From positions 1 through 64,000 of the forward strand of contig NZ_CAAHFB010000001.1 of the NCBI RefSeq assembly GCF_900880625.1: a stretch of 64,000 nt of DNA, read 5' to 3'. The stretch is from Halorhabdus rudnickae (GTDB lineage Archaea; Halobacteriota; Halobacteria; Halobacteriales; Haloarculaceae). The notes beneath the pieces are model-generated. The model was not told where the DNA came from and made no database searches. It worked only from the letters and a program-made list of their open reading frames with translations. Position numbers and translations under genes: made by a program. Positions 1-64,000 of the stretch are shown in pieces (within the stretch, counting starts at the first letter, position 1; every line of letters begins with the position of its first letter).

Positions 1-249
1 CCTTCAAATACCAGCCCGCACCCGACCCCCGCCGATGCCCGATCTCCACCCCAGGACTGGCTCCTCATCGTCCAGGCCCTCGACGAATGCGCCGCCAAAC
101 TCACTTACGTCGACCGCGAACCCTCACGCGCCACCCGCGCCCGAACCCTCGTCGACCAACTCGCCACCGAACACGATTTTCTCCGCGACGCACTCGACAC
201 CCAACTCGACCCGACCTGGCGCGGGCCGACCGACGATACCATGCCGTAG
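1..249 (+). CDS. C-terminal part of a small hypothetical protein (5' end outside window)
   Basis: Frame 1 is open from the first base to a TAG at 247-249, giving 82 residues with no start needed inside the window. The product is acidic and helix-rich in its second half (segments such as LLIVQALDECAAKL and ATRARTLVDQLATEHDFL), with codon use typical of a haloarchaeal gene (third-position G/C). It ends just before a decayed region. I do not recognise the family; short accessory proteins of this kind are common near haloarchaeal mobile elements. The other open frames over the same bases have implausible Pro/Arg/Ser-rich products. Confidence 0.5.
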   Translation, partial: PSNTSPHPTPADARSPPQDWLLIVQALDECAAKLTYVDREPSRATRARTLVDQLATEHDFLRDALDTQLDPTWRGPTDDTMP

Positions 250-389
250 GCACGTGGCCACCCGGAGTACTCCGCATACTTGTCGAGACACGCCTGCACC
301 TCCGCGAAGCGCAGCCGCGTGGCACGAGCTATCACGTGGTCGCTGGTGTGCGATAAAAACCGCGAGAAGACGATTGCTACGCCGCTACG

Positions 390-857
390 TCAGGGTTCGA
401 AGTCAGTGATGACCTGCGTTTGATCGCTGTTCGGGTTCTCCCAGATCAGAGTATATTCTGAGTTCAGGTTTGCGTCAACGTCTGTCCCACTGAAGGTGCC
501 ATAAAGTTCTCCGTCAGTACCGGTTGCATTAATCACGACTTTGTCTCCAGCTGTTAGCTCTTCACTGATGCCGGAGAATTGGTCCAGCGTGGCCGATCCA
601 TTGTTTTCGGTTTCAAGCAGGAATTGGCTCGCTGTCGCGGCGTCACCGCCAGTGTGTGAGAGAGTCACGTTCTCACTGTCGGCATTCCATTCCCACTGGA
701 CACTGGGCTGGGTCTCTTCACTCGGCCCCATGTTCATGACGAACGTCGCGATCACGGCCGCGAGAATGACCGTAATCGCGACCATCAAGATCACGCCGAT
801 AACTGGCGATACACCACGGTCCTCCGAACGGAGGAACTCTTTCGCTGAATCGAACAT
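390..857 (-). CDS. Type IV pilin, archaeal N-terminal pilin domain (paralogue 1)
   Basis: 155 residues. A short charged leader ends at RG, followed by the segment VSPVIGVILMVAITVILAA, the classic archaeal class III signal that a PibD-type prepilin peptidase cuts and that packs as the pilus core helix. The rest is an acidic beta-rich head with WEW and LSHTGGDA motifs shared with the pilin at 2208. A TATA-like run (AGTATAAAAA on the minus strand, near 880-890) precedes the ATG by about 25 bases, so it is probably leaderless. It faces away from its paralogue, with a dead recombinase between them. Role: adhesion pilus subunit or minor pilin, exported to the cell surface. Confidence 0.85.
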   Translation of the reverse strand: MFDSAKEFLRSEDRGVSPVIGVILMVAITVILAAVIATFVMNMGPSEETQPSVQWEWNADSENVTLSHTGGDAATASQFLLETENNGSATLDQFSGISEELTAGDKVVINATGTDGELYGTFSGTDVDANLNSEYTLIWENPNSDQTQVITDFEP

Positions 858-1438
858 TGCAACCGAGCGTTCAATAGGATAGTATAAAAATCCAATTGAA
901 TCGTTCGCCGTCGAACGGCGTTTTCACGCTCGTTAAAAGCCCGTCTGATACCATTCTCAAACACTGAAAATGCGACGCTGTGTAGTGATTCTGCAAATCG
1001 CCCGGTGGTTTAACAAACGTTCAGCCCCCAGCCTAACTTGGACCGGGTGTCTTCCGGTCCCTAACATTGCGACCGCGCCCACCGACCGCTGCCCGGACAA
1101 CGGGTATGTCGATGACTGCGGTCTTCCGCAAGGAGGAACCTTTCCCGTCCCTCGCGGGACGGGTTCGGAGGCACGGGAGACGGTGCCCCCTGGCGTGTTG
1201 CTCGACCACCCCCCTGGATCCGTGTCAACACGCTTTCACACGTACTACGGCCGCGGAGCACTGCGCGTGGGCGATGGTTTGAAACTCTCCTAAACAGAGC
1301 CCCACATTCAACGTAGCCCGCGCCCTCCTCACTTTTGTATCCCGATGGGGAACGCAGACACGAATGATGGAACGCTAAACTCAGAAAGCCCAGGTGTGGC
1401 TCAAGCCCCCATAGGTCGACTGACTGCGCTCGGCAACC
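858..1438. other. Intergenic or decayed DNA with one strong hairpin
   Basis: No convincing gene. The first bases hold the promoter of the pilin on the minus strand. Positions 1144-1163 form a perfect hairpin: CCCGTCCC, loop TCGC, GGGACGGG. The open frame at 970-1293 has a Pro/Gly/Arg-rich product with no domain I recognise. The stretch borders a broken recombinase and probably belongs to the same remnant of an integrated element. Confidence 0.4.
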
Positions 1439-1941
1439 GTCGAGATCTCCGCGGCCTACCTCGCGACCCGGAACGATGCGCTGCTGGCGCCGCTTTATGA
1501 CACGGGCCTCCGCGTCGGTGAGTGCGTCGCCCTTGATATCGTTCACCTCGACTTCGCCGAGGGCTCCTGGGACTTCCCGCTGCGATCCAGAAAGACTACC
1601 CGACACATAACTCGTCAACCTGCACTCGGATCGGCCTCGCCGACGAGACGATCCGCACGCTCCGGACGTCTCTCGCGACGCGCCGGCGCGGCGATCCGGG
1701 TGACGTCATACCCCACACGTTCCGCCACTCGGTCGCCTATCGGATGCTCACTCGTGAGGACGCCACGCTGTACGACGTCACGAACCGGCTGCGGCACGCG
1801 ACGATCCAGACGACCGAGCGGGTCTATGCTCACTTGATACGGTCTGATCGGCAATCCATACATGTCGTCCAGTTCTGGATGCTCTTCGAGTACGTGCTCT
1901 TCCAACAGGCCGATCACGGCGGTCTGCGTTTTCCTCGTTGA
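1439..1941 (+). pseudogene. Broken tyrosine recombinase (XerC/D-like integrase)
   Basis: Frame 2 reads LLAPLYDTGLRVGECVALDI from about 1477, which contains the catalytic Arg box (GLRVGE). Near 1580 the reading passes to another frame with AIQKDYPTHNS, then PHTFRHSVAYRM (His-x-x-Arg box), RLRHATIQTTERVYAHL (second His and the catalytic Tyr) and a stop at 1941. So there is a frameshift, and the stretch between the GDPGD and HTFRH segments is roughly 30-40 residues too short for the family. The N-terminal SAM-like domain is absent or unrecognisable. All catalytic boxes can be read, but the gene cannot make an active enzyme. It is a relic of a haloarchaeal integrative element. Confidence 0.85.
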
Positions 1942-2172
1942 GTAGATACGGCTTCGATGGAGTTAGTAATTTCAATGATGTCATGAGTAACGCGCTACGT
2001 GGTCTTTTCCGTCATGGGCAGGCCTCGAGTACATCTTCCCTTAGCCCACAGCCTTTGACCGCGATGATCGGCCGGGTGTGAGCGCGCTGGTTTGATAGTG
2101 TTGATACCTACTATGAGAGCACGCGTCAAATCATTTCCAGCACAGTACTCGTTCCTTCTGAGTAACGTTAGA

Positions 2173-2183
2173 TTTTTATAATA
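2173..2183 (+). promoter_or_regulatory. TATA box of the pilin at 2208
   Basis: The run TTTTTATAATA ends 25 bases before the ATG, the spacing expected for a leaderless haloarchaeal transcript. Confidence 0.6.
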
Positions 2184-2207
2184 TTCAGACAACTATTTTC
2201 CTGGGGT

Positions 2208-2663
2208 ATGGTTTCAAATCACTTCGTATGCGAGAAACGGGGGGTATCGCCGGTCATCGGGGTCATCCTGATGGTCGCGATCACGGTCATTCTGGCCGGC
2301 GTCATTGGGGCGTTCGTCATGAACATGAACACGGTTGGGGAGACCCAGCCCAACACGCAGTGGGAGTGGTACAACGACACTGGTGCCGGTCACATTGAAC
2401 TGAGCCACACAGGTGGGGACGCGTCCGCCGCGGGCAACCTCGTCCTCGCCATTGGCGACAACAGGACAGCTATCGACACGGCGGGTGCATTCGACTCGGA
2501 CGACAAGCTGACTGCGGGGGATACGCTTACGTTCAATGCCTCTAGTGGGGGTTCAATGCACCTCAACGTCGGCGCGGACCCGTCAGGTATCGAGGAAGTC
2601 AAACTGATCTGGGAGGACTCGACTACCGACCGAAGCCGGGTCATCAGCTCGTACGAGCCCTGA
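2208..2663 (+). CDS. Type IV pilin, archaeal N-terminal pilin domain (paralogue 2)
   Basis: 151 residues. After CEKRG comes VSPVIGVILMVAITVILAG, a class III prepilin signal almost identical to that of the pilin at 390-857, followed by FVMNMN and an acidic head with QWEWYND and LSHTGGDAS. Prepilin peptidase would cut before the hydrophobic helix, which then forms the filament core. It is a clear paralogue of the gene at 390-857, in opposite orientation, with a dead integrase between. A strong TATA box precedes it and a hairpin with six T follows the stop. Confidence 0.88.
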   Translation: MVSNHFVCEKRGVSPVIGVILMVAITVILAGVIGAFVMNMNTVGETQPNTQWEWYNDTGAGHIELSHTGGDASAAGNLVLAIGDNRTAIDTAGAFDSDDKLTAGDTLTFNASSGGSMHLNVGADPSGIEEVKLIWEDSTTDRSRVISSYEP

Positions 2664-2664
2664 C

Positions 2665-2702
2665 GCCGCGTCGTCGGGTTACGTTTCCCGCGGCTTTTTT
2701 AT
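2665..2702 (+). terminator. Hairpin plus T run after the pilin gene
   Basis: GCCGCG (2665-2670) pairs with CGCGGC (2689-2694) and is followed directly by TTTTTT (2695-2700), two bases after the stop codon of the pilin gene. Confidence 0.6.
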
Positions 2703-2752
2703 CTGTTCGTAGACAGGCCGTGCGAGAACCGCTGTCTGGTGGACAAACCGGA

Positions 2753-4447
2753 TCAGTACTCTTCGATCGAATCTTCAATCGCCGCGACGTACTCGTCTAG
2801 TTCGTCCTCTGGGACATTTTCGGGTGCTCGTTCCACGAGCAGATCACGCAGGCGATACCGGTAGGCGCCCTGGCCGACGTGTTCGATCAGGCCACTCGTG
2901 CGCAACGCGCGATTTCGTGCGTAGGCACTCGTCCGATCCCCGGACCCGCCTGCGACGAAGTGGGCGTCTAGCGGCGACGCCTGATCCTGCTCGCAGTAGT
3001 AGGCGAGCATTTTCCGGGTCTTCGATTCCAGCGTCCTGATCTCGGCGCGCACCCGACCGACGAACTCCGGCAGATTTTCGATCGACGGCGTCGTCCGCTC
3101 TTCGTTTGACTCTGTCTGTGCCATGTCGCTGGTGCCATTCGTCGATCCATCGGTCGAACTCTCTTGGGATGGCGCGAACCCATCGAACGATTCGAGGGCT
3201 CCCCCGACGGCCTCTGCAGATCCTTCGCCGTTTGATCCGGGAGCAGTACCGTTGCTGTCTCCCGTTTTGGCGTCCGGGTCACCTGTGATATTTGGGAACG
3301 TGACCTGACTGTCGTTGTTCGCCGCCGCATCGGCGGTGGCGTCCTCGTGGCGGGAGCGTAGCTTGGCCTGTTCGGTTCGGCCGGGATTGGTCCCCTCGAC
3401 GTGTTCGACCAGTGCGTCGACGAACTGATCGGCCATCCGGCTCATGTCTCTGGCGTCCTGCAGTTCGGCTTCGAGTTCGGCGACTCGAGAGTTCTTCTTG
3501 TCGAGTTCTTCTCGCAGTTCGGCGATGCGATCTTCGGTCTCTTCGCGCTGTTCGCTGATCGAGGCCAGTTCCGAGACCAGATCGTCGCTGACGGACTTCA
3601 GATCGGGACGTTCAAAGTCGTCCAGTCCTGGCGTCGCTCCGGCGTCGAACGTCTGCTTGCGGTGGAACTGGACGCGCTGGACGGTCTCTGCCCAGTCGGT
3701 CATCAGGAACGCTTCACCGTCGTCCAAGGACTCGACCGCATCGGCATACTCCGCGTCGAGGATGCGCCGGACGACGTTCGTATCATTGTTCCACGTCAAC
3801 CGGTGCCAGACGAGCCAGTCACATTGTGTGATGAAGTCCTTCTTGACGTCGGCGGGTCGCTGGCTGATCCCGGTGACACCCAGGCCGTGCTTGCGTCCCC
3901 GCTTGCCGATCTTGATGAGCATCTTCCCACACTCGTCGAGCCCGCCGTTCTCGGGGATATATTCGTGGATCTCCTCGACGAGCATGAGGAACGGCTGCTT
4001 GCACTTTTTGGCCTTTGCAAACAGCTGGCGGGCGACGGCGGTCAGCAACTCCCGTGCCTCGTCCTCGTCCAAGAAACTCGACACGTCCAGAATAATCGGG
4101 ACGTTCTGCTCTAAGGCCAGCGAGGCCAGTTTTCCGGCATGATCGGTCGTGACCTGGATGTCACACTCTTCGTCGGCCCCGACGTGGAGTATCTCATACT
4201 CCTCTTTGAGCCCGTAGTACTCGCCGTCGATGTCGACGATGAGCAGGCCAAAGCCTTTGTCCAGGAGGTTCTCGGCGATCACGCTCGCGGAGTTGCTCTT
4301 CCCGCTGCCACTCTTGCCGGTGATGAATCCGCGTCCGGTGAGCACCTCGACGACGGGCAGCGACACTGGCTGACCTGGTTCGTCGCTCCCGCGCACGCCG
4401 TCGCTGTGATCCGCGACGGTGATCGTCCGCGCCTCGTCGTTGACCAT
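2753..4447 (-). CDS. HerA/DUF87-type ATPase with coiled coil and C-terminal winged-helix-like region
   Basis: 564 residues from the ATG at 4447. The frame is open to 4525, but the extra 26 codons run through two inverted repeats and look non-coding. Walker A is GKSGSGKSN (about residue 45), Walker B is FLMLVEEIHEYI, and there is a downstream ISQRPADV segment, as in HerA-like DNA-pumping ATPases. Residues about 275-340 form a heptad-rich coiled coil (EQREETEDRIAELREELDKK). An acidic Ser/Gly-rich linker leads to a C-terminal domain that looks like a winged helix (ARNRALRTSGLIEHVG). Likely a DNA-translocating or DNA-associated ATPase; no nuclease partner (NurA) is adjacent. Two inverted repeats cover its promoter. 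Confidence 0.75.
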   Translation of the reverse strand: MVNDEARTITVADHSDGVRGSDEPGQPVSLPVVEVLTGRGFITGKSGSGKSNSASVIAENLLDKGFGLLIVDIDGEYYGLKEEYEILHVGADEECDIQVTTDHAGKLASLALEQNVPIILDVSSFLDEDEARELLTAVARQLFAKAKKCKQPFLMLVEEIHEYIPENGGLDECGKMLIKIGKRGRKHGLGVTGISQRPADVKKDFITQCDWLVWHRLTWNNDTNVVRRILDAEYADAVESLDDGEAFLMTDWAETVQRVQFHRKQTFDAGATPGLDDFERPDLKSVSDDLVSELASISEQREETEDRIAELREELDKKNSRVAELEAELQDARDMSRMADQFVDALVEHVEGTNPGRTEQAKLRSRHEDATADAAANNDSQVTFPNITGDPDAKTGDSNGTAPGSNGEGSAEAVGGALESFDGFAPSQESSTDGSTNGTSDMAQTESNEERTTPSIENLPEFVGRVRAEIRTLESKTRKMLAYYCEQDQASPLDAHFVAGGSGDRTSAYARNRALRTSGLIEHVGQGAYRYRLRDLLVERAPENVPEDELDEYVAAIEDSIEEY

Positions 4448-4463
4448 ACTCTCTGTCGAGAGT
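4448..4463. promoter_or_regulatory. Inverted repeat directly before the ATPase start codon
   Basis: ACTCTC, spacer TGTC, GAGAGT: a perfect 6-bp inverted repeat touching the ATG at 4447. Its arms resemble the inner part of the larger repeat at 4483-4514, which suggests two sites for one repressor. Confidence 0.4.
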
Positions 4464-4482
4464 ACGTGTCTCGCCCTCCATA

Positions 4483-4514
4483 ACTCTCCGTCAGACGCGA
4501 GTCCGACGGAGAGT
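4483..4514. promoter_or_regulatory. 10-bp inverted repeat between divergent genes (operator candidate)
   Basis: ACTCTCCGTC (4483-4492) and GACGGAGAGT (4505-4514) are perfect inverted copies 12 bases apart. They lie 36-67 bases upstream of the ATPase start and about 95 bases upstream of the gene at 4609. Confidence 0.5.
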
Positions 4515-4608
4515 GACGAACACATCAGCCGACGGGGCTGTCGAAACGGCCGCGACTATTTATCACCGGCACGTCTCACTGGGCATAGGCAGGCCACCCG
4601 CGAGACAT

Positions 4609-4983
4609 ATGGCACGGTACGAAACGATCGTCAAAGACGGAATCGTCTACGTCGAGAGTGGAGACGCCGGGGTGGTCGAGGAGGGCGACTCCCTCGAGAT
4701 CGGCCCCGTCGAGGACGTTCTGGACGTGATCGGTGGGCACTCCTGGACCATCACCTACACTGACGAAGAGAAGGCCCGCCACCCGGAAATGGATACCGCA
4801 GACGAGGGGCTGACGGTGGACGTCGTCGACATAATGCAGGCGATGACTCACGGTGAGCGCTTCGTCGAGACACTCGCGGCCCATCCACCCCACCAGCCGA
4901 GCGACGATCCCGACGCCATCGCGCCCCGGATGGGCCTGTTCGCCGGTAAACTTCTGGAAAATCTCGAGAACGGCCTCGGGTGA
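4609..4983 (+). CDS. Conserved-looking acidic haloarchaeal protein of unknown function
   Basis: 124 residues from the ATG at 4609 (MARYETIVKDGIVYVESG); the frame extends upstream to 4513 but those codons overlap the promoter. The N-terminal half looks beta-rich (VYVESGDAGVVEEGDSLEIG), the C-terminal half helical (DVVDIMQAMTHGERFVETL). No membrane segment, cysteine pair or known catalytic motif. A TATA-like CTATTTATC lies at 4556-4564. I do not recognise the family. It is divergent from the ATPase gene and could share the inverted repeat between them. Confidence 0.65.
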   Translation: MARYETIVKDGIVYVESGDAGVVEEGDSLEIGPVEDVLDVIGGHSWTITYTDEEKARHPEMDTADEGLTVDVVDIMQAMTHGERFVETLAAHPPHQPSDDPDAIAPRMGLFAGKLLENLENGLG

Positions 4984-5044
4984 CGACTCTGGGCCGGCCC
5001 AATCGCCCTTGTTCAGTGTGAAAAGTCGACATCGCCACGCCCAC

Positions 5045-6280
5045 TCACGAGAAGTCCTGGAGCGACGTTTGTCCGCGTGGTTCCGGCGAGTGGTCGGTAC
5101 GTCCCTCGTCGTGGCGTCCCCCGTCACTCGCCGAGTGAGATCTGTCATCGAAGCCGGCGAGGCTGGTTTGCTCGCGCTCGGTGAACGACAGGTTCGAGAC
5201 CCGAACGCCGACTTTCCGGACGGCCGCCCCGTCGAATTCCCCGAGGAGATCGACGGCAATCCGTTCGAGGAGGTCGGGGTCGTCGACGGGTCCTGACAGT
5301 GATCTGGCCCGCGTCCGAACGTCGAAGGGCGGTTCGACGACTTTGATTCCGATCGTCCCGTAGAGTGCGCCTTTCCGACTCGCCCGGTCAGCGACCGCCC
5401 CGGCGAGCGTCCGCACGCGCTCACAGAGCCGCTCGAAGTCCTCGATAGGCTCGGAAAACGCTGATTCCCGCGAGAGACTCTTTGGGTCGTCCCGCGGCGT
5501 CACCTCGCGGTCGTCCTCGCCGCGCGCGTATCGGTAGACCGCTACCCCACGTTCGCCGAAGCGGTCACGGAGTTGGTCGGGGTTGGCACCTGCCAGGTCG
5601 CCAGCCGTCTCGATGCCCATCTCACGCAATTCACGGGCCGTCGTCGGCCCGACGTTGTGGATGCGTTCGACATCCATCGGGGCGAGAAAGCTCCGGACGT
5701 CGCCGGGTTCGACCACGACCAGCCCGTCGGGCTTGTCGGCGTCGCTAGCTATCTTCGCCGCGCTCATCGATGGGGCAACGCCGATGCTCACCGTCACACC
5801 GACCTCCTCGGAGATCTGTGCCTTGAGACCGCCGGCGAAGGCCTCGACCTCGCGCCAGTCGGTCCGGTCGGTCACGTCGAGGTAGGCCTCGTCGATGCTC
5901 ACCTTTCGGACGATGTCGGCCGAGGCCCGGAGGATCGACTCGACGTCTGCGCTGACGCGCTCGTAGTAGTCCATGTCGACCGGTCGGTAGTACGCGGTCG
6001 GTTCATCTTTGGGGTCGGCAGCGCGCCGTCCCAAGTGTTCGAGTGCTTCTTCGATCGATTGGGCGCTCTCGGCGCCATGTTCGCGGGCCTCGTAACTCGC
6101 CGTCGCGACCGCGCCGTGGGACTCACCCGCCTCGTAGCCCATGCCGACGACGACAGGTTCGCCCTCCAGCTCCGGCTCGCGCAACCGCTCGCAGGCAGCG
6201 TAAAAGCAGTCGGCGTCGACGTGACAGACGATTCGCTCGTCGTCGTGCGTCTCGACTGGTAGCTGCCCCGGGCGAGACAT
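5045..6280 (-). CDS. dinB: DNA polymerase IV (Y-family translesion polymerase)
   Basis: 411 residues, of normal length with a C-terminal extension. The palm begins HVDADCFYAACERL (metal-binding Asp, Tyr gate), then VVVGMGYE and ATASYEARE (fingers), and SIDEAYLDVT carries the catalytic Asp-Glu. Helix-hairpin-helix segments (HNVGPTTARELREMGI) and a little-finger domain follow. Two PCNA-binding (PIP) motifs close the protein: QTSLAGFD and, as the last eight residues, QTSLQDFS. It copies past damaged bases when tethered to the sliding clamp. It stands alone, convergent with the gene at 4609. Confidence 0.93.
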   Translation of the reverse strand: MSRPGQLPVETHDDERIVCHVDADCFYAACERLREPELEGEPVVVGMGYEAGESHGAVATASYEAREHGAESAQSIEEALEHLGRRAADPKDEPTAYYRPVDMDYYERVSADVESILRASADIVRKVSIDEAYLDVTDRTDWREVEAFAGGLKAQISEEVGVTVSIGVAPSMSAAKIASDADKPDGLVVVEPGDVRSFLAPMDVERIHNVGPTTARELREMGIETAGDLAGANPDQLRDRFGERGVAVYRYARGEDDREVTPRDDPKSLSRESAFSEPIEDFERLCERVRTLAGAVADRASRKGALYGTIGIKVVEPPFDVRTRARSLSGPVDDPDLLERIAVDLLGEFDGAAVRKVGVRVSNLSFTEREQTSLAGFDDRSHSASDGGRHDEGRTDHSPEPRGQTSLQDFS

Positions 6281-6561
6281 ACCGACAGTTCACGCCCGAG
6301 CGGTAACAAGCTTCCTGACGCGACATTGCAGGCAACACCCGGCACTGCTGGAAGTGATACGTCGGACGGACCGCCGGAGAAATTCCGGCGGTGTGGCGTC
6401 GCTTGCGCACGGTGCGTCTCCCGGACGTTCACGACGGTGGTTCCCGTCGGGAACCCCTGCGAGGTTCCATGAGTAAGCCACACACACTCGCACTTAACGC
6501 TTTCCCCGAACACTCGGCGTCTGGTTCCGATCGATACACGCTCTTTGATTCGGTCTGGCGT

Positions 6562-7143
6562 TCATCCGGGCAGAATGATGTTAACCCCGCCAACCACCAG
6601 ACCGACGAGACCGGTTCGGAGTCCAGCGATCACCCAGTTCTGCTCGGAAATATTGCCCATGTACGCCCCGAAGACGAACAGGAGACCGACGCCGATCGCC
6701 ACGCCGAGGACTGTCGCCCACAACAGGGAGAACGCGATGTCGACGAAGAAGTAGGGGACGATCGGCAACAGCATGCCGATCGTTGGTCCCAGACCGCTCA
6801 TCGCCGCGTTGATCTTCCGGGCCTCGCCCTTCCGATCGTGGAGTTCCGTGTCTTCGAGCCCAGAAAGCATCTTCTCTTCGATGCGTTTCAGTTCGGCGAG
6901 TTTTTCGGCGCGTTCGATTTCCCAGACACTCCAGACGCCGGAGGCGGCCAGTCCGACGGTCCCGCCGGCGACGACCCGGACGATGTCCATGGCAGCCTGG
7001 TTCCCACCGAGGAACGATCCAACGATGATGCCGATGCTGGTCAGCGTCCCGTCGAACCCGTTGGAGATGAAGTAGCGTCTGGAGATCGACCGGACGTCCT
7101 CGTCGGCGAGGAGTTCCCGGAGTGTGGACAGTCTTGAGGACAC
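6562..7143 (-). CDS. VIT1/CCC1-like membrane transporter
   Basis: 193 residues with about five membrane segments (GTLTSIGIIVGSFLGG, VAGGTVGLAASGVWSVW, IGMLLPIVPYFF, LLWATVLGVAIGVGLLFVFG, AGLRTGLVGLVVGGVNIIL). The order - an N-terminal helix pair, a cytoplasmic Glu/Lys-rich stretch (EIERAEKLAELKRIEEK), then a C-terminal helix bundle - matches the vacuolar iron transporter family, which moves Fe2+ or Mn2+ out of the cytosol. It follows a DUF211 gene with a three-base gap, so they form an operon. The substrate cannot be read from sequence. Confidence 0.72.
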   Translation of the reverse strand: MSSRLSTLRELLADEDVRSISRRYFISNGFDGTLTSIGIIVGSFLGGNQAAMDIVRVVAGGTVGLAASGVWSVWEIERAEKLAELKRIEEKMLSGLEDTELHDRKGEARKINAAMSGLGPTIGMLLPIVPYFFVDIAFSLLWATVLGVAIGVGLLFVFGAYMGNISEQNWVIAGLRTGLVGLVVGGVNIILPG

Positions 7144-7146
7144 GGA

Positions 7147-7434
7147 TCAGTCTTGATGGGTCGAACTCTCTTCGACGAGCCGTTCGCCACAGACCACCTC
7201 GTCGACCGAGTGGATCGTCCCGCCGAGGTTCTCGACGGCATCGGCGACGGCGGTCTCGTCGATCGCCTCCCCCTCGATGGTGATCTTGAGGTTCTGTACC
7301 TCCTTGTCGGACTCAAGTAGCGACACGTTCGTCCCTTCGACGCCGTCTAGATCCGCCAGCGTCCGTGCAAAGGTCGCGTTCTCGATCTCGTTGGGCTTCA
7401 GGATGTCGAGAACGAGTCGCTTCATCGAACTCAT
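7147..7434 (-). CDS. DUF211 family protein
   Basis: 95 residues. The start SSMKRLVLDILKP, the middle GVEGTNVSLLESDKEVQNLK and the end GGTIHSVDEVVCGERLV match the DUF211 family, small ferredoxin-fold archaeal proteins that may sense or bind metals. A second Met at 7425 is an alternative start. An ACTATATAAC box on the minus strand near 7462-7471 fits a leaderless start. It lies just upstream of the VIT-like transporter, so a role in metal-dependent control of that transporter is a reasonable inference. Confidence 0.8.
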   Translation of the reverse strand: MSSMKRLVLDILKPNEIENATFARTLADLDGVEGTNVSLLESDKEVQNLKITIEGEAIDETAVADAVENLGGTIHSVDEVVCGERLVEESSTHQD

Positions 7435-7830
7435 CTCCCGGTAGCCTTCGACGGCGCCCGGGTTATATAGTTCGGTCAGCCAGTCGTTTGGTCCCCTCGG
7501 GCCTCGTGGGCTATCACTTCGTGCTGACCAGCGAGGCGGTGTTGAACGTCGCGGTTGCCGCCGTTGGACGGCTCGAAGCGGTCGGCCGGGAGTTCGTGAC
7601 GTCCGTCAAAACGGACCGATACTGTGGGACGGAACTTGTCATGTCTCGGGTCAATTCCGCCGGGGGCAGTGTCATCCGCCGTTCGACGACTATCCGGGCA
7701 AGCGGGAAACACTTCGCTGCCGGACTGGCAGGGTCTCTTTACGTCGATAGTCTGTTCCCAGACGACGCTATCGGTCGCGTTCCGGCATTTCCGATCCGGA
7801 TCGGAACGAGACGGTTTGTGGCCCGTCCGT
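7435..7830. other. Gene-free gap of about 400 bases
   Basis: It holds the TATA box of the DUF211 gene. Open frames exist on both strands (for example 7365-7838, plus strand), but their products have no recognisable domain, poor codon preference and no promoter. I see no RNA gene or repeat. Confidence 0.5.
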
Positions 7831-8478
7831 TCAGCTAAGCGGTGCGACGAGGTCTTCGAGAACAGCGCGCGGGTCGTCGGCCTTTGCGACGCCACTGGCA
7901 AGCAGGACGCCGCTGGCGCCGAGGTCGTCGGCGGCGTCGACGTCGTCGCCGGACGAGATGCCGGCCCCACAGTAGACGTCGACGTCCTCGTCGACCGCCG
8001 CCGCTGCCTCGACGGCGTCGGTGACGATGTCGGGATCGGCACTCGCGACAGAGACGTCTCCGCCGATGAGTTCCGGCGGCTCGACGGCGACCGAGTCCGG
8101 ACCGAGGGCCGTCACGGCTGCGATCTGATCGGGGTTGTTGGCACAGATGCAGGTCTCAAGGCCGGCGCGCTCGGCGGCCCGGACCGATCCGTCGATGTCC
8201 GCCAGCTTGAGGCGGTTCTCCGAGTGGTTGATCAGCGTTCCCGCCGCGCCAGCGTCGGCAACTGTCTCGGCCAGGGTGTGGCCGGTGTTGCTGCCGTGCT
8301 CGATCGGGTCGACGTGTTGAGCCCACGTTTCGACGCCGGTATCGGCAACGGCGGCGATGTCGGCGTCCTCCGCGGCGATCCCGATGCGTACGCCCGACTC
8401 TTCGCTTACTTCTTTGGCGGCTTGCGCGACTTCAACCGGATCACACGGATAGGTTTTAAGGTTGACAAGAACGAACAT
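7831..8478 (-). CDS. tpiA: Triosephosphate isomerase
   Basis: 215 residues from the ATG at 8478 ([10 protein letters not shown]), the usual short archaeal form; the frame extends to 8631 but that part is unlike the family. It contains NLKTY (substrate Asn and Lys), WAQHVDP (catalytic His), [11 protein letters not shown] and [11 protein letters not shown] (catalytic Glu loop), then YCGAGISSG and [13 protein letters not shown] for phosphate binding. It interconverts dihydroxyacetone phosphate and glyceraldehyde 3-phosphate in the cytoplasm. A TATA-like element about 28 bases upstream fits a leaderless start. Confidence 0.96.
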
Positions 8479-8621
8479 TGCGACTATGCCTTCGACGACA
8501 CCGGCAAAATAGGTTTCGAAGACTATCTCCAGGTCCCACCGGACACTGCCAGTAACTCTTGGTGAACTCCGGGCAGGCACTCCCCATGGTACCAGGGCCG
8601 AACAGTGACCATTATTAGCCC

Positions 8622-8640
8622 GTCCGGACAACGTCCGGAC
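8622..8640. promoter_or_regulatory. Twin palindromes before the response-regulator gene
   Basis: GTCCGGAC occurs at 8622-8629 and again at 8633-8640. Each copy is a perfect palindrome; centres are 11 bases apart, one helical turn. They lie between a TATA-like ATTATTA (8610-8616) and the GTG start at 8642, where a bound repressor would block the transcript start. Confidence 0.55.
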
Positions 8641-8641
8641 C

Positions 8642-9199
8642 GTGACCGACCAGAGCGATTCGACGACCGTACTCGTCGTCGAGGACGAACGACATCTCGC
8701 CGATCTCTATGCCGAATATCTCTCGGACTCCTATGGCGTGCAGACGGCCTACGGGGGCGAGCAGGCGATCGAGACTCTCGGGCCGGAGTTCGATATCGTC
8801 CTGCTGGATCGGCGGATGCCAGTCGTCTCCGGGAACGAGGTACTCGCGACGATCGAGGAACGTGGGCTAGATCTCCAGGTCGCCATGGTGACGGCCGTCG
8901 ATCCGGACTTCGAGATTATCGACCTCGGCGTCGACGATTACCTAGTCAAACCCGTCAGCAAGGATACGCTCGTCGACGTCGTCGAGCGCTTAGAGACGGT
9001 CTCGACGTACAACGAGCGGCGACGCAAGCTCACCTCCAAGAAACTCAAACGCAACGTCCTCGAGGTCGAGAAGCCACAGCCGGAACTAGCGGCTAGCGAG
9101 CGTTTCGCCAGGCTCGAATCCGAAATCGAGGAACTCGAGGCGACGGTCGAAGCGTTGGCGTCGGATCTCGAGCGCTCGGAGATCGAACGTCAGGACTGA
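8642..9199 (+). CDS. Response regulator with C-terminal HalX domain
   Basis: 185 residues with a GTG start. Receiver domain at residues 9-117: acidic pair in VVEDE (14-15), phospho-acceptor Asp56 in [10 protein letters not shown], Thr in VAMVTAV and Lys103 in YLVKPVS. Residues about 120-180 form the Lys/Glu-rich helical HalX domain found in haloarchaeal receivers. There is no classical DNA-binding domain, and no histidine kinase is adjacent, so its partner is unknown. Twin GTCCGGAC palindromes cover its transcript start. Confidence 0.9.
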
Positions 9200-9202
9200 C
9201 CG

Positions 9203-9739
9203 TCAGGAGTCTTTCCGTTCGACGACGTCCCCGAGAGTGTACTCACCGACGTCGGATCCCCCTTCCCACTCGGTGTCGCCCTCGCCGGCGCCCTCTGTCA
9301 GATCGATATCCAGTTCGGTTTCGAGTTTTCGCTGGACCTCGTCGCTGGGAAGGTGGTCACCGTGTTCGAGCTTGCGGATCAGGCTCGCTTTCTCGTTGAG
9401 TTGATCCGCAAGCTCCGACTGACTCAGGCCAGCTGATTCCCGAGCCGACCGGATCCGCTGATCGAAGTCCTGGACGAGTTCGTCCATCTCGTCGAACATG
9501 TCGCGGCGCGATCCGCCGCCCCCACCGCCCGAGGATCCGCTTGAGGTTGTCGACGAACTGCCGCTGGAGTCACTCGAAGAACTGCCCGTCGAATATTTCG
9601 TCGAAGTCGAGGCAGAATCGCCGGTCTTGACCTCGGTGCCGAAGTCGGTACATTCGTCACAGACATCCAGTTCCGCACCCTCCACTTTGATCGTGTTCGG
9701 GGACTGGGTTTCGGTCCCACACATCTCACACTGTACCAT
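9203..9739 (-). CDS. Multiprotein bridging factor 1 (aMBF1)
   Basis: 178 residues from the ATG at 9739 (MVQCEMCGTETQSP). An N-terminal zinc ribbon has CxxC pairs at CEMC and CDEC, then a Ser/Gly-rich linker of about 40 residues, then a Cro/cI-type helix-turn-helix (GLSQSELADQLNEKASLIRKLE), the MBF1 layout. The archaeal protein links TBP or ribosomes to regulators. A TATA-like GATTTATGCC lies about 28 bases upstream. The Ser-rich linker is longer than I would expect. Confidence 0.9.
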   Translation of the reverse strand: MVQCEMCGTETQSPNTIKVEGAELDVCDECTDFGTEVKTGDSASTSTKYSTGSSSSDSSGSSSTTSSGSSGGGGGGSRRDMFDEMDELVQDFDQRIRSARESAGLSQSELADQLNEKASLIRKLEHGDHLPSDEVQRKLETELDIDLTEGAGEGDTEWEGGSDVGEYTLGDVVERKDS

Positions 9740-9844
9740 GTAGGTCTCTTGCCTGTGCCGGGGCATAAATCGTACGCCGTGACACACCGCGAGCATCCTG
9801 CCGGTTCCCCCATCCTCATGCCAGTCTGGCGCCCAGAGCGCATA

Positions 9845-10360
9845 ATGTCACCGATGCAGACCGAGTCGCCCGTCGATCGGTTCGTCGCGTCCCTCGACGG
9901 GATGGACGTAACCTGGACGCGGACAGACGCAGGCAGGTTCGAATCGGCCGTCGTCGACGTACTCGAGCAACCGGCTGTCGGCGTCCCGATCCCGATCGAG
10001 GGTGTATCGCTTCCGAGGGATATCGATACCGACCCGGATCCGGAGACTGTTCGGACGGCTACTACCGGTGTGACGCCCGCGACTGGTGCCGTCGCCGATT
10101 ACGGCAGCGTTCTCCTGGAGTCCGGTGCCGACGGTGAGGAACTGATGAGTCTCTTTCCCGAGACCCACGTCCCTGTCCTGAGAGAGCGTGATGTCGTCGA
10201 TACCATGGCTGAGGCCTTCGACGAACTCGGCTCGCTGCTCCGTGGAGATCAAGGCGACGTGATCGTCGCTACGGGACCGAGCGCCACTTCGGACATGGGC
10301 GACCTGGTACGCGGCGTCCACGGGCCGACAGATGTCCACGTCGTCATCGTCGAACAATGA
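9845..10360 (+). CDS. LUD-domain protein, LutC-like lactate utilisation subunit
   Basis: 171 residues from the ATG at 9845; in-frame starts exist upstream (9749, 9791) but run through the promoter of the divergent MBF1 gene. The fold is that of the LUD (DUF162) family: GVTPATGAVADYGSVLL and VIVATGPSATSDMGDLVRGVHGP, the latter the typical signature. LutC works with LutA and LutB in oxidation of L-lactate to pyruvate. Its last codons overlap the next gene by four bases (ATGA), so the two are translationally coupled. Confidence 0.85.
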   Translation: MSPMQTESPVDRFVASLDGMDVTWTRTDAGRFESAVVDVLEQPAVGVPIPIEGVSLPRDIDTDPDPETVRTATTGVTPATGAVADYGSVLLESGADGEELMSLFPETHVPVLRERDVVDTMAEAFDELGSLLRGDQGDVIVATGPSATSDMGDLVRGVHGPTDVHVVIVEQ

Positions 10361-12573
10361 GCGGAGACACGTCCAAACGGACCGCTGCGGGCACCTCGAA
10401 ACGCGCCAAGGCGGCGAAGATCCGCGAGATCATGGACCAGGAAGGGGCGGCCATCGAGACGAACACCCAGGGGTTCAACGACGGCCGCTACGAGTCGGTC
10501 GCCCGCCTGCAGGACTACGAGGGACTCAAAGACGAGGCACGAGCGATCAAGGAAGACGCCATCGAACGGTTACCGGAATTGATCGAGGAGTTACGGGAAC
10601 AGATCGAGGCCAACGGCGGGACGGTTCATCTCGCCGAGGACGCCGCCGAGGCCAACGAGTATATCGAATCGATCGTCGCGGACGCGGATGCGGACTCGGT
10701 CGCAAAGAGCAAGTCGATGACGACCGAGGAACTGGCGGTCAACGAACACCTCGAAGACGCGGGTGTCGACGTCGTCGAGACCGATCTCGGCGAGTGGGTC
10801 CTCCAGGTCGCCGAGGAAGCCCCGTCACACCTGGTCGCGCCCGCCATTCACAAGTCCCGCGAGGAGATCGCCCGTCTGTTCGAGGCGCAGTTCGACCCCG
10901 ACGTCCCCTTAGAGACAGCCGAAGATCTGACGAACTTCGCACGGGAGCAACTCGCTGACGACATCGCCAACGCGGACATCGGGATGACTGGCGCGAACTT
11001 TCTGACGGCCGATTCGGGGACGATGGCCCTCGTCACGAGTGAAGGCAACGCCCGCAAAACGGTTGCGAGTACTGACACCCACGTCGCCGTCGCGGGGGTC
11101 GAGAAGATCGTCCCGAGCGTCGAGGATCTCCAGCCTTTCGTGGAGTTGATCGGCCGCTCGGGGACAGGCCACGACATCACCTCCTACGTCTCGCTGTTGA
11201 CACCGCCGATCGACGCGCCGACGTTCGACGGCGAGACGTTCGGCGACCCGGACGACCGGGACTTTCACCTCGTGTTGGTCGACAACGGTCGGATGGCCAT
11301 GCGCGAGGACGAAGATCTCGAAGAGACGTTGTACTGCATCCGGTGTTCGGCGTGTGCGAACTCGTGTGCGAACTTCCAGCAGGTCGGCGGACACGCCTTC
11401 GGTGGCGAGACGTACACCGGTGGCATTGCCACGGGCTGGGAGGCCGGGATCGGTGGCGAAGAAAGCGCCGCGGAGTTCAACGACCTCTGTACCGGGTGCA
11501 GTCGCTGTACGGAAGCCTGTCCGGTCGGGATCGACATCCCCTGGATCAACACCGTCGTTCGCGATCGGCTCAACCGCGGCGACGATCCGGACGCGTTCGA
11601 CCACCTCGTGACGGGGTTGACGCCGGACCCGGAGCCAGCGGGGATCGATCTCCAGAAGCGGTTCTTCGGGAACTTCTCGACGGTCGCGAAACTCGGGAGC
11701 GCGTTCGCCCCGGTGTCGAACTGGGTCGCTGGGGCAGCTCCCTCTCGGTGGATCGCCGAGAAACTGCTGGGGGTCGATCGCCGCCGCGAGATGCCGGAGT
11801 TCACCCGCGGGACGCTCCGCAAGTGGGCGAACGGTCGTGACCCTCCCGCGGATCCCGACCGCGAGGTCGTCCTGCTTGCGGATACCTACACGAACTACAT
11901 GCACGTCGAGCGCGGGAAGGCGACGATCCGGGCGCTAGAGGCACTGGGCTGTCAGGTCCACGTCGCCGACGTCTCAGAAAGCGGCCGGGCTGCACTCTCT
12001 CAGGGCATGATCGCGACAGCCCGTGATCACGCCGAAGCGGTGGCCGAGTCCCTGGAACCACACCTCGAAGCGGGTCGGGACGTGATCGTGGTCGAGCCCA
12101 GCGATCTCGCCATGCTTCGCAACGACTACGAGCGGTTGCTTGACGAGGAGACGTTCGACCGAATCGCGGCCAATAGCTACGAGGTGCTTGAGTACGTCTA
12201 TGGTCTCGTCGAGAATGGGGCCGATCTCGAGGCACTCGCCGACGGCAACGGCGAGGAGATCGCCTATCACAGCCACTGTCAGCAGCGGACGCTCGGTCTG
12301 GATGCCCACACGGAGGCGATCCTCGATCGGCTCGGATTCGATCTCGCCACATCCGAGGTCGAGTGCTGTGGCATGGCTGGCTCGTTCGGCTTCAAACAGC
12401 AGTACTACGACGTGAGTATGGCCGTCGGCGACGATCTCCGTGACCAGTTCACGACGCCCGACACCGAAGACCGAACGGTCGTCGCCAGCGGGACTTCCTG
12501 TCACGATCAGTTGACCGATCTGCTCGATCGGGGCGTCACGCATCCGATCGAGTTGATCGCGCCGAGCGGGTAG
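10357..12573 (+). CDS. LutB-like LUD/iron-sulfur protein fused to a LutA-like CCG domain
   Basis: 738 residues. Residues about 70-310 are a LUD domain (GMTGANFLTADSGTMALVTSEG). Two [4Fe-4S] ferredoxin motifs follow: CIRCSACANSC near residue 327 and CTGCSRCTEACP near 378. The C-terminal third carries cysteine-rich CCG-type signatures (HSHCQQRTLG near 636 and ECCGMAGSFG near 669), as in LutA and heterodisulfide-reductase-like subunits. In Bacillus these are separate proteins, so this is a LutB-LutA fusion acting with the LutC-like partner just upstream. Likely reaction: cytoplasmic oxidation of lactate or glycolate. Confidence 0.88.
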   Translation: MSGDTSKRTAAGTSKRAKAAKIREIMDQEGAAIETNTQGFNDGRYESVARLQDYEGLKDEARAIKEDAIERLPELIEELREQIEANGGTVHLAEDAAEANEYIESIVADADADSVAKSKSMTTEELAVNEHLEDAGVDVVETDLGEWVLQVAEEAPSHLVAPAIHKSREEIARLFEAQFDPDVPLETAEDLTNFAREQLADDIANADIGMTGANFLTADSGTMALVTSEGNARKTVASTDTHVAVAGVEKIVPSVEDLQPFVELIGRSGTGHDITSYVSLLTPPIDAPTFDGETFGDPDDRDFHLVLVDNGRMAMREDEDLEETLYCIRCSACANSCANFQQVGGHAFGGETYTGGIATGWEAGIGGEESAAEFNDLCTGCSRCTEACPVGIDIPWINTVVRDRLNRGDDPDAFDHLVTGLTPDPEPAGIDLQKRFFGNFSTVAKLGSAFAPVSNWVAGAAPSRWIAEKLLGVDRRREMPEFTRGTLRKWANGRDPPADPDREVVLLADTYTNYMHVERGKATIRALEALGCQVHVADVSESGRAALSQGMIATARDHAEAVAESLEPHLEAGRDVIVVEPSDLAMLRNDYERLLDEETFDRIAANSYEVLEYVYGLVENGADLEALADGNGEEIAYHSHCQQRTLGLDAHTEAILDRLGFDLATSEVECCGMAGSFGFKQQYYDVSMAVGDDLRDQFTTPDTEDRTVVASGTSCHDQLTDLLDRGVTHPIELIAPSG

Positions 12574-12606
12574 TAGACATCTTTCCGGACGGGGCGATCG
12601 AGAGCG

Positions 12607-13215
12607 TTACTCGAGGTCACCCATCGCGTAGTAGAATCGCTGGATTGCGGTCAAGTGGCCGACGACGGCAAAGACCACCAGCAGCCAGCCGATTGCGGAC
12701 AGTCCGTAGACAGATTCGGTCACGACGGCGGCCAGAAGAGCCCCGAAACCCATGAGTGCCAGGCGATCCGCACGGCCGAGCAGGCCACCGTAGACGCGAT
12801 CCAGGCCGACCGCCTGTGCTTGCGTTCCCAGATAGGAGGTCATCAACACGCCCGTGATCGCGGCGACGCCGAGGTCCCAGCGGCCGATGCCGGCCGCGAG
12901 TCCGATCAACAACAACAGATCGGCGTAGCGGTCGAAAACGTGATCGAGCAGATCGCCAGCGGCCGATTCAGTGTCCAGTTCACGCGCGATCGCGCCGTCG
13001 AGCAGGTCCAGCCAGCCGTTGGCAAACACCAGGCCAGCTGCAGCGAGATACCAGACGGGAGCCGAACCGCCGAGATAGAACGCACCGGCCGCACCGCCGG
13101 CCACAAGCAACGCGAGGACGCTGACGACGTTCGGCGTCAGGCCGATCCGTACGCTGGCCACGACGAACGGTTCGAGTAACCGATCGGACAGCGGACGGAG
13201 TTGATCCAGCGTCAT
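12607..13215 (-). CDS. CDP-alcohol phosphatidyltransferase family membrane enzyme
   Basis: 202 residues from the ATG at 13215, whose first bases overlap the stop of the upstream kinase gene (ATGA). The family signature DG-x2-AR-x8-G-x3-D-x3-D is complete in DLLDGAIARELDTE followed by GDLLDHVFD. About six hydrophobic segments place it in the membrane. Enzymes of this family join a CDP-activated lipid to a polar alcohol; in haloarchaea the product is an archaetidyl phospholipid headgroup. Which alcohol is used cannot be told. Third gene of a coupled operon. Confidence 0.88.
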   Translation of the reverse strand: MTLDQLRPLSDRLLEPFVVASVRIGLTPNVVSVLALLVAGGAAGAFYLGGSAPVWYLAAAGLVFANGWLDLLDGAIARELDTESAAGDLLDHVFDRYADLLLLIGLAAGIGRWDLGVAAITGVLMTSYLGTQAQAVGLDRVYGGLLGRADRLALMGFGALLAAVVTESVYGLSAIGWLLVVFAVVGHLTAIQRFYYAMGDLE

Positions 13216-13718
13216 AGGTACTCGATATACGAAACGGACCCTGCGCTGGGCTCGCGATCCCCCTCGACGACGGCTTCGATCTCCTCGGCAACCGACGAGG
13301 GCGAGCGATCGGTCGTCTCGATCTCGTAGACTGAGTCGGACCCGTGTTCGTCGACGGCTTCGGCGAGGATTACGTCGAGGGCCTCGCTCTCGGCGTTCTC
13401 TTCGGCGCTTTGCTCTCCTTCGCCACCCTCTACAAGCCGCTCCTCGATGGTCTCTGGATGGCACCGCAATACGATGACGCGATCCATCGGAAGGTGGTGT
13501 GCGAGATGGGACTCGACGAGCACGTCGTCCCGATCGTCGAGCCACGTCTCGACAGCATCGAGATCGGCGATCGCCGAATCCCGATCGTCGTCGATCCCTT
13601 GGGTCAGTCCCTCACGCGTTATCACATCGTTGAGGTGGATTACATCGAGATCAGTCTCGACACGTTCGCTCGCCGTGGTCTTGCCCGTCCCGGGTGTCCC
13701 GGTGACGGCGACTCTCAC
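13212..13718 (-). CDS. AK6/Fap7-type adenylate kinase family protein
   Basis: 168 residues starting at a GTG (13718) that overlaps the hisC stop (GTGA). The P-loop GTPGTGKTT is at residues 7-15; HLNDVI and DVLVESHLAHHLP resemble the NMP-binding region of AK6, and VIVLRCHPETIEERL the lid arginine segment. The AK6/Fap7 family has nucleotide kinase activity and helps small-subunit ribosome maturation in eukaryotes and archaea. It is the middle gene of three coupled genes, with four-base overlaps on both sides. Confidence 0.88.
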   Translation of the reverse strand: MRVAVTGTPGTGKTTASERVETDLDVIHLNDVITREGLTQGIDDDRDSAIADLDAVETWLDDRDDVLVESHLAHHLPMDRVIVLRCHPETIEERLVEGGEGEQSAEENAESEALDVILAEAVDEHGSDSVYEIETTDRSPSSVAEEIEAVVEGDREPSAGSVSYIEYL

Positions 13719-14788
13719 GACGGGAGCACCTCGTTGATCGTCTCGACGGCTCTTTCCGTCTCCTCGCGCGTCCCACAGGTGACGCGAATACATTCCGGTA
13801 GGCCGAAGCTCGAACAGTCCCTGACGATCACGCCCCGTTCTTTCGCCCGCTGGGCGACCTCCGTGGCGTCTCCGACCTCCACGAGGACGAAATTCCCGCC
13901 GCTCTCGTAGGTTTCGGCGTCGAGATGTTCGTCGTAGTATTCCCGGCTCCACTCGACAAGTTCAGTGATGGCCTCGACGTGCTCGTCGTCCTCCAGCGCA
14001 GCGAGCCCGGCCCGGCAGGCGATCTCGCTGGCCGAAAAGGGCGTGTTGATCCGCTCGTAGGCGTCGGCCCATTCCTGCGGTGTGATCGCGTAGCCCAGGC
14101 GAAGCCCCGCGAGACCGTAGACCTTCGAGAAGGTTCTGACGACGGCTACGTCCTCGCGGGCCTCGACCAGTTCGACCGCACTCGGGCGATCGGCGAACTC
14201 GTTGTAGGCCTCGTCGACGACTACCAGCGTCTCCTCGTCGGTCCGCTCGGCGATTTCCTCGACCTCTGGGAGGGTAACCATCGACCCGGTCGGGTTGTGG
14301 GGGCTCGTCAGATAGATCATTCGCTCGCCGTCGTAGCTTTCGAGGACGCGCGCCGGAGATTGGTTGAAGCCGTCTTCCTTCGAAAGCGGGTAGGTGTGGA
14401 CTTCGCCGTGGTGATACCGGACGCTCATCGAGTGATACGTGAAGTCCGGGTCCGGGACCAGGACTGCCTCGCCGGGCTCGATCATTGCCCGGGAGAGGGC
14501 ATCCATCGCGCCGTCACCGCCGTTGCCCAGCCAGATCTGGGCGGGATCGACACCCCAGCGCTCGGCCAGGGCGTCGACGAGATCGGCGTGTGAGGCCTTC
14601 GGATACGAATGGAGGCGCTCGGCGTGCTCGCGGATCGCCGCGACGGCCTTTGGACTCGGGCCGAGCGCGTTCTCGTTCGAGGAGAGTTTGATCAGATCGT
14701 CCGGATCGAGGCCGAGTTCGCGGGCGGTCTCCTCGATCCCGCGACCGGCTCGATAGACAGTGTGCGCCGAGAGGTCCCGTGGTTGCAT
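13715..14788 (-). CDS. hisC: Histidinol-phosphate aminotransferase
   Basis: 357 residues, normal length. PLP fold type I: IKLSSNENALGPSP at the N-terminus, YLTSPHNPTGSM, VVDEAYNEF, the Schiff-base lysine in TFSKVYGLAGLRLGYA (near residue 221), and IRVTCGTREE (substrate Arg) near the end. It transfers an amino group from glutamate to imidazole-acetol phosphate in histidine synthesis. A GCTTAAGAAC-type TATA element about 25 bases upstream suggests a leaderless start. It heads an operon with the adenylate kinase-like and CDP-alcohol transferase genes. Confidence 0.94.
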   Translation of the reverse strand: MQPRDLSAHTVYRAGRGIEETARELGLDPDDLIKLSSNENALGPSPKAVAAIREHAERLHSYPKASHADLVDALAERWGVDPAQIWLGNGGDGAMDALSRAMIEPGEAVLVPDPDFTYHSMSVRYHHGEVHTYPLSKEDGFNQSPARVLESYDGERMIYLTSPHNPTGSMVTLPEVEEIAERTDEETLVVVDEAYNEFADRPSAVELVEAREDVAVVRTFSKVYGLAGLRLGYAITPQEWADAYERINTPFSASEIACRAGLAALEDDEHVEAITELVEWSREYYDEHLDAETYESGGNFVLVEVGDATEVAQRAKERGVIVRDCSSFGLPECIRVTCGTREETERAVETINEVLPS

Positions 14789-14868
14789 ACTCGACGGTGG
14801 GGGGCGGGCGTTCTTAAGCGTGCATACATCTCGGTGCCCGATTACCGACGGAAAGGAACAGCGTGCAG

Positions 14869-16080
14869 TCAGGCGAACGTCTTCGAGACTTCCTCGTCCT
14901 CTTCTTCGGCCTGGATCTTCTCCCAGGCATCGACGAAGTCTTGCTCGGTGACTTCAGTGCGATCGTCCCGGATGGCGAACATTCCTGCTTCCGTACAGAT
15001 CGCCTTGACCTCGGCCCCGCTGGCCTCGGTCGATTCCCGTGCCAGCCGCTCGAAGTCGATATCCTCCGAAAGGTTCATGTTGCGGGTGTGAATCCGGAAG
15101 ATCTGCTCGCGGCCGTTCGTTTCGGGCTTTGGCACTTCGATGAGGCGGTCGAAGCGACCGGGCCGGAGGATGGCGCGATCGAGCATGTCAAAGCGGTTGG
15201 TGGCGGCGATGATGCGGATCTCCCCGCGATCGTCGAAGCCGTCCATCTCGCTCAACAACTGCATCATCGTCCGCTGGACTTCGGCATCGCCGGAGGTTTT
15301 CGAGTCCGTCCGCTTCGAGGCGATGGCGTCGATCTCGTCGATGAAGATCACAGCCGGCTCGTGCTGGCGGGCGAGTTCGAACAGATCCCGGACGAGCTTC
15401 GCGCCCTCGCCGATGAACTTGTGGACCAACTCGGAGCCAGCCATCTTTATGAAGGTGGCGTCGGTCTGGTTGGCGACCGCTTTGGCCAGCATCGTCTTGC
15501 CCGTCCCCGGCGGGCCGTGCAGCAGGACGCCGCTGGGTGGGTCGATCCCGACCTCGTCGAACATCCCCGGGTTCTTCAGGGGCATCTCGACGGTCTCGCG
15601 GACCTCCTCGATCTGCTCGTCGAGACCGCCGATGTCTTGGTAGTCGACACCTGGGCTCTGGGTGACCTGCATGACCCGAGCCCGCACGTCTGTCTCGTCG
15701 TCGAGGGTCTTGACGATCGAGAGGGAGTTGTTCACGGCGACGCGTTCGTCGGGTTCGAGGTCTTCACGCATCTCGTCGGTGACCTCGGTGAGGGCTTCTT
15801 GGTTGTTGCCGTGCTGTTTGATGATCACTCCCTCGTCGGTGAGTTCCTGAACGGTCGCCACGAACAGCGGGGACTGCTTGAGCTTCTTGTTCTCGTGGTT
15901 GAGCCGTTCGAGCTTCTGTTGATACTTGTTGTTCTCGGCATTGGCGTCCAGCAACTTGTCTCGCATCTCTTCGTTTTGCTGTTCGAGAACCTCGAGTTGT
16001 TCCTCCAGGGCCTCGATTTTGTCCTGCTGGGACGCGCCTTCGTCGTACGGTTGGTCGACGTCATCCACCGTATCCGTCAT
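14869..16080 (-). CDS. pan: Proteasome-activating nucleotidase (PAN), AAA+ ATPase
   Basis: 403 residues from the ATG at 16080 (MTDTVDDVDQPY); the frame runs on to 16140 but the extra 20 residues are atypical. N-terminal coiled coil (KIEALEEQLEVLEQQNEEMR), OB-type domain, then AAA+ with Walker A GPPGTGKT (near residue 187), Walker B VIFIDEIDAIA and arginine fingers in LRPGRFDR. It unfolds substrates and feeds them to the 20S proteasome. The C-terminus reads SKTFA, so the usual Tyr of the HbYX docking motif is Phe here. Confidence 0.95.
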   Translation of the reverse strand: MTDTVDDVDQPYDEGASQQDKIEALEEQLEVLEQQNEEMRDKLLDANAENNKYQQKLERLNHENKKLKQSPLFVATVQELTDEGVIIKQHGNNQEALTEVTDEMREDLEPDERVAVNNSLSIVKTLDDETDVRARVMQVTQSPGVDYQDIGGLDEQIEEVRETVEMPLKNPGMFDEVGIDPPSGVLLHGPPGTGKTMLAKAVANQTDATFIKMAGSELVHKFIGEGAKLVRDLFELARQHEPAVIFIDEIDAIASKRTDSKTSGDAEVQRTMMQLLSEMDGFDDRGEIRIIAATNRFDMLDRAILRPGRFDRLIEVPKPETNGREQIFRIHTRNMNLSEDIDFERLARESTEASGAEVKAICTEAGMFAIRDDRTEVTEQDFVDAWEKIQAEEEDEEVSKTFA

Positions 16081-16363
16081 TGACTGTTCTAGGGCGTCTG
16101 CAGTCAAGAGGCTTCGGGTCGGGACGAAATTCGACCCCATCGAAGGAGGTGTCTAGTATCTTCTCGGTTACATCCATTTGACTTCCATCCCCGGAAATCG
16201 ATCACAGATCTCGTTTTGCGATACTGGAACCCGCCTCGTAGATCGAGAGTGTGTTTGTCACACATTTTCTCCAGCAGAACCCATCGCAGCCACCTGGGAT
16301 TCTTCTGAGTTATATTTAGGGATAGTAAATATTATCACTCTGTATCCGGAACGGGGATGTACG
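16081..16363. other. Intergenic region between the divergent PAN and winged-helix genes
   Basis: It holds the promoters of both neighbours. A TATATTTA box lies at 16311-16318 and AAATATTATC at 16328-16337; the second is the right distance for a leaderless start near 16357-16364. A short inverted repeat GTGTG-N5-CACAC lies at 16249-16263. No gene seen. Confidence 0.4.
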
Positions 16364-16630
16364 ATGAGCATCACAGAGACACCACAGGTCGAAGCGGTAG
16401 AGGAACCCGGTTGGGAAGCCGTCGAGGATCTTCCGCCGAGCGCCAAACTCGTCGCCAAATCCCTGGAGTACAACGAGAGCCTGACTCAAAGTCAGCTGGC
16501 CGAGGAGACGTTGCTGCCGGGCCGGACCGTCCGGTACGCCCTCAGTCGGCTGGAGGAGGTCGGCGTCGTCGATTCGCGGTTCTCCTTTTCGGATGCCCGC
16601 AAACGGGTGTACACGCTCGCCATCGAGTGA
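16364..16630 (+). CDS. Small winged helix-turn-helix protein (MarR-like fold)
   Basis: 88 residues. After an acidic N-terminus comes a winged-helix domain: LPPSAKLVAKSLEYNESLTQ (helix 1), SQLAEETLLPGRTVRYALSRL (helix-turn-helix), GVVDSRFSFSDARKRVYTL (wing). It probably binds DNA. An ATG seven bases upstream (16357) is in another frame. It stands alone in front of mre11 and I see no stated target. Confidence 0.75.
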   Translation: MSITETPQVEAVEEPGWEAVEDLPPSAKLVAKSLEYNESLTQSQLAEETLLPGRTVRYALSRLEEVGVVDSRFSFSDARKRVYTLAIE

Positions 16631-16713
16631 GTGCCGACGGTCCCCTTCCGCTCCGGATCACTTTCACCCTGCTCGCGGAACCCCTTTAGGACCCCGCGGC
16701 GTAGCCGGCCACC

Positions 16714-18201
16714 ATGACGCGGGTGCTGCACACGGGCGATACCCATCTCGGTTACCGGCAGTATCACTCGCCGGAACGCCAGCGTGACTTTCTGGATGCG
16801 TTTCGGCAGGTCATCGACGATGCGGTCGCGGAAGATGTCGACGCCGTCGTTCACGCCGGTGACCTCTTTCACGACCGGCGACCGCGCCTGCAGGATATAA
16901 TGGGCGCGCTCGGAACGCTCCGTCGACTCGATGAGGCTGCCATCCCGTTTCTGGCGATCGTGGGTAACCACGAGGGCAAACGGGACGCCCAGTGGCTCGA
17001 TCTCTTCGAATCACTCGATCTAGCGGTCCGACTGGACGAGACGCCGACCGTGATCGGCGATACCGCTTTCTACGGGCTGGACTTCGTGGCTCGCGCCGTC
17101 CGCGACGACCTGGCGTACGATTTCGAACCGCACGACGTTGCCCACGCCGCCCTGGTCTCTCATGGATTGTTCGAGCCGTTCGATCACGGCGACTGGGACG
17201 CCCGCGAAATCCTCGCCGAATCGTCGATCGACTTCGATGCAATGTTGCTCGGCGACGATCACACGCCCGCCCGACGGGAGATCGACGGAACCTGGCTCAC
17301 GTACTGCGGATCAACCGAGCGGGCCAGTGCGTCCGAGCGCGAGGCGCGCGGGTACAACCTCGTTTCCTTCGAGGACGCGGTCGACATCCGTCGTCGGTCC
17401 ATCGAGACCCGCGAGTTCGTCTTCGTCGATCTGGACCTCGCTGACGGCGAGGGGATCGAACGGGTCCGCGAGCGGGTCGGCCAGTACGACCTGGGGGGTG
17501 CGGTCGTGATCGTCACCATCGAGGGTGAAGGCGAACGCGTCCCGCCGGCAACGATCGAAGAGTTTGCCCGCGAACGGGGCGCACTGATCGCTCGCGTCAA
17601 CGACCGCCGCGAGGTCGACGAGGAGGCCGCCTACGACGTGAGTTTCGCCGACCCCGACGACGCCGTCCGCGAGCGGATCGAGCAACTCGGACTCAGCCCC
17701 GCTGCAGGGGAACTCGACGAACTTGTCCGGGCGAGCAAAGTCGCCGACTCCAACGTCGACGACGCCGTCGAATCCTGGGTCCGGGAGATCGTCGACGAGG
17801 CCGACCCCGATCGGTTCGAACCGGCTCCCGTCGAGAGTGACGTCCCAGGTGAGGAGACCGAACAGGCGACGGACGGCGAGGACAGCACGGACGGGACGGA
17901 CGGACCGGCCACCGAGGACGATCCGGGACTGGCCGGTGAGGACGGTACAGGGGAGACCGACAGAGCGGCCAGCGAAGACGACCAGGGGCCAGACGGCGAA
18001 GATGGAATCGAGAACAGCGACGAAGCGGGCAGCGAGGAAACAGTGGAGCCGGCTGGTGAGCCGGACGACGAGGAGATCGCCGGTGGGGGAGACCCACCTG
18101 ATGATCCCCAGGGGGGCGAACCACAGCCGGACGACACCCAGTCCGACGAGGAGGCGGCCGACGACAGCGACGGCCAGGCAACCATGGGTGAGTTCCTGTG
18201 A
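16714..18201 (+). CDS. mre11: DNA double-strand break repair nuclease Mre11
   Basis: 495 residues. The calcineurin-like phosphoesterase motifs are all visible: [34 protein letters not shown] and LLGDDHTP. Residues about 230-360 are the capping region. Residues about 365-490 are a low-complexity acidic tail (repeated Gly-Glu-Asp, Thr-Asp), longer than in most homologues. The last eight residues, QATMGEFL, fit a PCNA-interacting motif. With Rad50 it processes broken DNA ends. The stop overlaps the GTG start of rad50 (GTGA), so the two are coupled. Confidence 0.94.
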
Positions 18202-20870
18202 GGTTCGAACGCGTCCGCCTGGAGAACTTCAAGTGCTACGCCGACGCAGACTTGCGACTGGATCGTGGCGTGACGGTCATCCACGGCGTCAACGGCAGCG
18301 GGAAGTCCTCGCTGCTCGAGGCCTGTTTTTTCGCCCTCTATGGCGCTCGCGCCCTCGACCGGACGCTTGAGGAACTCGTCACGATCGGGGCCGAGGAGGC
18401 CACCGTCGAACTGTGGTTTGCCCACGGCGGGGAGTCCTATCACATCAAACGCCGACTCCGTGTCCGTGACGACCGGGCGACGACTGTCGAGTGTGTCTTA
18501 GACGAACCGGACGGCGTTGTCGAAGGGGCGCGTGACGTCCGTAGTCGCGTCGCCTCACTGTTGCGGATGGATCACGAGGCGTTCGTCAACTGCGCGTACG
18601 TCCGCCAGGGCGAGGTCAACAAGCTCATCAATGCGACCCCGAGCGAACGCCAGGACATGATCGACGATCTCCTCCAGCTCGGTCGACTGGAGGAGTATCG
18701 CCAGCGAGCCAGTGACGCCCGCGTCGGCGTCGGGCGCGTCCTCGAGGGCAAGCGAGAGTCTCTCTCCCAGTTAACGGACCAGATCGACGCAAAGGAAGAG
18801 AAGGATCTCCCGGAGCGACTCAACGAAGCCCAGAGCGAACTTACCACGGTCAAAAGCGAACTCGAGCGCTACGACGAACAGCGGGAGACTGCCCGTGAGA
18901 CACTCGAGGAAGCGACATCGCTCCTTGAGGAGTACGAACAGCGCCGCGACGAACTCGAAGATGTCGACGGGGAGATCGACGATTTGACGGAGACAATCGA
19001 GACCGACGAGTGCGAGCGCGAGGCACTCGCCGACGAGATCGCCGAGTGCCGCGAGCGCAGCGACGAGCTCCGGACCCGGATCGAATCCGAACTCGAGGCG
19101 ACCGATCTTTCGACCGACGCCGATCGTGACGCTGTCGAGTCGTTGATCGACGACCTCGAGGAGCGCGACGACGAGATCCGCGACGAGATCGAGCAACACC
19201 GTCTGGATGCACAGCGCCACCGCGAGGACGCACAGAATCACCGTGACGCTGCAGTCGATGCCGAGGAACGCGCCACGGAGAAACGCGAGCGGGCTGGTGA
19301 GTTAGAGTCGAATCTCGAGGAGACGCGGTCCGATCTCGCCGATCGCCGAGAGACACTTATCGACCTGACCGAGCGGATCGACGCGATCGAAGATGCCTTC
19401 GAAGACGCGCCGGTCGAACTCGGCGACGCGGAGGGGTTCCGCGAGGACGTGGCAAACGAACTCGAGGACGTCAGAAGCGAGCTGACCACACTCGAAGCGA
19501 CGATTGAATCCCTCGAAGCCGACATCGAGGAGGGCCAAGCACTGTTGGAGGCCGGCAAGTGCCCCGAATGCGGACAGTCTGTCTCGGAGGCCCCCCGGAT
19601 CGAATCGCTTGAGGACGACCGTGAGCGACTGGCCGACCTCCGCACGGAACGCGAGGAGTTGACGGAGACGCGGGAACATATCGAGGACCGATTCGAGCGT
19701 GCCGAGACGCTGGTCGATCGCGAGGACGAACACGACCGACTCTGGGACAAACGCGAGACGCTGGCCGAGCTGATCGACGAACGGGAGTCGTCGATCCAGG
19801 AGACTGAAGGGCGCGTCGAGACCCTGCAGGAGGAGGCCGACGAACTCGAAGCCGAGGCCGAACAGCACCGCGAGTCGGCCGAGGCGGCCGACGAGCAGGC
19901 CGAGGATTCTCGGGAAGCCATCGCCGAGTGCAACGAGCGCCGTGGCGAACTCGCCGACCGGATCGAGACGCTGGAGGACGTACTGGCTGACTTCGATCGA
20001 CTCGAAGACCTCGCCGAGGACATCGAATCCTCTCGAGAGCGTCGGGAGCAACTCGCGGAGATGAACGACGAGCGGCGCGATCGCCTCGGGACGCTCCGGG
20101 ACCGCCGCTCGGAACTCGCCGACGCGATCGACGAGGATCGACTGGCCGAGGCCCGAGCGGACAGGGATCGGGCCGAGACGTATCTGGAGGAAGTAGCCGA
20201 AGAGATCCAGCAGCGCGAGCAACGGCGCGACGAACTTCAGGCCCGGATCGGCGCCATCGAGAACGAAATCGAGGAACTCAGATCCCTCCGCGAGCGCCAC
20301 GAGGAACTCGAAGCGACCGTCGAACACCTCGAATCCCTCTACGAGGAGGCCCAACAGCTCCAGGAGATGTACGGCCAGCTTCGGGCGGAACTCCGACAGC
20401 GAAACGTCGAGACCTTAGAACGGATGCTCAACGACACGTTCGATCTCGTCTATCGCAACGACTCCTACGATCGGATCGAACTCGAGACGGACTACCATCT
20501 CACGATCTATCAGAAAGACGGCGAAGCGCTGGACCCCGACCAGCTATCCGGTGGCGAGCGTGCGCTGTTCAACCTCAGCCTGCGGGGTGCGATCTATCGG
20601 CTGCTCGCGGAGGGGATCGAAGGGGCCGCACCGACGCCGCCGCTGATCCTCGACGAACCGACGGTGTTCCTGGATTCGGGTCACGTCTCGCAATTGCTCG
20701 AACTGATCGAATATATGCGCACCGAGATCGGGGTCGAGCAGATTGTCGTCGTCAGCCACGACGACGAGCTGGTGGACGCAGCCGACGATCTGGTCCACGT
20801 CGATAAAGATGCCACCACCAACCGCTCGCAGGTCGAGCGCCGGGAGCGCGCCGGGCTCGTCGCCGATTGA
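18198..20870 (+). CDS. rad50: DNA double-strand break repair ATPase Rad50
   Basis: 890 residues with a GTG start. N-terminal Walker [10 protein letters not shown] (residues 30-38), Q-loop YVRQGEVN, a long antiparallel coiled coil (about 170-750) interrupted by the zinc hook CPECGQ near residue 455, then signature [13 protein letters not shown] (near 783), Walker [12 protein letters not shown] and [11 protein letters not shown]. The full SMC-like architecture is intact. It bridges and tethers broken ends and controls Mre11. Confidence 0.96.
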
Positions 20871-20975
20871 GCTCCAGAGTCGAGACCGTTGTCCGCGTTA
20901 GAGTCGTTGTCTGGTCCTGTTGAGCGTCGTATTTCCGACTGAATGCGTGGACTTTCGCCTCGCTCCCGCTGTCAC

Positions 20976-21407
20976 TCAGTCTCGATCGGCTGACAGATAT
21001 TCGAGGCCCTCGGCTGCGAGTTCAGTCGTTCCGTATCCCCGTTCGCCGGTGACCTGTTGCTCCTTGATGAGCCCAGCGACACGGAATTCGGCCAATCGAC
21101 CGTGCAGGTCGCTCTCGCAGTATTCGTATCGATCGAGCATCGCTCTGACCGACAGCGGACCGTCCCGCTCGAGTTCGAGAAGCAGCCCCAGCGAGCGTTC
21201 GGTCCGGACGGCGGTCAGCACCGCCCGAACCGGCGGTGAAACCGCATTCGCTGCCGCCGAGAGCGGGGACTCCTCGTCTCGCAGTTCGAGGTCTGCTGGC
21301 GGTCGATACGTCTCCTGGCCGGTCTCGGGATCGTGGACCAACCATCCATCGGCCGAGCGCTTCAGTAGGAGATAGGTCCGTCCGTCCTCATCCTGCACTG
21401 TCCGCAT
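20976..21407 (-). CDS. Haloarchaeal protein with C-terminal winged-helix-like domain
   Basis: 143 residues. The N-terminal half is a beta-rich segment with GRTYLLLKRSADGWLVHD and RPPADLELRD. The C-terminal half resembles a winged helix: SLGLLLELERDGPLSVRAML, RLAEFRVAGLIKEQ, then YGTTELAAEGLEYLS. It is convergent with rad50. No catalytic motif is seen. Probably a DNA-binding protein; the family function is unknown to me. Confidence 0.7.
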   Translation of the reverse strand: MRTVQDEDGRTYLLLKRSADGWLVHDPETGQETYRPPADLELRDEESPLSAAANAVSPPVRAVLTAVRTERSLGLLLELERDGPLSVRAMLDRYEYCESDLHGRLAEFRVAGLIKEQQVTGERGYGTTELAAEGLEYLSADRD

Positions 21408-21489
21408 GCTCGTCCTACCGACTACGGACGGTTAGGACTACCGTCGCGTAACCCCAATGGCACCGATAGAACACCCTCAAAAGCCACGC

Positions 21490-21825
21490 CTAACTGTCCT
21501 CTGACCGCGTGCGGACAAATTGGCGGTAGCGGACGAGACCGTATCCGCCAGCCACGATTCCGACGGCCAAGAGACCCCCGCCGATCCGGACGTCGCCGAG
21601 GAAATACAGGACCATCGGGCCGACGGTGACGCCGAACAGTGCGACGTTGAACACGAGGACGAGCTGCCAGAACAAATCGACTGTCTCCGAGTCGATCTCA
21701 CCCTCAGATGGTTTCGGCTCGGGGACCTCGACCGTCGGGATCAGATCGTCGTTTCCGTCGACATCCTCTTCGAAAAACTCCTCGAGCGGGTCACTGCTGG
21801 ACACACACTTCTCTCGGGGTGGCAT
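21490..21825 (-). CDS. Small membrane protein of unknown function
   Basis: 111 residues from the ATG at 21825; a GTG at 21804 (VSSSDPLEEFFEED) is an equally good start. An acidic N-terminal half (EFFEEDVDGNDD, VEVPEPKPSEGE) is followed by two membrane helices, LFWQLVLVFNVALFGVTVG and IGGGLLAVGIVAGGYGLV, and a basic end (RYRQFVRTR), so the N-terminal part should be outside or free. I know of no assigned role. Confidence 0.65.
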   Translation of the reverse strand: MPPREKCVSSSDPLEEFFEEDVDGNDDLIPTVEVPEPKPSEGEIDSETVDLFWQLVLVFNVALFGVTVGPMVLYFLGDVRIGGGLLAVGIVAGGYGLVRYRQFVRTRSEDS

Positions 21826-21847
21826 CGACAAATCGGCTTCGTTTGAC

Positions 21848-22039
21848 TCACCGGTGGTCCGGAAGGGCTGTGGCGTCGTCGCTGTAGATCCACGCCATCG
21901 GGTTCTCTGCGTCGTAGAGTACTGTCCCGTCCTCGGTCTCGTAGAACTCCACTGTCGCGTCAGACTCGGACGGTTCGGGGAGCGTTGGCTCCCGGGACGT
22001 CGCTCCGTCGCTCCGGCTTCCGTTGGCGGGGTTCGACAT
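21848..22039 (-). CDS. Small acidic protein of unknown function
   Basis: 63 residues from the ATG at 22039 (a GTG at 22048 is the alternative). The core VEFYETEDGTVLYDAENPMAWIYSD resembles short conserved haloarchaeal proteins ending in a NPxAWI segment. A GTTTATGTT TATA-like box at 22068-22076 supports a leaderless start. It is divergent from polB and upstream of the small membrane protein in the same direction. Confidence 0.65.
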   Translation of the reverse strand: MSNPANGSRSDGATSREPTLPEPSESDATVEFYETEDGTVLYDAENPMAWIYSDDATALPDHR

Positions 22040-22162
22040 TGCAACCACGACTTGGTATGATATGCCGTAACATAAACTTTCCCGCCACGGTAGTTGTCGT
22101 AGTAGCTACTTACCATCTCTGTGAGGGACGGGCTCTCAGTGACCCCATCTCGGCCGGCGACC

Positions 22163-22198
22163 GGGGAGTTTTAGGGTGACGGCTCGAACCAACTCCCC
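22163..22198. promoter_or_regulatory. Inverted repeat framing the polB start region
   Basis: GGGGAGTT (22163-22170) and AACTCCCC (22191-22198) are perfect inverted copies 20 bases apart; the second ends one base before the polB ATG. The TTTTAG run just after the first arm may be part of the TATA box. An mRNA stem or an operator would both fit. Confidence 0.35.
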
Positions 22199-22199
22199 A

Positions 22200-24917
22200 A
22201 TGGCAGATTCCGGGCAGCAGCGCGGTCTCGGCGAGTTCGCCGGTGGCGACGACCGGCCGGCCGAGGAGGCGCAGGTCGTCGCCGGCAACGGCGGGCAGGG
22301 GGCCGGCGTCGTCGAGACCGACGAGTGGAAGTATCCCGACGCCGACGGCACCGTCGAGTTGTCGGTTACGCAGGTCGATTACACGATCGAAGGCACAGGC
22401 GACGACGAGTACCCGGTGCTTCACGTCTTTGGCCGCACCGCGGATCGCACGCTGGAACACGTTCGCGTCTACGAGTTCAAGCCGTACTTCTATGCCCCTG
22501 TTGACTCCGTTGACCAGGAGCGACTCGCGGGGTACGACGCGATCACCGGCTGGACGCACGCCGACGACGACGGCGAGCCATTCGAGTCCATTCGCGGAGA
22601 GGAACTCGTGCGGATTTTCGGCCGGACGCCCCGAGACGTCGGGCAGATCCGGGACGACTTCGACCACTACGAGGCGGATATCCTCTTTCCGAACCGCCTA
22701 CTGATCGACAAGGACATCACCAGCGGTATCCGCGTCCCCGAACGCCGCACCGACGACGGCTCGATCCGGGTTCCACACGACGAGATCGAAGCCATCGACT
22801 ACGACGCCGAAGCTCGGGTCAATACCTTCGACATCGAGGTCGACGACCGCTCGGGCTTTCCGGAGGACGGTGAAGAACCAATCATCTGTCTGACTAGTCA
22901 CGACTCCTATCGCGACGAATACGTCGTCTGGCTGTACGACTCGCCGGTCGGGATCGATCCGCCGGAGGCACTGGATCGCTACGAACCCCTCGAAGGCGAT
23001 TTCGAGGCTGACGTTCGCGTCTTCGAGCAGGAGGAGGCGATGCTCGCGGCGTTTCTGGACTACATCGCGGAGACCGATCCGGACATCCTGACGGGCTGGA
23101 ACTTCGGGGATTTCGACGCGCCCTATCTCATCTCCCGGTTGCAGGTGCTCGAAAACGGGACGGACCTGAACCTGGACATGAATCGCCTCTCGCGGGTCAA
23201 CGAGGTCTGGGAGAGCGACTGGCAGGGACCGGACATCAAAGGTCGGGTGGTCTTCGATCTCCTGCGGGCGTACAAACGGACCCAATTCACCGAACTTGAT
23301 TCCTACCGGCTGGAAGACGTCGGCCAGGAGGAACTCGGGGCCGGCAAAGAGACCTACACCGGCGACATCGGCACGCTCTGGGAAGAAGACCCCGAGCGAC
23401 TGCTCGAATACAACCTCCGGGACGTCGAACTTTGTGTCGAACTCGACCGCAAGCAGGACATCATCGCGTTCTTCGAAGAGGTCGCCTCGTTCGTGGGCTG
23501 CAAACTCGAAGACGCACCGACACCAGGAGACGCCGTCGACATGTACGTCCTGCACAAGGCCTTCGGGAACTTCGTTTTGCCCTCGAAGGGCACCGTCGAG
23601 TCCGGCGAGGAGTTCGAGGGCGGAGCCGTCTTCGAACCGATCAGCGGGATCAAGGAGATGGTCAGCGTCCAGGACTTGAAGTCACTGTATCCGATGTGCA
23701 TGGTAACGATCAACGCTTCCCCGGAGACGAAAGTCGATCCCGCCACCTACGACGGAGAGACGTTCCGTGCACCGGATCCGAGCGGCCAGCATTTCCGGAA
23801 GGAGCCCGATGGCATCGTCCGGGAGATGGTCGAGGAACTTCTGTCAGAACGGGAAGAAAAGAAGTCTCTCCGAAACGAGCACGAGCCCGGAAACGAAGCG
23901 TACGAACTCTATGACCGGCAGCAAGGGGCTGTCAAGGTTATTATGAATTCTCTCTACGGCGTTTCGGGATGGGATCGGTTCCGACTCTATGACAAGGACA
24001 ACGCTGCGGCCGTGACCGCAACGGGGCGGTCGGTCATCGAGTACACCGAGTCGGCCGTCAACGACCTTGGATACGACGTGACATATGGCGATACTGACAG
24101 CGTTATGATAAGTATGGGGACGGATATGTCTGTCGAGGACGCCATCGACCGCTCCTTCGAGATCGAGGAGGCGATCAACGCCTCTTATGACGAGTTCGCC
24201 AGTGAGACGCTGAACGCCGAGGAACATCGCTTCCAGATCGAGTTCGAGAAACTCTACCGACGGTTCTTCCAGGCGGGCAAGAAGAAACGCTACGCGGGCC
24301 ACATCGTCTGGAAAGAGGGCAAGGACGTCGACGACATCGATATCACGGGTTTCGAGTATCAGCGTTCGGACATCGCCCCCATCACCAAGCGCGTCCAGAA
24401 GGAGGTTCTGGACATGATCGTCACCGAGGGCGATGTCGACGCCGTCACGGAGTATCTCCACGACGTGATCGCGGACTTCCAGTCCGGCAACGTCGATGTC
24501 GAGGACGTCGGTATCCCTGGCGGAATCGGCAAGCGACTGGACAACTACGACACCGATACCGCCCAGGTCCGGGGGGCGAAGTACGCCAACAAATTGCTCG
24601 GAACGAACTTCGATCGCGGGAGCAAACCCAAGCGACTCTATCTAAAGAAGGTCCATCCCGATTACTTCCGGCGGATCGAAGACGAGCGAGGTCTCGATCC
24701 ATCACGTGATCTCATCTATGGGGAGTTCAAGCGCGACCCGGACGTGATCTGCTTCGATGTCGCCGAACAGATCCCCCCGGAGTTCGAGGTCGACTGGGAG
24801 AAGATGTTAGAGAAGACTCTCAAGGGCCCGATCGCTCGCGTGATCGAGGCCCTGGACGTCTCCTGGGAGGAAGTCAAGAGCGGCCAGGAACAGACGGGTC
24901 TCGGACAGTTCATGTGA
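22200..24917 (+). CDS. polB: Family B DNA polymerase (PolB)
   Basis: 905 residues from the ATG at 22200. Exonuclease motifs: FDIEVDDR (near 210), WNFGDFDAPYL, then YNLRDVELC. Polymerase motifs: DLKSLYPMC (near 492), KVIMNSLYGVSG and YGDTDSVMI (near 629). All are continuous, so there is no intein at the usual haloarchaeal insertion sites. The last eight residues QTGLGQFM form a PCNA-binding motif, and QRGLGEFA near the N-terminus has the same pattern. It is the replicative or repair polymerase of this lineage. Confidence 0.97.
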   Translation: MADSGQQRGLGEFAGGDDRPAEEAQVVAGNGGQGAGVVETDEWKYPDADGTVELSVTQVDYTIEGTGDDEYPVLHVFGRTADRTLEHVRVYEFKPYFYAPVDSVDQERLAGYDAITGWTHADDDGEPFESIRGEELVRIFGRTPRDVGQIRDDFDHYEADILFPNRLLIDKDITSGIRVPERRTDDGSIRVPHDEIEAIDYDAEARVNTFDIEVDDRSGFPEDGEEPIICLTSHDSYRDEYVVWLYDSPVGIDPPEALDRYEPLEGDFEADVRVFEQEEAMLAAFLDYIAETDPDILTGWNFGDFDAPYLISRLQVLENGTDLNLDMNRLSRVNEVWESDWQGPDIKGRVVFDLLRAYKRTQFTELDSYRLEDVGQEELGAGKETYTGDIGTLWEEDPERLLEYNLRDVELCVELDRKQDIIAFFEEVASFVGCKLEDAPTPGDAVDMYVLHKAFGNFVLPSKGTVESGEEFEGGAVFEPISGIKEMVSVQDLKSLYPMCMVTINASPETKVDPATYDGETFRAPDPSGQHFRKEPDGIVREMVEELLSEREEKKSLRNEHEPGNEAYELYDRQQGAVKVIMNSLYGVSGWDRFRLYDKDNAAAVTATGRSVIEYTESAVNDLGYDVTYGDTDSVMISMGTDMSVEDAIDRSFEIEEAINASYDEFASETLNAEEHRFQIEFEKLYRRFFQAGKKKRYAGHIVWKEGKDVDDIDITGFEYQRSDIAPITKRVQKEVLDMIVTEGDVDAVTEYLHDVIADFQSGNVDVEDVGIPGGIGKRLDNYDTDTAQVRGAKYANKLLGTNFDRGSKPKRLYLKKVHPDYFRRIEDERGLDPSRDLIYGEFKRDPDVICFDVAEQIPPEFEVDWEKMLEKTLKGPIARVIEALDVSWEEVKSGQEQTGLGQFM

Positions 24918-24977
24918 CGGAGACGGTGGCAAGAGGATTCAACTTTCGTTAAGATTCTTTCCGATTCGACCAAAGCA

Positions 24978-24985
24978 AATATCTT
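24978..24985 (+). promoter_or_regulatory. TATA box of the suf operon
   Basis: AAATATCT lies about 55 bases before the sufC ATG in an AT-rich pocket, which implies a leader of roughly 25-30 bases, unlike most genes here. Confidence 0.4.
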
Positions 24986-25038
24986 GTGTTGCGAAAGCTT
25001 CATGGGTGGGTAGAACTTGTTTTCGGTTGACCTAGAAC

Positions 25039-25956
25039 ATGGCTACACTCCAGATCAACAATCTCCACGCGGAAGTCGCCGAAGAGGGTGGCGAGCGGAT
25101 CCTCGAGGGCGTCGACCTGACGGTCGAGTCCGGCGAGATCCACGCACTGATGGGACCGAACGGCAGCGGCAAGTCGACCACGGCGAAGATCATCGCCGGC
25201 CATCCCGCCTACGAGGTGACTGAGGGCGAAGTACTCCTCGAACTCGACAGTGACGAGTACGACGAGGCGATTCCCGAGGACAAACGCACCTGGAATCTGC
25301 TCGACCTCGAACCCAACGAGCGCGCGGCACTCGGCGTCTTCCTCGGCTTCCAGTATCCGGCCGAGATCGAGGGCGTGACGATGGTGAATTTCCTCCGGAC
25401 GGCACTCAACGCCAAGCTCGAGGAGCGCGAGGAGCTGTTCGAGGACGAGGAAGCGGCCGATGCGGAAACGGACGACGAAGCGGAAGAGGCGGGCTACGAC
25501 ACCTCGCCGATGGAAGGGCCTGCCGACGAGGGCGAGGTCAGCGTCGCCGAGTTCCAGCAACTCCTCAAAGAGAAGATGGAGCAACTGGACATGGACGAGT
25601 CCTTCGCCGAGCGATACCTCAACGCCGGGTTCTCCGGCGGCGAGAAGAAACAGAACGAAGTCCTGCAGGCAGCGATCCTCGAACCCGAGATCGCCGTCCT
25701 CGACGAGATCGACTCCGGGCTGGACATCGATCGCCTTCAGGATGTCTCGAAGGGCATCAACTCCCTTCGGGACGACCAGGGGACGGGCGTCCTCCAGATC
25801 ACCCACTACCAGCGCATCCTCGACTACGTCGAACCCGATCACGTTCACGTGATGCTCGACGGCAAGATCGCCAAGAGCGGCGGCCCGGAACTGGCCGAGA
25901 AACTCGAGGACGAGGGCTACGATTGGGTCCGCGAGCAGGTTTACGAGGCGGCCTGA
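25039..25956 (+). CDS. sufC: Fe-S assembly ATPase SufC
   Basis: 305 residues. Walker [14 protein letters not shown]-loop [10 protein letters not shown], signature [10 protein letters not shown], Walker [13 protein letters not shown] and [10 protein letters not shown], all standard for SufC. A haloarchaeal acidic insertion ([20 protein letters not shown]) splits the helical domain and explains the length over the bacterial 250. It powers the SufBC2D scaffold that builds iron-sulfur clusters in the cytoplasm. First gene of sufCBD. Confidence 0.97.
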
Positions 25957-25968
25957 GGTGACCACACA

Positions 25969-27396
25969 ATGAGTTCAGATAACGATCTCGAATCGACCGA
26001 TACGGAGGCTCGATTCGAATTCAAGAAAGAGCAGTCATCGGCCTACGAAGCCGAGGTCGGTCTCACCGAGGAGACCGTCCGAAAGATCTCAGAAGACAAG
26101 GACGAGCCCGAGTGGATGCTCGAACGGCGTCTTCGCGCCTTAGAGCAGTACAAGGAGATGCCGATGCCGACCGACTGGCCCGGCCAGCCGGACCTCTCGG
26201 AAGTCGACATCGACGAAATCATCCCGTACATCCGCCCGGACATCGAAACCCGCGGCGGCGAGGACGACTGGGACGATCTGCCCGACGAGATCCAGGACAC
26301 TTTCGACAAGCTGGGCATTCCCGAGGCCGAACAGCAGGCACTCTCGGGCGTCGGTGCCCAGTACGAGTCCGAGATCGTCTACCAGAACATGCAGGAGCAG
26401 TGGGAGGAGAAAGGCGTCGTGTTCATGGACATGGACAAGGCTGTTCAGGAACACCCCGAACTCGTCCGTGAGCACTTCATGACGAAGGCCGTCCCGCCGA
26501 GCGACAACAAGTTCGCCGCGCTCCACGGTGCGGTCTGGTCGGGCGGCAGCTTCGTCTACATCCCCGAGGGCGTCACCGTTCAGATGCCCATCCAGGCGTA
26601 CTTCCGCATGAATTCGGAGGGCATGGGCCAGTTTGAGCACACCCTCATCATCGCCGAGGAGAACTCGGAAGTTCACTACATCGAGGGCTGTTCGGCACCC
26701 CAGTACGCCCATCACAATCTCCACAGTGGGGGCGTCGAGGTCTTCGTCAAGGAAGGCGCTCACGTCCAGTACTCGACGGTGCAAAACTGGTCGAAAAACA
26801 CCTACAACCTCAACACCAAGCGCGCCATTGTCGAAGCCGACGGCCGCATGGAGTGGATTTCGGGGTCGATGGGTTCGAAGGCCACCATGCTGTACCCGAG
26901 TTCCATCCTCAAGGGACCCGGTGCCAGCGACAACCACATCACCATCGCCTTCGCGGGCGAGGGACAGGACATCGACACCGGCGCGAAGGTTTACCACAAC
27001 GCGCCAAACACGAAGTCCACTATCGAATCGAAGTCTATCGCCAAGGACGGCGGCCGGACGAACTACCGTGGCCTGGTCCACATCGCCAACGGTGCGGAAA
27101 ACTCTTCGACCAGCGTCGAGTGTGACGCGCTGATGTTCGACAACGAGTCGACCAGCGACACCATGCCGTACATGGAGATCCAGGACAACAAGGTCGACGT
27201 CGCCCACGAGGCGACGGTCGGCAAGATCGGCGACGAGGACGTCTTCTATCTGCAAAGCCGCGGGCTTGACGACGACGACGCAAAGCAGATGATCGTCGCC
27301 GGGTTCATCGAGCCGATCACGGAGGAACTGCCCATCGAGTACGCCGTCGAACTCAACCGTCTCATCGAACTGGAGATGGAGGGAAGTCTCGGATGA
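25969..27396 (+). CDS. sufB: Fe-S assembly scaffold SufB
   Basis: 475 residues. Diagnostic segments: KAVPPSDNKFAALHGAVWSG, SFVYIPEGVTVQMPIQAYFR, HYIEGCSAPQYA (conserved Cys), HVQYSTVQNWSKNTYNLNTK, and the C-terminal helix region with FYLQSRGLDDDDAKQMIVAGF. The right-handed beta-helix core binds the nascent cluster with SufD. It starts 12 bases after sufC and its stop overlaps sufD. Confidence 0.97.
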   Translation: MSSDNDLESTDTEARFEFKKEQSSAYEAEVGLTEETVRKISEDKDEPEWMLERRLRALEQYKEMPMPTDWPGQPDLSEVDIDEIIPYIRPDIETRGGEDDWDDLPDEIQDTFDKLGIPEAEQQALSGVGAQYESEIVYQNMQEQWEEKGVVFMDMDKAVQEHPELVREHFMTKAVPPSDNKFAALHGAVWSGGSFVYIPEGVTVQMPIQAYFRMNSEGMGQFEHTLIIAEENSEVHYIEGCSAPQYAHHNLHSGGVEVFVKEGAHVQYSTVQNWSKNTYNLNTKRAIVEADGRMEWISGSMGSKATMLYPSSILKGPGASDNHITIAFAGEGQDIDTGAKVYHNAPNTKSTIESKSIAKDGGRTNYRGLVHIANGAENSSTSVECDALMFDNESTSDTMPYMEIQDNKVDVAHEATVGKIGDEDVFYLQSRGLDDDDAKQMIVAGFIEPITEELPIEYAVELNRLIELEMEGSLG

Positions 27397-28607
27397 GCAC
27401 GCAGGTACACGCAACACTCACTGCGGAGGATGTCGAGCAGGTTTCAGCGGAGTTGGGAGAGCCCGACTGGCTGACCGAGACGCGTCTGGAAGCGTTCGAG
27501 GCCCTGGACGATCTCGCGATGCCGTCGGTCATCCGCACGCCCGGTCGTGACTGGACGAACCTCGATGCCCTCGATTACGAGACCCTCGTCGACCCCCTGG
27601 AGTGGGCCGAGGAAAAAGACCGCGTCGAGGCCGAGGGCGTCGACGTTCTGTCCTGGTCTGAAGCCCTGGAGGACCACGGCGACCTCATCAAAGAGCACTT
27701 CGGCAGTGTCGTCGACCCGCAGCGGGACTACCTGACGGCGCTGTCGACGGCGCTGTTCGGTGCCGGGACAGTCGTCTACGTCCCTGAGGGCGTCGTCGCC
27801 GAGGACGTGAAGATCCGGACGACGATGAACTCCCGGTCGCTGTTCAACTACACCCTCGTTGTCGCCGAGGAATCGTCGTCGGTGACGATCCTCGAACGAC
27901 AATCCACTGGCGACCAGCCGGCAGATAGCGACCAGTACTACTCCGGTGTCGTCGAAGTCGTCGCCGACAAGAACGCACACGTCCAGTACGGCGCGTTGCA
28001 GAACCTCTCCGAGGACACCTACAACTTCTCGGTCAAGCGCGGTCACGCTGCCCGTGACGCCACGGTCGACTGGATCGAGGGCAACCTCGGCTCCCAGTTG
28101 ACCAAGACGAGCGTCGAGACGCGCCTGATCGGCGACGGCGCCGAGAGCCAGATCGTCGGAGCCTTCTTCGGGCACGACGACCAGCACTTCGACCTCGGTT
28201 CGCGGGTCTGGCACGAGGGCGAGCACACGACTGCTGACCTCGTGACTCGTGGCGTGCTCGACGACGAGGCACGCTCGGCCTACGAAGGTGTCCAAGACGT
28301 TGGTACCGACGCCTGGGACACGAACTCCTACCAGCGGGAGAACACGCTCCTGCTCAGTGACGACGCGGAGGCCGATGCCTCGCCGAAACTGATTATCAAC
28401 AACCACGACACGGAGGCCAGTCACTCCGCGACGGTCGGACAGGTCGATCAGGAGGACCTGTTCTACATGACCTCCCGCGGCATCGACGACGAACGGGCGA
28501 CGAACATGCTCGTCGAGGGCTTCTTCGTGCCCGTCTTGGAGGAAGTTGCGGTCGACGAACTGCGCGAGGATCTGGACGACCTAATTCTCGAACGGCTGGA
28601 AAACTGA
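27393..28607 (+). CDS. sufD: Fe-S assembly protein SufD
   Basis: 404 residues, starting inside the sufB stop (ATGA). A degenerate relative of SufB: VYVPEGVVAEDVKI, HVQYGALQNLSEDTYNFSVKR, GSQLTKTSVET and the end FYMTSRGIDDERATNMLVEGF. SufD pairs with SufB and helps iron entry. No terminator hairpin is obvious after it, but an AT-rich run follows. Confidence 0.95.
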   Translation: MSTQVHATLTAEDVEQVSAELGEPDWLTETRLEAFEALDDLAMPSVIRTPGRDWTNLDALDYETLVDPLEWAEEKDRVEAEGVDVLSWSEALEDHGDLIKEHFGSVVDPQRDYLTALSTALFGAGTVVYVPEGVVAEDVKIRTTMNSRSLFNYTLVVAEESSSVTILERQSTGDQPADSDQYYSGVVEVVADKNAHVQYGALQNLSEDTYNFSVKRGHAARDATVDWIEGNLGSQLTKTSVETRLIGDGAESQIVGAFFGHDDQHFDLGSRVWHEGEHTTADLVTRGVLDDEARSAYEGVQDVGTDAWDTNSYQRENTLLLSDDAEADASPKLIINNHDTEASHSATVGQVDQEDLFYMTSRGIDDERATNMLVEGFFVPVLEEVAVDELREDLDDLILERLEN

Positions 28608-28963
28608 GAATTTAGTCTTCCGGTCTGTCTGTTGTATATTCTTCTAAGATATGGATTTATTAGGAGATGTCTGCTAATTCCTGATCGTCTCTCTACATCA
28701 ATCCCGCAATCTAAATACCAGCAGAGAAAACACAGTGGTTGAATGACTCGATCTGCTTAGTCGCCTCCTCTTCGAGCAATGTCGGAAAATCAACTAAGAG
28801 GTCTACCGAGCCGTGGTATAACGACATTTCGCCGCCGAAACAGTCATGACAACCAAACGCATGGTAAGTTGAATACCGTCTCTTTGGCTATCATAATTCG
28901 ATACCTATTTATGATTACGGTTATTTTCCCGGATTAGCGGTAAACCAGGAGGAGAAAGTTGAT
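28608..28963. other. AT-rich gap; only a very short possible gene
   Basis: No clear gene. The minus strand holds a 38-codon frame at 28711-28827 (starting MSLYHGSVDLLVDFP) with no recognised family; it may be a fragment. The base composition is visibly more AT-rich than neighbouring genes, as expected for a junction between the suf operon and the chitinase island. Confidence 0.35.
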
Positions 28964-29086
28964 TTGCGTTGGGGCGCAAGCGGAGTAGCTCCTGGTTGTC
29001 AGCCGCTCGACAATGCGAGTGACATTACGTGTCATGGGGGAAACACTCTTCGGGTTGCAGGCAGCATCGTATCGTGTACCAACAGC
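28964..29086 (+). pseudogene. Decayed 5' fragment of a chitinase (Tat end plus start of CBM5/12)
   Basis: The frame reads WGASGVAPGCQPLDNASDIT then CHGGNTLRVAGS. It lines up with the Tat-signal end and first binding module of the intact chitinase at 31224 ([33 protein letters not shown]): GASGVA is identical, and the Cys, GG and final GS match. The DNA shares GGCGCAAGCGG with that gene. No Tat Arg pair or valid start remains. The alignment is short, so confidence is moderate. Confidence 0.4.
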
Positions 29087-29117
29087 AGACATGGTCATCG
29101 AGTGGGGGTGAACGACC

Positions 29118-30983
29118 ATGACATGGAGTCGTCGAGAGGTGCTGAGAGAGCTGTCTGCCCTGTCGGCGGTTGCGGTGGGTGCGACTGGTATCACAGCCGC
29201 CGCTAGTTGTAGCGGTGTCTCTGAATACGATTCCGGAGCAACCTATACGGGCGGCGATCAGGTCGTCTACGACGGGGCGCTCTGGACTGCTGAATGGTGG
29301 ACCTCCGGAACAACACCGTCAACGGATGCTGCCGTCTGGACGAAAGAAGGCTCTTGTGGTGGTGATGACGGTGGGAGCGGTGTCGATTGTTCCGATGTTT
29401 CCGAGTGGGATTCGAGCACGACCTATACCGGCGGAGATCGGGCTGTCTACGACGGACGCCTCTGGGAAGCCAAGTGGTGGACCCAGGGTGACGAACCCGG
29501 TGCAAGCCAGCGGGGTCCCTGGAAGGAAGTCGGCGCCTGTGGTGGCGGCGGTGACGACGGCGGTAATGAGTCGCCGACCGCCTCGTTTACGGTTGATCTG
29601 TCCGCTCCGGAGCCCGGCGAGGATATCACCTTCGACGCATCCGACTCCTCGGACCCAGATGGGACGATCGCATCCTCCGAATGGGATTTCGACGACGGGA
29701 ATTCGGCGACCGGCGAGGTCGTCACCCACAGTTACGGGTCGTCGGGCGACTATACGGTCACGCTGACGGTTACCGATGATGCGGGCGCGTCCGTGACCGC
29801 ATCCCAGACGGTGTCGGTGTCTAGCGACAACACGACACCGAACGCCTCGTTTAGGGTCGATCCGTCCGACCCAGCGCCGGGTGACATAGTCACCTTCGAT
29901 GCGGCCGACTCTTCGGACGCTGACGGCACGGTCGACTCTTATGAGTGGGACCTGGGAGACGGGAATTCGGCAACCGGTCAGACAGTGACGAATAGCTACG
30001 AGAGTGGTGAGTACACCGTGACGCTGACCGTTACTGACGACGACGGCGCGACGGATTCGAACGCGACGACCGTTGTCGTTCAGTCCGACGGGGGCAGTGG
30101 CACCGGCGAAACGACGTTCGCGCCGTATAACCATCTCGCCACGAACCTGGGAACCAGCATGGTCGAGCATTACCAGCAGGCCGAAAACGATGCATTCACC
30201 CTTGCGTTCGTCCTTTCGGATGGGAGCGGCAACGCCTGCTGGGACGGCGAACCGGATCAGCTCGTCGCGGATGGCGTCCACAAAGACGAGATCCAGGCCT
30301 ACCAGAACACCGGCGGCGAGGTGATCATCTCCTTTGGCGGTGCAGTGGGGACGATGATCGCCCAGGACACCTCGGACATCGAAACGATCAAATCCGAGTA
30401 CGAAACCGTCATGGACACCTATGGTGTCACTCACCTGGATTTCGACATCGAGTCAGTCAACAAAGACGCAGTCGACCGGCGCAACCAGGCGTTAGCCGAG
30501 TTACAGTCCGAACGGCCGGAGCTGACGGTGTCTTACACCCTCCGCTGTCGGACGACCGGCCTGACCCAGCACGGGTCCTACGTGGTCAACAATGCGGCAG
30601 ATCACGGCGTGAACATCGAGTACGTCAACATCATGACGATGAATTATGGGTGGGTCGAGCCGACCGCAAGCACGGTTAAAGATTCGGCGAACGGGCTCCA
30701 CTCGGATCTCTCGTCGATCTTCTCCGAGAAGTCCTCGGCGGATGTCTGGAACATGGTCGGGGTGACGCCGATGATCGGTGTCAACAACGTCGGCGGCAGT
30801 CATATGCCGTCCGACGCGGAGGAGGTCGCCTCCTTCGCGACCGAGAAGGGTGTTGGGCTCGTGGCCTTCTGGTCGATCGATCGGGACAACGGCGGCTGTG
30901 CCGACGGCTCTGTGTCCGCGACGTGCAGTGGTATCCAGCAGGGGCCCTACGAGTTCTCGCAGATCTACAATCAGGTGCAGTAA
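29118..30983 (+). CDS. Secreted chitinase: Tat signal, two CBM5/12, two PKD, GH18
   Basis: 621 residues. Tat signal with SRREVLREL and a hydrophobic stretch ends near residue 30. CBM5/12 modules lie at 31-80 and 91-141, each with TYTGGD, a W-W pair and flanking Cys. PKD domains lie at about 150-237 and 240-325 (WDFDDGNSATG, WDLGDGNSATG). The GH18 barrel starts at FAPYNHLATNLG; its active-site strand reads THLDFDIES (near 440), with the Asp-x-Asp-x-Glu catalytic set, and MTMNYGW and FWSIDRDNGG follow. It is folded before export and breaks down chitin outside the cell. First of three chitinases in a row. Confidence 0.92.
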   Translation: MTWSRREVLRELSALSAVAVGATGITAAASCSGVSEYDSGATYTGGDQVVYDGALWTAEWWTSGTTPSTDAAVWTKEGSCGGDDGGSGVDCSDVSEWDSSTTYTGGDRAVYDGRLWEAKWWTQGDEPGASQRGPWKEVGACGGGGDDGGNESPTASFTVDLSAPEPGEDITFDASDSSDPDGTIASSEWDFDDGNSATGEVVTHSYGSSGDYTVTLTVTDDAGASVTASQTVSVSSDNTTPNASFRVDPSDPAPGDIVTFDAADSSDADGTVDSYEWDLGDGNSATGQTVTNSYESGEYTVTLTVTDDDGATDSNATTVVVQSDGGSGTGETTFAPYNHLATNLGTSMVEHYQQAENDAFTLAFVLSDGSGNACWDGEPDQLVADGVHKDEIQAYQNTGGEVIISFGGAVGTMIAQDTSDIETIKSEYETVMDTYGVTHLDFDIESVNKDAVDRRNQALAELQSERPELTVSYTLRCRTTGLTQHGSYVVNNAADHGVNIEYVNIMTMNYGWVEPTASTVKDSANGLHSDLSSIFSEKSSADVWNMVGVTPMIGVNNVGGSHMPSDAEEVASFATEKGVGLVAFWSIDRDNGGCADGSVSATCSGIQQGPYEFSQIYNQVQ

Positions 30984-31223
30984 GTAGGTCGAACGGTTCA
31001 ACATGAGTGATCGACGAGTACATATCCACGTGGATCTCCTAGGGGGTGATCCACTGGGGTGGACGGCATCGACGGATGACGGGGCGGGGACTCCCGGAGG
31101 GTATCGGCTCAACGGATTTAGACTGCTGAGCCCGGGGGTGAACCGGCAACCGCGTAGTGACTTGCATTTCGATGGGACGTGGGGGTATCGTTCGATGAAC
31201 GGCGAACACGAATACAGCTATCA

Positions 31224-33167
31224 ATGAAACACACGCGACGCGACATACTTCGGAAAGCATCGGAACTGGGCGCACTGGCAGTCGGCGCAAGCGGCGTCGC
31301 CGCGGCGGCTGACTGCAGTGGCGTCGAGGAGTGGAGTTCAAGTGCGACCTATACGGGCGGCGACCAGGTTGTCTATGACGGCAGCCTCTGGGAGGCCAAA
31401 TGGTGGACCCAGGGCGACGAACCCGGGGCCAGCGAGTGGGGCCCGTGGGAAGAAGTCGGCTCCTGTAGCGGTGATGGCGGCGGCGATGACGGAGGCGACG
31501 GCGGTAATGATGGTGGCGGGGACGGCGCCGACTGTTCGGGCGTTTCGGCGTACGACTCCAGTGCGACCTACACCGGTGGCGATCAAGTCACCTACCAGGA
31601 GGCCCTCTGGACGGCCGAATGGTGGACGAAAGGAACGGCCCCGTCGACAAGTGCGAACGTCTGGACGAAAGAGGGGTCCTGTGGCGGTGGTGGCGACGAT
31701 GGCGACGACGGCGGAAACGAGTCGCCAAACGCTTCGTTCACGGTCGCGCCGTCTGATCCCGAACCGGGCCAGGAAGTCACCTTCGATGCCGCAGGATCGT
31801 CGGATGCTGACGGATCGATCGAGTCCTACGAATGGGAGCTGGGCGACGGCAGTTCGGCGACCGGCCAGACTGTCACGAACACCTACGAGAGTGGCGAATA
31901 CACGGTCACGCTGACCGTTACCGACAGCGAGAGTGCAACGACGACGGCCTCCGAGACCATTCTGGTCAAGGTGCCGCCGGAGCCGCCCGAAGACGAGTTC
32001 AAGGTCATCGGGTACTACCCGAACTGGAAGGCCAACGAGGATCAGGACTACTACCCTGAAGACATTCCGTTCGATAAGGTCACGGACGTGCTGTTTGCCT
32101 TCCTTGGCGTCGATGCGGACAACGCCGAGCCGAAAATCCTCAACGACCTCTCGCGGGAGAACCTCCAGCGGTTCAAGGAGCTCAAAGAGGGCCCGGCCTC
32201 GGACACCCGGATCCATCTCTCGATCGGTGGCTGGGCAGATTCGGAAGGCTTCAGCCAGATCGCCGCGACCGAGGAGAACCGCCAGAGCTTCGCCGACGCC
32301 TGTGTCGATCTCCTGCGAGAGTACAATCTCGACGGGATCGACATCGACTGGGAGCACCCCGGTAGCCAGCAGGGAAAATGCCAGTGTGGCTCCAACAAGG
32401 ACTACGAGACCCATGTCGACCTGCTGAAGGCCATCCGAAGCGTGCTCGACGAGGCTGGTGCGGAGGATGGCAAGCACTACTACGTCTCGGTCGCTAACGG
32501 TGGCTCCGACTGGAACGCCGGCGGACTGCGTCACGGCAAGGTCGGCGATGTGTGTGACCACACTGCCATCATGGCCTATGACTTCACGGGATCGTGGATG
32601 GACGTTGCCGGTCAGAACGCACCGCTGTACGGTAACTCTCACCCGACCGAGAACTCCCAGTACGGGCAGACCTACACCGCCCAGTACTTCGTCGAGTACA
32701 CGGTCGATAAGCTCTATGCCGGCGATCACGGCGAGACGGGCTACTGGCCCGGCCAGTGGAAGTACCCACCCGCCGAGCCCGCTGAGTACGACGAACTAGT
32801 GCTTGGCCTGCCGTTCTACGGCCGTGGCTTCAAGGGCACGACTGAGCTGTACTCCGGCTACGATGGGCTCCCGAAGGGTACCTGGGATGACCTTTCTGAC
32901 GGCGATCCGACGGGTTCTTTCGACTTCGGTGACATTGAAGAGAACTTCCAGGGCGAAGACGGCTGGACGAAAAAGCGCCACGACCCCGGCGCAGTGCCGT
33001 ATCTCGTCAACGAGGACGAAGAGATCCTCATTAGCTACGACGACAAGCAGGCTATCGCCGAGAAGGTCAAGTTCGCCAAAGAGCGTGGCATGCAGGGTGT
33101 GATGTTCTGGGAACTAGCCCAGGACTGGAACGAGACCCTGCTGGATACGATCCTCGAAAACATCTAG
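31224..33167 (+). CDS. Secreted chitinase: Tat signal, two CBM5/12, PKD, GH18 (DGIDIDWE type)
   Basis: 647 residues from the ATG at 31224 ([13 protein letters not shown]). Tat Arg pair in TRRDILRK, two CBM5/12 modules ([17 protein letters not shown] and [17 protein letters not shown]) joined by a Gly/Asp linker, one PKD (about residues 173-250), then GH18. The barrel has VIGYYPNWKANEDQDYYPED, SIGGWADSEGF and the full active site LDGIDIDWEHPG (near 368-378), IMAYDFTGSW and GVMFWELAQDW. This barrel belongs to a different GH18 type from those of its two neighbours. The first 260-280 bases are nearly identical to those of the gene at 33445. Confidence 0.95.
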   Translation: MKHTRRDILRKASELGALAVGASGVAAAADCSGVEEWSSSATYTGGDQVVYDGSLWEAKWWTQGDEPGASEWGPWEEVGSCSGDGGGDDGGDGGNDGGGDGADCSGVSAYDSSATYTGGDQVTYQEALWTAEWWTKGTAPSTSANVWTKEGSCGGGGDDGDDGGNESPNASFTVAPSDPEPGQEVTFDAAGSSDADGSIESYEWELGDGSSATGQTVTNTYESGEYTVTLTVTDSESATTTASETILVKVPPEPPEDEFKVIGYYPNWKANEDQDYYPEDIPFDKVTDVLFAFLGVDADNAEPKILNDLSRENLQRFKELKEGPASDTRIHLSIGGWADSEGFSQIAATEENRQSFADACVDLLREYNLDGIDIDWEHPGSQQGKCQCGSNKDYETHVDLLKAIRSVLDEAGAEDGKHYYVSVANGGSDWNAGGLRHGKVGDVCDHTAIMAYDFTGSWMDVAGQNAPLYGNSHPTENSQYGQTYTAQYFVEYTVDKLYAGDHGETGYWPGQWKYPPAEPAEYDELVLGLPFYGRGFKGTTELYSGYDGLPKGTWDDLSDGDPTGSFDFGDIEENFQGEDGWTKKRHDPGAVPYLVNEDEEILISYDDKQAIAEKVKFAKERGMQGVMFWELAQDWNETLLDTILENI

Positions 33168-33279
33168 CATCGCTCAGCGACTCCTCTCCCCGTTCTATGC
33201 TGTAGGGGAACCATGCGACGAATGGAAACACACGCGCGCTGGCTGTGGTGGCCAACGGGACCGGTTCGACAGCGCACCG

Positions 33280-33437
33280 TCGCGCCGTTTCAGGGTGAAG
33301 CTTGGGGACGACCGACACCGGGGGTAACGGGGTCGTCTGCCGGGGTACACGCTGACGGCCGACAGTGGATACGCTGTTCCGAACCGTCTGAAAGCGCGAC
33401 TGTGTGGACGAACATCGGCACCTGCAGTGGAACCTAA
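33280..33437 (+). pseudogene. Decayed CBM5/12 module just upstream of chitinase 3
   Basis: Three frames in turn read parts of one module: DTGGNGVVCRGT (compare TYTGGDQVVYDG), then LTADSG (compare WTAEWW), then EPSESATVWTNIGTC (compare the module end TPSTSANVWTKEGSC). At least two frameshifts and a stop separate them. The last piece ends a few bases before the ATG of the intact gene at 33445. It is what is left of another chitinase, or of the original 5' end of the present one. Confidence 0.7.
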
Positions 33438-33444
33438 TCCAACA

Positions 33445-35115
33445 ATGAAACACACGCGACGTGACATACTTCGGAAGGCATCGGCACTGGGGGCACTGGC
33501 AGTCGGCGCAAGCGGCGTTGCCGCGGCGGCTGACTGCAGTGGCGTCGAGGAGTGGAGTTCAAGTGCGACCTATACGGGCGGCGATCAGGCGGTTTACGAC
33601 GGCAGCCTCTGGGAGGCCAAATGGTGGACTCAAGGCGACGAACCCGGAGCCAGCGAGTGGGGTCCGTGGGAAGAAGTCGGCTCCTGTAGCGGTGATGGCG
33701 GCGGCGATGACGGAGGCGACGGCGATGATGGTGATGGCGATGACGGTGGTGGCGGCGAGACGGTCGACTGTAGCGGCGTCGCCGCGTGGGATGAGAAAGC
33801 GATCTACGACGAAGGCGATCAGGCCGTCCACGCCGGCACGCTGTGGGAAGCTAACTGGTGGGTTCAGGGGAAAACACCCGGAGACAGCGGGCAATACGGT
33901 CCCTGGACGGAGATCGGCACCTGCAAGGCCGAAACCGGACTGAAGCCTTCAATCTCGACGAGTACATTCGTCCAGCCCGGCGAAAGCGTCGAATTCGATG
34001 GGAGCGACTCCTCGGGCCTGATCGAGTCCTACGAGTGGGACTTCGACGGCGACGGGACCGTCGATGCGACCGGCAAGGTCGTCACCCACACCTACGAGTC
34101 GACCGGCGAGTACACGGTCACGCTGACTGTCGGTGACGGCGAGGGCAACACGAACAGCACCTCCGTCACTGTCACCGTCAGCAACGAGACCGGTTTCCCC
34201 GAGAACGTCTTCGCGCCGTACGTCGACGTACTGCTCGAAAGCCAGGATCCGCTGGTCGAGTCCGTCGAGAAAGCCGGCACGCGGCACTTCCTGCTGGCGT
34301 TCGTCGTGGCCGACACCGACGACGATCCGGCCTGGGGTGGCACCGTCAAAGTCGGCGCAGACAGTCCGAACCTGGACATTGGGAGCCAGATCAGCGACCT
34401 TCGAGAGAAGCGGGGTGGGGACGTGATCGTCTCCTTTGGCGGCCTCCAGGGGACGTACCTGGCCGAGACCACCGACAGCGCGGAGGAACTGAAGAACAAG
34501 TACGCCAAGGTCGTCGAGGAATACGACCTGCAGTTCCTCGACTTCGACGAGGAAAAACTCGTCAGGAGCGAGTCGGGCCGTGAGAAGGTCGCGCTCCGTA
34601 ACAAGGCGCTGGTACTACTCAAAGAGGAATACCCGGATCTGACGCTCTCCTATACGCTGCCGGCGCTCCCGAGTGGCCTCCCCAGTCACTCGACCAACAA
34701 CATCCTGTTCGCGCTTGAGGATGCCGCAGAGCGGGGGCTCGAAATCGATCTCGTGAACCCGATGACGATGAACTACGGGAGCGAGTACGACCTCAACGGT
34801 GAGACAGTCATCGAGTGTGCCAAGAGCATTCACGACCAGCTTGGTGATCTCTGGCCGGAGAAGTCAGCCGAGGAGCGCTGGCAGATGATTGGGTTGACGC
34901 CGATGATCGGCCAAAACGATGTCGACTCGAACGTGTTCTATCCCGAGGACGCCCGGCAGGTCCAGCAGTGGGCCAGCGAACAGAACATTCGCTTGCTGTC
35001 CTTCTGGGAACTCGTCCGGGACAACGGCGAGGGCGATCGGCTGTTTAACAACACGCTGATCGACTCCGAGCCCTACGAGTTCTCGGAGATCTTCACCGAC
35101 TTCACCACAGAATAG
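33445..35115 (+). CDS. Secreted chitinase: Tat signal, two CBM5/12, PKD, GH18 (DFDEE type)
   Basis: 556 residues from the ATG at 33445. Tat signal as in the gene at 31224, CBM5/12 ([17 protein letters not shown]), a Gly/Asp linker, a second CBM ([17 protein letters not shown]), one PKD ([16 protein letters not shown]), then a GH18 barrel starting [11 protein letters not shown]. The active-site strand reads [11 protein letters not shown] (near 362-372), so the Asp-x-Asp-x-Glu set is kept with Glu in the middle place; MTMNYGS and [13 protein letters not shown] follow. The catalytic part resembles chitinase 1, while the 5' end is nearly identical to chitinase 2, a clear case of module exchange. 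Confidence 0.9.
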
Positions 35116-35144
35116 CACCGTATCAGATAGAATTCACGTACACA

Positions 35145-35237
35145 ATGACACGAATCGGGCGGGATGGGCTACAAGCCCTTTCGGGACTCGGTGCGCTGGC
35201 AGTCGGCGCGAGCGGCGTCGCCATCGCCAGCGTGTAG
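35145..35237 (+). pseudogene. Orphan Tat-type signal peptide of a fourth chitinase
   Basis: A 30-codon frame reads [13 protein letters not shown] then [13 protein letters not shown] and stops at TAG (35235). It matches the Tat signal of the intact chitinases ([16 protein letters not shown]), but the Arg pair is broken (RIGRD) and no module follows. The next bases encode part of an ABC ATPase in another frame, so a deletion has joined the two genes. Confidence 0.75.
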
Positions 35238-35662
35238 CCACCGCCTGCGCGATTATTCGACCAGACGGATTCTTGATGGACGAACCGCTGGCGAACGTAG
35301 ACACCGAGTTGCGGATCCACATGCGGACGCAACTCCGGCGCCTCCATCGGGAATTGGACATGACGATCATCCACCCACGACCAGGCCCAGAAGATGACGA
35401 CGAGCAACCGTATCGCCGTCATTGCTAACGGCCAGCTCCAGTAAGTTGCCCGTCGATGAGCCACTTGGAGGCCAAAAGAGTGACGGACGGGTTCGTCTCG
35501 GGGTACATCCAGATGACGTTCGATCCAGCCACGAACGGCGTCGAAGTCGTTTTCGATCAGGATAACGTCCACCTGTGCGATACCGACACCGAAATGCCAA
35601 TCACACACGAAATCATCCGAGACGAGCCGTTTGACCAATCGGCTGTCGATCGTCGCCGGTAA
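35228..35662 (+). pseudogene. Decayed sugar ABC transporter ATPase (MalK/UgpC type)
   Basis: Starting inside the preceding fragment, frame 2 reads [34 protein letters not shown] and [14 protein letters not shown], matching QRVAIARAIVRE and [20 protein letters not shown] of the intact ATPase at 39635. A frameshift near 35375 leads to [20 protein letters not shown] and a stop; after a gap of over 100 missing residues the frame at 35456-35662 gives VEVVFDQDNVHLCDTD, matching VEIVFDRGRIHLFDMQ. The Walker A half is gone. It is a second, dead copy of the importer gene. Confidence 0.85.
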
Positions 35663-35870
35663 TTTGATGGCATATCAGCGAGCGACGTCGCCCCGGGAAC
35701 CCGCGACTATCAACTGGACGACGGAAATGCATTCGTTCGATGATATTACCTCCTCATCTCGGAAACTCATCTTATTCTACGTGGATGTATGTTTCTATTG
35801 AGAGAACTGTCGGTCGCCCGAGGGAGACGTGACGAGCGATCGAAACCGGTGACGTTCCGAATGGGTTTAA
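35663..35870. other. Intergenic DNA upstream of the ABC importer
   Basis: About 200 bases of mixed composition without a recognisable gene; it separates the dead ATPase from the operator and promoter of the importer. Confidence 0.4.
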
Positions 35871-35888
35871 TTACAACTGTGGTTATAG
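35871..35888 (+). promoter_or_regulatory. TTACAA-N6-TTATAG element at the importer promoter (TrmB-type site candidate)
   Basis: TTACAA (35871-35876), CTGTGG, TTATAG (35883-35888). The same layout, with perfect symmetry, lies upstream of the TrmB-family gene (43651-43672). It ends five bases before the TATA box, next to the place expected for the B-recognition element. Confidence 0.5.
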
Positions 35889-35893
35889 TCGGG

Positions 35894-35903
35894 AAAATTT
35901 AAA
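35894..35903 (+). promoter_or_regulatory. TATA box of the sugar ABC importer operon
   Basis: AAAATTTAAA lies 25 bases upstream of the ATG at 35929, the normal leaderless spacing. Confidence 0.65.
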
Positions 35904-35928
35904 GTGATAGCGGAACACTGGTGTATGT

Positions 35929-37404
35929 ATGCCTACTAAAGGCAATCAAGACGGTTCGTCGAACGTGTCCCGTCGTCGGTTCATTCAGGCAGCCGGTGCA
36001 GTTGGCGTGACGGCTGGTCTCGCCGGCTGTGGTGGCGGCAACGATGGAACCACTACGACCGGGGACACCGGTGGTGGCGGCGGCACCACGGCTGGGGAGC
36101 CTGGTGGTGACGATCTCGGTGGGACGGTCAACGTGTTCGCGGGCAAGGTGTGGAAAGAGAACGAGGAGACGTTCACACAGACGCTGCACGACGCTGGCGT
36201 CCCGGATGCCGTCAACATCAATCTCAACTCCGCGGCCCAGCAGACAGGGAGCAAGCAGCAGAGACTCAGGACCACGATCGACGCGGAGTCGAAAGATCCC
36301 GACCTCGTGTTGACGGACAACGGGTGGACGATTCCGTTCATCGTTCGGGGCGACCTCGTGAACCTAGAGAAGGAGATGGACAGCGATTTCATCTCGAAAG
36401 TCAAAGAAGAGGGCGTCCAGTCGATGGTGCAAACGGGGTCGGACCCGGAGACGGGCGACCTGCATTCGGTTCCCGTCTTCCCGGATTTCCCGACGATCAC
36501 GTACCGCAAGGATCTCTTCAAGGAGGTCGGATACACTGAGTCCGACTTCCAGGAGTGGCAGTCGAACCCGCTCGGTTGGAAAAAGTTCACCAGCATCGTC
36601 GCGGAGGCCAAACAGGCCGGCGACGCGGAGTACGGCTACGTCTGGCAGGGCAAAAACTACGGTGGTCTGTCCTGCTGTACGTTCAACGAGTACCTGACGA
36701 GCATGGGTGGATCCTTCTTCGGGGGCGAGGACAACCTCTTTGGTCCCGTCGGGGATCGACCGGTCACGATCGGCGACGAGAAAGCTATCGATGGCATCGA
36801 ATTGGCGCGTGACCTGATTTCCGGTAATGGCGAATCGCCGATAGACGTGACCGGCGTCTCGCCCGAGGAAGTCGCGGGATGGATCGAACCCGACACGAAA
36901 AGTATCTTCGAAGCCCAAAACGCCGTCGCGCAACGCAACTGGACGTACTCGATCGGCGGCGCAGTGAACAACTTCGAGGGAACGGACGCGGAACTCGGTG
37001 TGATGCCGATTCCGAAAGGGCCGAACGGCTCCTGGCACGCCCAGGGTGGCTGGGTCCTCTCGATGAACCCCTACAGCGACAACAAGTCCGCGGCGAAGGA
37101 AGTCATCAAGGCCTGGTGGAGCGACGATATGCACAAGGCCCAGCTTGACGCCGCCAACTACATGCCGCCCAAGCCGAGGATGTACGACTACGTCAAACAG
37201 CACCCGACCTACGGGCCGTACTTCAAGCCGCTCCAGTACGCTGCCGAGCACCTCATCCCGCGCCCGACCACGTCCGTCTGGCCTACCCAATCGACCGTCA
37301 TCGCGAAACAGGTCAACGCCGCAATCACGAAGAAGAAGTCGCCTGCCGACGCGGCCGAGGCGATGGCAACCAAGATCAAAGCTATCGAAAATCAGGCCCA
37401 GTAG
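35929..37404 (+). CDS. Sugar ABC transporter substrate-binding lipoprotein (CUT1 family)
   Basis: 491 residues. Tat-type lipoprotein signal: Arg cluster in VSRRRFIQAAG and lipobox GLAGC with Cys34, followed by a Gly/Thr-rich tether. The body has type of family 1 extracellular binding proteins (DLVLTDNGWTIPF, VFPDFPTITYRKDLFKEVGY, WAQ-like GGWVLSMNPYSDNKSAAKEV, and a Trp-rich end). It would catch an oligosaccharide outside the membrane and pass it to the two permeases downstream. The substrate is not readable; chitin oligomers or fructosides are the local choices. Confidence 0.88.
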   Translation: MPTKGNQDGSSNVSRRRFIQAAGAVGVTAGLAGCGGGNDGTTTTGDTGGGGGTTAGEPGGDDLGGTVNVFAGKVWKENEETFTQTLHDAGVPDAVNINLNSAAQQTGSKQQRLRTTIDAESKDPDLVLTDNGWTIPFIVRGDLVNLEKEMDSDFISKVKEEGVQSMVQTGSDPETGDLHSVPVFPDFPTITYRKDLFKEVGYTESDFQEWQSNPLGWKKFTSIVAEAKQAGDAEYGYVWQGKNYGGLSCCTFNEYLTSMGGSFFGGEDNLFGPVGDRPVTIGDEKAIDGIELARDLISGNGESPIDVTGVSPEEVAGWIEPDTKSIFEAQNAVAQRNWTYSIGGAVNNFEGTDAELGVMPIPKGPNGSWHAQGGWVLSMNPYSDNKSAAKEVIKAWWSDDMHKAQLDAANYMPPKPRMYDYVKQHPTYGPYFKPLQYAAEHLIPRPTTSVWPTQSTVIAKQVNAAITKKKSPADAAEAMATKIKAIENQAQ

Positions 37405-37674
37405 AGCCCGGTGCTGATGGCCGACAAGCGTTCGATCAAGACAAATCGAACGTGGTGTCGTGGGGAGGACGGCCATCTACCTGGTTACCCGAGTTAGAGG
37501 ACCGTATCGTCGCCATTGAGCAGTTTGGTACTGTCACAACAGAAACGAGATACCATTCGAAACCAGGATGTACATAAAAAACAGATCGCAATATTCAAAT
37601 GATAGACTATAACATAATGGAACGTATGGTTGGTTGGCAATCACACGCAAGCCTCGGCGGGGGTGTATCGACCC

Positions 37675-38667
37675 ATGGGCGTTGAAGGGGCCCAATCGGC
37701 GAACAGGGGTGTCCTTTCGCGACTGGCGACGTGGACCGAGAACCTGAGCGAGCAGGCCTATGCGACGTTGCTGCTGGCACCGGGCTTTCTCATCTTGATC
37801 CTGTTTGCCTTCTGGCCGCTGGTGTCGTCGATACGGATGTCGTTTTTCGCAGACGTCATCGTGGGAGGGGAACTCGGCGGGTTCGTCGGAATCGACAACT
37901 ACATCAAGTTGCTCACCAACGGCAACGCCTTCGCGACGCTGACGTTCTTCGATCCGTCGATGGCCACGCCGATCCTCGAGCAGGCGCTGCTGGTGACGCT
38001 GCTGTTTGCGATCGTCAGCGTCGCCGGGGAGACGCTGCTCGGGTTCGCGTACGCGATGTTGATGAAGGCTGAGTATCGAGGTCAGCGGGCAGTTCGGGTG
38101 TTGATCATCATCCCGTGGGCCATTCCGATCGTCATCCAAGGGATGATCTTCTTCCTGCTGTTCCGTCCGGGATACGGGCTGTTGACCGGCCCGTTGCACA
38201 GTCTCGGGCTCTTCCCGAAGTTGCCACTGAACGACGCGTTTAGTGGGTTCGTGATCATCACGGTAGCCGACATCTGGAAGACGTCGGCGTTCATGGCGCT
38301 GTTGATCCTCGCCGGCCTGGAGAGCGTCAATCAGGATCTCTACGACGTGGCCGACGTCATGGGCGCGTCGAGCTGGCAGCGATTCAAGTACATCACGTTC
38401 CCGTTGGTCTTCCCCGCGTTGATGGTCGCGATGTTGTTCCGGACGATGGGCGCACTCCGCGTCTACGGGATCATCGAGTCCACTGGCGTCGGGTGTACGA
38501 CCACGCCATCGATGACGTGTCTGGTGACTCAGTTCACGTTCGGCTCGTCGACTCTGTATGGATCGGCGGCAGCAGTGAGCGTCCTCATCGCGATCACCGT
38601 CGGATTGTTCATCTCGATATACCTGCTGTTCATCCGTTACAGCAACCAGAGTCTGGGGCTGGTATAG
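37675..38667 (+). CDS. Sugar ABC transporter permease (MalF-type)
   Basis: 330 residues from the ATG at 37675; the frame extends upstream to a TTG at 37630. About six membrane segments (LLLAPGFLILILFAFWPLV, ALLVTLLFAIVSVAGETLLG, VLIIIPWAIPIVIQGMIFFL). The cytoplasmic EAA-type loop is YDVADVMGASSWQRFKYITFP, which docks on the ATPase. A CTATAACATAA run at 37605-37615 suggests an internal promoter after the 270-base gap from the binding-protein gene. Confidence 0.9.
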   Translation: MGVEGAQSANRGVLSRLATWTENLSEQAYATLLLAPGFLILILFAFWPLVSSIRMSFFADVIVGGELGGFVGIDNYIKLLTNGNAFATLTFFDPSMATPILEQALLVTLLFAIVSVAGETLLGFAYAMLMKAEYRGQRAVRVLIIIPWAIPIVIQGMIFFLLFRPGYGLLTGPLHSLGLFPKLPLNDAFSGFVIITVADIWKTSAFMALLILAGLESVNQDLYDVADVMGASSWQRFKYITFPLVFPALMVAMLFRTMGALRVYGIIESTGVGCTTTPSMTCLVTQFTFGSSTLYGSAAAVSVLIAITVGLFISIYLLFIRYSNQSLGLV

Positions 38668-38668
38668 C

Positions 38669-39628
38669 ATGAGTATCGACGCACAGAACCACGACGACGC
38701 GGAAACGCTCGACGATCAGGACGAAGAGTCGAAAAACCGAATCCAGTCGTGGGCAGCCGACTGGATCCGCAATCCCAAGAAAGCCTACGCGGTGATGGGC
38801 GTGTTCATGGGCGGCGTCTTGCTGACGACGACGCTGTTCCCGCTGTATTGGCTGTTCGCAGTGGCGATGGCACCGCCGGGCCAGACGAATATACCGCTGA
38901 TCCCGTCGCAGATCGATCTGTACGCCTTCGTCGATATTTTCCAGCGAGTGCCGTTCGCGCGGTTCATGTTCAACAGCCTGTTCTACGCGGGCACAGTGAC
39001 CGTCATCGTGATCATCGCGGCGAGTCTGGCGGGGTACGCGTTCGGTCGCCTCAAGTTTCGCGGCAAACTGCCGCTGTTGTTCTCGCTGCTGGTGCTCAGC
39101 TGGTTCCCGCCGGCGACGCTGTTCCTGCCGCTGTTCCGGGCGTTCAACCAGCAGGTGAAGATGCTCGGGCTATTCACGCTCCCTGCCGAGCTATACGGGA
39201 CGCCGGGGGCCGTCATCGCGCCGCTCAGCGCGTTCACCATGCCGCTTGCGGTGTTCATCTTGATGACGTTCTACGCGCAGATCCCCGATGGCCTCGAAGA
39301 CGCTGCTCGGGTCGAGGGATCGACCCGGATCGGCGCGCTGTTCCGGGTCATTATGCCGCTGTCGGCACCGGGAGTCGCGACGGCCGGCATTCTGACGTTC
39401 ATCACGGTCTACACGGAGTTTTTCTTCTCGTTTCTGATGACCGGGGACCAGGCCAGCGAATGGGCACCGATCGTTAACGGTGTCCTCGCCTTCCAGTCGC
39501 AGTACACCGTCCGATACGACCTGCAGGCCGCAGCGAGCCTCGTCGCGATCGTGCCGGTCGCGATCCTGGTCGTTCTCGCACAGGAAAAAATCGTCAGCGG
39601 ACTGACGCAAGGAGCACTCAAGGAGTAA
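38669..39628 (+). CDS. Sugar ABC transporter permease (MalG-type)
   Basis: 319 residues, one base after the MalF-type stop. N-terminal acidic stretch, then six membrane segments (VFMGGVLLTTTLFPLYWLF, AGTVTVIVIIAASLAGYAFG, LFSLLVLSWFPPATLFLPLF) and the EAA loop LEDAARVEGSTRIGALFRVIMP. It pairs with the MalF-type subunit to form the channel. Confidence 0.92.
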   Translation: MSIDAQNHDDAETLDDQDEESKNRIQSWAADWIRNPKKAYAVMGVFMGGVLLTTTLFPLYWLFAVAMAPPGQTNIPLIPSQIDLYAFVDIFQRVPFARFMFNSLFYAGTVTVIVIIAASLAGYAFGRLKFRGKLPLLFSLLVLSWFPPATLFLPLFRAFNQQVKMLGLFTLPAELYGTPGAVIAPLSAFTMPLAVFILMTFYAQIPDGLEDAARVEGSTRIGALFRVIMPLSAPGVATAGILTFITVYTEFFFSFLMTGDQASEWAPIVNGVLAFQSQYTVRYDLQAAASLVAIVPVAILVVLAQEKIVSGLTQGALKE

Positions 39629-39634
39629 CCAACG

Positions 39635-40825
39635 ATGGCACGAGTCAAACTCGAGGACGTAACGAAAGAATACGACGACGTAGTGGCAGTCAACAACATG
39701 AACCTCGATCTGGAGGACGGCGAGTTCATCACGCTCGTCGGTCCCTCTGGCTGCGGGAAGTCGACGACCCTCGAGACGGTCGCCGGTCTCACCATGCCGA
39801 CATCGGGGAACATCTACATCGGCGACAACGAAGTCACGAACCTTCCGCCGAAGGACCGCGGGATCGCGATGGTGTTCCAGAACATCGCGCTGTTCCCGCA
39901 CATGGACGTCTACGATAACATCTCCTTTGGCCTTCGGCTACGTGACTACCCGAAAGACGAGATGGACGAAAGCGTCGAAAAAGCGGCCGAGATCGTCGAG
40001 CTGGAGGGGATGCTCGACCGGATGCCCGACGAGATGTCCGGCGGCCAGCGCCAGCGCGTCGCCATCGCCCGCGCGATCGTCCGGGAACCTGACGTATTCT
40101 TGATGGACGAGCCGCTGGCGAATCTGGACGCCAAGCTCCGAGTCAACATGCGGACCGAACTCCAGCGGTTGCACAAGCAGTTGGACACGACGATTATCTA
40201 CGTCACCCACAACCAGGCCGAGGCAATGACGATGTCAGACCGCATCGCGGTCATCAACGACGGGGAACTCCAGCAGATCGCTCCGCCGTTGACCTGCTAT
40301 AACGAACCGGCCAACCGGTTCGTCGCCGGGTTCATCGGCTCGCCGTCGATGAACCTAGTCCCCGCGAAGGTCGAGGACGGCGACCTGCAGGCGGAAGGAT
40401 ACTCGCTAGCTTACGATACGGCCGCCGTCGAGGGGCTGGCCGCTCGCGAAGAGATCGAGATCGGGATCCGCCCGGAGGACATCCACCTCGCCCAGAACAA
40501 GTCCGAGGCGGACGACCCGAGCACCCCTGTGGAGGTCCAGACCGACGTGCTCGAGCCGATGGGCGACGAGATCTTCGTCTATCTCAAGCCGGTCGTGTCG
40601 TCGAGTGATAGCGGCATGGGCAGCATCGAAGAGCGCGAAGGGCTGTTGATGAGTGTCGACCCTGCGACCGATATCAGCGAGGACCAGACCGTCGAGATCG
40701 TCTTCGATCGCGGTCGGATCCACCTGTTCGACATGCAGACCGGTGACGCGCTCTCACACGGCGTGGTAGAAGGCGCAGCGATGGGTTCAGAATCCGGCGA
40801 GAGCGGAGCCCAGGCCGACGACTGA
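39635..40825 (+). CDS. Sugar ABC transporter ATPase (MalK/UgpC type)
   Basis: 396 residues. Walker A GPSGCGKSTTLE, Q-loop VFQNIALFPH, signature MSGGQRQRVAIARA, Walker [13 protein letters not shown], switch His in VTHNQAEA, and a C-terminal TOBE-like regulatory region (EIEIGIRPEDIHLA). It powers the importer and may serve several permeases. Six bases separate it from the upstream permease. Its dead relative lies at 35228-35662. Confidence 0.94.
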   Translation: MARVKLEDVTKEYDDVVAVNNMNLDLEDGEFITLVGPSGCGKSTTLETVAGLTMPTSGNIYIGDNEVTNLPPKDRGIAMVFQNIALFPHMDVYDNISFGLRLRDYPKDEMDESVEKAAEIVELEGMLDRMPDEMSGGQRQRVAIARAIVREPDVFLMDEPLANLDAKLRVNMRTELQRLHKQLDTTIIYVTHNQAEAMTMSDRIAVINDGELQQIAPPLTCYNEPANRFVAGFIGSPSMNLVPAKVEDGDLQAEGYSLAYDTAAVEGLAAREEIEIGIRPEDIHLAQNKSEADDPSTPVEVQTDVLEPMGDEIFVYLKPVVSSSDSGMGSIEEREGLLMSVDPATDISEDQTVEIVFDRGRIHLFDMQTGDALSHGVVEGAAMGSESGESGAQADD

Positions 40826-40826
40826 T

Positions 40827-40842
40827 CGACCACGCTTTTTTC
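40827..40842 (+). terminator. T run after the ABC importer operon
   Basis: A GC-rich stretch then TTTTTT at 40836-40841, ten bases after the stop, the common haloarchaeal terminator form. No strong hairpin is needed. Confidence 0.4.
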
Positions 40843-40879
40843 GAACGAGCCGTGGGAAGCTAACCGAACGACGCGCGAA

Positions 40880-42361
40880 CTATTCCTCCCTCTGCCAGAT
40901 GTCGTCCATCGTCCAGATGTCCAGCGAGCACAGGTAGGCCGACCCGCGACGGGCGAGCAGCGAGATGCCGGTACTCTCCTCGCTCGGGTACACCCGGGTC
41001 GTGAGCGTTTCGCGCCCGTTGGCGAACACCTCGACGATGCTCCTGTCGACGAATATCCGAAGAGAAAGCGGTTCGTCGTCGTCGAGATCGAGCGATCCGA
41101 CCTCCGGCGGGCGCACCTGGATGTCGGTGTCAGTGCTCGATCGACCCGTCTCGATGCCGAGAGCGTCGCTGCCGCGCCAGTAGGACACGGTCGTCCGTTC
41201 GGATCCGTCGGGTGAGCGTAGTACCGCGAGGTCGATCTGATCGGCGTCGCCGGGATCGACCTCGGCACGGAGTTCGATGCTACGGCCCCCTGACTCGGGG
41301 CATCGCCACTCCGTCTCGGACGGGAGAGACACGGAGCCGACGTGGCGGTGGTTCCGCCGCAGCGTCGCGAGTTCCTCGACTGGGTCGAGACGGAGACGCC
41401 CGTCCTCGATAGAGAGATCGCGTGGCAGTCCGATCACGCCGGTCCAGCCCTCGGTCGGATCGGCCTGCCAGTCTCGCCGGCCCTCGACCACGTTGAAGAA
41501 AGCGACGCGGCGATCTCCCTCCTGGAGCACCGACGGGGCGTGCAGGTTCCCCTGATCGACCGGGCCGTGGTTCAGCCGACCGTGTGCTTCGACGTCGAAC
41601 GTCGCCTCGTCCTCGTCGTACTCGCCGAGGTAATACTGTGGGCCCCGCGGGTGAGAGAAAAAGAGGAGCACGTGGGTTCCGTCGAGAGCGAAGAAGTTCG
41701 GGACGGCCCCGTCCTCGTCGGGATCGGTGTGAAAGCCGTCCTGAACTAGCGGCCCGCGATAGGTCCACTCGTGAAGATCGTCCGATTCGAAGAGAAACTC
41801 TGTGGTCTGTCGATCGGTCTTCCAGCCCGACAGCGAGCGATAGGTCTCGCCGTCTTTCCACAGGCAGGGGTCGAAGATCTCGTAGGGGGCGTCCTCGTCG
41901 ATCGGGACGACGGGATTGTCCTCGAATCGCTCGAACTCGAGTAGATAGTCGTCCGACCCCGTGGCGATGCAGTTGCCCGCGTCCGTCCCGAAGTACATCA
42001 GGACGGCACGGTCGTCCTCGACGAGAGCCTGTCCGCTGTAACAGCCACGCTCCGGACCGCCGTCGGGCGAGAGCGCGATCGGGAGATCCCGCCAGTGGAC
42101 GAGGTCGTCGCTGACGGCGTGCCCCCAGTGCATGGCCTCGCTCCAGTCGCGCGTCTCGGAGACATCGGGCGGCCAGTACTGGTAGAAGAGGTGATAGCGA
42201 CCGTCCCAGTACAGCGCCCCGTTCGGGTCGTGGAGTAGTCCGCCTGGCGGGAAGAAGTGGTAGTTCGGCCGGTACGGATCGTCGTTGAATCGTCGTCGCC
42301 GCGCTCGTGTGGCGGACGTTCGCCGCTCGATCGCGTCCGGGAGGTCCGTCGCGTAGTGCAT
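40880..42361 (-). CDS. GH32-type beta-fructosidase-like enzyme with atypical acid/base region
   Basis: 493 residues from the ATG at 42361; an upstream ATG (42388) overlaps the TATA box GTTTTATGCC and is less likely. The five-blade propeller starts NYHFFPPGGLLHDPNGALYW (nucleophile Asp in HDPNG), with MHWGHAVSDDLVHW, IFDPCLWKDG (Asp of the RDP motif), and a C-terminal beta sandwich with SLRIFVDRSIVEVFANGR. Where GH32 enzymes have the acid/base Glu in WECPD, this protein reads EDGAVPNFFAL, so no Glu is in place. No signal peptide, so it would act in the cytoplasm on imported sugar. Convergent with the importer operon, close to the TrmB-like gene. Confidence 0.85.
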   Translation of the reverse strand: MHYATDLPDAIERRTSATRARRRRFNDDPYRPNYHFFPPGGLLHDPNGALYWDGRYHLFYQYWPPDVSETRDWSEAMHWGHAVSDDLVHWRDLPIALSPDGGPERGCYSGQALVEDDRAVLMYFGTDAGNCIATGSDDYLLEFERFEDNPVVPIDEDAPYEIFDPCLWKDGETYRSLSGWKTDRQTTEFLFESDDLHEWTYRGPLVQDGFHTDPDEDGAVPNFFALDGTHVLLFFSHPRGPQYYLGEYDEDEATFDVEAHGRLNHGPVDQGNLHAPSVLQEGDRRVAFFNVVEGRRDWQADPTEGWTGVIGLPRDLSIEDGRLRLDPVEELATLRRNHRHVGSVSLPSETEWRCPESGGRSIELRAEVDPGDADQIDLAVLRSPDGSERTTVSYWRGSDALGIETGRSSTDTDIQVRPPEVGSLDLDDDEPLSLRIFVDRSIVEVFANGRETLTTRVYPSEESTGISLLARRGSAYLCSLDIWTMDDIWQREE

Positions 42362-42426
42362 ACTACGAAAGCGAGCGAGCGACGGCATAAAACCGACGAG
42401 TACGCGGCGAAGACAGTCCCGAGCCG

Positions 42427-43503
42427 TCAGTAGTCGATCGATTCGACGACGATCCTGGTGGCCTCGTAATCCTCGATGACGGCACCCCAGCCACCGATCT
42501 CGATCTCGCGATCGCCGTTGTCCAGGACGAGCGTCGCTTGTCCACCTCGATACAGTAACGGAGAGTCCTCAGCGAGTCCCTCGAGGCCGGTGTAGTATAC
42601 GTCGACGATCCGGCCCTCGAGCGTTACCGACGCGCCGGTGTCGACGGCGGCGGCGTCGACCGTCGCCGTGATCGTCGCCCCGTCGGAAAGGTGCGAAGCG
42701 ATGTCGCGGATGCACTCGCGAACGTTGATGTAGGTCGTCGGCGGTGTCCCGTCGTCCGTTTCGAACTGCTCCAGGTTCGACACCCAGAGGCCGGCAAGGA
42801 AGAACCAGTGGAAGATGTAGGCGTGAGTGCGATCCTCGACGATGATGCCGTAGCGATTCATCGAGAGTTCGTGTGGGGCGAAGCAGGTCGTCGTCCGATC
42901 GACGAGCGCGATGAATGCCATCGGCACTGTCCGGTAGCCGACCTCTGTCGCGACGCGTTTTAGCTCGGACTTGTCGGGGAGCTGTTCCCCGTTCTCCTCG
43001 TCGATGTAGATCCCCATCCGGACGTGGACTCCGTTGTCGTGGGCCGCCTTGATCGCCGGCCGAAGTCGCTTGTACTGGTCGAGATTGACTGCCAGCTGGA
43101 TCTGATCGGTCGCCTCGCGGATAATCGCCGCTGCCCGATCGAGCACTGTGTCGATCCGCTTGACGAAGTTCACGGTGTGGGTCTCCATCGTCGGGGCCTC
43201 CCACAGCTGCTCGATCTCCTCGGCGGCGGTCTTGAAATTGCTCGCCCGATCGCGGAGATCCTCCAGCACGGACTCTGTACTGTAGGCTCTGGCCCGGAGG
43301 CTGTCCTGTTCGTAGGTCTCGACGTAGCCGTATTCCTCCAGATCTCGAAGAACGTCGTAGATCCGCGGATCGGGGACGTCGCTCTCTTTGGCGATTGTCG
43401 TAGCCGAGGCCGAGCCGAGCTTGAGTACCTCGACGTATGCGCTCGCCTGATAAGGGGACAGTCCCGCGTCCTCGAGTACCGTCGTGAGTTCTGTTTCGTC
43501 CAT
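42427..43503 (-). CDS. TrmB-family sugar-sensing transcription regulator
   Basis: 358 residues. N-terminal TrmB winged helix: GLSPYQASAYVEVLKLGSAS, AKESDVPDPRIYDVLRDLEE, then a YVETYEQDSLRARAYST wing and a helical linker. The large C-terminal sugar-binding domain has ETHTVNFVKRID, HVRMGIYIDEENGEQ and WFFLAGLWVSNLEQ. TrmB proteins repress or activate sugar transport genes according to bound sugar. It is the last gene of the island and points the same way as GH32, with 65 bases between. A perfect inverted repeat lies about 150 bases upstream. Confidence 0.92.
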   Translation of the reverse strand: MDETELTTVLEDAGLSPYQASAYVEVLKLGSASATTIAKESDVPDPRIYDVLRDLEEYGYVETYEQDSLRARAYSTESVLEDLRDRASNFKTAAEEIEQLWEAPTMETHTVNFVKRIDTVLDRAAAIIREATDQIQLAVNLDQYKRLRPAIKAAHDNGVHVRMGIYIDEENGEQLPDKSELKRVATEVGYRTVPMAFIALVDRTTTCFAPHELSMNRYGIIVEDRTHAYIFHWFFLAGLWVSNLEQFETDDGTPPTTYINVRECIRDIASHLSDGATITATVDAAAVDTGASVTLEGRIVDVYYTGLEGLAEDSPLLYRGGQATLVLDNGDREIEIGGWGAVIEDYEATRIVVESIDY

Positions 43504-43650
43504 CGTCGTTGTTCCGATCGTTGGGTGATTGTGGAGACGCGCTTGTTGCCGTTACGATCGCGGGTCGTCCGTGTCACCGGTGCGCCAGATCGACGAAGCG
43601 GCGGGTTCGAACGGCAGTAGCCGGTGACCGTCGCGTACTTCTAACGTCGA

Positions 43651-43672
43651 TTTTACAACCCACATTGTAAAA
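43651..43672. promoter_or_regulatory. Perfect inverted repeat upstream of the TrmB-like gene (autoregulatory site candidate)
   Basis: TTTTACAA (43651-43658), CCCACA, TTGTAAAA (43665-43672): eight-base arms with a six-base spacer. The core TTACAA-N6-TTGTAA recurs, imperfectly, beside the importer TATA box at 35871-35888. Confidence 0.6.
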
Positions 43673-43747
43673 AATCTTTCCGAGATCGAGTCACCGCGGT
43701 GAGCGACAGGCGGTACTCGTCGCTGATGATCGACGCCGTTCGCTCGA

Positions 43748-44575
43748 TCAGACGGCGTCGTCTTCGGCAGGGAACTCGAACGCTCGCTGTTCGCAGTCCG
43801 GGCAGACGAGGATGTCTTTCGGCGGGTCGCGGGGGTCCGCGTAGGCTCCACAGCAGTTGGCTTCCGTCGACGGGACGATCTCGGCGCCACAGACGGGACA
43901 AGTGTCGAGGAACATCCGGAGCGTCCGGGCCCCCGCCAGCCGAAGTGGGTCCTCAAGAGAAGGTTCCAGCGCACGGTAGCCAGCCAGTTCGGCGATCGCG
44001 ACCAGCTGGGAGAGAAACGCGTCGTTGTCCCCCAGCACGAACCACGTTTCGCCGTCTACCTCGAGCGGCTCGGCGTTGTCGACGTGTGGGATCGTTCGTT
44101 CGATCTCGGTCGCGAGGCCGTCGGTCGACAGCGCGGCGAGTCGGTCCATCTCCTCGTGCCAACCGGAGTCGATGGCGTCGGTAAGCTCGACGGTCTCCTC
44201 GTCCGCCGTGACGACGTCGGCCGCGACGAGTTCTTCGAGCATGGCTTCGCCGTCGTAGTCAGCGATGTCTCCGAGCGACGCGGACTCGTCGATCGCCGGC
44301 TCGTACTGGTCGGGCTCGTGACCGAACAGCGACGCCGGAATCGGCGCGACAGCGACGAGTCGCGGGGCAAACGTTGGCGTGTACGGAACCAGATAGCCGC
44401 GGACGTAGACCAGCCCTGCGCCGATCGCCGCGGCGGCGAGACCGGCGAGCGACCGCTCGCGCCGGTGCAACCACACAGCGACTGCGCCGACCAGGACGGC
44501 ATTCACAACGGTACAGGGCCAACATCTGTTCTCGCCGGTGTAGGCCGGTTCCCTGAGCCACTCGAGGAGAGTCAT
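43748..44575 (-). CDS. Membrane-anchored protein with C-terminal zinc ribbon
   Basis: 275 residues. Two N-terminal membrane helices (VVNAVLVGAVAVWLH and LAGLAAAAIGAGLVYVRGYLV), an acidic central region with a helix-rich segment (DGEAMLEELVAADVVT), then a C-terminal Cys-rich part with CPVCG and CPDCE pairs, plus CC in between, as in zinc ribbons. The Cys layout and the soluble part suggest a membrane-bound metal- or nucleic acid-binding protein. I do not recognise the family. Confidence 0.7.
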   Translation of the reverse strand: MTLLEWLREPAYTGENRCWPCTVVNAVLVGAVAVWLHRRERSLAGLAAAAIGAGLVYVRGYLVPYTPTFAPRLVAVAPIPASLFGHEPDQYEPAIDESASLGDIADYDGEAMLEELVAADVVTADEETVELTDAIDSGWHEEMDRLAALSTDGLATEIERTIPHVDNAEPLEVDGETWFVLGDNDAFLSQLVAIAELAGYRALEPSLEDPLRLAGARTLRMFLDTCPVCGAEIVPSTEANCCGAYADPRDPPKDILVCPDCEQRAFEFPAEDDAV

Positions 44576-44818
44576 ACCAGACGCGTTCGTGACGAACGGT
44601 AATGACTGCTGTGGACTGTGGGTGCGACGACGGTCCGTCGCTGTAGCGATGTAGGTATAGCAAACCGCGTGACGATCGGGCCGCCCCTCGAACTGCGTCC
44701 AGGTAATCGATCAGCGGGCGGTACGATCCCAGACCTCGATATGGCCCCGGGGCGATCGCTCGAGTGCGACGATCGCGACGGGAACGAGTTTAAGGGGACG
44801 CCACACCGACAATTCGCT
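44576..44818. other. Intergenic region between divergent genes
   Basis: No gene seen in about 240 bases. A TATA-like GAGTTTAAGG lies at 44786-44795 in front of the genes reading to the right. Confidence 0.4.
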
Positions 44819-44860
44819 ATGCATACGGTCGCGACGAGACAGCGGAGGCCCGAGCCGTGA
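44819..44860 (+). other. Thirteen-codon leader frame coupled to the next gene
   Basis: ATG at 44819 lies about 25 bases after a TATA-like box and opens a frame reading MHTVATRQRRPEP whose stop overlaps the GTG start at 44857 (GTGA). It could be a leader peptide used for translation coupling, or simply chance. Confidence 0.25.
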
Positions 44861-45336
44861 GCGTTCGCGAGCCGATCGGCTCGCTTCACCAGCTGGCTCG
44901 GCTCCTGCAGATCGGGGTCGTCCTCGAGGAAGTTGTCGAGGCGCGGGCGAGCAAGCACCGCCAGACGGACGAGCAACTCGACCCGGCGCTCGACGCGCTG
45001 CTCGAGGACGCAATCCAGCAGGCCAGGACGCATCGACGACGACTCGAGTCGGTCATCGAGGATATCGAGGCCGAAAGCGTCGCCTATGAAGACATCGAAC
45101 CGCTGGTCGAGGCCCAGTATCAGGCCGACCAGGACTTCGACGACATCATCTACGACCAACTGTGCAACGCCGAGACGGCCTACAAGTTCTTCGACGACCT
45201 GCTCGAGGCGCTGGAAACCACCGACGCGACGTTCAGCGTCGACGGCGATCGTCTCCGATCGATCGTGCTGGAGTTGCGCGACGCGGAGGCGGCGGGCGTC
45301 GAATCCGTCACCGACCTCATGGAGGCCCAGTCGTGA
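44857..45336 (+). CDS. Acidic all-helical protein of unknown function upstream of a metal regulator
   Basis: 159 residues with a GTG start. Long amphipathic helices (LHQLARLLQIGVVLEEVVEAR, ALLEDAIQQARTHRRRLESV, EPLVEAQYQADQDFDDIIYD, ETAYKFFDDLLEALE) carry many Glu and several His, which suggests a four-helix ferritin-like bundle; a metal site cannot be proved from sequence. It lies 46 bases before a DtxR-type regulator in the same direction, which supports a metal-related role. Confidence 0.6.
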   Translation: MSVREPIGSLHQLARLLQIGVVLEEVVEARASKHRQTDEQLDPALDALLEDAIQQARTHRRRLESVIEDIEAESVAYEDIEPLVEAQYQADQDFDDIIYDQLCNAETAYKFFDDLLEALETTDATFSVDGDRLRSIVLELRDAEAAGVESVTDLMEAQS

Positions 45337-45382
45337 CTCGACAGATCTCTCCGACCGTCGTCTGTATCGGGAGGGTCGGACA

Positions 45383-45814
45383 GTGAACACGGCCGATCAG
45401 TACCTCAAGGCGATCTACTTAGTCCAGCAACAAACCGACGACCCCGCCTCGACGGGGCGGATCGCTGACCGACTCGGCGTCAGTCCAGCCAGTGCAAACG
45501 AGATGGTCGGCAAACTCGAGGAACGCGGTCTCGCCGATCACGAAAAGTACAAGGGTGTTACTCTCACTGACGAGGGGATCAGGCAAGCCAGAGACGCTCT
45601 GCGGACGTATTGCATCATCGAACGGTTTCTCCTGCAGGTCCTCGAAGTCGAAGAGTTCCGCACCGAAGCCCGGCAACTCGAGAGCGTCATCGACGAGACG
45701 GTCGCCGAGCGACTCGACACGATCGTCGAACGCGAATCGCAGTGTCCGGACTGTTTCGACGCCGAAAACGACGTGTGTGAACGTCTCACAGGCGGCCTCG
45801 AGGCATCGGACTAA
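45383..45814 (+). CDS. DtxR/MntR-type metal-dependent transcription regulator
   Basis: 143 residues with a GTG start (MNTADQYLKAIYLVQQQ). N-terminal winged helix with TGRIADRLGVSPASANEMVGKLEERGL and the KYKGVTLTDEG wing, then the metal-binding and dimerisation domain (ERFLLQVLEVEEF, LESVIDETVAERL). The C-terminal Cys pair CPDC replaces a bacterial SH3 extension. Members sense Fe2+ or Mn2+ and repress uptake genes. The metal is unknown. Confidence 0.9.
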   Translation: MNTADQYLKAIYLVQQQTDDPASTGRIADRLGVSPASANEMVGKLEERGLADHEKYKGVTLTDEGIRQARDALRTYCIIERFLLQVLEVEEFRTEARQLESVIDETVAERLDTIVERESQCPDCFDAENDVCERLTGGLEASD

Positions 45815-45877
45815 TCCCGGACTATCGTCGGAGCCTCTGTCCGGAGTGTGGACGAACTGGGGAACCCACAAGAGGGT

Positions 45878-46363
45878 CTACCGCGAAATCAGATTCTGCA
45901 ACCGATCGATGATACCCTCGTCATCGCCGAGCGTGAGATAGTAGGCGTCGCCGCCGTCTTCGTAATAGGCGTCGACCCGCCGGACGATCTCGAAACCCAC
46001 GTGCTGGTAGAACTGCATCGCCGGCCGGTTGGTCGTCCGGGCGTGACAGGAGACGCCGTCGTAGTCCGTCAGAACTCGTGCAACGAGACGCTTACCGAAC
46101 CCCTCGCCGCGGTACTCCGGGGCGACGGCCAGAAAGAGCATGTACCCGTCGCGACGAACGGCTGCGAACCCGATCAGCGTCGACTGCCGGCCTCGGTCGT
46201 GATAGAGATATACTGTCGACCGTCGGTAGGCGTTCTCGAAGAACCGACGACGCTGCCGTAGCATCCCCTCTTGCTCGCGGATGCGTTCCTTGAGGTCCCA
46301 CGCGGCGTCGACGTGTTCGTCGTCGCCACGTTCGACCTGTGTCGCCTCGACGGTGACGCTCAC
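45878..46363 (-). CDS. GNAT-family N-acetyltransferase
   Basis: 161 residues. The acetyl-CoA loop lies in YMLFLAVAPEYRGEGFGKRL (motif A, R-x-x-G-x-G), with RTTNRPAMQFYQHVGFEIV (motif B) after it. The fold and length are normal for a GNAT. Possible substrates range from protein N-termini to small amines; no choice can be made. It stands alone, convergent with the DtxR-type gene. Confidence 0.9.
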   Translation of the reverse strand: MSVTVEATQVERGDDEHVDAAWDLKERIREQEGMLRQRRRFFENAYRRSTVYLYHDRGRQSTLIGFAAVRRDGYMLFLAVAPEYRGEGFGKRLVARVLTDYDGVSCHARTTNRPAMQFYQHVGFEIVRRVDAYYEDGGDAYYLTLGDDEGIIDRLQNLISR

Positions 46364-46477
46364 TGCCGGATCATAGGGGGTTGTTCCCTATAATTCCACC
46401 GCCTGACGCGGGGTTTGCCGGGCGGTCGACCTGTTTGTCCCGTAACGCTTTCGGCCGTGCCAGCGGACAACTGTAGT

Positions 46478-47260
46478 ATGCCGTCGCTCACCGACCGTTC
46501 GCGGTCCCACGCCACAGGGGTGCGCGAGCGTCTCAGACAGTCGTTGTTCACAGGTCTCGCCATCACGGTCCCCCTGTTGATCACGCTGCTGGTCGTCAGT
46601 CTCGTCGCCGGGTTCGTCTTCGGATCGCTTGATCCGTTGGTCGAGATCTTCGAGAGGATTCTCGGCGCTGATAGCGGGGTCCCACAGATCGTTCTCGAGA
46701 TGTTGGCCGTCGTGCTCGTCTTTCTGGCGATCATAGTGGTCGGGTTCGCCGCAGAGAGTCGCCCCAGTGACGGCCATCTCGAAGATCGCTTCGACCAGGC
46801 CATGGGAAACATCCCCGGCATCGGGAGCGTCTACCGAACCTTCGACGAGATGAGCGAGATGGTGATGGACGCCGATACCGAGAGTTTCCAGGAGGTGAAA
46901 CTGGTGGAGTTCCCGACGTCGAACTCCTATGCCATCGGATTTGTCACTTCCGAGGCGGCCGAGAAAATAGAGCGCCCGACTGGCAACGAGGACATGTTGG
47001 CGCTCTACGTCCCGATGTCCCCGAACCCGGTGATGGGTGGGTACGTCATCTACGTCCCGACCGATCGCTGCGTCGACGTCGACATGAGCGTCGAGGAGGG
47101 GATCAAGTCGATCATGACCAGCGGCGTTTCGGTTGGCGAGGACGCGAACGACGGGGCGGCCGGGGACGTACTTGTCGACTCCGGTGATCCGTCTGTCGAG
47201 CGCCCGACGACTGGCAAGCGTCGTGCGGAGAGCACGGACAAGGACGGTGGCGATCCGTGA
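46478..47260 (+). CDS. DUF502 family membrane protein
   Basis: 260 residues from the ATG at 46478; the frame is open to 46415. Two membrane helices (LFTGLAITVPLLITLLVVSLV, LEMLAVVLVFLAIIVVGF) are followed by NIPGIGSVYRTFDEMSEM, PTSNSYAIGFVTSE and VPMSPNPVMGGYVIYVPTD, which are DUF502 hallmarks. The C-terminal 40 residues are a disordered acidic tail. Function unknown; the stop overlaps the archease start (GTGA). Confidence 0.9.
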   Translation: MPSLTDRSRSHATGVRERLRQSLFTGLAITVPLLITLLVVSLVAGFVFGSLDPLVEIFERILGADSGVPQIVLEMLAVVLVFLAIIVVGFAAESRPSDGHLEDRFDQAMGNIPGIGSVYRTFDEMSEMVMDADTESFQEVKLVEFPTSNSYAIGFVTSEAAEKIERPTGNEDMLALYVPMSPNPVMGGYVIYVPTDRCVDVDMSVEEGIKSIMTSGVSVGEDANDGAAGDVLVDSGDPSVERPTTGKRRAESTDKDGGDP

Positions 47261-47667
47261 ACTTCGACCTCCGGGAGCACACGGCAGACGTGGCCGTCGA
47301 GGCAACGGGGGCATCTCTCAGCGCGGTGTTCGCCGCGACGGCCGACGGCATGGCCGCGGCGATGTGTGAAGACGTTCCCTCCGACGGCGATCGGTTCGAT
47401 CTCACTGTCACGGCTGAGAGCCGAGAGTCGCTCCTGTTTGACTATCTGGACGAGCTCATCTACCAGCGTGACGTGCGGGCTGTCTTGCCCGTCGACAATC
47501 GGGCGAGTGTCGCCCGATCCGACGATGCATGGACTGTCGAGGGGAGTGCCCGGGGCGTTCCGCTGGATCGGATCGCCGCCCGCGAAGTGAAGGCAGTCAC
47601 CTACTCCGAGATGGTTCTGGAGGAAACTGCCGACGGATGGCGGGCCTACGTCGTCCTCGATGTTTGA
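47257..47667 (+). CDS. Archease, cofactor of the RtcB RNA ligase
   Basis: 136 residues with a GTG start. The Archease core is DLREHTADVAVEATG (metal-binding His and Asp), with LLFDYLDELIYQRDVRAV, AREVKAVTYSEM and a short VLDV end. It helps RtcB to turn over and to accept NTPs. It overlaps the DUF502 gene. RtcB lies downstream, with katG in between. Confidence 0.95.
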   Translation: MNFDLREHTADVAVEATGASLSAVFAATADGMAAAMCEDVPSDGDRFDLTVTAESRESLLFDYLDELIYQRDVRAVLPVDNRASVARSDDAWTVEGSARGVPLDRIAAREVKAVTYSEMVLEETADGWRAYVVLDV

Positions 47668-47737
47668 GCCGCTTTCTCTTGTCCGGTCTGGCTCCGTCTT
47701 CTGACGCGAGCGGATGGGGACTGCTACGACGCTTTGA

Positions 47738-49990
<2,253 letters not shown>

Positions 49991-50056
49991 CCACTCACTC
50001 GTCGCCGCTATCGACTGTTCGAACCTTACTTTGTACCACGGGCCGTAGCACCGCGT

Positions 50057-51517
50057 ATGACAACCTACGATGCCGGTGATTTCACTCTGGAGAAGGTCCG
50101 AGAGTACGTCTGGGAGATCCCCAAGGAGGACGAGATGCGTGTTCCAGCCCGCGTTCTCGCCAGCGAAGAACTCCTAGACGAGATCAGTGACGACCTCTCA
50201 CTCCAACAGCTCAAGAACACCACTCACCTCCCCGGAATCCAAAAGTACGCCATCGCGATGCCGGACGCCCACCAGGGCTATGGCTTCCCCGTCGGCGGCG
50301 TCGCGGGAATCGACGCCGAAACCGGCGTTATATCGCCTGGAGCGGTTGGTTACGATATTAATTGCGGCGTAAGGATGTTGAAAACGAACCTCACCTACAG
50401 CGACGTCCAGGGCCGCCAGGCGGAGCTCGTCGAGGCGCTGTTCGAGGCGATCCCGAGTGGTCTGGGCGGCGGTGGCATCGTCCAGACTGGCGTCGACACC
50501 CTGGAGGAGGTACTGGAACGCGGTGTGGACTGGGCCCTAGAGGAGGGCTATGCCGTCGAGGACGACCGCCGCCACTGCGAAGACGAGGGCGTTCGCCCGG
50601 GTGCCGACGCCGACGCGGTCTCGAAGAAGGCCAAAGACCGGGGTCGCCAGCAGCTGGGAAGTCTCGGTAGCGGGAACCACTTTCTCGAGGTCCAGCGCGT
50701 CACGGACATCTATCGGGAGGACGTCGCCGAGAGCTTCGGCCTCGAGGCAGACCAGATCGTGGTCCTGATCCACTGTGGCTCACGCGGTCTGGGCCACCAG
50801 GTCTGTACGGACTACCTGCGGGACATCGAGCAGACCCACCAGGGCTTGCTGGAGCAGTTGCCCGACAAGGAACTCGCCGCGGCACCGGCGGGTAGCCACC
50901 TGGCCGAGGAGTACTACGCGGCGATGAACGCGGCGATCAACTTTGCGTGGGTCAACCGCCAGCTTATCATGCATCGGACGCGGGAGGTCTTTGCCGATGT
51001 CTTCGATCGGGACTGGCGAGACATGGGGATGGAGTTACTGTACGACGTTGCCCACAACATCGCCAAGAAAGAGATCCACGATATTGAGGGAGAAGAGCGC
51101 GAACTCTTCGTCCACCGCAAGGGGGCGACCCGGGCGTTCCCGGCCGGACACCCCGAGATTCCGGCAGCCTATCGCGACGTCGGCCAGCCAGTCATCATCC
51201 CAGGGAGTATGGGTTCGGGAAGTTACATCCTTCGTGGCGGCGAACACTCGATGGCGGAAACCTTCGGCTCGACGGCCCACGGGGCAGGTCGTCTCATGTC
51301 CCGAACGGAAGCGAAGAACACCTACTGGGGAGAGGACGTCCAGGACGACCTCCGGGAGACCCAGCAGATCTACGTCAAGGCCCAGAGCGGTGCGACCGTC
51401 GCCGAGGAGGCCCCCGGCGTCTACAAGGACGTCGACGAGGTCGTTCGCGTCTCGGACGAACTCGGGATCGGTGATCGCGTTGCTCGGACGTTCCCGGTCT
51501 GCAACATCAAGGGCTGA
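50057..51517 (+). CDS. rtcB: RNA-splicing ligase RtcB
   Basis: 486 residues, no intein. Metal and nucleotide motifs: IAMPDAHQGYGFPVGGV, GYDINCGVRM (Cys metal ligand), LGSGNHFLEVQ, IHCGSRGLGHQ, PGSMGSGSYIL and TAHGAGRLMSR (near residue 408-418), the His of which is guanylylated in the family. It joins 2',3'-cyclic phosphate and 5'-hydroxyl RNA ends, chiefly tRNA exon halves. Confidence 0.97.
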   Translation: MTTYDAGDFTLEKVREYVWEIPKEDEMRVPARVLASEELLDEISDDLSLQQLKNTTHLPGIQKYAIAMPDAHQGYGFPVGGVAGIDAETGVISPGAVGYDINCGVRMLKTNLTYSDVQGRQAELVEALFEAIPSGLGGGGIVQTGVDTLEEVLERGVDWALEEGYAVEDDRRHCEDEGVRPGADADAVSKKAKDRGRQQLGSLGSGNHFLEVQRVTDIYREDVAESFGLEADQIVVLIHCGSRGLGHQVCTDYLRDIEQTHQGLLEQLPDKELAAAPAGSHLAEEYYAAMNAAINFAWVNRQLIMHRTREVFADVFDRDWRDMGMELLYDVAHNIAKKEIHDIEGEERELFVHRKGATRAFPAGHPEIPAAYRDVGQPVIIPGSMGSGSYILRGGEHSMAETFGSTAHGAGRLMSRTEAKNTYWGEDVQDDLRETQQIYVKAQSGATVAEEAPGVYKDVDEVVRVSDELGIGDRVARTFPVCNIKG

Positions 51518-51580
51518 GACTGCATAGTGTGGCGGGTCGAGATGCGTTACCACGACTGGGACCGTCCGAGCGGCGACTGA

Positions 51581-52036
51581 TCAAGGCCCGGTACCGCCGT
51601 TCCACTGTGCGAGCGTCGCCGAGCCGTTGACGCTTTCGTTTCGCCAGACGACGCTGACCCGGTCGTTCGGGCCAACCCGCGTTCCGTACGCACCACTTCC
51701 GCCGGCCTGGACGACATCGCCCGGCTCGACTGGCCGCGGTTCTTCCCAGCCTGCCAGGGCGGTCCAACTCGCACTCGCGTCTTCGCCTTCGACGTAGAGG
51801 TCCGTCGACGGGATCGAATCGCCGTCCTCGTGCGTGATGATGAGAGCGCTCGTCTGCTCGATGTGACGAAACGTGAATTCCGCCTCGGGTTCGCCCCCAT
51901 TGTCGGGTGCGAACAGGAACACGTTGATCCCGATCCCCAGAACGAGCAGGACCGCAAGCCCGACGAGCGTCACCACGGCCATCAGCTCCGAGACACCGCG
52001 ATCGTCACTCGCTGTACGGCTCCGGGACCCGTTCAT
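51581..52036 (-). CDS. Pilin-like secreted protein with class III-type signal
   Basis: 151 residues. DDRGVSELMAVVTLVGLAVLL and GIGINVFLF form a charged leader, cleavage-like RG-VSE and hydrophobic helix, as in archaeal pilin-type proteins, followed by an acidic beta-rich domain (AEFTFRHIEQTSALIITHEDGD, RVSVVWRNES). It is more distant from the two pilins at the left of the window. Convergent with rtcB. Confidence 0.75.
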   Translation of the reverse strand: MNGSRSRTASDDRGVSELMAVVTLVGLAVLLVLGIGINVFLFAPDNGGEPEAEFTFRHIEQTSALIITHEDGDSIPSTDLYVEGEDASASWTALAGWEEPRPVEPGDVVQAGGSGAYGTRVGPNDRVSVVWRNESVNGSATLAQWNGGTGP

Positions 52037-52218
52037 GCACGACGTGATATTCTCTCCCGAGCGATAAAACCACTGCCCCCTCGCGGCTTCTCTCTACGGC
52101 CCAGCAGCTCTGATCGTCACCCGAGCATGTGAGCGTACCCGTCGCGTCAGGGCGTTATTGAGAGGGCCCCGTACCTCACGTCACAATCCTTTTGCGTGGC
52201 GGTGCTGTCGGTTGACGC

Positions 52219-53229
52219 ATGCAGTCGGCGGGTTCCACCTGGTTTTTCCTGCAGAAGACGACTGACACCGGCGTTGATCTGTCTCGGGCGAACGAATGGC
52301 TCCCCTTTACCGTTCCCGATTGGTCGCTGGACCTCCTCGCTGTGGGTGTGGTTGTGCTCGTCGCCTGGAGTGTCTCTCGTTTGCTGGTTCGGCTGTTCAG
52401 TCGCCGGATTGCCCGCAGCTTCCGGCGACCGAGCCTGACGCGGTTGTCCATTCGCGGGATTCGCGTTGGCGTCTTCGGGTTCGCATTGCTGACGATCCTC
52501 CGGATATTCGGGTTCAGTCTTGGGGACATTACCCTGCAAGTAACGGTCCTGACGGCCGTGTTAGGTGTCATCCTCGCACCGATCGTCAGCAGCGTGGTCA
52601 GTGGTGTATTTCTGCTGGCCGACCAGCCCTACGAGATCGGTGACATGGTTGAACTCGCCGACCGTGACCAGCGTGGGTTCGTCGAGGACATCACGTTGCG
52701 TTATACGAAGATATTCACGCTCGACAATACGTTCCTCGTAATCCCGAACGGAACGATTCGCGAGCGGGACGTCATCAATTACTCGGCCGAAGACCCGCGG
52801 ACGCGCCGTTCGATCCCGGTCGTCGTGACTTACGAGAGCGACGTGTCGGCGGCCCGCGACTGCATCGAAGGTGCCGCGCGCCGAGTCGACGGTGTCATCG
52901 AGGGCGGCCCGAACATCCGGGTCGGGGCCGCCCGCTATCCCGCCGGCCCGACCTGTTACATCGACGAGTTCGGCGATCACGGCGTTCGACTGGTCTTGCG
53001 GTACTGGATCGAGGAGCCATACAAGTTGCTGGCGACGCGTTCGCGCGTCCAGACGGCAATTCGCGAGGCGATCGCGGACATCGACGTCGAGATCGCCTAT
53101 CCCCACTCTCACCTGCTGTTCGACGACACGAGCGGCGAGTTACGGGTCCGACAGGAAGCGTCCGGGACGTCACCTGCCGATCGACCGGCAGAGACCGACG
53201 GAGACGCGAGCCCGGAACCGCCGTCCTAA
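52219..53229 (+). CDS. Small-conductance mechanosensitive channel (MscS family)
   Basis: 336 residues. Three membrane helices (LLAVGVVVLVAWSVSRLLV, GIRVGVFGFALLTILRIFG, LQVTVLTAVLGVILAPIVSSVVSGVFLL), the last the pore helix, then the beta domain with YEIGDMVELADRDQRGFVEDI and TLDNTFLVIPNGTIRERDVINYS, typical of MscS. It vents solutes on osmotic downshock. Its last two bases overlap the stop of a convergent UspA gene. Confidence 0.95.
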   Translation: MQSAGSTWFFLQKTTDTGVDLSRANEWLPFTVPDWSLDLLAVGVVVLVAWSVSRLLVRLFSRRIARSFRRPSLTRLSIRGIRVGVFGFALLTILRIFGFSLGDITLQVTVLTAVLGVILAPIVSSVVSGVFLLADQPYEIGDMVELADRDQRGFVEDITLRYTKIFTLDNTFLVIPNGTIRERDVINYSAEDPRTRRSIPVVVTYESDVSAARDCIEGAARRVDGVIEGGPNIRVGAARYPAGPTCYIDEFGDHGVRLVLRYWIEEPYKLLATRSRVQTAIREAIADIDVEIAYPHSHLLFDDTSGELRVRQEASGTSPADRPAETDGDASPEPPS

Positions 53230-53630
53230 TCGAGCGAGGCGGTCACGACCTTACAGTCGAGTTCGTCGTCAAGGAAGGTAGCGATGTCGGGATCGTCGAC
53301 CAGCCGGCGAACCATTTCCCGCCATCGACTGACCTGTTTCTCGCCGATCACCACGGCGTCGGCGCTCTCGGCCGCGACTTCCTCGAGGATCGTCTCCTCG
53401 ACGAGCAGTCCTGTCCGGACCACGTAGCGTGTCCGCGAGAGCCGACCGAAGGACTCCTCGACGGCAGACTTGAGTTCCGAGCGCGTCACGTGTCCGTTCT
53501 CGTGAAAGAGATTGACGTGCAACACCGTCAGATCGGCGTCCCCCTCCTCGGCCACCTCGATGGCACGAGATAGTGTCGCCCGCGAATGGTCCGAGAGCGG
53601 ATATCTGACCGGCACGACGACTTTCGGCAT
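53226..53630 (-). CDS. Universal stress protein (UspA) family
   Basis: 134 residues from the ATG at 53630; the frame is open to 53741. It shows the UspA fold: KVVVPVRYPLSDHSRATLSRAIEVAEEG, LTVLHVNLFHE, and the last third with VEETILEEVAAESADAVVIGEKQ. The ATP-binding G-x2-G-x9-G(S/T) run is absent, so it may be of the non-ATP-binding kind. Convergent with mscS. Confidence 0.82.
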   Translation of the reverse strand: MPKVVVPVRYPLSDHSRATLSRAIEVAEEGDADLTVLHVNLFHENGHVTRSELKSAVEESFGRLSRTRYVVRTGLLVEETILEEVAAESADAVVIGEKQVSRWREMVRRLVDDPDIATFLDDELDCKVVTASLD

Positions 53631-53871
53631 TGACGCCCGATACACTGTCCCCTCGCCTGAACGTTTCGCTTTGGCTCGCTGTCCCGGTTTGCTATCGGGA
53701 CCGGGTCGCTGTCCGAGTGGCTTTGAGGAGATCGGACTCACGAGGTCTCGACTGTTGTCGCGGTGACCTGATCTATGGGGGGTCGAGCGTGGCGATATTC
53801 CGCTTTTCGGCGCATGGGCGGGACGTGATCGGTAGCGAAAGCCATAACCCCCGACGCACGAACGGGACTGT

Positions 53872-54456
53872 ATGAGCGCCCCACCGGGGGAGTACTACAC
53901 GGACGAACGGTGGCAAAATTGGATCGAGCGGATCGACGAGGAGGATATCGATCCGGAAGACGAAGACTCGGCACGCCTGCTTCTGAACCTGCAGGACGAC
54001 GCCGCGATCGCGGTCGCGAAGATCGTCACTGACTACCAGGACGGTGAACTCGAGGAGGAGGAGACTCTGGAGGAACTGGCAAAGGTCCGGGAAATCGTCT
54101 TGGCGGAGGTCGAGATGGACGATGAGGAGAAGCTGATGGTCGTCGACGGCGTCCAGACGTCACTCGTCTGTGTCTTTTACGCCGCCGAGGAGTACGTTGC
54201 CGGCGAGGTCGCCGAGGCGCCGATCGCCGATCTGATCGGGGCCGCGAGCGACGCCGAAGAAGGCGACGATGTGGACGCGGCACTGGGCTACTGTGCCCAG
54301 GCCGGTACGCGCATCTTCGCCGACGAGGAGGAGTTGTCGATGGATGTCGTCGACGATCTGGAGTTCGGGCTCGTCGCCGAGTGGGTCAACGGCCTCGACA
54401 GTCTCCAGACGGCATTGAGCGACCCCGAAGTCGTCGAAGAGGACGACGACGCTTGA
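53872..54456 (+). CDS. DUF2150 family protein
   Basis: 194 residues. It begins YYTDERWQNWIERIDEEDIDPEDEDSARLL and is helical and very acidic throughout (EMDDEEKLMVVDGVQTSL). It matches the archaeal DUF2150 family, whose role is not known. No membrane segment. It is alone, in the same direction as the surface-protein genes that follow. Confidence 0.8.
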   Translation: MSAPPGEYYTDERWQNWIERIDEEDIDPEDEDSARLLLNLQDDAAIAVAKIVTDYQDGELEEEETLEELAKVREIVLAEVEMDDEEKLMVVDGVQTSLVCVFYAAEEYVAGEVAEAPIADLIGAASDAEEGDDVDAALGYCAQAGTRIFADEEELSMDVVDDLEFGLVAEWVNGLDSLQTALSDPEVVEEDDDA

Positions 54457-54497
54457 TCTCCCGCAACCTTTTACCGACACCGTCGTAAGTAATCTCA

Positions 54498-56546
54498 ATG
54501 GCGTTCCGGGACGACGATCGTGGGCAAGCGATCCAGATCGGTGCCGTGCTGTTGTTCGCCGTTCTGGTGATTGCCTTCTCGCTGTATCAGGCGTTCGTCG
54601 TACCTAACCAGAACGCGCAGGTCGAATCGAATCACCTCCAGACCGTCGAAGGACAGCTGCAGGATCTCCGGGACGGGATCGTCAACGTACCGAAGACAGG
54701 GAATGGTCGGTCCGTTCGCGTCTCGATGGGAACGAATTATCCGGCACGGGCGGTCGCACTGAATCCGCCACCAGCCAGTGGGCAGTTGCGAACAGTCGGG
54801 ACTGCCGATCCGGCGGTCAATTTCACGATCGCTAACGCGAGAGCGCTCGACGAGGAGACGGCCGACTACTGGAACGGGACGAACCGAACCCGCGGTACGG
54901 GTGGGGTCGTCTATGAACCTGATTACAACCAGTTCCAGAACGCCCCGACACTTGTCTACGACAGCACCACGCTGTCTAGCCAACTTCCGGACACGAACTT
55001 CTGGGTGTCTGGACAGACGCTTGTCGATGGTCGAACGCTCACGTTCGTCGCGCTCGACGGTGTTCTCGATCGGAGTTCGAGTCGGTCTCTCACTGTCGAC
55101 ATCAAACCGATCAGTGCTTCGACAACCGATGTGCCGATTACGAACGAGTCGGGTGAAAACGTGAGTATCACGTTTCGATCCCACCGGAGCGCTGGCGACT
55201 GGCGGTCGTTGTTGGTCGAGGAGGGGCAGTGGCACAACGCGAGCGGCGGCCACGTCGTCGCGGTAGACGGAACGTCGGTCTCTGATCGGTTTGATCACGT
55301 TACGATTGAACTCGAGCGGAACGAAACCTACGAACTCAGGATGGCGAAATCGGCTGTCGGGACGGGAGCGACCACAGAATCGGAGACGTACATTACTGAT
55401 GTCGCTGGTGACGGCGCTGTTGTTTCTGAAGAAGGGGACGTTCCGATTGTCGTTGAAGCTCGGGACCGATACAACAATCCTGTTTCTGGCGTTCCCGTCA
55501 GAGCGACTATCGAATCAGGACAGAGCGGTTCCCTCGTCACTCCCACTGTCCGTACTGACGACGATGGTCGGGCACGGTTCACGTACAACTCTGCTGATAT
55601 TGATGGCAATTCACAGCGAAGTGTCCAAATCCATTTCACTCTGTCAGATACCATCGAAGCTTCCATTGACCCGAGAACTCCGGAAAACGTGTCTGTGAGT
55701 GTTTCCGTCCAGAATACGGACGGCAGCGGGATTGGTGGTGGCGGTGACGGAGGCAGCGATGCCTACACCGTCGAGTGGACTGATCCATCAGGACAGTCCG
55801 CGATAAATTGCCCGGACGGGGTTGACAGCGTCTGTACTTTCGACCCAAGCCAACAATCGACGGCATCTCTGACGATGGGTACGTCACCAATTGCACAGCA
55901 AGCATCCGTCGAATATGCGCTCAACGACACATCCGTCCTCACACTGTCCCGAACGACTGGACTGACCGATTCCGTCGGCGAAAACTCGACAGGCGTGACT
56001 GCCCTCGCTAATGGGTTCGTCAATGTATACGCGTCAAGTGGTTCGAGTGGTGATCGATTGACTCTTGAAGTCGTAAATGAATTCATAGGTCTGGTCTACA
56101 ATAACGATGCTGTGGCGGTTGACGGACCGGATTTCGGTGGCACACCTGGCGGTGTCGAACTTACCATTCAGAATGACTACAATCAAGACGTGATTATCAC
56201 TGACGTCAAAATAAACGAGACAACGGGCCCAATCGGACGTTTGAGTGACGATGAGCTCCCGAACGACCAGCCACGAACGACGGAGGTATACATCGAAACC
56301 GATCAAATTGACGGCTGGGTCGATGTCGGTGGCGGGACTTCGTTGCCGGCACAGTTCGATCTAAGCACTGACAGCCAGGACGCTGTCGTGTCGAGTGGCG
56401 GGGAGTTTCGGGTGTATCTCTATGAGTTCAAAAACAGTGGCGACAACCAAGTAGATATGTCGGATCGAGCGTTCACGCTCACTGTCTTTTACGAGACGGC
56501 AGACGGAAACGCATATACCAAACCGATCCGCGTGAACGTTCAGTGA
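54498..56546 (+). CDS. Large secreted protein with pilin-like N-terminus and Big-1-type Ig domain
   Basis: 682 residues. The N-terminus FRDDDRGQAIQIGAVLLFAV and the rest of its helix resemble a class III signal (cleavage after RG), so it may be attached to the cell surface by pilin-type export. A beta-rich acidic region follows. Residues about 300-385 look like an invasin-type Ig domain: VVVEARDRYNNPVSGVPVRA and RTDDDGRARFTYNSADI. A Gly-rich linker (GIGGGGDGGSD) leads to a further beta-rich end. The part from about 55.38 to 56.55 kb is visibly less GC-rich than the start. Confidence 0.75.
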   Translation: MAFRDDDRGQAIQIGAVLLFAVLVIAFSLYQAFVVPNQNAQVESNHLQTVEGQLQDLRDGIVNVPKTGNGRSVRVSMGTNYPARAVALNPPPASGQLRTVGTADPAVNFTIANARALDEETADYWNGTNRTRGTGGVVYEPDYNQFQNAPTLVYDSTTLSSQLPDTNFWVSGQTLVDGRTLTFVALDGVLDRSSSRSLTVDIKPISASTTDVPITNESGENVSITFRSHRSAGDWRSLLVEEGQWHNASGGHVVAVDGTSVSDRFDHVTIELERNETYELRMAKSAVGTGATTESETYITDVAGDGAVVSEEGDVPIVVEARDRYNNPVSGVPVRATIESGQSGSLVTPTVRTDDDGRARFTYNSADIDGNSQRSVQIHFTLSDTIEASIDPRTPENVSVSVSVQNTDGSGIGGGGDGGSDAYTVEWTDPSGQSAINCPDGVDSVCTFDPSQQSTASLTMGTSPIAQQASVEYALNDTSVLTLSRTTGLTDSVGENSTGVTALANGFVNVYASSGSSGDRLTLEVVNEFIGLVYNNDAVAVDGPDFGGTPGGVELTIQNDYNQDVIITDVKINETTGPIGRLSDDELPNDQPRTTEVYIETDQIDGWVDVGGGTSLPAQFDLSTDSQDAVVSSGGEFRVYLYEFKNSGDNQVDMSDRAFTLTVFYETADGNAYTKPIRVNVQ

Positions 56547-56569
56547 AACAGCAGGTAGACCTCTGATTG

Positions 56570-57055
56570 ATGACCTCTCAGAGACGATTGATTGCACACG
56601 CCATCGGAACCGAGATCCGCCCGCACGAGTCGAATTGCCGTGCCCAATCAGAGGTAATCGGTGTCATCCTCTTTACGGCAGTCGTCGTCACGCTCACGGT
56701 TCTCGTCGGAGCCACCATCTTGGGTACAGTTGATACGGGGGACAAACCAGTAACAAATCTCCGGGCCGAGGTCGACGCTTCAGAACTCACCCTCAGTCAT
56801 CACGGCGGTTCGACACTGGACCCCAGGGAGGTCTCTGTCGTTCTCCGCGACGGGGCTCAACGACGACTCGCACTGGACGAATTCGGCGGGGGTGACCGAG
56901 ACGGCATGTTCGCTCCGGGAGGCCAACTCAACTACAGCCACAGGGCCAACGGAACGCTACGCGTTCTCGTCGTTCACAATCCGTCGAATACCATCCTTTA
57001 CGACCGGGTGTTGGATGTCCCGGAGAGAGCACTCTCGAATACTGACCTGGGCTAG
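56570..57055 (+). CDS. Pilin-like protein, class III-type N-terminus
   Basis: 161 residues from the ATG at 56570 (a TTG precedes it in frame). CRAQSEVIGVILFTAVVVTL then TVLVGATILG is the archaeal pilin-type helix; the head has LTLSHHGGSTLDPREVSVVLRDG and ILYDRVLDVPE. The LSHHGG motif resembles the LSHTGGD of the two pilins at the left of the window. Starts 24 bases after the previous gene, so the two are probably one transcript. Confidence 0.78.
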   Translation: MTSQRRLIAHAIGTEIRPHESNCRAQSEVIGVILFTAVVVTLTVLVGATILGTVDTGDKPVTNLRAEVDASELTLSHHGGSTLDPREVSVVLRDGAQRRLALDEFGGGDRDGMFAPGGQLNYSHRANGTLRVLVVHNPSNTILYDRVLDVPERALSNTDLG

Positions 57056-58077
57056 CGCCGCCGACTGGGACGGCGTCGTTCATGCCGATTTCGGTAATCA
57101 CAGCGCCGACCGGATCGAACTCGGGTATCGGGCCGTCGAGACGGGAATGCTCGCCTACTGGCCACTGGACGAAGAAGGGGGCTTGACGGCGCAAGACGTA
57201 GTCGGCTCTCAGGACGGCACGGTTCAGGGTGCAACCACGGGTCGAACAGGCGTTCTTGGAACCACGAGTTACGCGTTCGACGGGACGGACGATTACATCT
57301 CGGGGGCGACTGATGTCTCGGCGTTACGGAACACTGCGAGCCTCTCGTTCTGGCTCAAGTCCACCCAAAGCGGCGACGACACGATGTGGCAGGCGCCAGG
57401 GATCACCGGCGTCGAGAGCAACGGGGACGGTAACGACATCTTCTGGGGGTGGATCGACGCAAGCGGATTCATCGGCGTTCAGGCCGGCGTCAATCCGGGG
57501 GCGATGAGTTCGACAGACGTCGCCGACGGCACCTGGCACCACGTCGTTTTGACCCGTGACGCCGACAGCGGCGAGGTGGCAGTGTACGTCGACGGCACCC
57601 GCGAGGATACTGTCACTTCGCGGATCGGCGAGATTACGACGACCTTCGATAGCATCGGACGGATCGAAGACACGGCAGGGACTCCCGAGTACTTCGACGG
57701 CCAGATCGACGAGTTCCAAGTGTACGATCGAGTGCTGTCAGCGTCCGCCGTGCAGAGCCTCTATCAGTCCAGCCAGGCGGGTGCCTTGAGGACGACCGAG
57801 AAACGGTTCCCGGAACCGGTCGACCCCTCGACGCTCTCTCGAAGACGTCAACGCTACTCTTCCGTCCGGGACTGGTATCTCTCTGTACGTCGAATCCGAT
57901 CCCGAGGGCGACGGTACGTTCTCCCAAAGCAACGAGATCACTCTCGACGGACGTGACTCCTACGACGTTTCCGGACTCACCAACGCTAGCCGGAACTACC
58001 GACTCCGGGTCGAGCTAGCCACGAGTTCGACCACGACAACCCCGTCCTTCCATGAGGCGACGATCGCGTCCGAGTAA
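57048..58077 (+). pseudogene. Broken gene for a LamG-domain surface protein
   Basis: The frame reads ADWDGVVHADFGNHSADRIE, LAYWPLDEEGGLTAQDVVGS, SLSFWLKSTQSGDD, GTWHHVVLTRDADSGEVAVY and GQIDEFQVYDRVLS, a full LamG/concanavalin-like domain. No start precedes the homology except inside the pilin-like gene (56892), so the 5' end is missing. At a CTCTCTC run (57834-57840) the frame ends in nonsense; in another frame the gene continues LYVESDPEGDGTFSQSNEI, GRDSYDVSGLTNASRNYRLR to a stop at 58077. A two-base loss in the CT run explains the shift. Confidence 0.8.
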
Positions 58078-58120
58078 CAGAGTGCCTGGAATTCGACAGT
58101 CGTCGAAATACTAATCGACA

Positions 58121-58130
58121 AAAACATAAG
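58121..58130 (+). promoter_or_regulatory. TATA box of the HMG-CoA synthase gene
   Basis: AAAACATAAG lies 28 bases before the ATG at 58158. Confidence 0.5.
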
Positions 58131-58157
58131 TCACTTCGCCGTCCCTGTGCACGTATT

Positions 58158-59492
58158 ATGACTACAGCCGGCATCGACGCCGTCGAGATCCGCACCGGCA
58201 ATCTCAAACTCGACCTCGCGGAGACCTTCGCGCCAGAGAAAGGCGAAGATCCCGCGAAATACACCAAGGGCCTCGGGCTCCACACCAGTTCGTTCCCCGA
58301 CGCCTACGAGGACATTGTCACAATGGGCGCAAACGCAGCCAAGCGCCTGATGGACCGCAAGGGCCTGGAACCAGACGATATCGGGCGGATCGACGTGGCC
58401 ACCGAGAGCGCGTTCGATCACTCGAAGCCGGCTTCGACGTACATCGCCGGCTGCCTCGAAGATGTCTACGAAGGAGACTTCCATCACGCGAACAAGGGTG
58501 AGCGGAAGTTCGCCTGCGTCGCGGGGACCCAGGCGATCGACGATGCGGTCAACTGGGTCACGTCCGGGAAGAACCGCGGGCGTGCAGCCCTGGTGATCGC
58601 AACTGACACCGCGCTGTACGAACGCGGCGACTCCGGGGAGGCCACGCAAGGTGCGGGCGCGGTCGCCATGTTGATCGACGAGGACCCCAACCTGGTGTCG
58701 GTCGATCCCGTGCAGGGCTTTGGCAGCGCAGACGAGACGGACTTCCTCAAACCCAACCAGCAGTTCCCCAGCGTCGACGGCAAACGCTCGATGCAGGTGT
58801 ATCTCGCCCGGATGCGCGAGGCGATGATGGACGTCGAACTCCAGCGCGACCTCCATCCCGACGACTTCGCCGTCGTTCCGTTCCACATCCCGTTCCCGGG
58901 AATGGTTCGAAAGGGTGCCGCACTCGGATTCCGGCACATCTCTCGGGATACAGACGTCGAAGAGGAACTGGCCGAAGAGATCGGCATGCAACCCCGTCGC
59001 GAGGAGTTCGACGACGACGAGGCCTTCCGTGACGCCATCACGGAGTATACCGATGCCTTGACCGAGACTGACCGCTATCGGGACTGGTACGACCAGACCG
59101 TAGAACCCACGCTTGGCATCTCCCGGTACGTCGGGAACTGGTATACGGGATCGGTCCACCTCGCGCGGGCGTCGGCGCTCCGGGAGGCTCGCAGCAACGG
59201 CCGTAACCTAGACGAGAGCAAGATGCTGGTCTGTTCGTACGGGAGCGGTGCCCAGGCGGAGATCCACGTCGAAACGGTCCAGCCTGGCTGGGAAGAAGAG
59301 ATCGCCCAGCTCAACGTCGACGACCAGTTACGCGCTCGCTACGATCTGACTTTCGAGGAGTACGAGCAGATCCACGACGTCCACAACTACGACGAGAGTA
59401 CCGACGTCGATCCCTTTACCACGCCCGAAGAGGAGTTCGTCTTCGACGGCTGGGGCCGAATGGGTGAACGCAAGTACACCTACGTCGAGTAA
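58158..59492 (+). CDS. Hydroxymethylglutaryl-CoA synthase
   Basis: 444 residues. Thiolase-fold enzyme: ATESAFDHSKP (catalytic Glu), ERKFACVAGTQAIDDAV with the acyl-accepting Cys, PFHIPFPGMVRKG (catalytic His) and YGSGAQAEI near the end. It joins acetyl-CoA and acetoacetyl-CoA in the mevalonate route to the isoprenoid lipids of the membrane. It stands alone and faces a helix-turn-helix regulator. Confidence 0.95.
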   Translation: MTTAGIDAVEIRTGNLKLDLAETFAPEKGEDPAKYTKGLGLHTSSFPDAYEDIVTMGANAAKRLMDRKGLEPDDIGRIDVATESAFDHSKPASTYIAGCLEDVYEGDFHHANKGERKFACVAGTQAIDDAVNWVTSGKNRGRAALVIATDTALYERGDSGEATQGAGAVAMLIDEDPNLVSVDPVQGFGSADETDFLKPNQQFPSVDGKRSMQVYLARMREAMMDVELQRDLHPDDFAVVPFHIPFPGMVRKGAALGFRHISRDTDVEEELAEEIGMQPRREEFDDDEAFRDAITEYTDALTETDRYRDWYDQTVEPTLGISRYVGNWYTGSVHLARASALREARSNGRNLDESKMLVCSYGSGAQAEIHVETVQPGWEEEIAQLNVDDQLRARYDLTFEEYEQIHDVHNYDESTDVDPFTTPEEEFVFDGWGRMGERKYTYVE

Positions 59493-59560
59493 CGACGCTG
59501 TATCCTGCCGTATTTGCGAACGGTGACTGTTGTGGGTCCTCGTGGCCCGTCGGCGGGACC

Positions 59561-59603
59561 GGGATGTGGTCGCCCTGGCCCATCGTGCGCGCGGCCACAT
59601 CCC
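59561..59603. terminator. Inverted repeat between convergent hmgS and the regulator gene
   Basis: GGGATGTGG (59561-59569) and CCACATCCC (59595-59603) are perfect inverted copies 25 bases apart, lying between the two stops. It could end transcription in both directions; TTTT follows at 59613 on the plus strand, inside the regulator stop region. Confidence 0.4.
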
Positions 59604-59614
59604 CTCGCCGTGTT

Positions 59615-60322
59615 TTAGAACTGCTCGCTCACAGTGCCGAGTACCTCTTCGAGATCGACGGTCGTCGTCGCCAGCGCGAACCCGTCGACCCGTGCCAGGT
59701 CTGCTGCGTGATCCCAGACATCTCCGGCGTCGATTCCATGGAGTACGACAGCGTTCGGCGTCGGATTGACCACGCGCATCGCGACCAGCGGCGACTCTCC
59801 GCGGGTCACATTGGTGAACACCAGCACACGGTTGGAACTTTGACCGTACAGCCGGTAGAACTCCTCGCTCGAGAGGCGCTTGATCGCCGCGATACTGTCG
59901 ATCACGGTGTGTCCAACGACGGTCGCCCAGTCGCCTGCTGCGATTTCCGTCGCCCCGATCGCCTCGAAGTACCGGTCGATCGGTACTGCCGCGGCGAACT
60001 CCTTGAGATCTAACACGCTGTCGCTGTCGTAGCCGGCGGAGATGACACGTGCGTGCTGACGGATGTGTCGACCGCCACGTTTCTGATCGATGGAAAGCAA
60101 CGCACCAACTGTCCGTCGGACGACGCCGATACCCGGGTTGTCACGTCGTCCACTCTCGTAATCGGAGATGACTGACGGCGACACGTCTAGATCGTCGGCC
60201 AGTTCCGTTTGTGTGATCTCGAAGTCCGTACGCCACTTACGTAGCGTCTTGCCGGACTCGCCGCTACAGGCGATTTCGCCGGCGATCCGCTCGGCCAACT
60301 GCTCGCGTTCTGCCTGACTCAT
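59615..60322 (-). CDS. Helix-turn-helix (XRE-type) regulator with conserved C-terminal domain
   Basis: 235 residues. Helix-turn-helix at about 30-60: FEITQTELADDLDVSPSVIS and DYESGRRDNPGIGVVRR, of the Cro/cI type. The rest (SVLDLKEFAAAVPIDRYFEA, SNRVLVFTNVTRGESPLVAM, NAVVLHGIDAGDVWDHAADL) is a soluble domain found in archaeal regulators of this kind, possibly ligand-binding. Convergent with the HMG-CoA synthase gene, so a role in mevalonate control is a guess from position. Confidence 0.85.
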   Translation of the reverse strand: MSQAEREQLAERIAGEIACSGESGKTLRKWRTDFEITQTELADDLDVSPSVISDYESGRRDNPGIGVVRRTVGALLSIDQKRGGRHIRQHARVISAGYDSDSVLDLKEFAAAVPIDRYFEAIGATEIAAGDWATVVGHTVIDSIAAIKRLSSEEFYRLYGQSSNRVLVFTNVTRGESPLVAMRVVNPTPNAVVLHGIDAGDVWDHAADLARVDGFALATTTVDLEEVLGTVSEQF

Positions 60323-60427
60323 TATCGGTCGTCAGACGGCCGCGACTTAAATATTGTCGAAATGCCCTTCGACATGTGACGAACAGCAGACGGAACCGAT
60401 ATGGCTGCCGACGACCCAGGACCGTCC

Positions 60428-61096
60428 ATGCCATCGACCGTTGTTCACCTCGCGCTCGGCGGGCTGATCGCCGCGGCGTTGCTCCGGGACTCCTTCGGTA
60501 TCCGTTCGCTGGCTGTCGTCGCCGTGCTGGTCATCGTCCCTGATCTGGACGCCTTCGCCGGGTTGGTGATTGAGGGCGGGCATCGGTCACTGTTACACAC
60601 GCTACTGTTCCCGCTCGCGCTCGCCGGATTGATCGTCTACGATACGCACATCCGGGAGGCCTCCTGGTTGAAGACGCGTTTCGACGGTCACGGACCACGT
60701 GTGGCGTGGGTGGGTATCCTGGCGATATCGTTCGCGGCCATCGGTCCGGACCTCTTTGGCGTGGGCGCAAATATTTTCTACCCGATCCACGACCAGTTCT
60801 ATGCGTTCGACGGCCGGATCGAACTCTCGAACCAGCGGGGACTCGTCCAGACCTTCGTCGACCTCGCACCGGAACCAGTCGAAAGCGGTGGGGGAAGTGG
60901 CGGCGGTGGCGACATCGCCGTCGGTTCGACGGAGGAGGTCCACATCAGTTCCGGCATCGATCCACAGGCTGGCGACGAACCGGCGAATGTCGAACGGATG
61001 TTTCCGATCGTCCGCTCGGGCCAGCAGCTCCTGCTCGTGCTCACGAGTATCGCGGTCGTCGGTGTCCGGCTGGCCGAATCCCGGATCCTGGAGTGA
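60428..61096 (+). CDS. DUF457-type membrane-bound metal-dependent hydrolase
   Basis: 222 residues from the ATG at 60428; in-frame codons continue to 60401. Membrane segments surround VVHLALGGLIAAALL, VAVLVIVPDLDAFAG (PDLD) and HRSLLHTLLFPLALAG (HRSLLHT), the His/Asp set of the YdjM/DUF457 family. A long soluble stretch with a Gly-rich linker (GGGSGGGGD) follows, then a last helix. Role unknown. Confidence 0.82.
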   Translation: MPSTVVHLALGGLIAAALLRDSFGIRSLAVVAVLVIVPDLDAFAGLVIEGGHRSLLHTLLFPLALAGLIVYDTHIREASWLKTRFDGHGPRVAWVGILAISFAAIGPDLFGVGANIFYPIHDQFYAFDGRIELSNQRGLVQTFVDLAPEPVESGGGSGGGGDIAVGSTEEVHISSGIDPQAGDEPANVERMFPIVRSGQQLLLVLTSIAVVGVRLAESRILE

Positions 61097-61100
61097 CGGC

Positions 61101-62345
61101 TCAGCCGCCCAGATCACGCCAGCGTGTTAGCCGGATGGCCAGGGCGACGAAGACGACGGCCATCCCGCCCAACATCGCGAAGGCTGGCCAGACACCGTCC
61201 GTCGTGCCCGTGATCAGTAATCGGCGCAGTCCGCGGTGAAACTGATAGAGCGGGAGCAAGCGCCCGATCGTTTGCAGCGTCTCGGGCATAATGTCCATAT
61301 CCCAGAACACGCCCGAAAGAAACATCATCGGAAAGGCGATTGAGCCACCGAGACTGCTCGCCGCGTCGGGATTCGGGAGGAGACTCCCGAGTGTCATCCC
61401 CAGCGCTGAAAAGGCGATCGCACCGAGCAAGACGAGTGCGATCGCAAGCGGACCGGGCACGACGGTGACGTCGAACAGGACCGCCGCGACGACAAGCATC
61501 ACCCCCGTCAGGACGAGCGCGAGCAGTGACTGCTGGAGGACGTTCGCGATGATCCAATCGCGCTTCCGTAGTGGCGTCGCCACGAGACGTTTGAGCGTCC
61601 CGTTCTGGTGGAAGCCGGCGATCACGCCGGGGACCGTCATCACGCCGTTGATCAATACGAGCGTGGCGATGAACGCCGGCAGGTAGTAGTCGGTCGAACT
61701 CAGACCCGCCGACCCGATCGTCCCACTGGACACCGTGACAGGGGGCTCGTCGATTCCCAATGCCTCTTGGTTGAATTGGGCGACGACCTGGGCAACAATT
61801 CCACGGATCACCGGTGCGGACTCGTCGTTCGGTGGCACGTAGAACTCGATGGTTGCACTACTCCCGTTTGTGGCGTTTTGTTGGGCAGCCTGATCGAGTC
61901 CTCGCTGTATGTTGGCCTGCTCGCTCTCATTGATGTCGTCCTGGAAACGCGCGACGGTGTCCCGGATGATCGAAATACGAGTCTGGCCGCTCTGGGCCCT
62001 GACAGTATCATCGAATCCCTTGGGGAGAACCAGCACGCGACGACCGCTTCCCTCACTTTCCTGACTCCACTCGGTCAGGTTGCGATCCGCGTCGAGATGC
62101 TGCACGTCGAGCGCGTCAATTCCCTCGACGTTCTCGACGAACGTCGCCGAAAGGTTCGTCGGCTCGCCATCAGCCCTGATGTCCTGGTTCTGGACGGTGA
62201 GGGCGAACGATGGGGCGCTACTGGCGAAGACGGTACTAAAGATAACCAGCAGGATGATCGGGAACAGCACGACGAAAAAGACCGTCTCCCGTGAGCGCGA
62301 CCAATCGCGCAACAGCGCTACCAGCAGCGCGGCGACACGCCTCAT
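61101..62345 (-). CDS. ABC-2 type transporter permease
   Basis: 414 residues. N-terminal helix (TVFFVVLFPIILLVIFSTVF), a large outside loop (about 40-200), then five helices (FIATLVLINGVMTVPGVIAG, LLALVLTGVMLVVAAVLFDV, LAIALVLLGAIAFSALGMTLG, SIAFPMMFLSGVFWDMDIMP) with the ABC-2 signature. It overlaps the ATPase gene by four bases. It exports an unknown compound, perhaps a lipid, antibiotic or polysaccharide. Confidence 0.93.
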   Translation of the reverse strand: MRRVAALLVALLRDWSRSRETVFFVVLFPIILLVIFSTVFASSAPSFALTVQNQDIRADGEPTNLSATFVENVEGIDALDVQHLDADRNLTEWSQESEGSGRRVLVLPKGFDDTVRAQSGQTRISIIRDTVARFQDDINESEQANIQRGLDQAAQQNATNGSSATIEFYVPPNDESAPVIRGIVAQVVAQFNQEALGIDEPPVTVSSGTIGSAGLSSTDYYLPAFIATLVLINGVMTVPGVIAGFHQNGTLKRLVATPLRKRDWIIANVLQQSLLALVLTGVMLVVAAVLFDVTVVPGPLAIALVLLGAIAFSALGMTLGSLLPNPDAASSLGGSIAFPMMFLSGVFWDMDIMPETLQTIGRLLPLYQFHRGLRRLLITGTTDGVWPAFAMLGGMAVVFVALAIRLTRWRDLGG

Positions 62346-63310
62346 TCTAGTTCACCCCTGGCATCCGGCGTCGCGCCGGCCAACCGCAGGAAGACGTCTT
62401 CCATGCCTGCACTGATGAGATCGATCGCTTGCCCGCCACCGTGCTGGTGTAAGCGGCTGTAGGTCGCCTGGGCGCGTTCACGGTCGTCGAACAATCCGAC
62501 GAGGTCGCCAGCGTCTGTGCGGTAGGTGTCCGTCGCGGCAGCTTCGAGTATCGAACGGAGTGATTCTTCCTCTGACGCTATCTCCGAGGGGCCACCCCGG
62601 ACGACGACCTTTGTCGCCCCGCCGTAGCGGTCGATCAGGGCCGGGACGCGATCGATCGCCTCGATCTGTCCGTCGAGCAAGAGTGCGGCGCGGTCGGCGA
62701 GGCGCTCGACCTCTTCCATGTAGTGGGTCGTGAGGACGACGGTCGTCCCGCGGTTGGCCAGCCGTTCGATCTGGTCCCAGGTCGTCCGTCGCGCGCCGGG
62801 ATCGAGCCCCGTCGTTGGTTCGTCGAGAAACAAGACTGCAGGATCGCTCACGAGTGCCATCGCCATTCCCGTCCGGCGCTGTAGGCCACCCGACAGCGAC
62901 TGGAATGATGTATCGGCCCACGAGTCGAGACCGAGTTCTTCGAGGACCCTTTCGACTGTCTGTCCGTCGTCGTACATCTGTCGGATAAGTGTGACGTTCT
63001 CGCGGACTGTTAGCCGGTCGAACGTGTGGAAAGACTGCGGGACGACGCCGATCTCGGCTTTGATCGCCCGGGCGTCGGTGGCGATGTCATTGCCGAGGAG
63101 CGTCGCCGACCCTCCGCTCGGCGTCCGCAGACACTCGAGCATCTCGACGGTCGTCGTCTTGCCCGCTCCGTTTGGGCCGACCAGCGCAAACACCTCCTTG
63201 GCCCGGATCTCGAAACTCACGCTGTCGACTGCCACCGTCTCGCCGTAGGTCTTCCGGAGGTCCGAGACCTCAATGACTGGCTCGCATCTCTCGACACTTT
63301 CCCCTGTCAT
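62342..63310 (-). CDS. ABC-2 type transporter ATP-binding protein
   Basis: 322 residues. Walker A GPNGAGKTTTVE, Q-loop GVVPQSFHTFDRLTV, signature SLSGGLQRRTGMA, Walker B AVLFLDEPTTGLD, switch TTHYMEEVERL. A C-terminal extension (about 225-322) carries a domain common to the drug-efflux (DRA/CcmA-like) group. It pairs with the permease just downstream. Confidence 0.95.
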   Translation of the reverse strand: MTGESVERCEPVIEVSDLRKTYGETVAVDSVSFEIRAKEVFALVGPNGAGKTTTVEMLECLRTPSGGSATLLGNDIATDARAIKAEIGVVPQSFHTFDRLTVRENVTLIRQMYDDGQTVERVLEELGLDSWADTSFQSLSGGLQRRTGMAMALVSDPAVLFLDEPTTGLDPGARRTTWDQIERLANRGTTVVLTTHYMEEVERLADRAALLLDGQIEAIDRVPALIDRYGGATKVVVRGGPSEIASEEESLRSILEAAATDTYRTDAGDLVGLFDDRERAQATYSRLHQHGGGQAIDLISAGMEDVFLRLAGATPDARGELE

Positions 63311-63431
63311 CTCCCGGCGTTCTCCAGCGTTAGTGACATGCCGAATCGCATAGCGGTTTCTTCAGTTGGCACTTATGTATTGTGACCAGGGCTCCGCAAC
63401 ACCTAACCCCGGGTCGATCCTTCGACCGACA

Positions 63432-64000
63432 ATGACCGATTGGACGGAGAAACATCGTCCGTCGACCCTGACGGAGGTCCGGGGCAACGACAAGGCCCGT
63501 GACGCCCTCGAAGAGTGGGCTCAGACCTGGCCCGACCACCGCGAGGCAGTCATCCTCCATGGCTCGCCCGGTGTCGGGAAGACCTCTGCGGCCCACGCCC
63601 TGGCGGCCGATCTGGGGTGGCCGACCATCGAACTCAACGCCAGCGACACCCGGACGAAAGACGTCATCGAGCAGGTGGCGGGCGAGGCCGCCAAGAGCGG
63701 GACGCTGACCGAGGGTGGCTCCGGCCGCAGACTCGTCATCCTCGACGAGGCGGACAACCTCCACGGCAACGTCGATCGCGGCGGGACGCGGGCGATTACG
63801 TCCCTCGTCAAGGAAGCCGACCAGCCGATGGTGCTGATCGCCAACGAGTTCTACGAGATGAGCCGCGGGCTCCGGAACGCCTGCCGTGACATCGAGTTCC
63901 GGGACATCTCGACGCGCTCGATCGTGCCCGTCCTGCGGGACATCTGCCGCCAGGAGGGCATCGACTTCGAGGACGACGCTCTCACGGACATCGCCGAGAT
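63432..64000 (+). CDS. rfcL: Replication factor C large subunit (3' end outside window)
   Basis: The ATG at 63432 opens a frame that runs off the right edge (189 codons seen). WTEKHRPSTLTEVRGNDKA is the RFC box II region, Walker A is GSPGVGKTS (residues 44-52), NASDTRTKDVI follows, and LVILDEADNLHGN is Walker B. The clamp loader large subunit opens PCNA at primer ends. No intein has appeared in the part visible, though the Walker A site is a common one. Confidence 0.95.
   Translation, partial: MTDWTEKHRPSTLTEVRGNDKARDALEEWAQTWPDHREAVILHGSPGVGKTSAAHALAADLGWPTIELNASDTRTKDVIEQVAGEAAKSGTLTEGGSGRRLVILDEADNLHGNVDRGGTRAITSLVKEADQPMVLIANEFYEMSRGLRNACRDIEFRDISTRSIVPVLRDICRQEGIDFEDDALTDIAE

Follow-up and report, generated by a model that had tools for sequence, protein, structure and literature searches.

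Mosaic 5' modules in the tandem chitinase genes of Halorhabdus rudnickae and probable gene conversion between neighbouring genes in haloarchaeal chitinase clusters

Gene conversion and concerted evolution make the copies within one genome closer to each other than to their orthologues, over tracts of a few hundred bases. The process considered here is of this known kind and shows the same features. However, concerted evolution usually concerns whole near-identical genes (rRNA, tuf), whereas in the present case the enzymes differ otherwise and their accessory modules alone are affected. Haloarchaea are polyploid, and gene conversion between their chromosome copies is very efficient and has been well studied (PMC8223754); the tracts obtained experimentally in Haloferax are much longer than the tract described below (PMC8223754), which weighs against conversion as its origin.

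The closest archaeal precedent found was the mtrA-1/mtrA-2 pair of methanogens (PMC4632066). As in the present case, these are archaeal paralogues in which one domain is homogenised within genomes, the other differs, and the domain trees conflict. Nevertheless, mtrA-1 and mtrA-2 are a pair of paralogues derived from a single gene and located in an operon, whereas modules are shared here among several GH18 clades and other CBM-bearing proteins, and the shared tracts cover the signal, the CBM or the PKD. Haloarchaeal chitinase clusters with the same CBM5/PKD/GH18 architecture and ABC transporter genes, and with variable CBM and PKD content, are described in two papers (Natrarchaeobius, PMC12343721; PMC4569967, which cites the Haloferax mediterranei operon). 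The main text of PMC12343721 describes variable domain numbers and does not use the term gene conversion. A literature search that did not extend to most subscription journals found no report of glycoside hydrolases or haloarchaeal chitinases undergoing gene conversion, so priority cannot be claimed.

The chitinase locus and the shared module

The source genome, from one strain of Halorhabdus rudnickae, is 3.36 Mb in 6 contigs, and the window is the whole analysed stretch of 64,000 nucleotides. Three chitinase genes, designated A, B, and C, lie head to tail on the plus strand of the window and are followed by an ABC transporter. Gene A (29118-30983) was assigned by Pfam the order Tat signal-CBM5/12-CBM5/12-PKD-PKD-GH18. 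Gene B (31224-33167 in the list of open reading frames) and gene C (33445-35115) both have the order Tat signal-CBM-CBM-PKD-GH18, and the first-pass annotation had placed their start codons correctly at 31224 and 33445.

The GH18 domains of B and C are of different types. That of B (motif DGIDIDWE at 32331-32354; PF00704 match of 228 bits) resembles bacterial ChiA1 in its match to ChiA1-like structures. That of C (motif DFDEE at 34540-34554) matches the Pyrococcus furiosus chitinase 2dsk (E=2e-51), as does the domain of A (PDB sequence match, E=4e-47; motif DFDIE at 30438-30452). Both the contrast between the catalytic domains of B and C and the likeness of the C barrel to the DFDIE barrel of A, which had been read from the motifs, were thus borne out. 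A and B scored above the Pfam GH18 cut-off, whereas C reached 22.7 bits, below the cut-off of 29.6; in the alignment, LDFDEE of C falls on LDFDIE of 2dsk, so that D-x-D-x-E is retained including the last Glu. Judged by GH18 sequence match and the D-x-D-x-E motif, all three are members of the family. NCBIfam contributed no useful names.

The transporter (35929-40825, plus strand; binding protein, two permeases, ATPase) appears intact from its open reading frames and an SBP_bac_1 match; its permeases and ATPase were named from sequence, and it serves as context only. A minus-strand gene of GH32 (fructan/sucrose type) at 40880-42388 adjoins it, so the transporter substrate may not be chitobiose.

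As shown by the alignment of B and C from their ATG codons, identity was 95% over nucleotides 1-279. Thirteen codons differed in the module, and 11 of these 13 differences were silent. This confirms the observation of near-identical 5' modules on different GH18 types, with the likeness of the first 260-280 bases extending to silent sites. The best single breakpoint fell after nucleotide 296 of B, in the Gly/Asp linker, with 94.3% identity on its left against 49.5% on its right; its log-likelihood gain was 119.5, compared to at most 10.8 in 1000 shuffles. In 60-nucleotide windows, identity was 0.92-0.98 up to nucleotide 300 and 0.38-0.75 thereafter, the second CBM and the PKD of the two genes being included in the diverged part. 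The break anticipated near the linker was therefore sharp, and a smooth fall in identity was not seen. On the other side, the local identity starts 2 nucleotides 5' of the ATG, and the first 60 bases upstream had an identity of 0.30, which equals the random level. By alignment and breakpoint, the shared module of signal, first CBM5/12, and the start of the Gly/Asp linker occupies 31224-31519 in B and 33445-33740 in C (plus strand).

This module pair had a segment score of 220, whereas none of 3654 different-genus module pairs scored above 81; the likeness is thus greatly in excess of what chance or protein conservation would give. Identity at fourfold sites was 0.86, compared to a mean of 0.43 for different-genus orthologous modules. 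Both modules are under purifying selection (NG86 over 92 codons: dN 0.009, dS 0.22, dN/dS about 0.04). The first-pass annotation had called the event recent, a word that needs a qualifier, since two species within a related genus are separated by the same dS (0.22; G029_3 vs G042_3).

Further module-like sequences were found in the genome. The second CBM5/12 of gene A (29388-29540, plus strand; own-genome DNA search, blastn, domain table) matched the shared module at 79% over 29403-29563 and is probably an older relative of it. On contig C6 (L138, 5869-7833), a subtilase with a PKD and two C-terminal CBM5/12 domains showed 71-76% DNA identity to the shared module.

Gene C is flanked by decayed sequences, all on the plus strand. 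A frameshifted 5' module (signal and CBM5/12) at 33205-33438 stops 6 nucleotides before the ATG of C. Its CBM part gave a best blastp E of 1.9e-6, and its alignment to known modules scored 107, compared to a mean of 57 and a maximum of 70 for shuffles and a maximum of 85 for random stretches of the window (60 draws each). It was closest to modules of other enzymes, the best being the GH20-type G042_5 from another genus, and less close to those of C orthologues; aligned as nucleotides with the B or the C module by itself, it gave no significant score (z 2.4 and 0.4). Behind C, a thirty-residue open reading frame at 35145-35237 resembles a truncated Tat signal, with RR changed to GR. An own-genome DNA search matched its positions 35181-35222 to the B module (88% over 42 nucleotides, E=4e-8), and it is likely the remnant of a further module copy. 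MalK-like ABC ATPase fragments at 35225-35617, which matched the intact ATPase (39635-40825) in blastp with 69% identity over 51 residues (E=3e-16), appear to be the relic of a duplicated transporter gene. The relics before and behind C indicate that copies of modules and of transporter genes have come and gone in the cluster. In the A-B intergenic region, the search gave one marginal reverse-strand match (E=0.03), which was put down to chance.

Conflicting trees and recurrence in other haloarchaea

The GH18 domains and 5' modules of haloarchaeal clusters found in two genome searches were compared, and 111 proteins with signal and CBM5/12 from 24 haloarchaeal genomes were retained. The GH18 domains grouped by enzyme type, whereas the 5' modules grouped by genus. 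On the GH18 tree, the genome label was scattered (84 changes vs a shuffled mean of 78.7); on the module tree it was clustered (71 changes vs a shuffled mean of 90.9), and none of 200 shuffles was as low. For the same 92 proteins, the module tree explained the genus label with 18 changes, where the GH18 tree required 36. For the catalytic-clade label, the module trees required 37 (DNA) or 39 (protein) changes, compared to 11 for the GH18 tree; since the clades were drawn from this last tree, its count of 11 is as low as their definition allows, and it is the 37-39 and the genus counts that carry information.

The modules of B and C were sisters with a support of 99/96.9, and the next closest module, from the same genus (G005), is carried on a third GH18 clade. 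In the AU test, trees that held the B module together with those of B's GH18 orthologues were rejected at p=1.9e-6, and the corresponding trees for C at p=4.2e-4. Over the affected stretch, the paralogues in one genome are therefore more alike than orthologues. The disagreement expected between separate CBM and GH18 trees is strong, and gene conversion or the copying of a 5' cassette, proposed at first reading, was the right pair of alternatives in view of the sharp breakpoint and this tree conflict.

Pairs of different catalytic clades within one genome, with 91-93% module identity, were also found in Natrarchaeobius chitinivorans (G364), G028, and G053. For each part of the genes, same-genome pairs of different GH18 clades were set against 900 different-genus pairs. 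Genomes holding a pair that scored above all 900 numbered 0 for the 120 nucleotides upstream, 9 for the signal, 14 for the CBM, 10 for the linker/PKD, and 1 for the catalytic part; as the pairs are mutually non-independent, the genome counts are the safer figures. Moreover, CBM sharing was confined to pairs of the same locus, with a mean of 34.0 (n=114) compared to 15.4 between loci (n=32) and 14.1 between different genera. This generality of the pattern across haloarchaeal chitinase clusters had been missed by the first-pass annotation. Same-genus pairs of different clades gave 0.629 and same-genome pairs 0.648, suggesting that part of the genus-level grouping predates the species splits. At the protein level, CBM selection specific to a lineage could reinforce this grouping, and both points weigh against conversion.

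In genes 6 and 9 of N. chitinivorans, the tract stops inside the CBM and a second patch lies in the PKD; in genes 1 and 2 of G028, the signal and the PKD are shared and the CBMs in between are unlike. In the pairs of G364, G028, and G053, some tract ends lie inside homologous sequence, whereas in B and C the edges fall where homology can no longer be aligned.

At both the protein and the tree level, the same modules also occur in GH20 and other CBM-bearing proteins. GH20 hexosaminidases and a GH5 cellulase-like protein with a chitinase-type Tat signal-CBM-PKD front end were found at L121 (758-3202), L158 (13632-15836), and L167 (2727-4361). In or near chitinase clusters, there were also proteins with Tat signal, CBM5/12, and PKD at L128 (9856-11487), L129 (13630-15264), L159 (5797-7623), and L170 (4388-6073), whose further residues, about 300-400 in number, had no Pfam match at E 1e-5. 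At L163 (14966-15205, genome G206), a 5' module is out of frame with the following GH18 part, and this may be a broken chitinase gene.

Explanations for the mosaic

The best explanation of the sharp mosaic, the conflicting trees, the recurrence, and the confinement to neighbours is, in our judgement, probably recurrent gene conversion between tandem chitinase genes, which affects accessory modules only and is limited by homology. B and C would be old chitinases with unlike catalytic domains in one tandem cluster, and both had front ends to convert, because their orthologues in other genera carry them. Non-reciprocal homologous recombination between the two genes may then have homogenised the Tat signal, the first CBM5/12, and the start of the linker, and substitutions would have built up afterwards under strong purifying selection. 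The tract would be bounded by homology, with one end at the start codon and the other in the Gly/Asp linker; since the upstream regions of B and C are not homologous, an edge at the ATG is expected. Similar events would have been repeated in tandem chitinase clusters across haloarchaea, so that signal, CBM, and PKD evolve in concert per lineage and the upstream and catalytic parts keep their own histories. We infer that conversion was the step, rather than reciprocal exchange or insertion.

A C-like module may have been the donor and B the recipient, and this is put forward tentatively. Several C orthologues have a first CBM of type I with GDEPGxxxWGPW, which B orthologues of neutrophilic genera lack, and this distribution hints at a C-like donor. 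Outgroup polarisation of the differing sites gave 5 against 6, which decided no direction of transfer.

The alternative that survives best, although we hold it to be rather unlikely, is cassette insertion. A copy of the B 5' module would have been placed before the second CBM of C, displacing the original signal and CBM of C, now seen as the relic at 33205-33438. The position of this relic just before the ATG of C fits module insertion or gene loss at least as well as it fits conversion; the shared stretch runs from ATG to linker, which are the edges expected of an exported module, and a truncated extra signal lies behind C. Since neither edge of the B/C tract falls within homologous sequence, the pair by itself does not tell conversion and module grafting apart. 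However, the relic is nearer to the modules of other enzymes than to those of C orthologues, and reading the neighbouring open reading frames by eye revealed neither repeats nor a mobile element at the edges. Furthermore, the tracts that are split or end inside modules in other genomes are not given by grafting and fit repeated gene conversion. Together with orthologues that already carry a Tat signal and CBM, these inner ends and split tracts make gene conversion fit the comparative picture better than cassette copying does.

If a whole gene had been duplicated and its catalytic domain then replaced, B or C would be a young chimera, and the same mosaic would be expected for one pair. Nevertheless, we consider this very improbable: both GH18 types have orthologues with signal and CBM front ends of their own in several genera, and the divergence of the second CBM and PKD restricts the young part to the 5' module. 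Selection alone, by constraint on the signal peptide and CBM, agrees with the purifying selection on both modules but is hardly credible given the mostly silent codon differences and the high fourfold-site identity; moreover, constraint does not predict sharing limited to one genome and to neighbours. An assembly artefact, to which near-identical repeats can give rise, is scarcely conceivable, because no result points there, the copies differ at 14 sites, their flanks are unique, and 14 genomes show the pattern, among them some with single-contig assemblies.

Evolution of haloarchaeal chitinases

With gene conversion as the preferred reading, the chitinase clusters might form a lineage-wide pool of export-and-binding modules, in which conversion between neighbours rewrites signal, CBM, and PKD across catalytic families and leaves the upstream and catalytic parts isolated; we give this wider view about an even chance. 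The clusters offer a testable setting for conversion between diverged neighbour genes in polyploid archaea, in which conversion has so far been studied mainly between chromosome copies. They also give a clear archaeal example of secreted enzymes whose parts differ in their evolutionary history, and whole-sequence trees or annotations of haloarchaeal chitinases would be misled.
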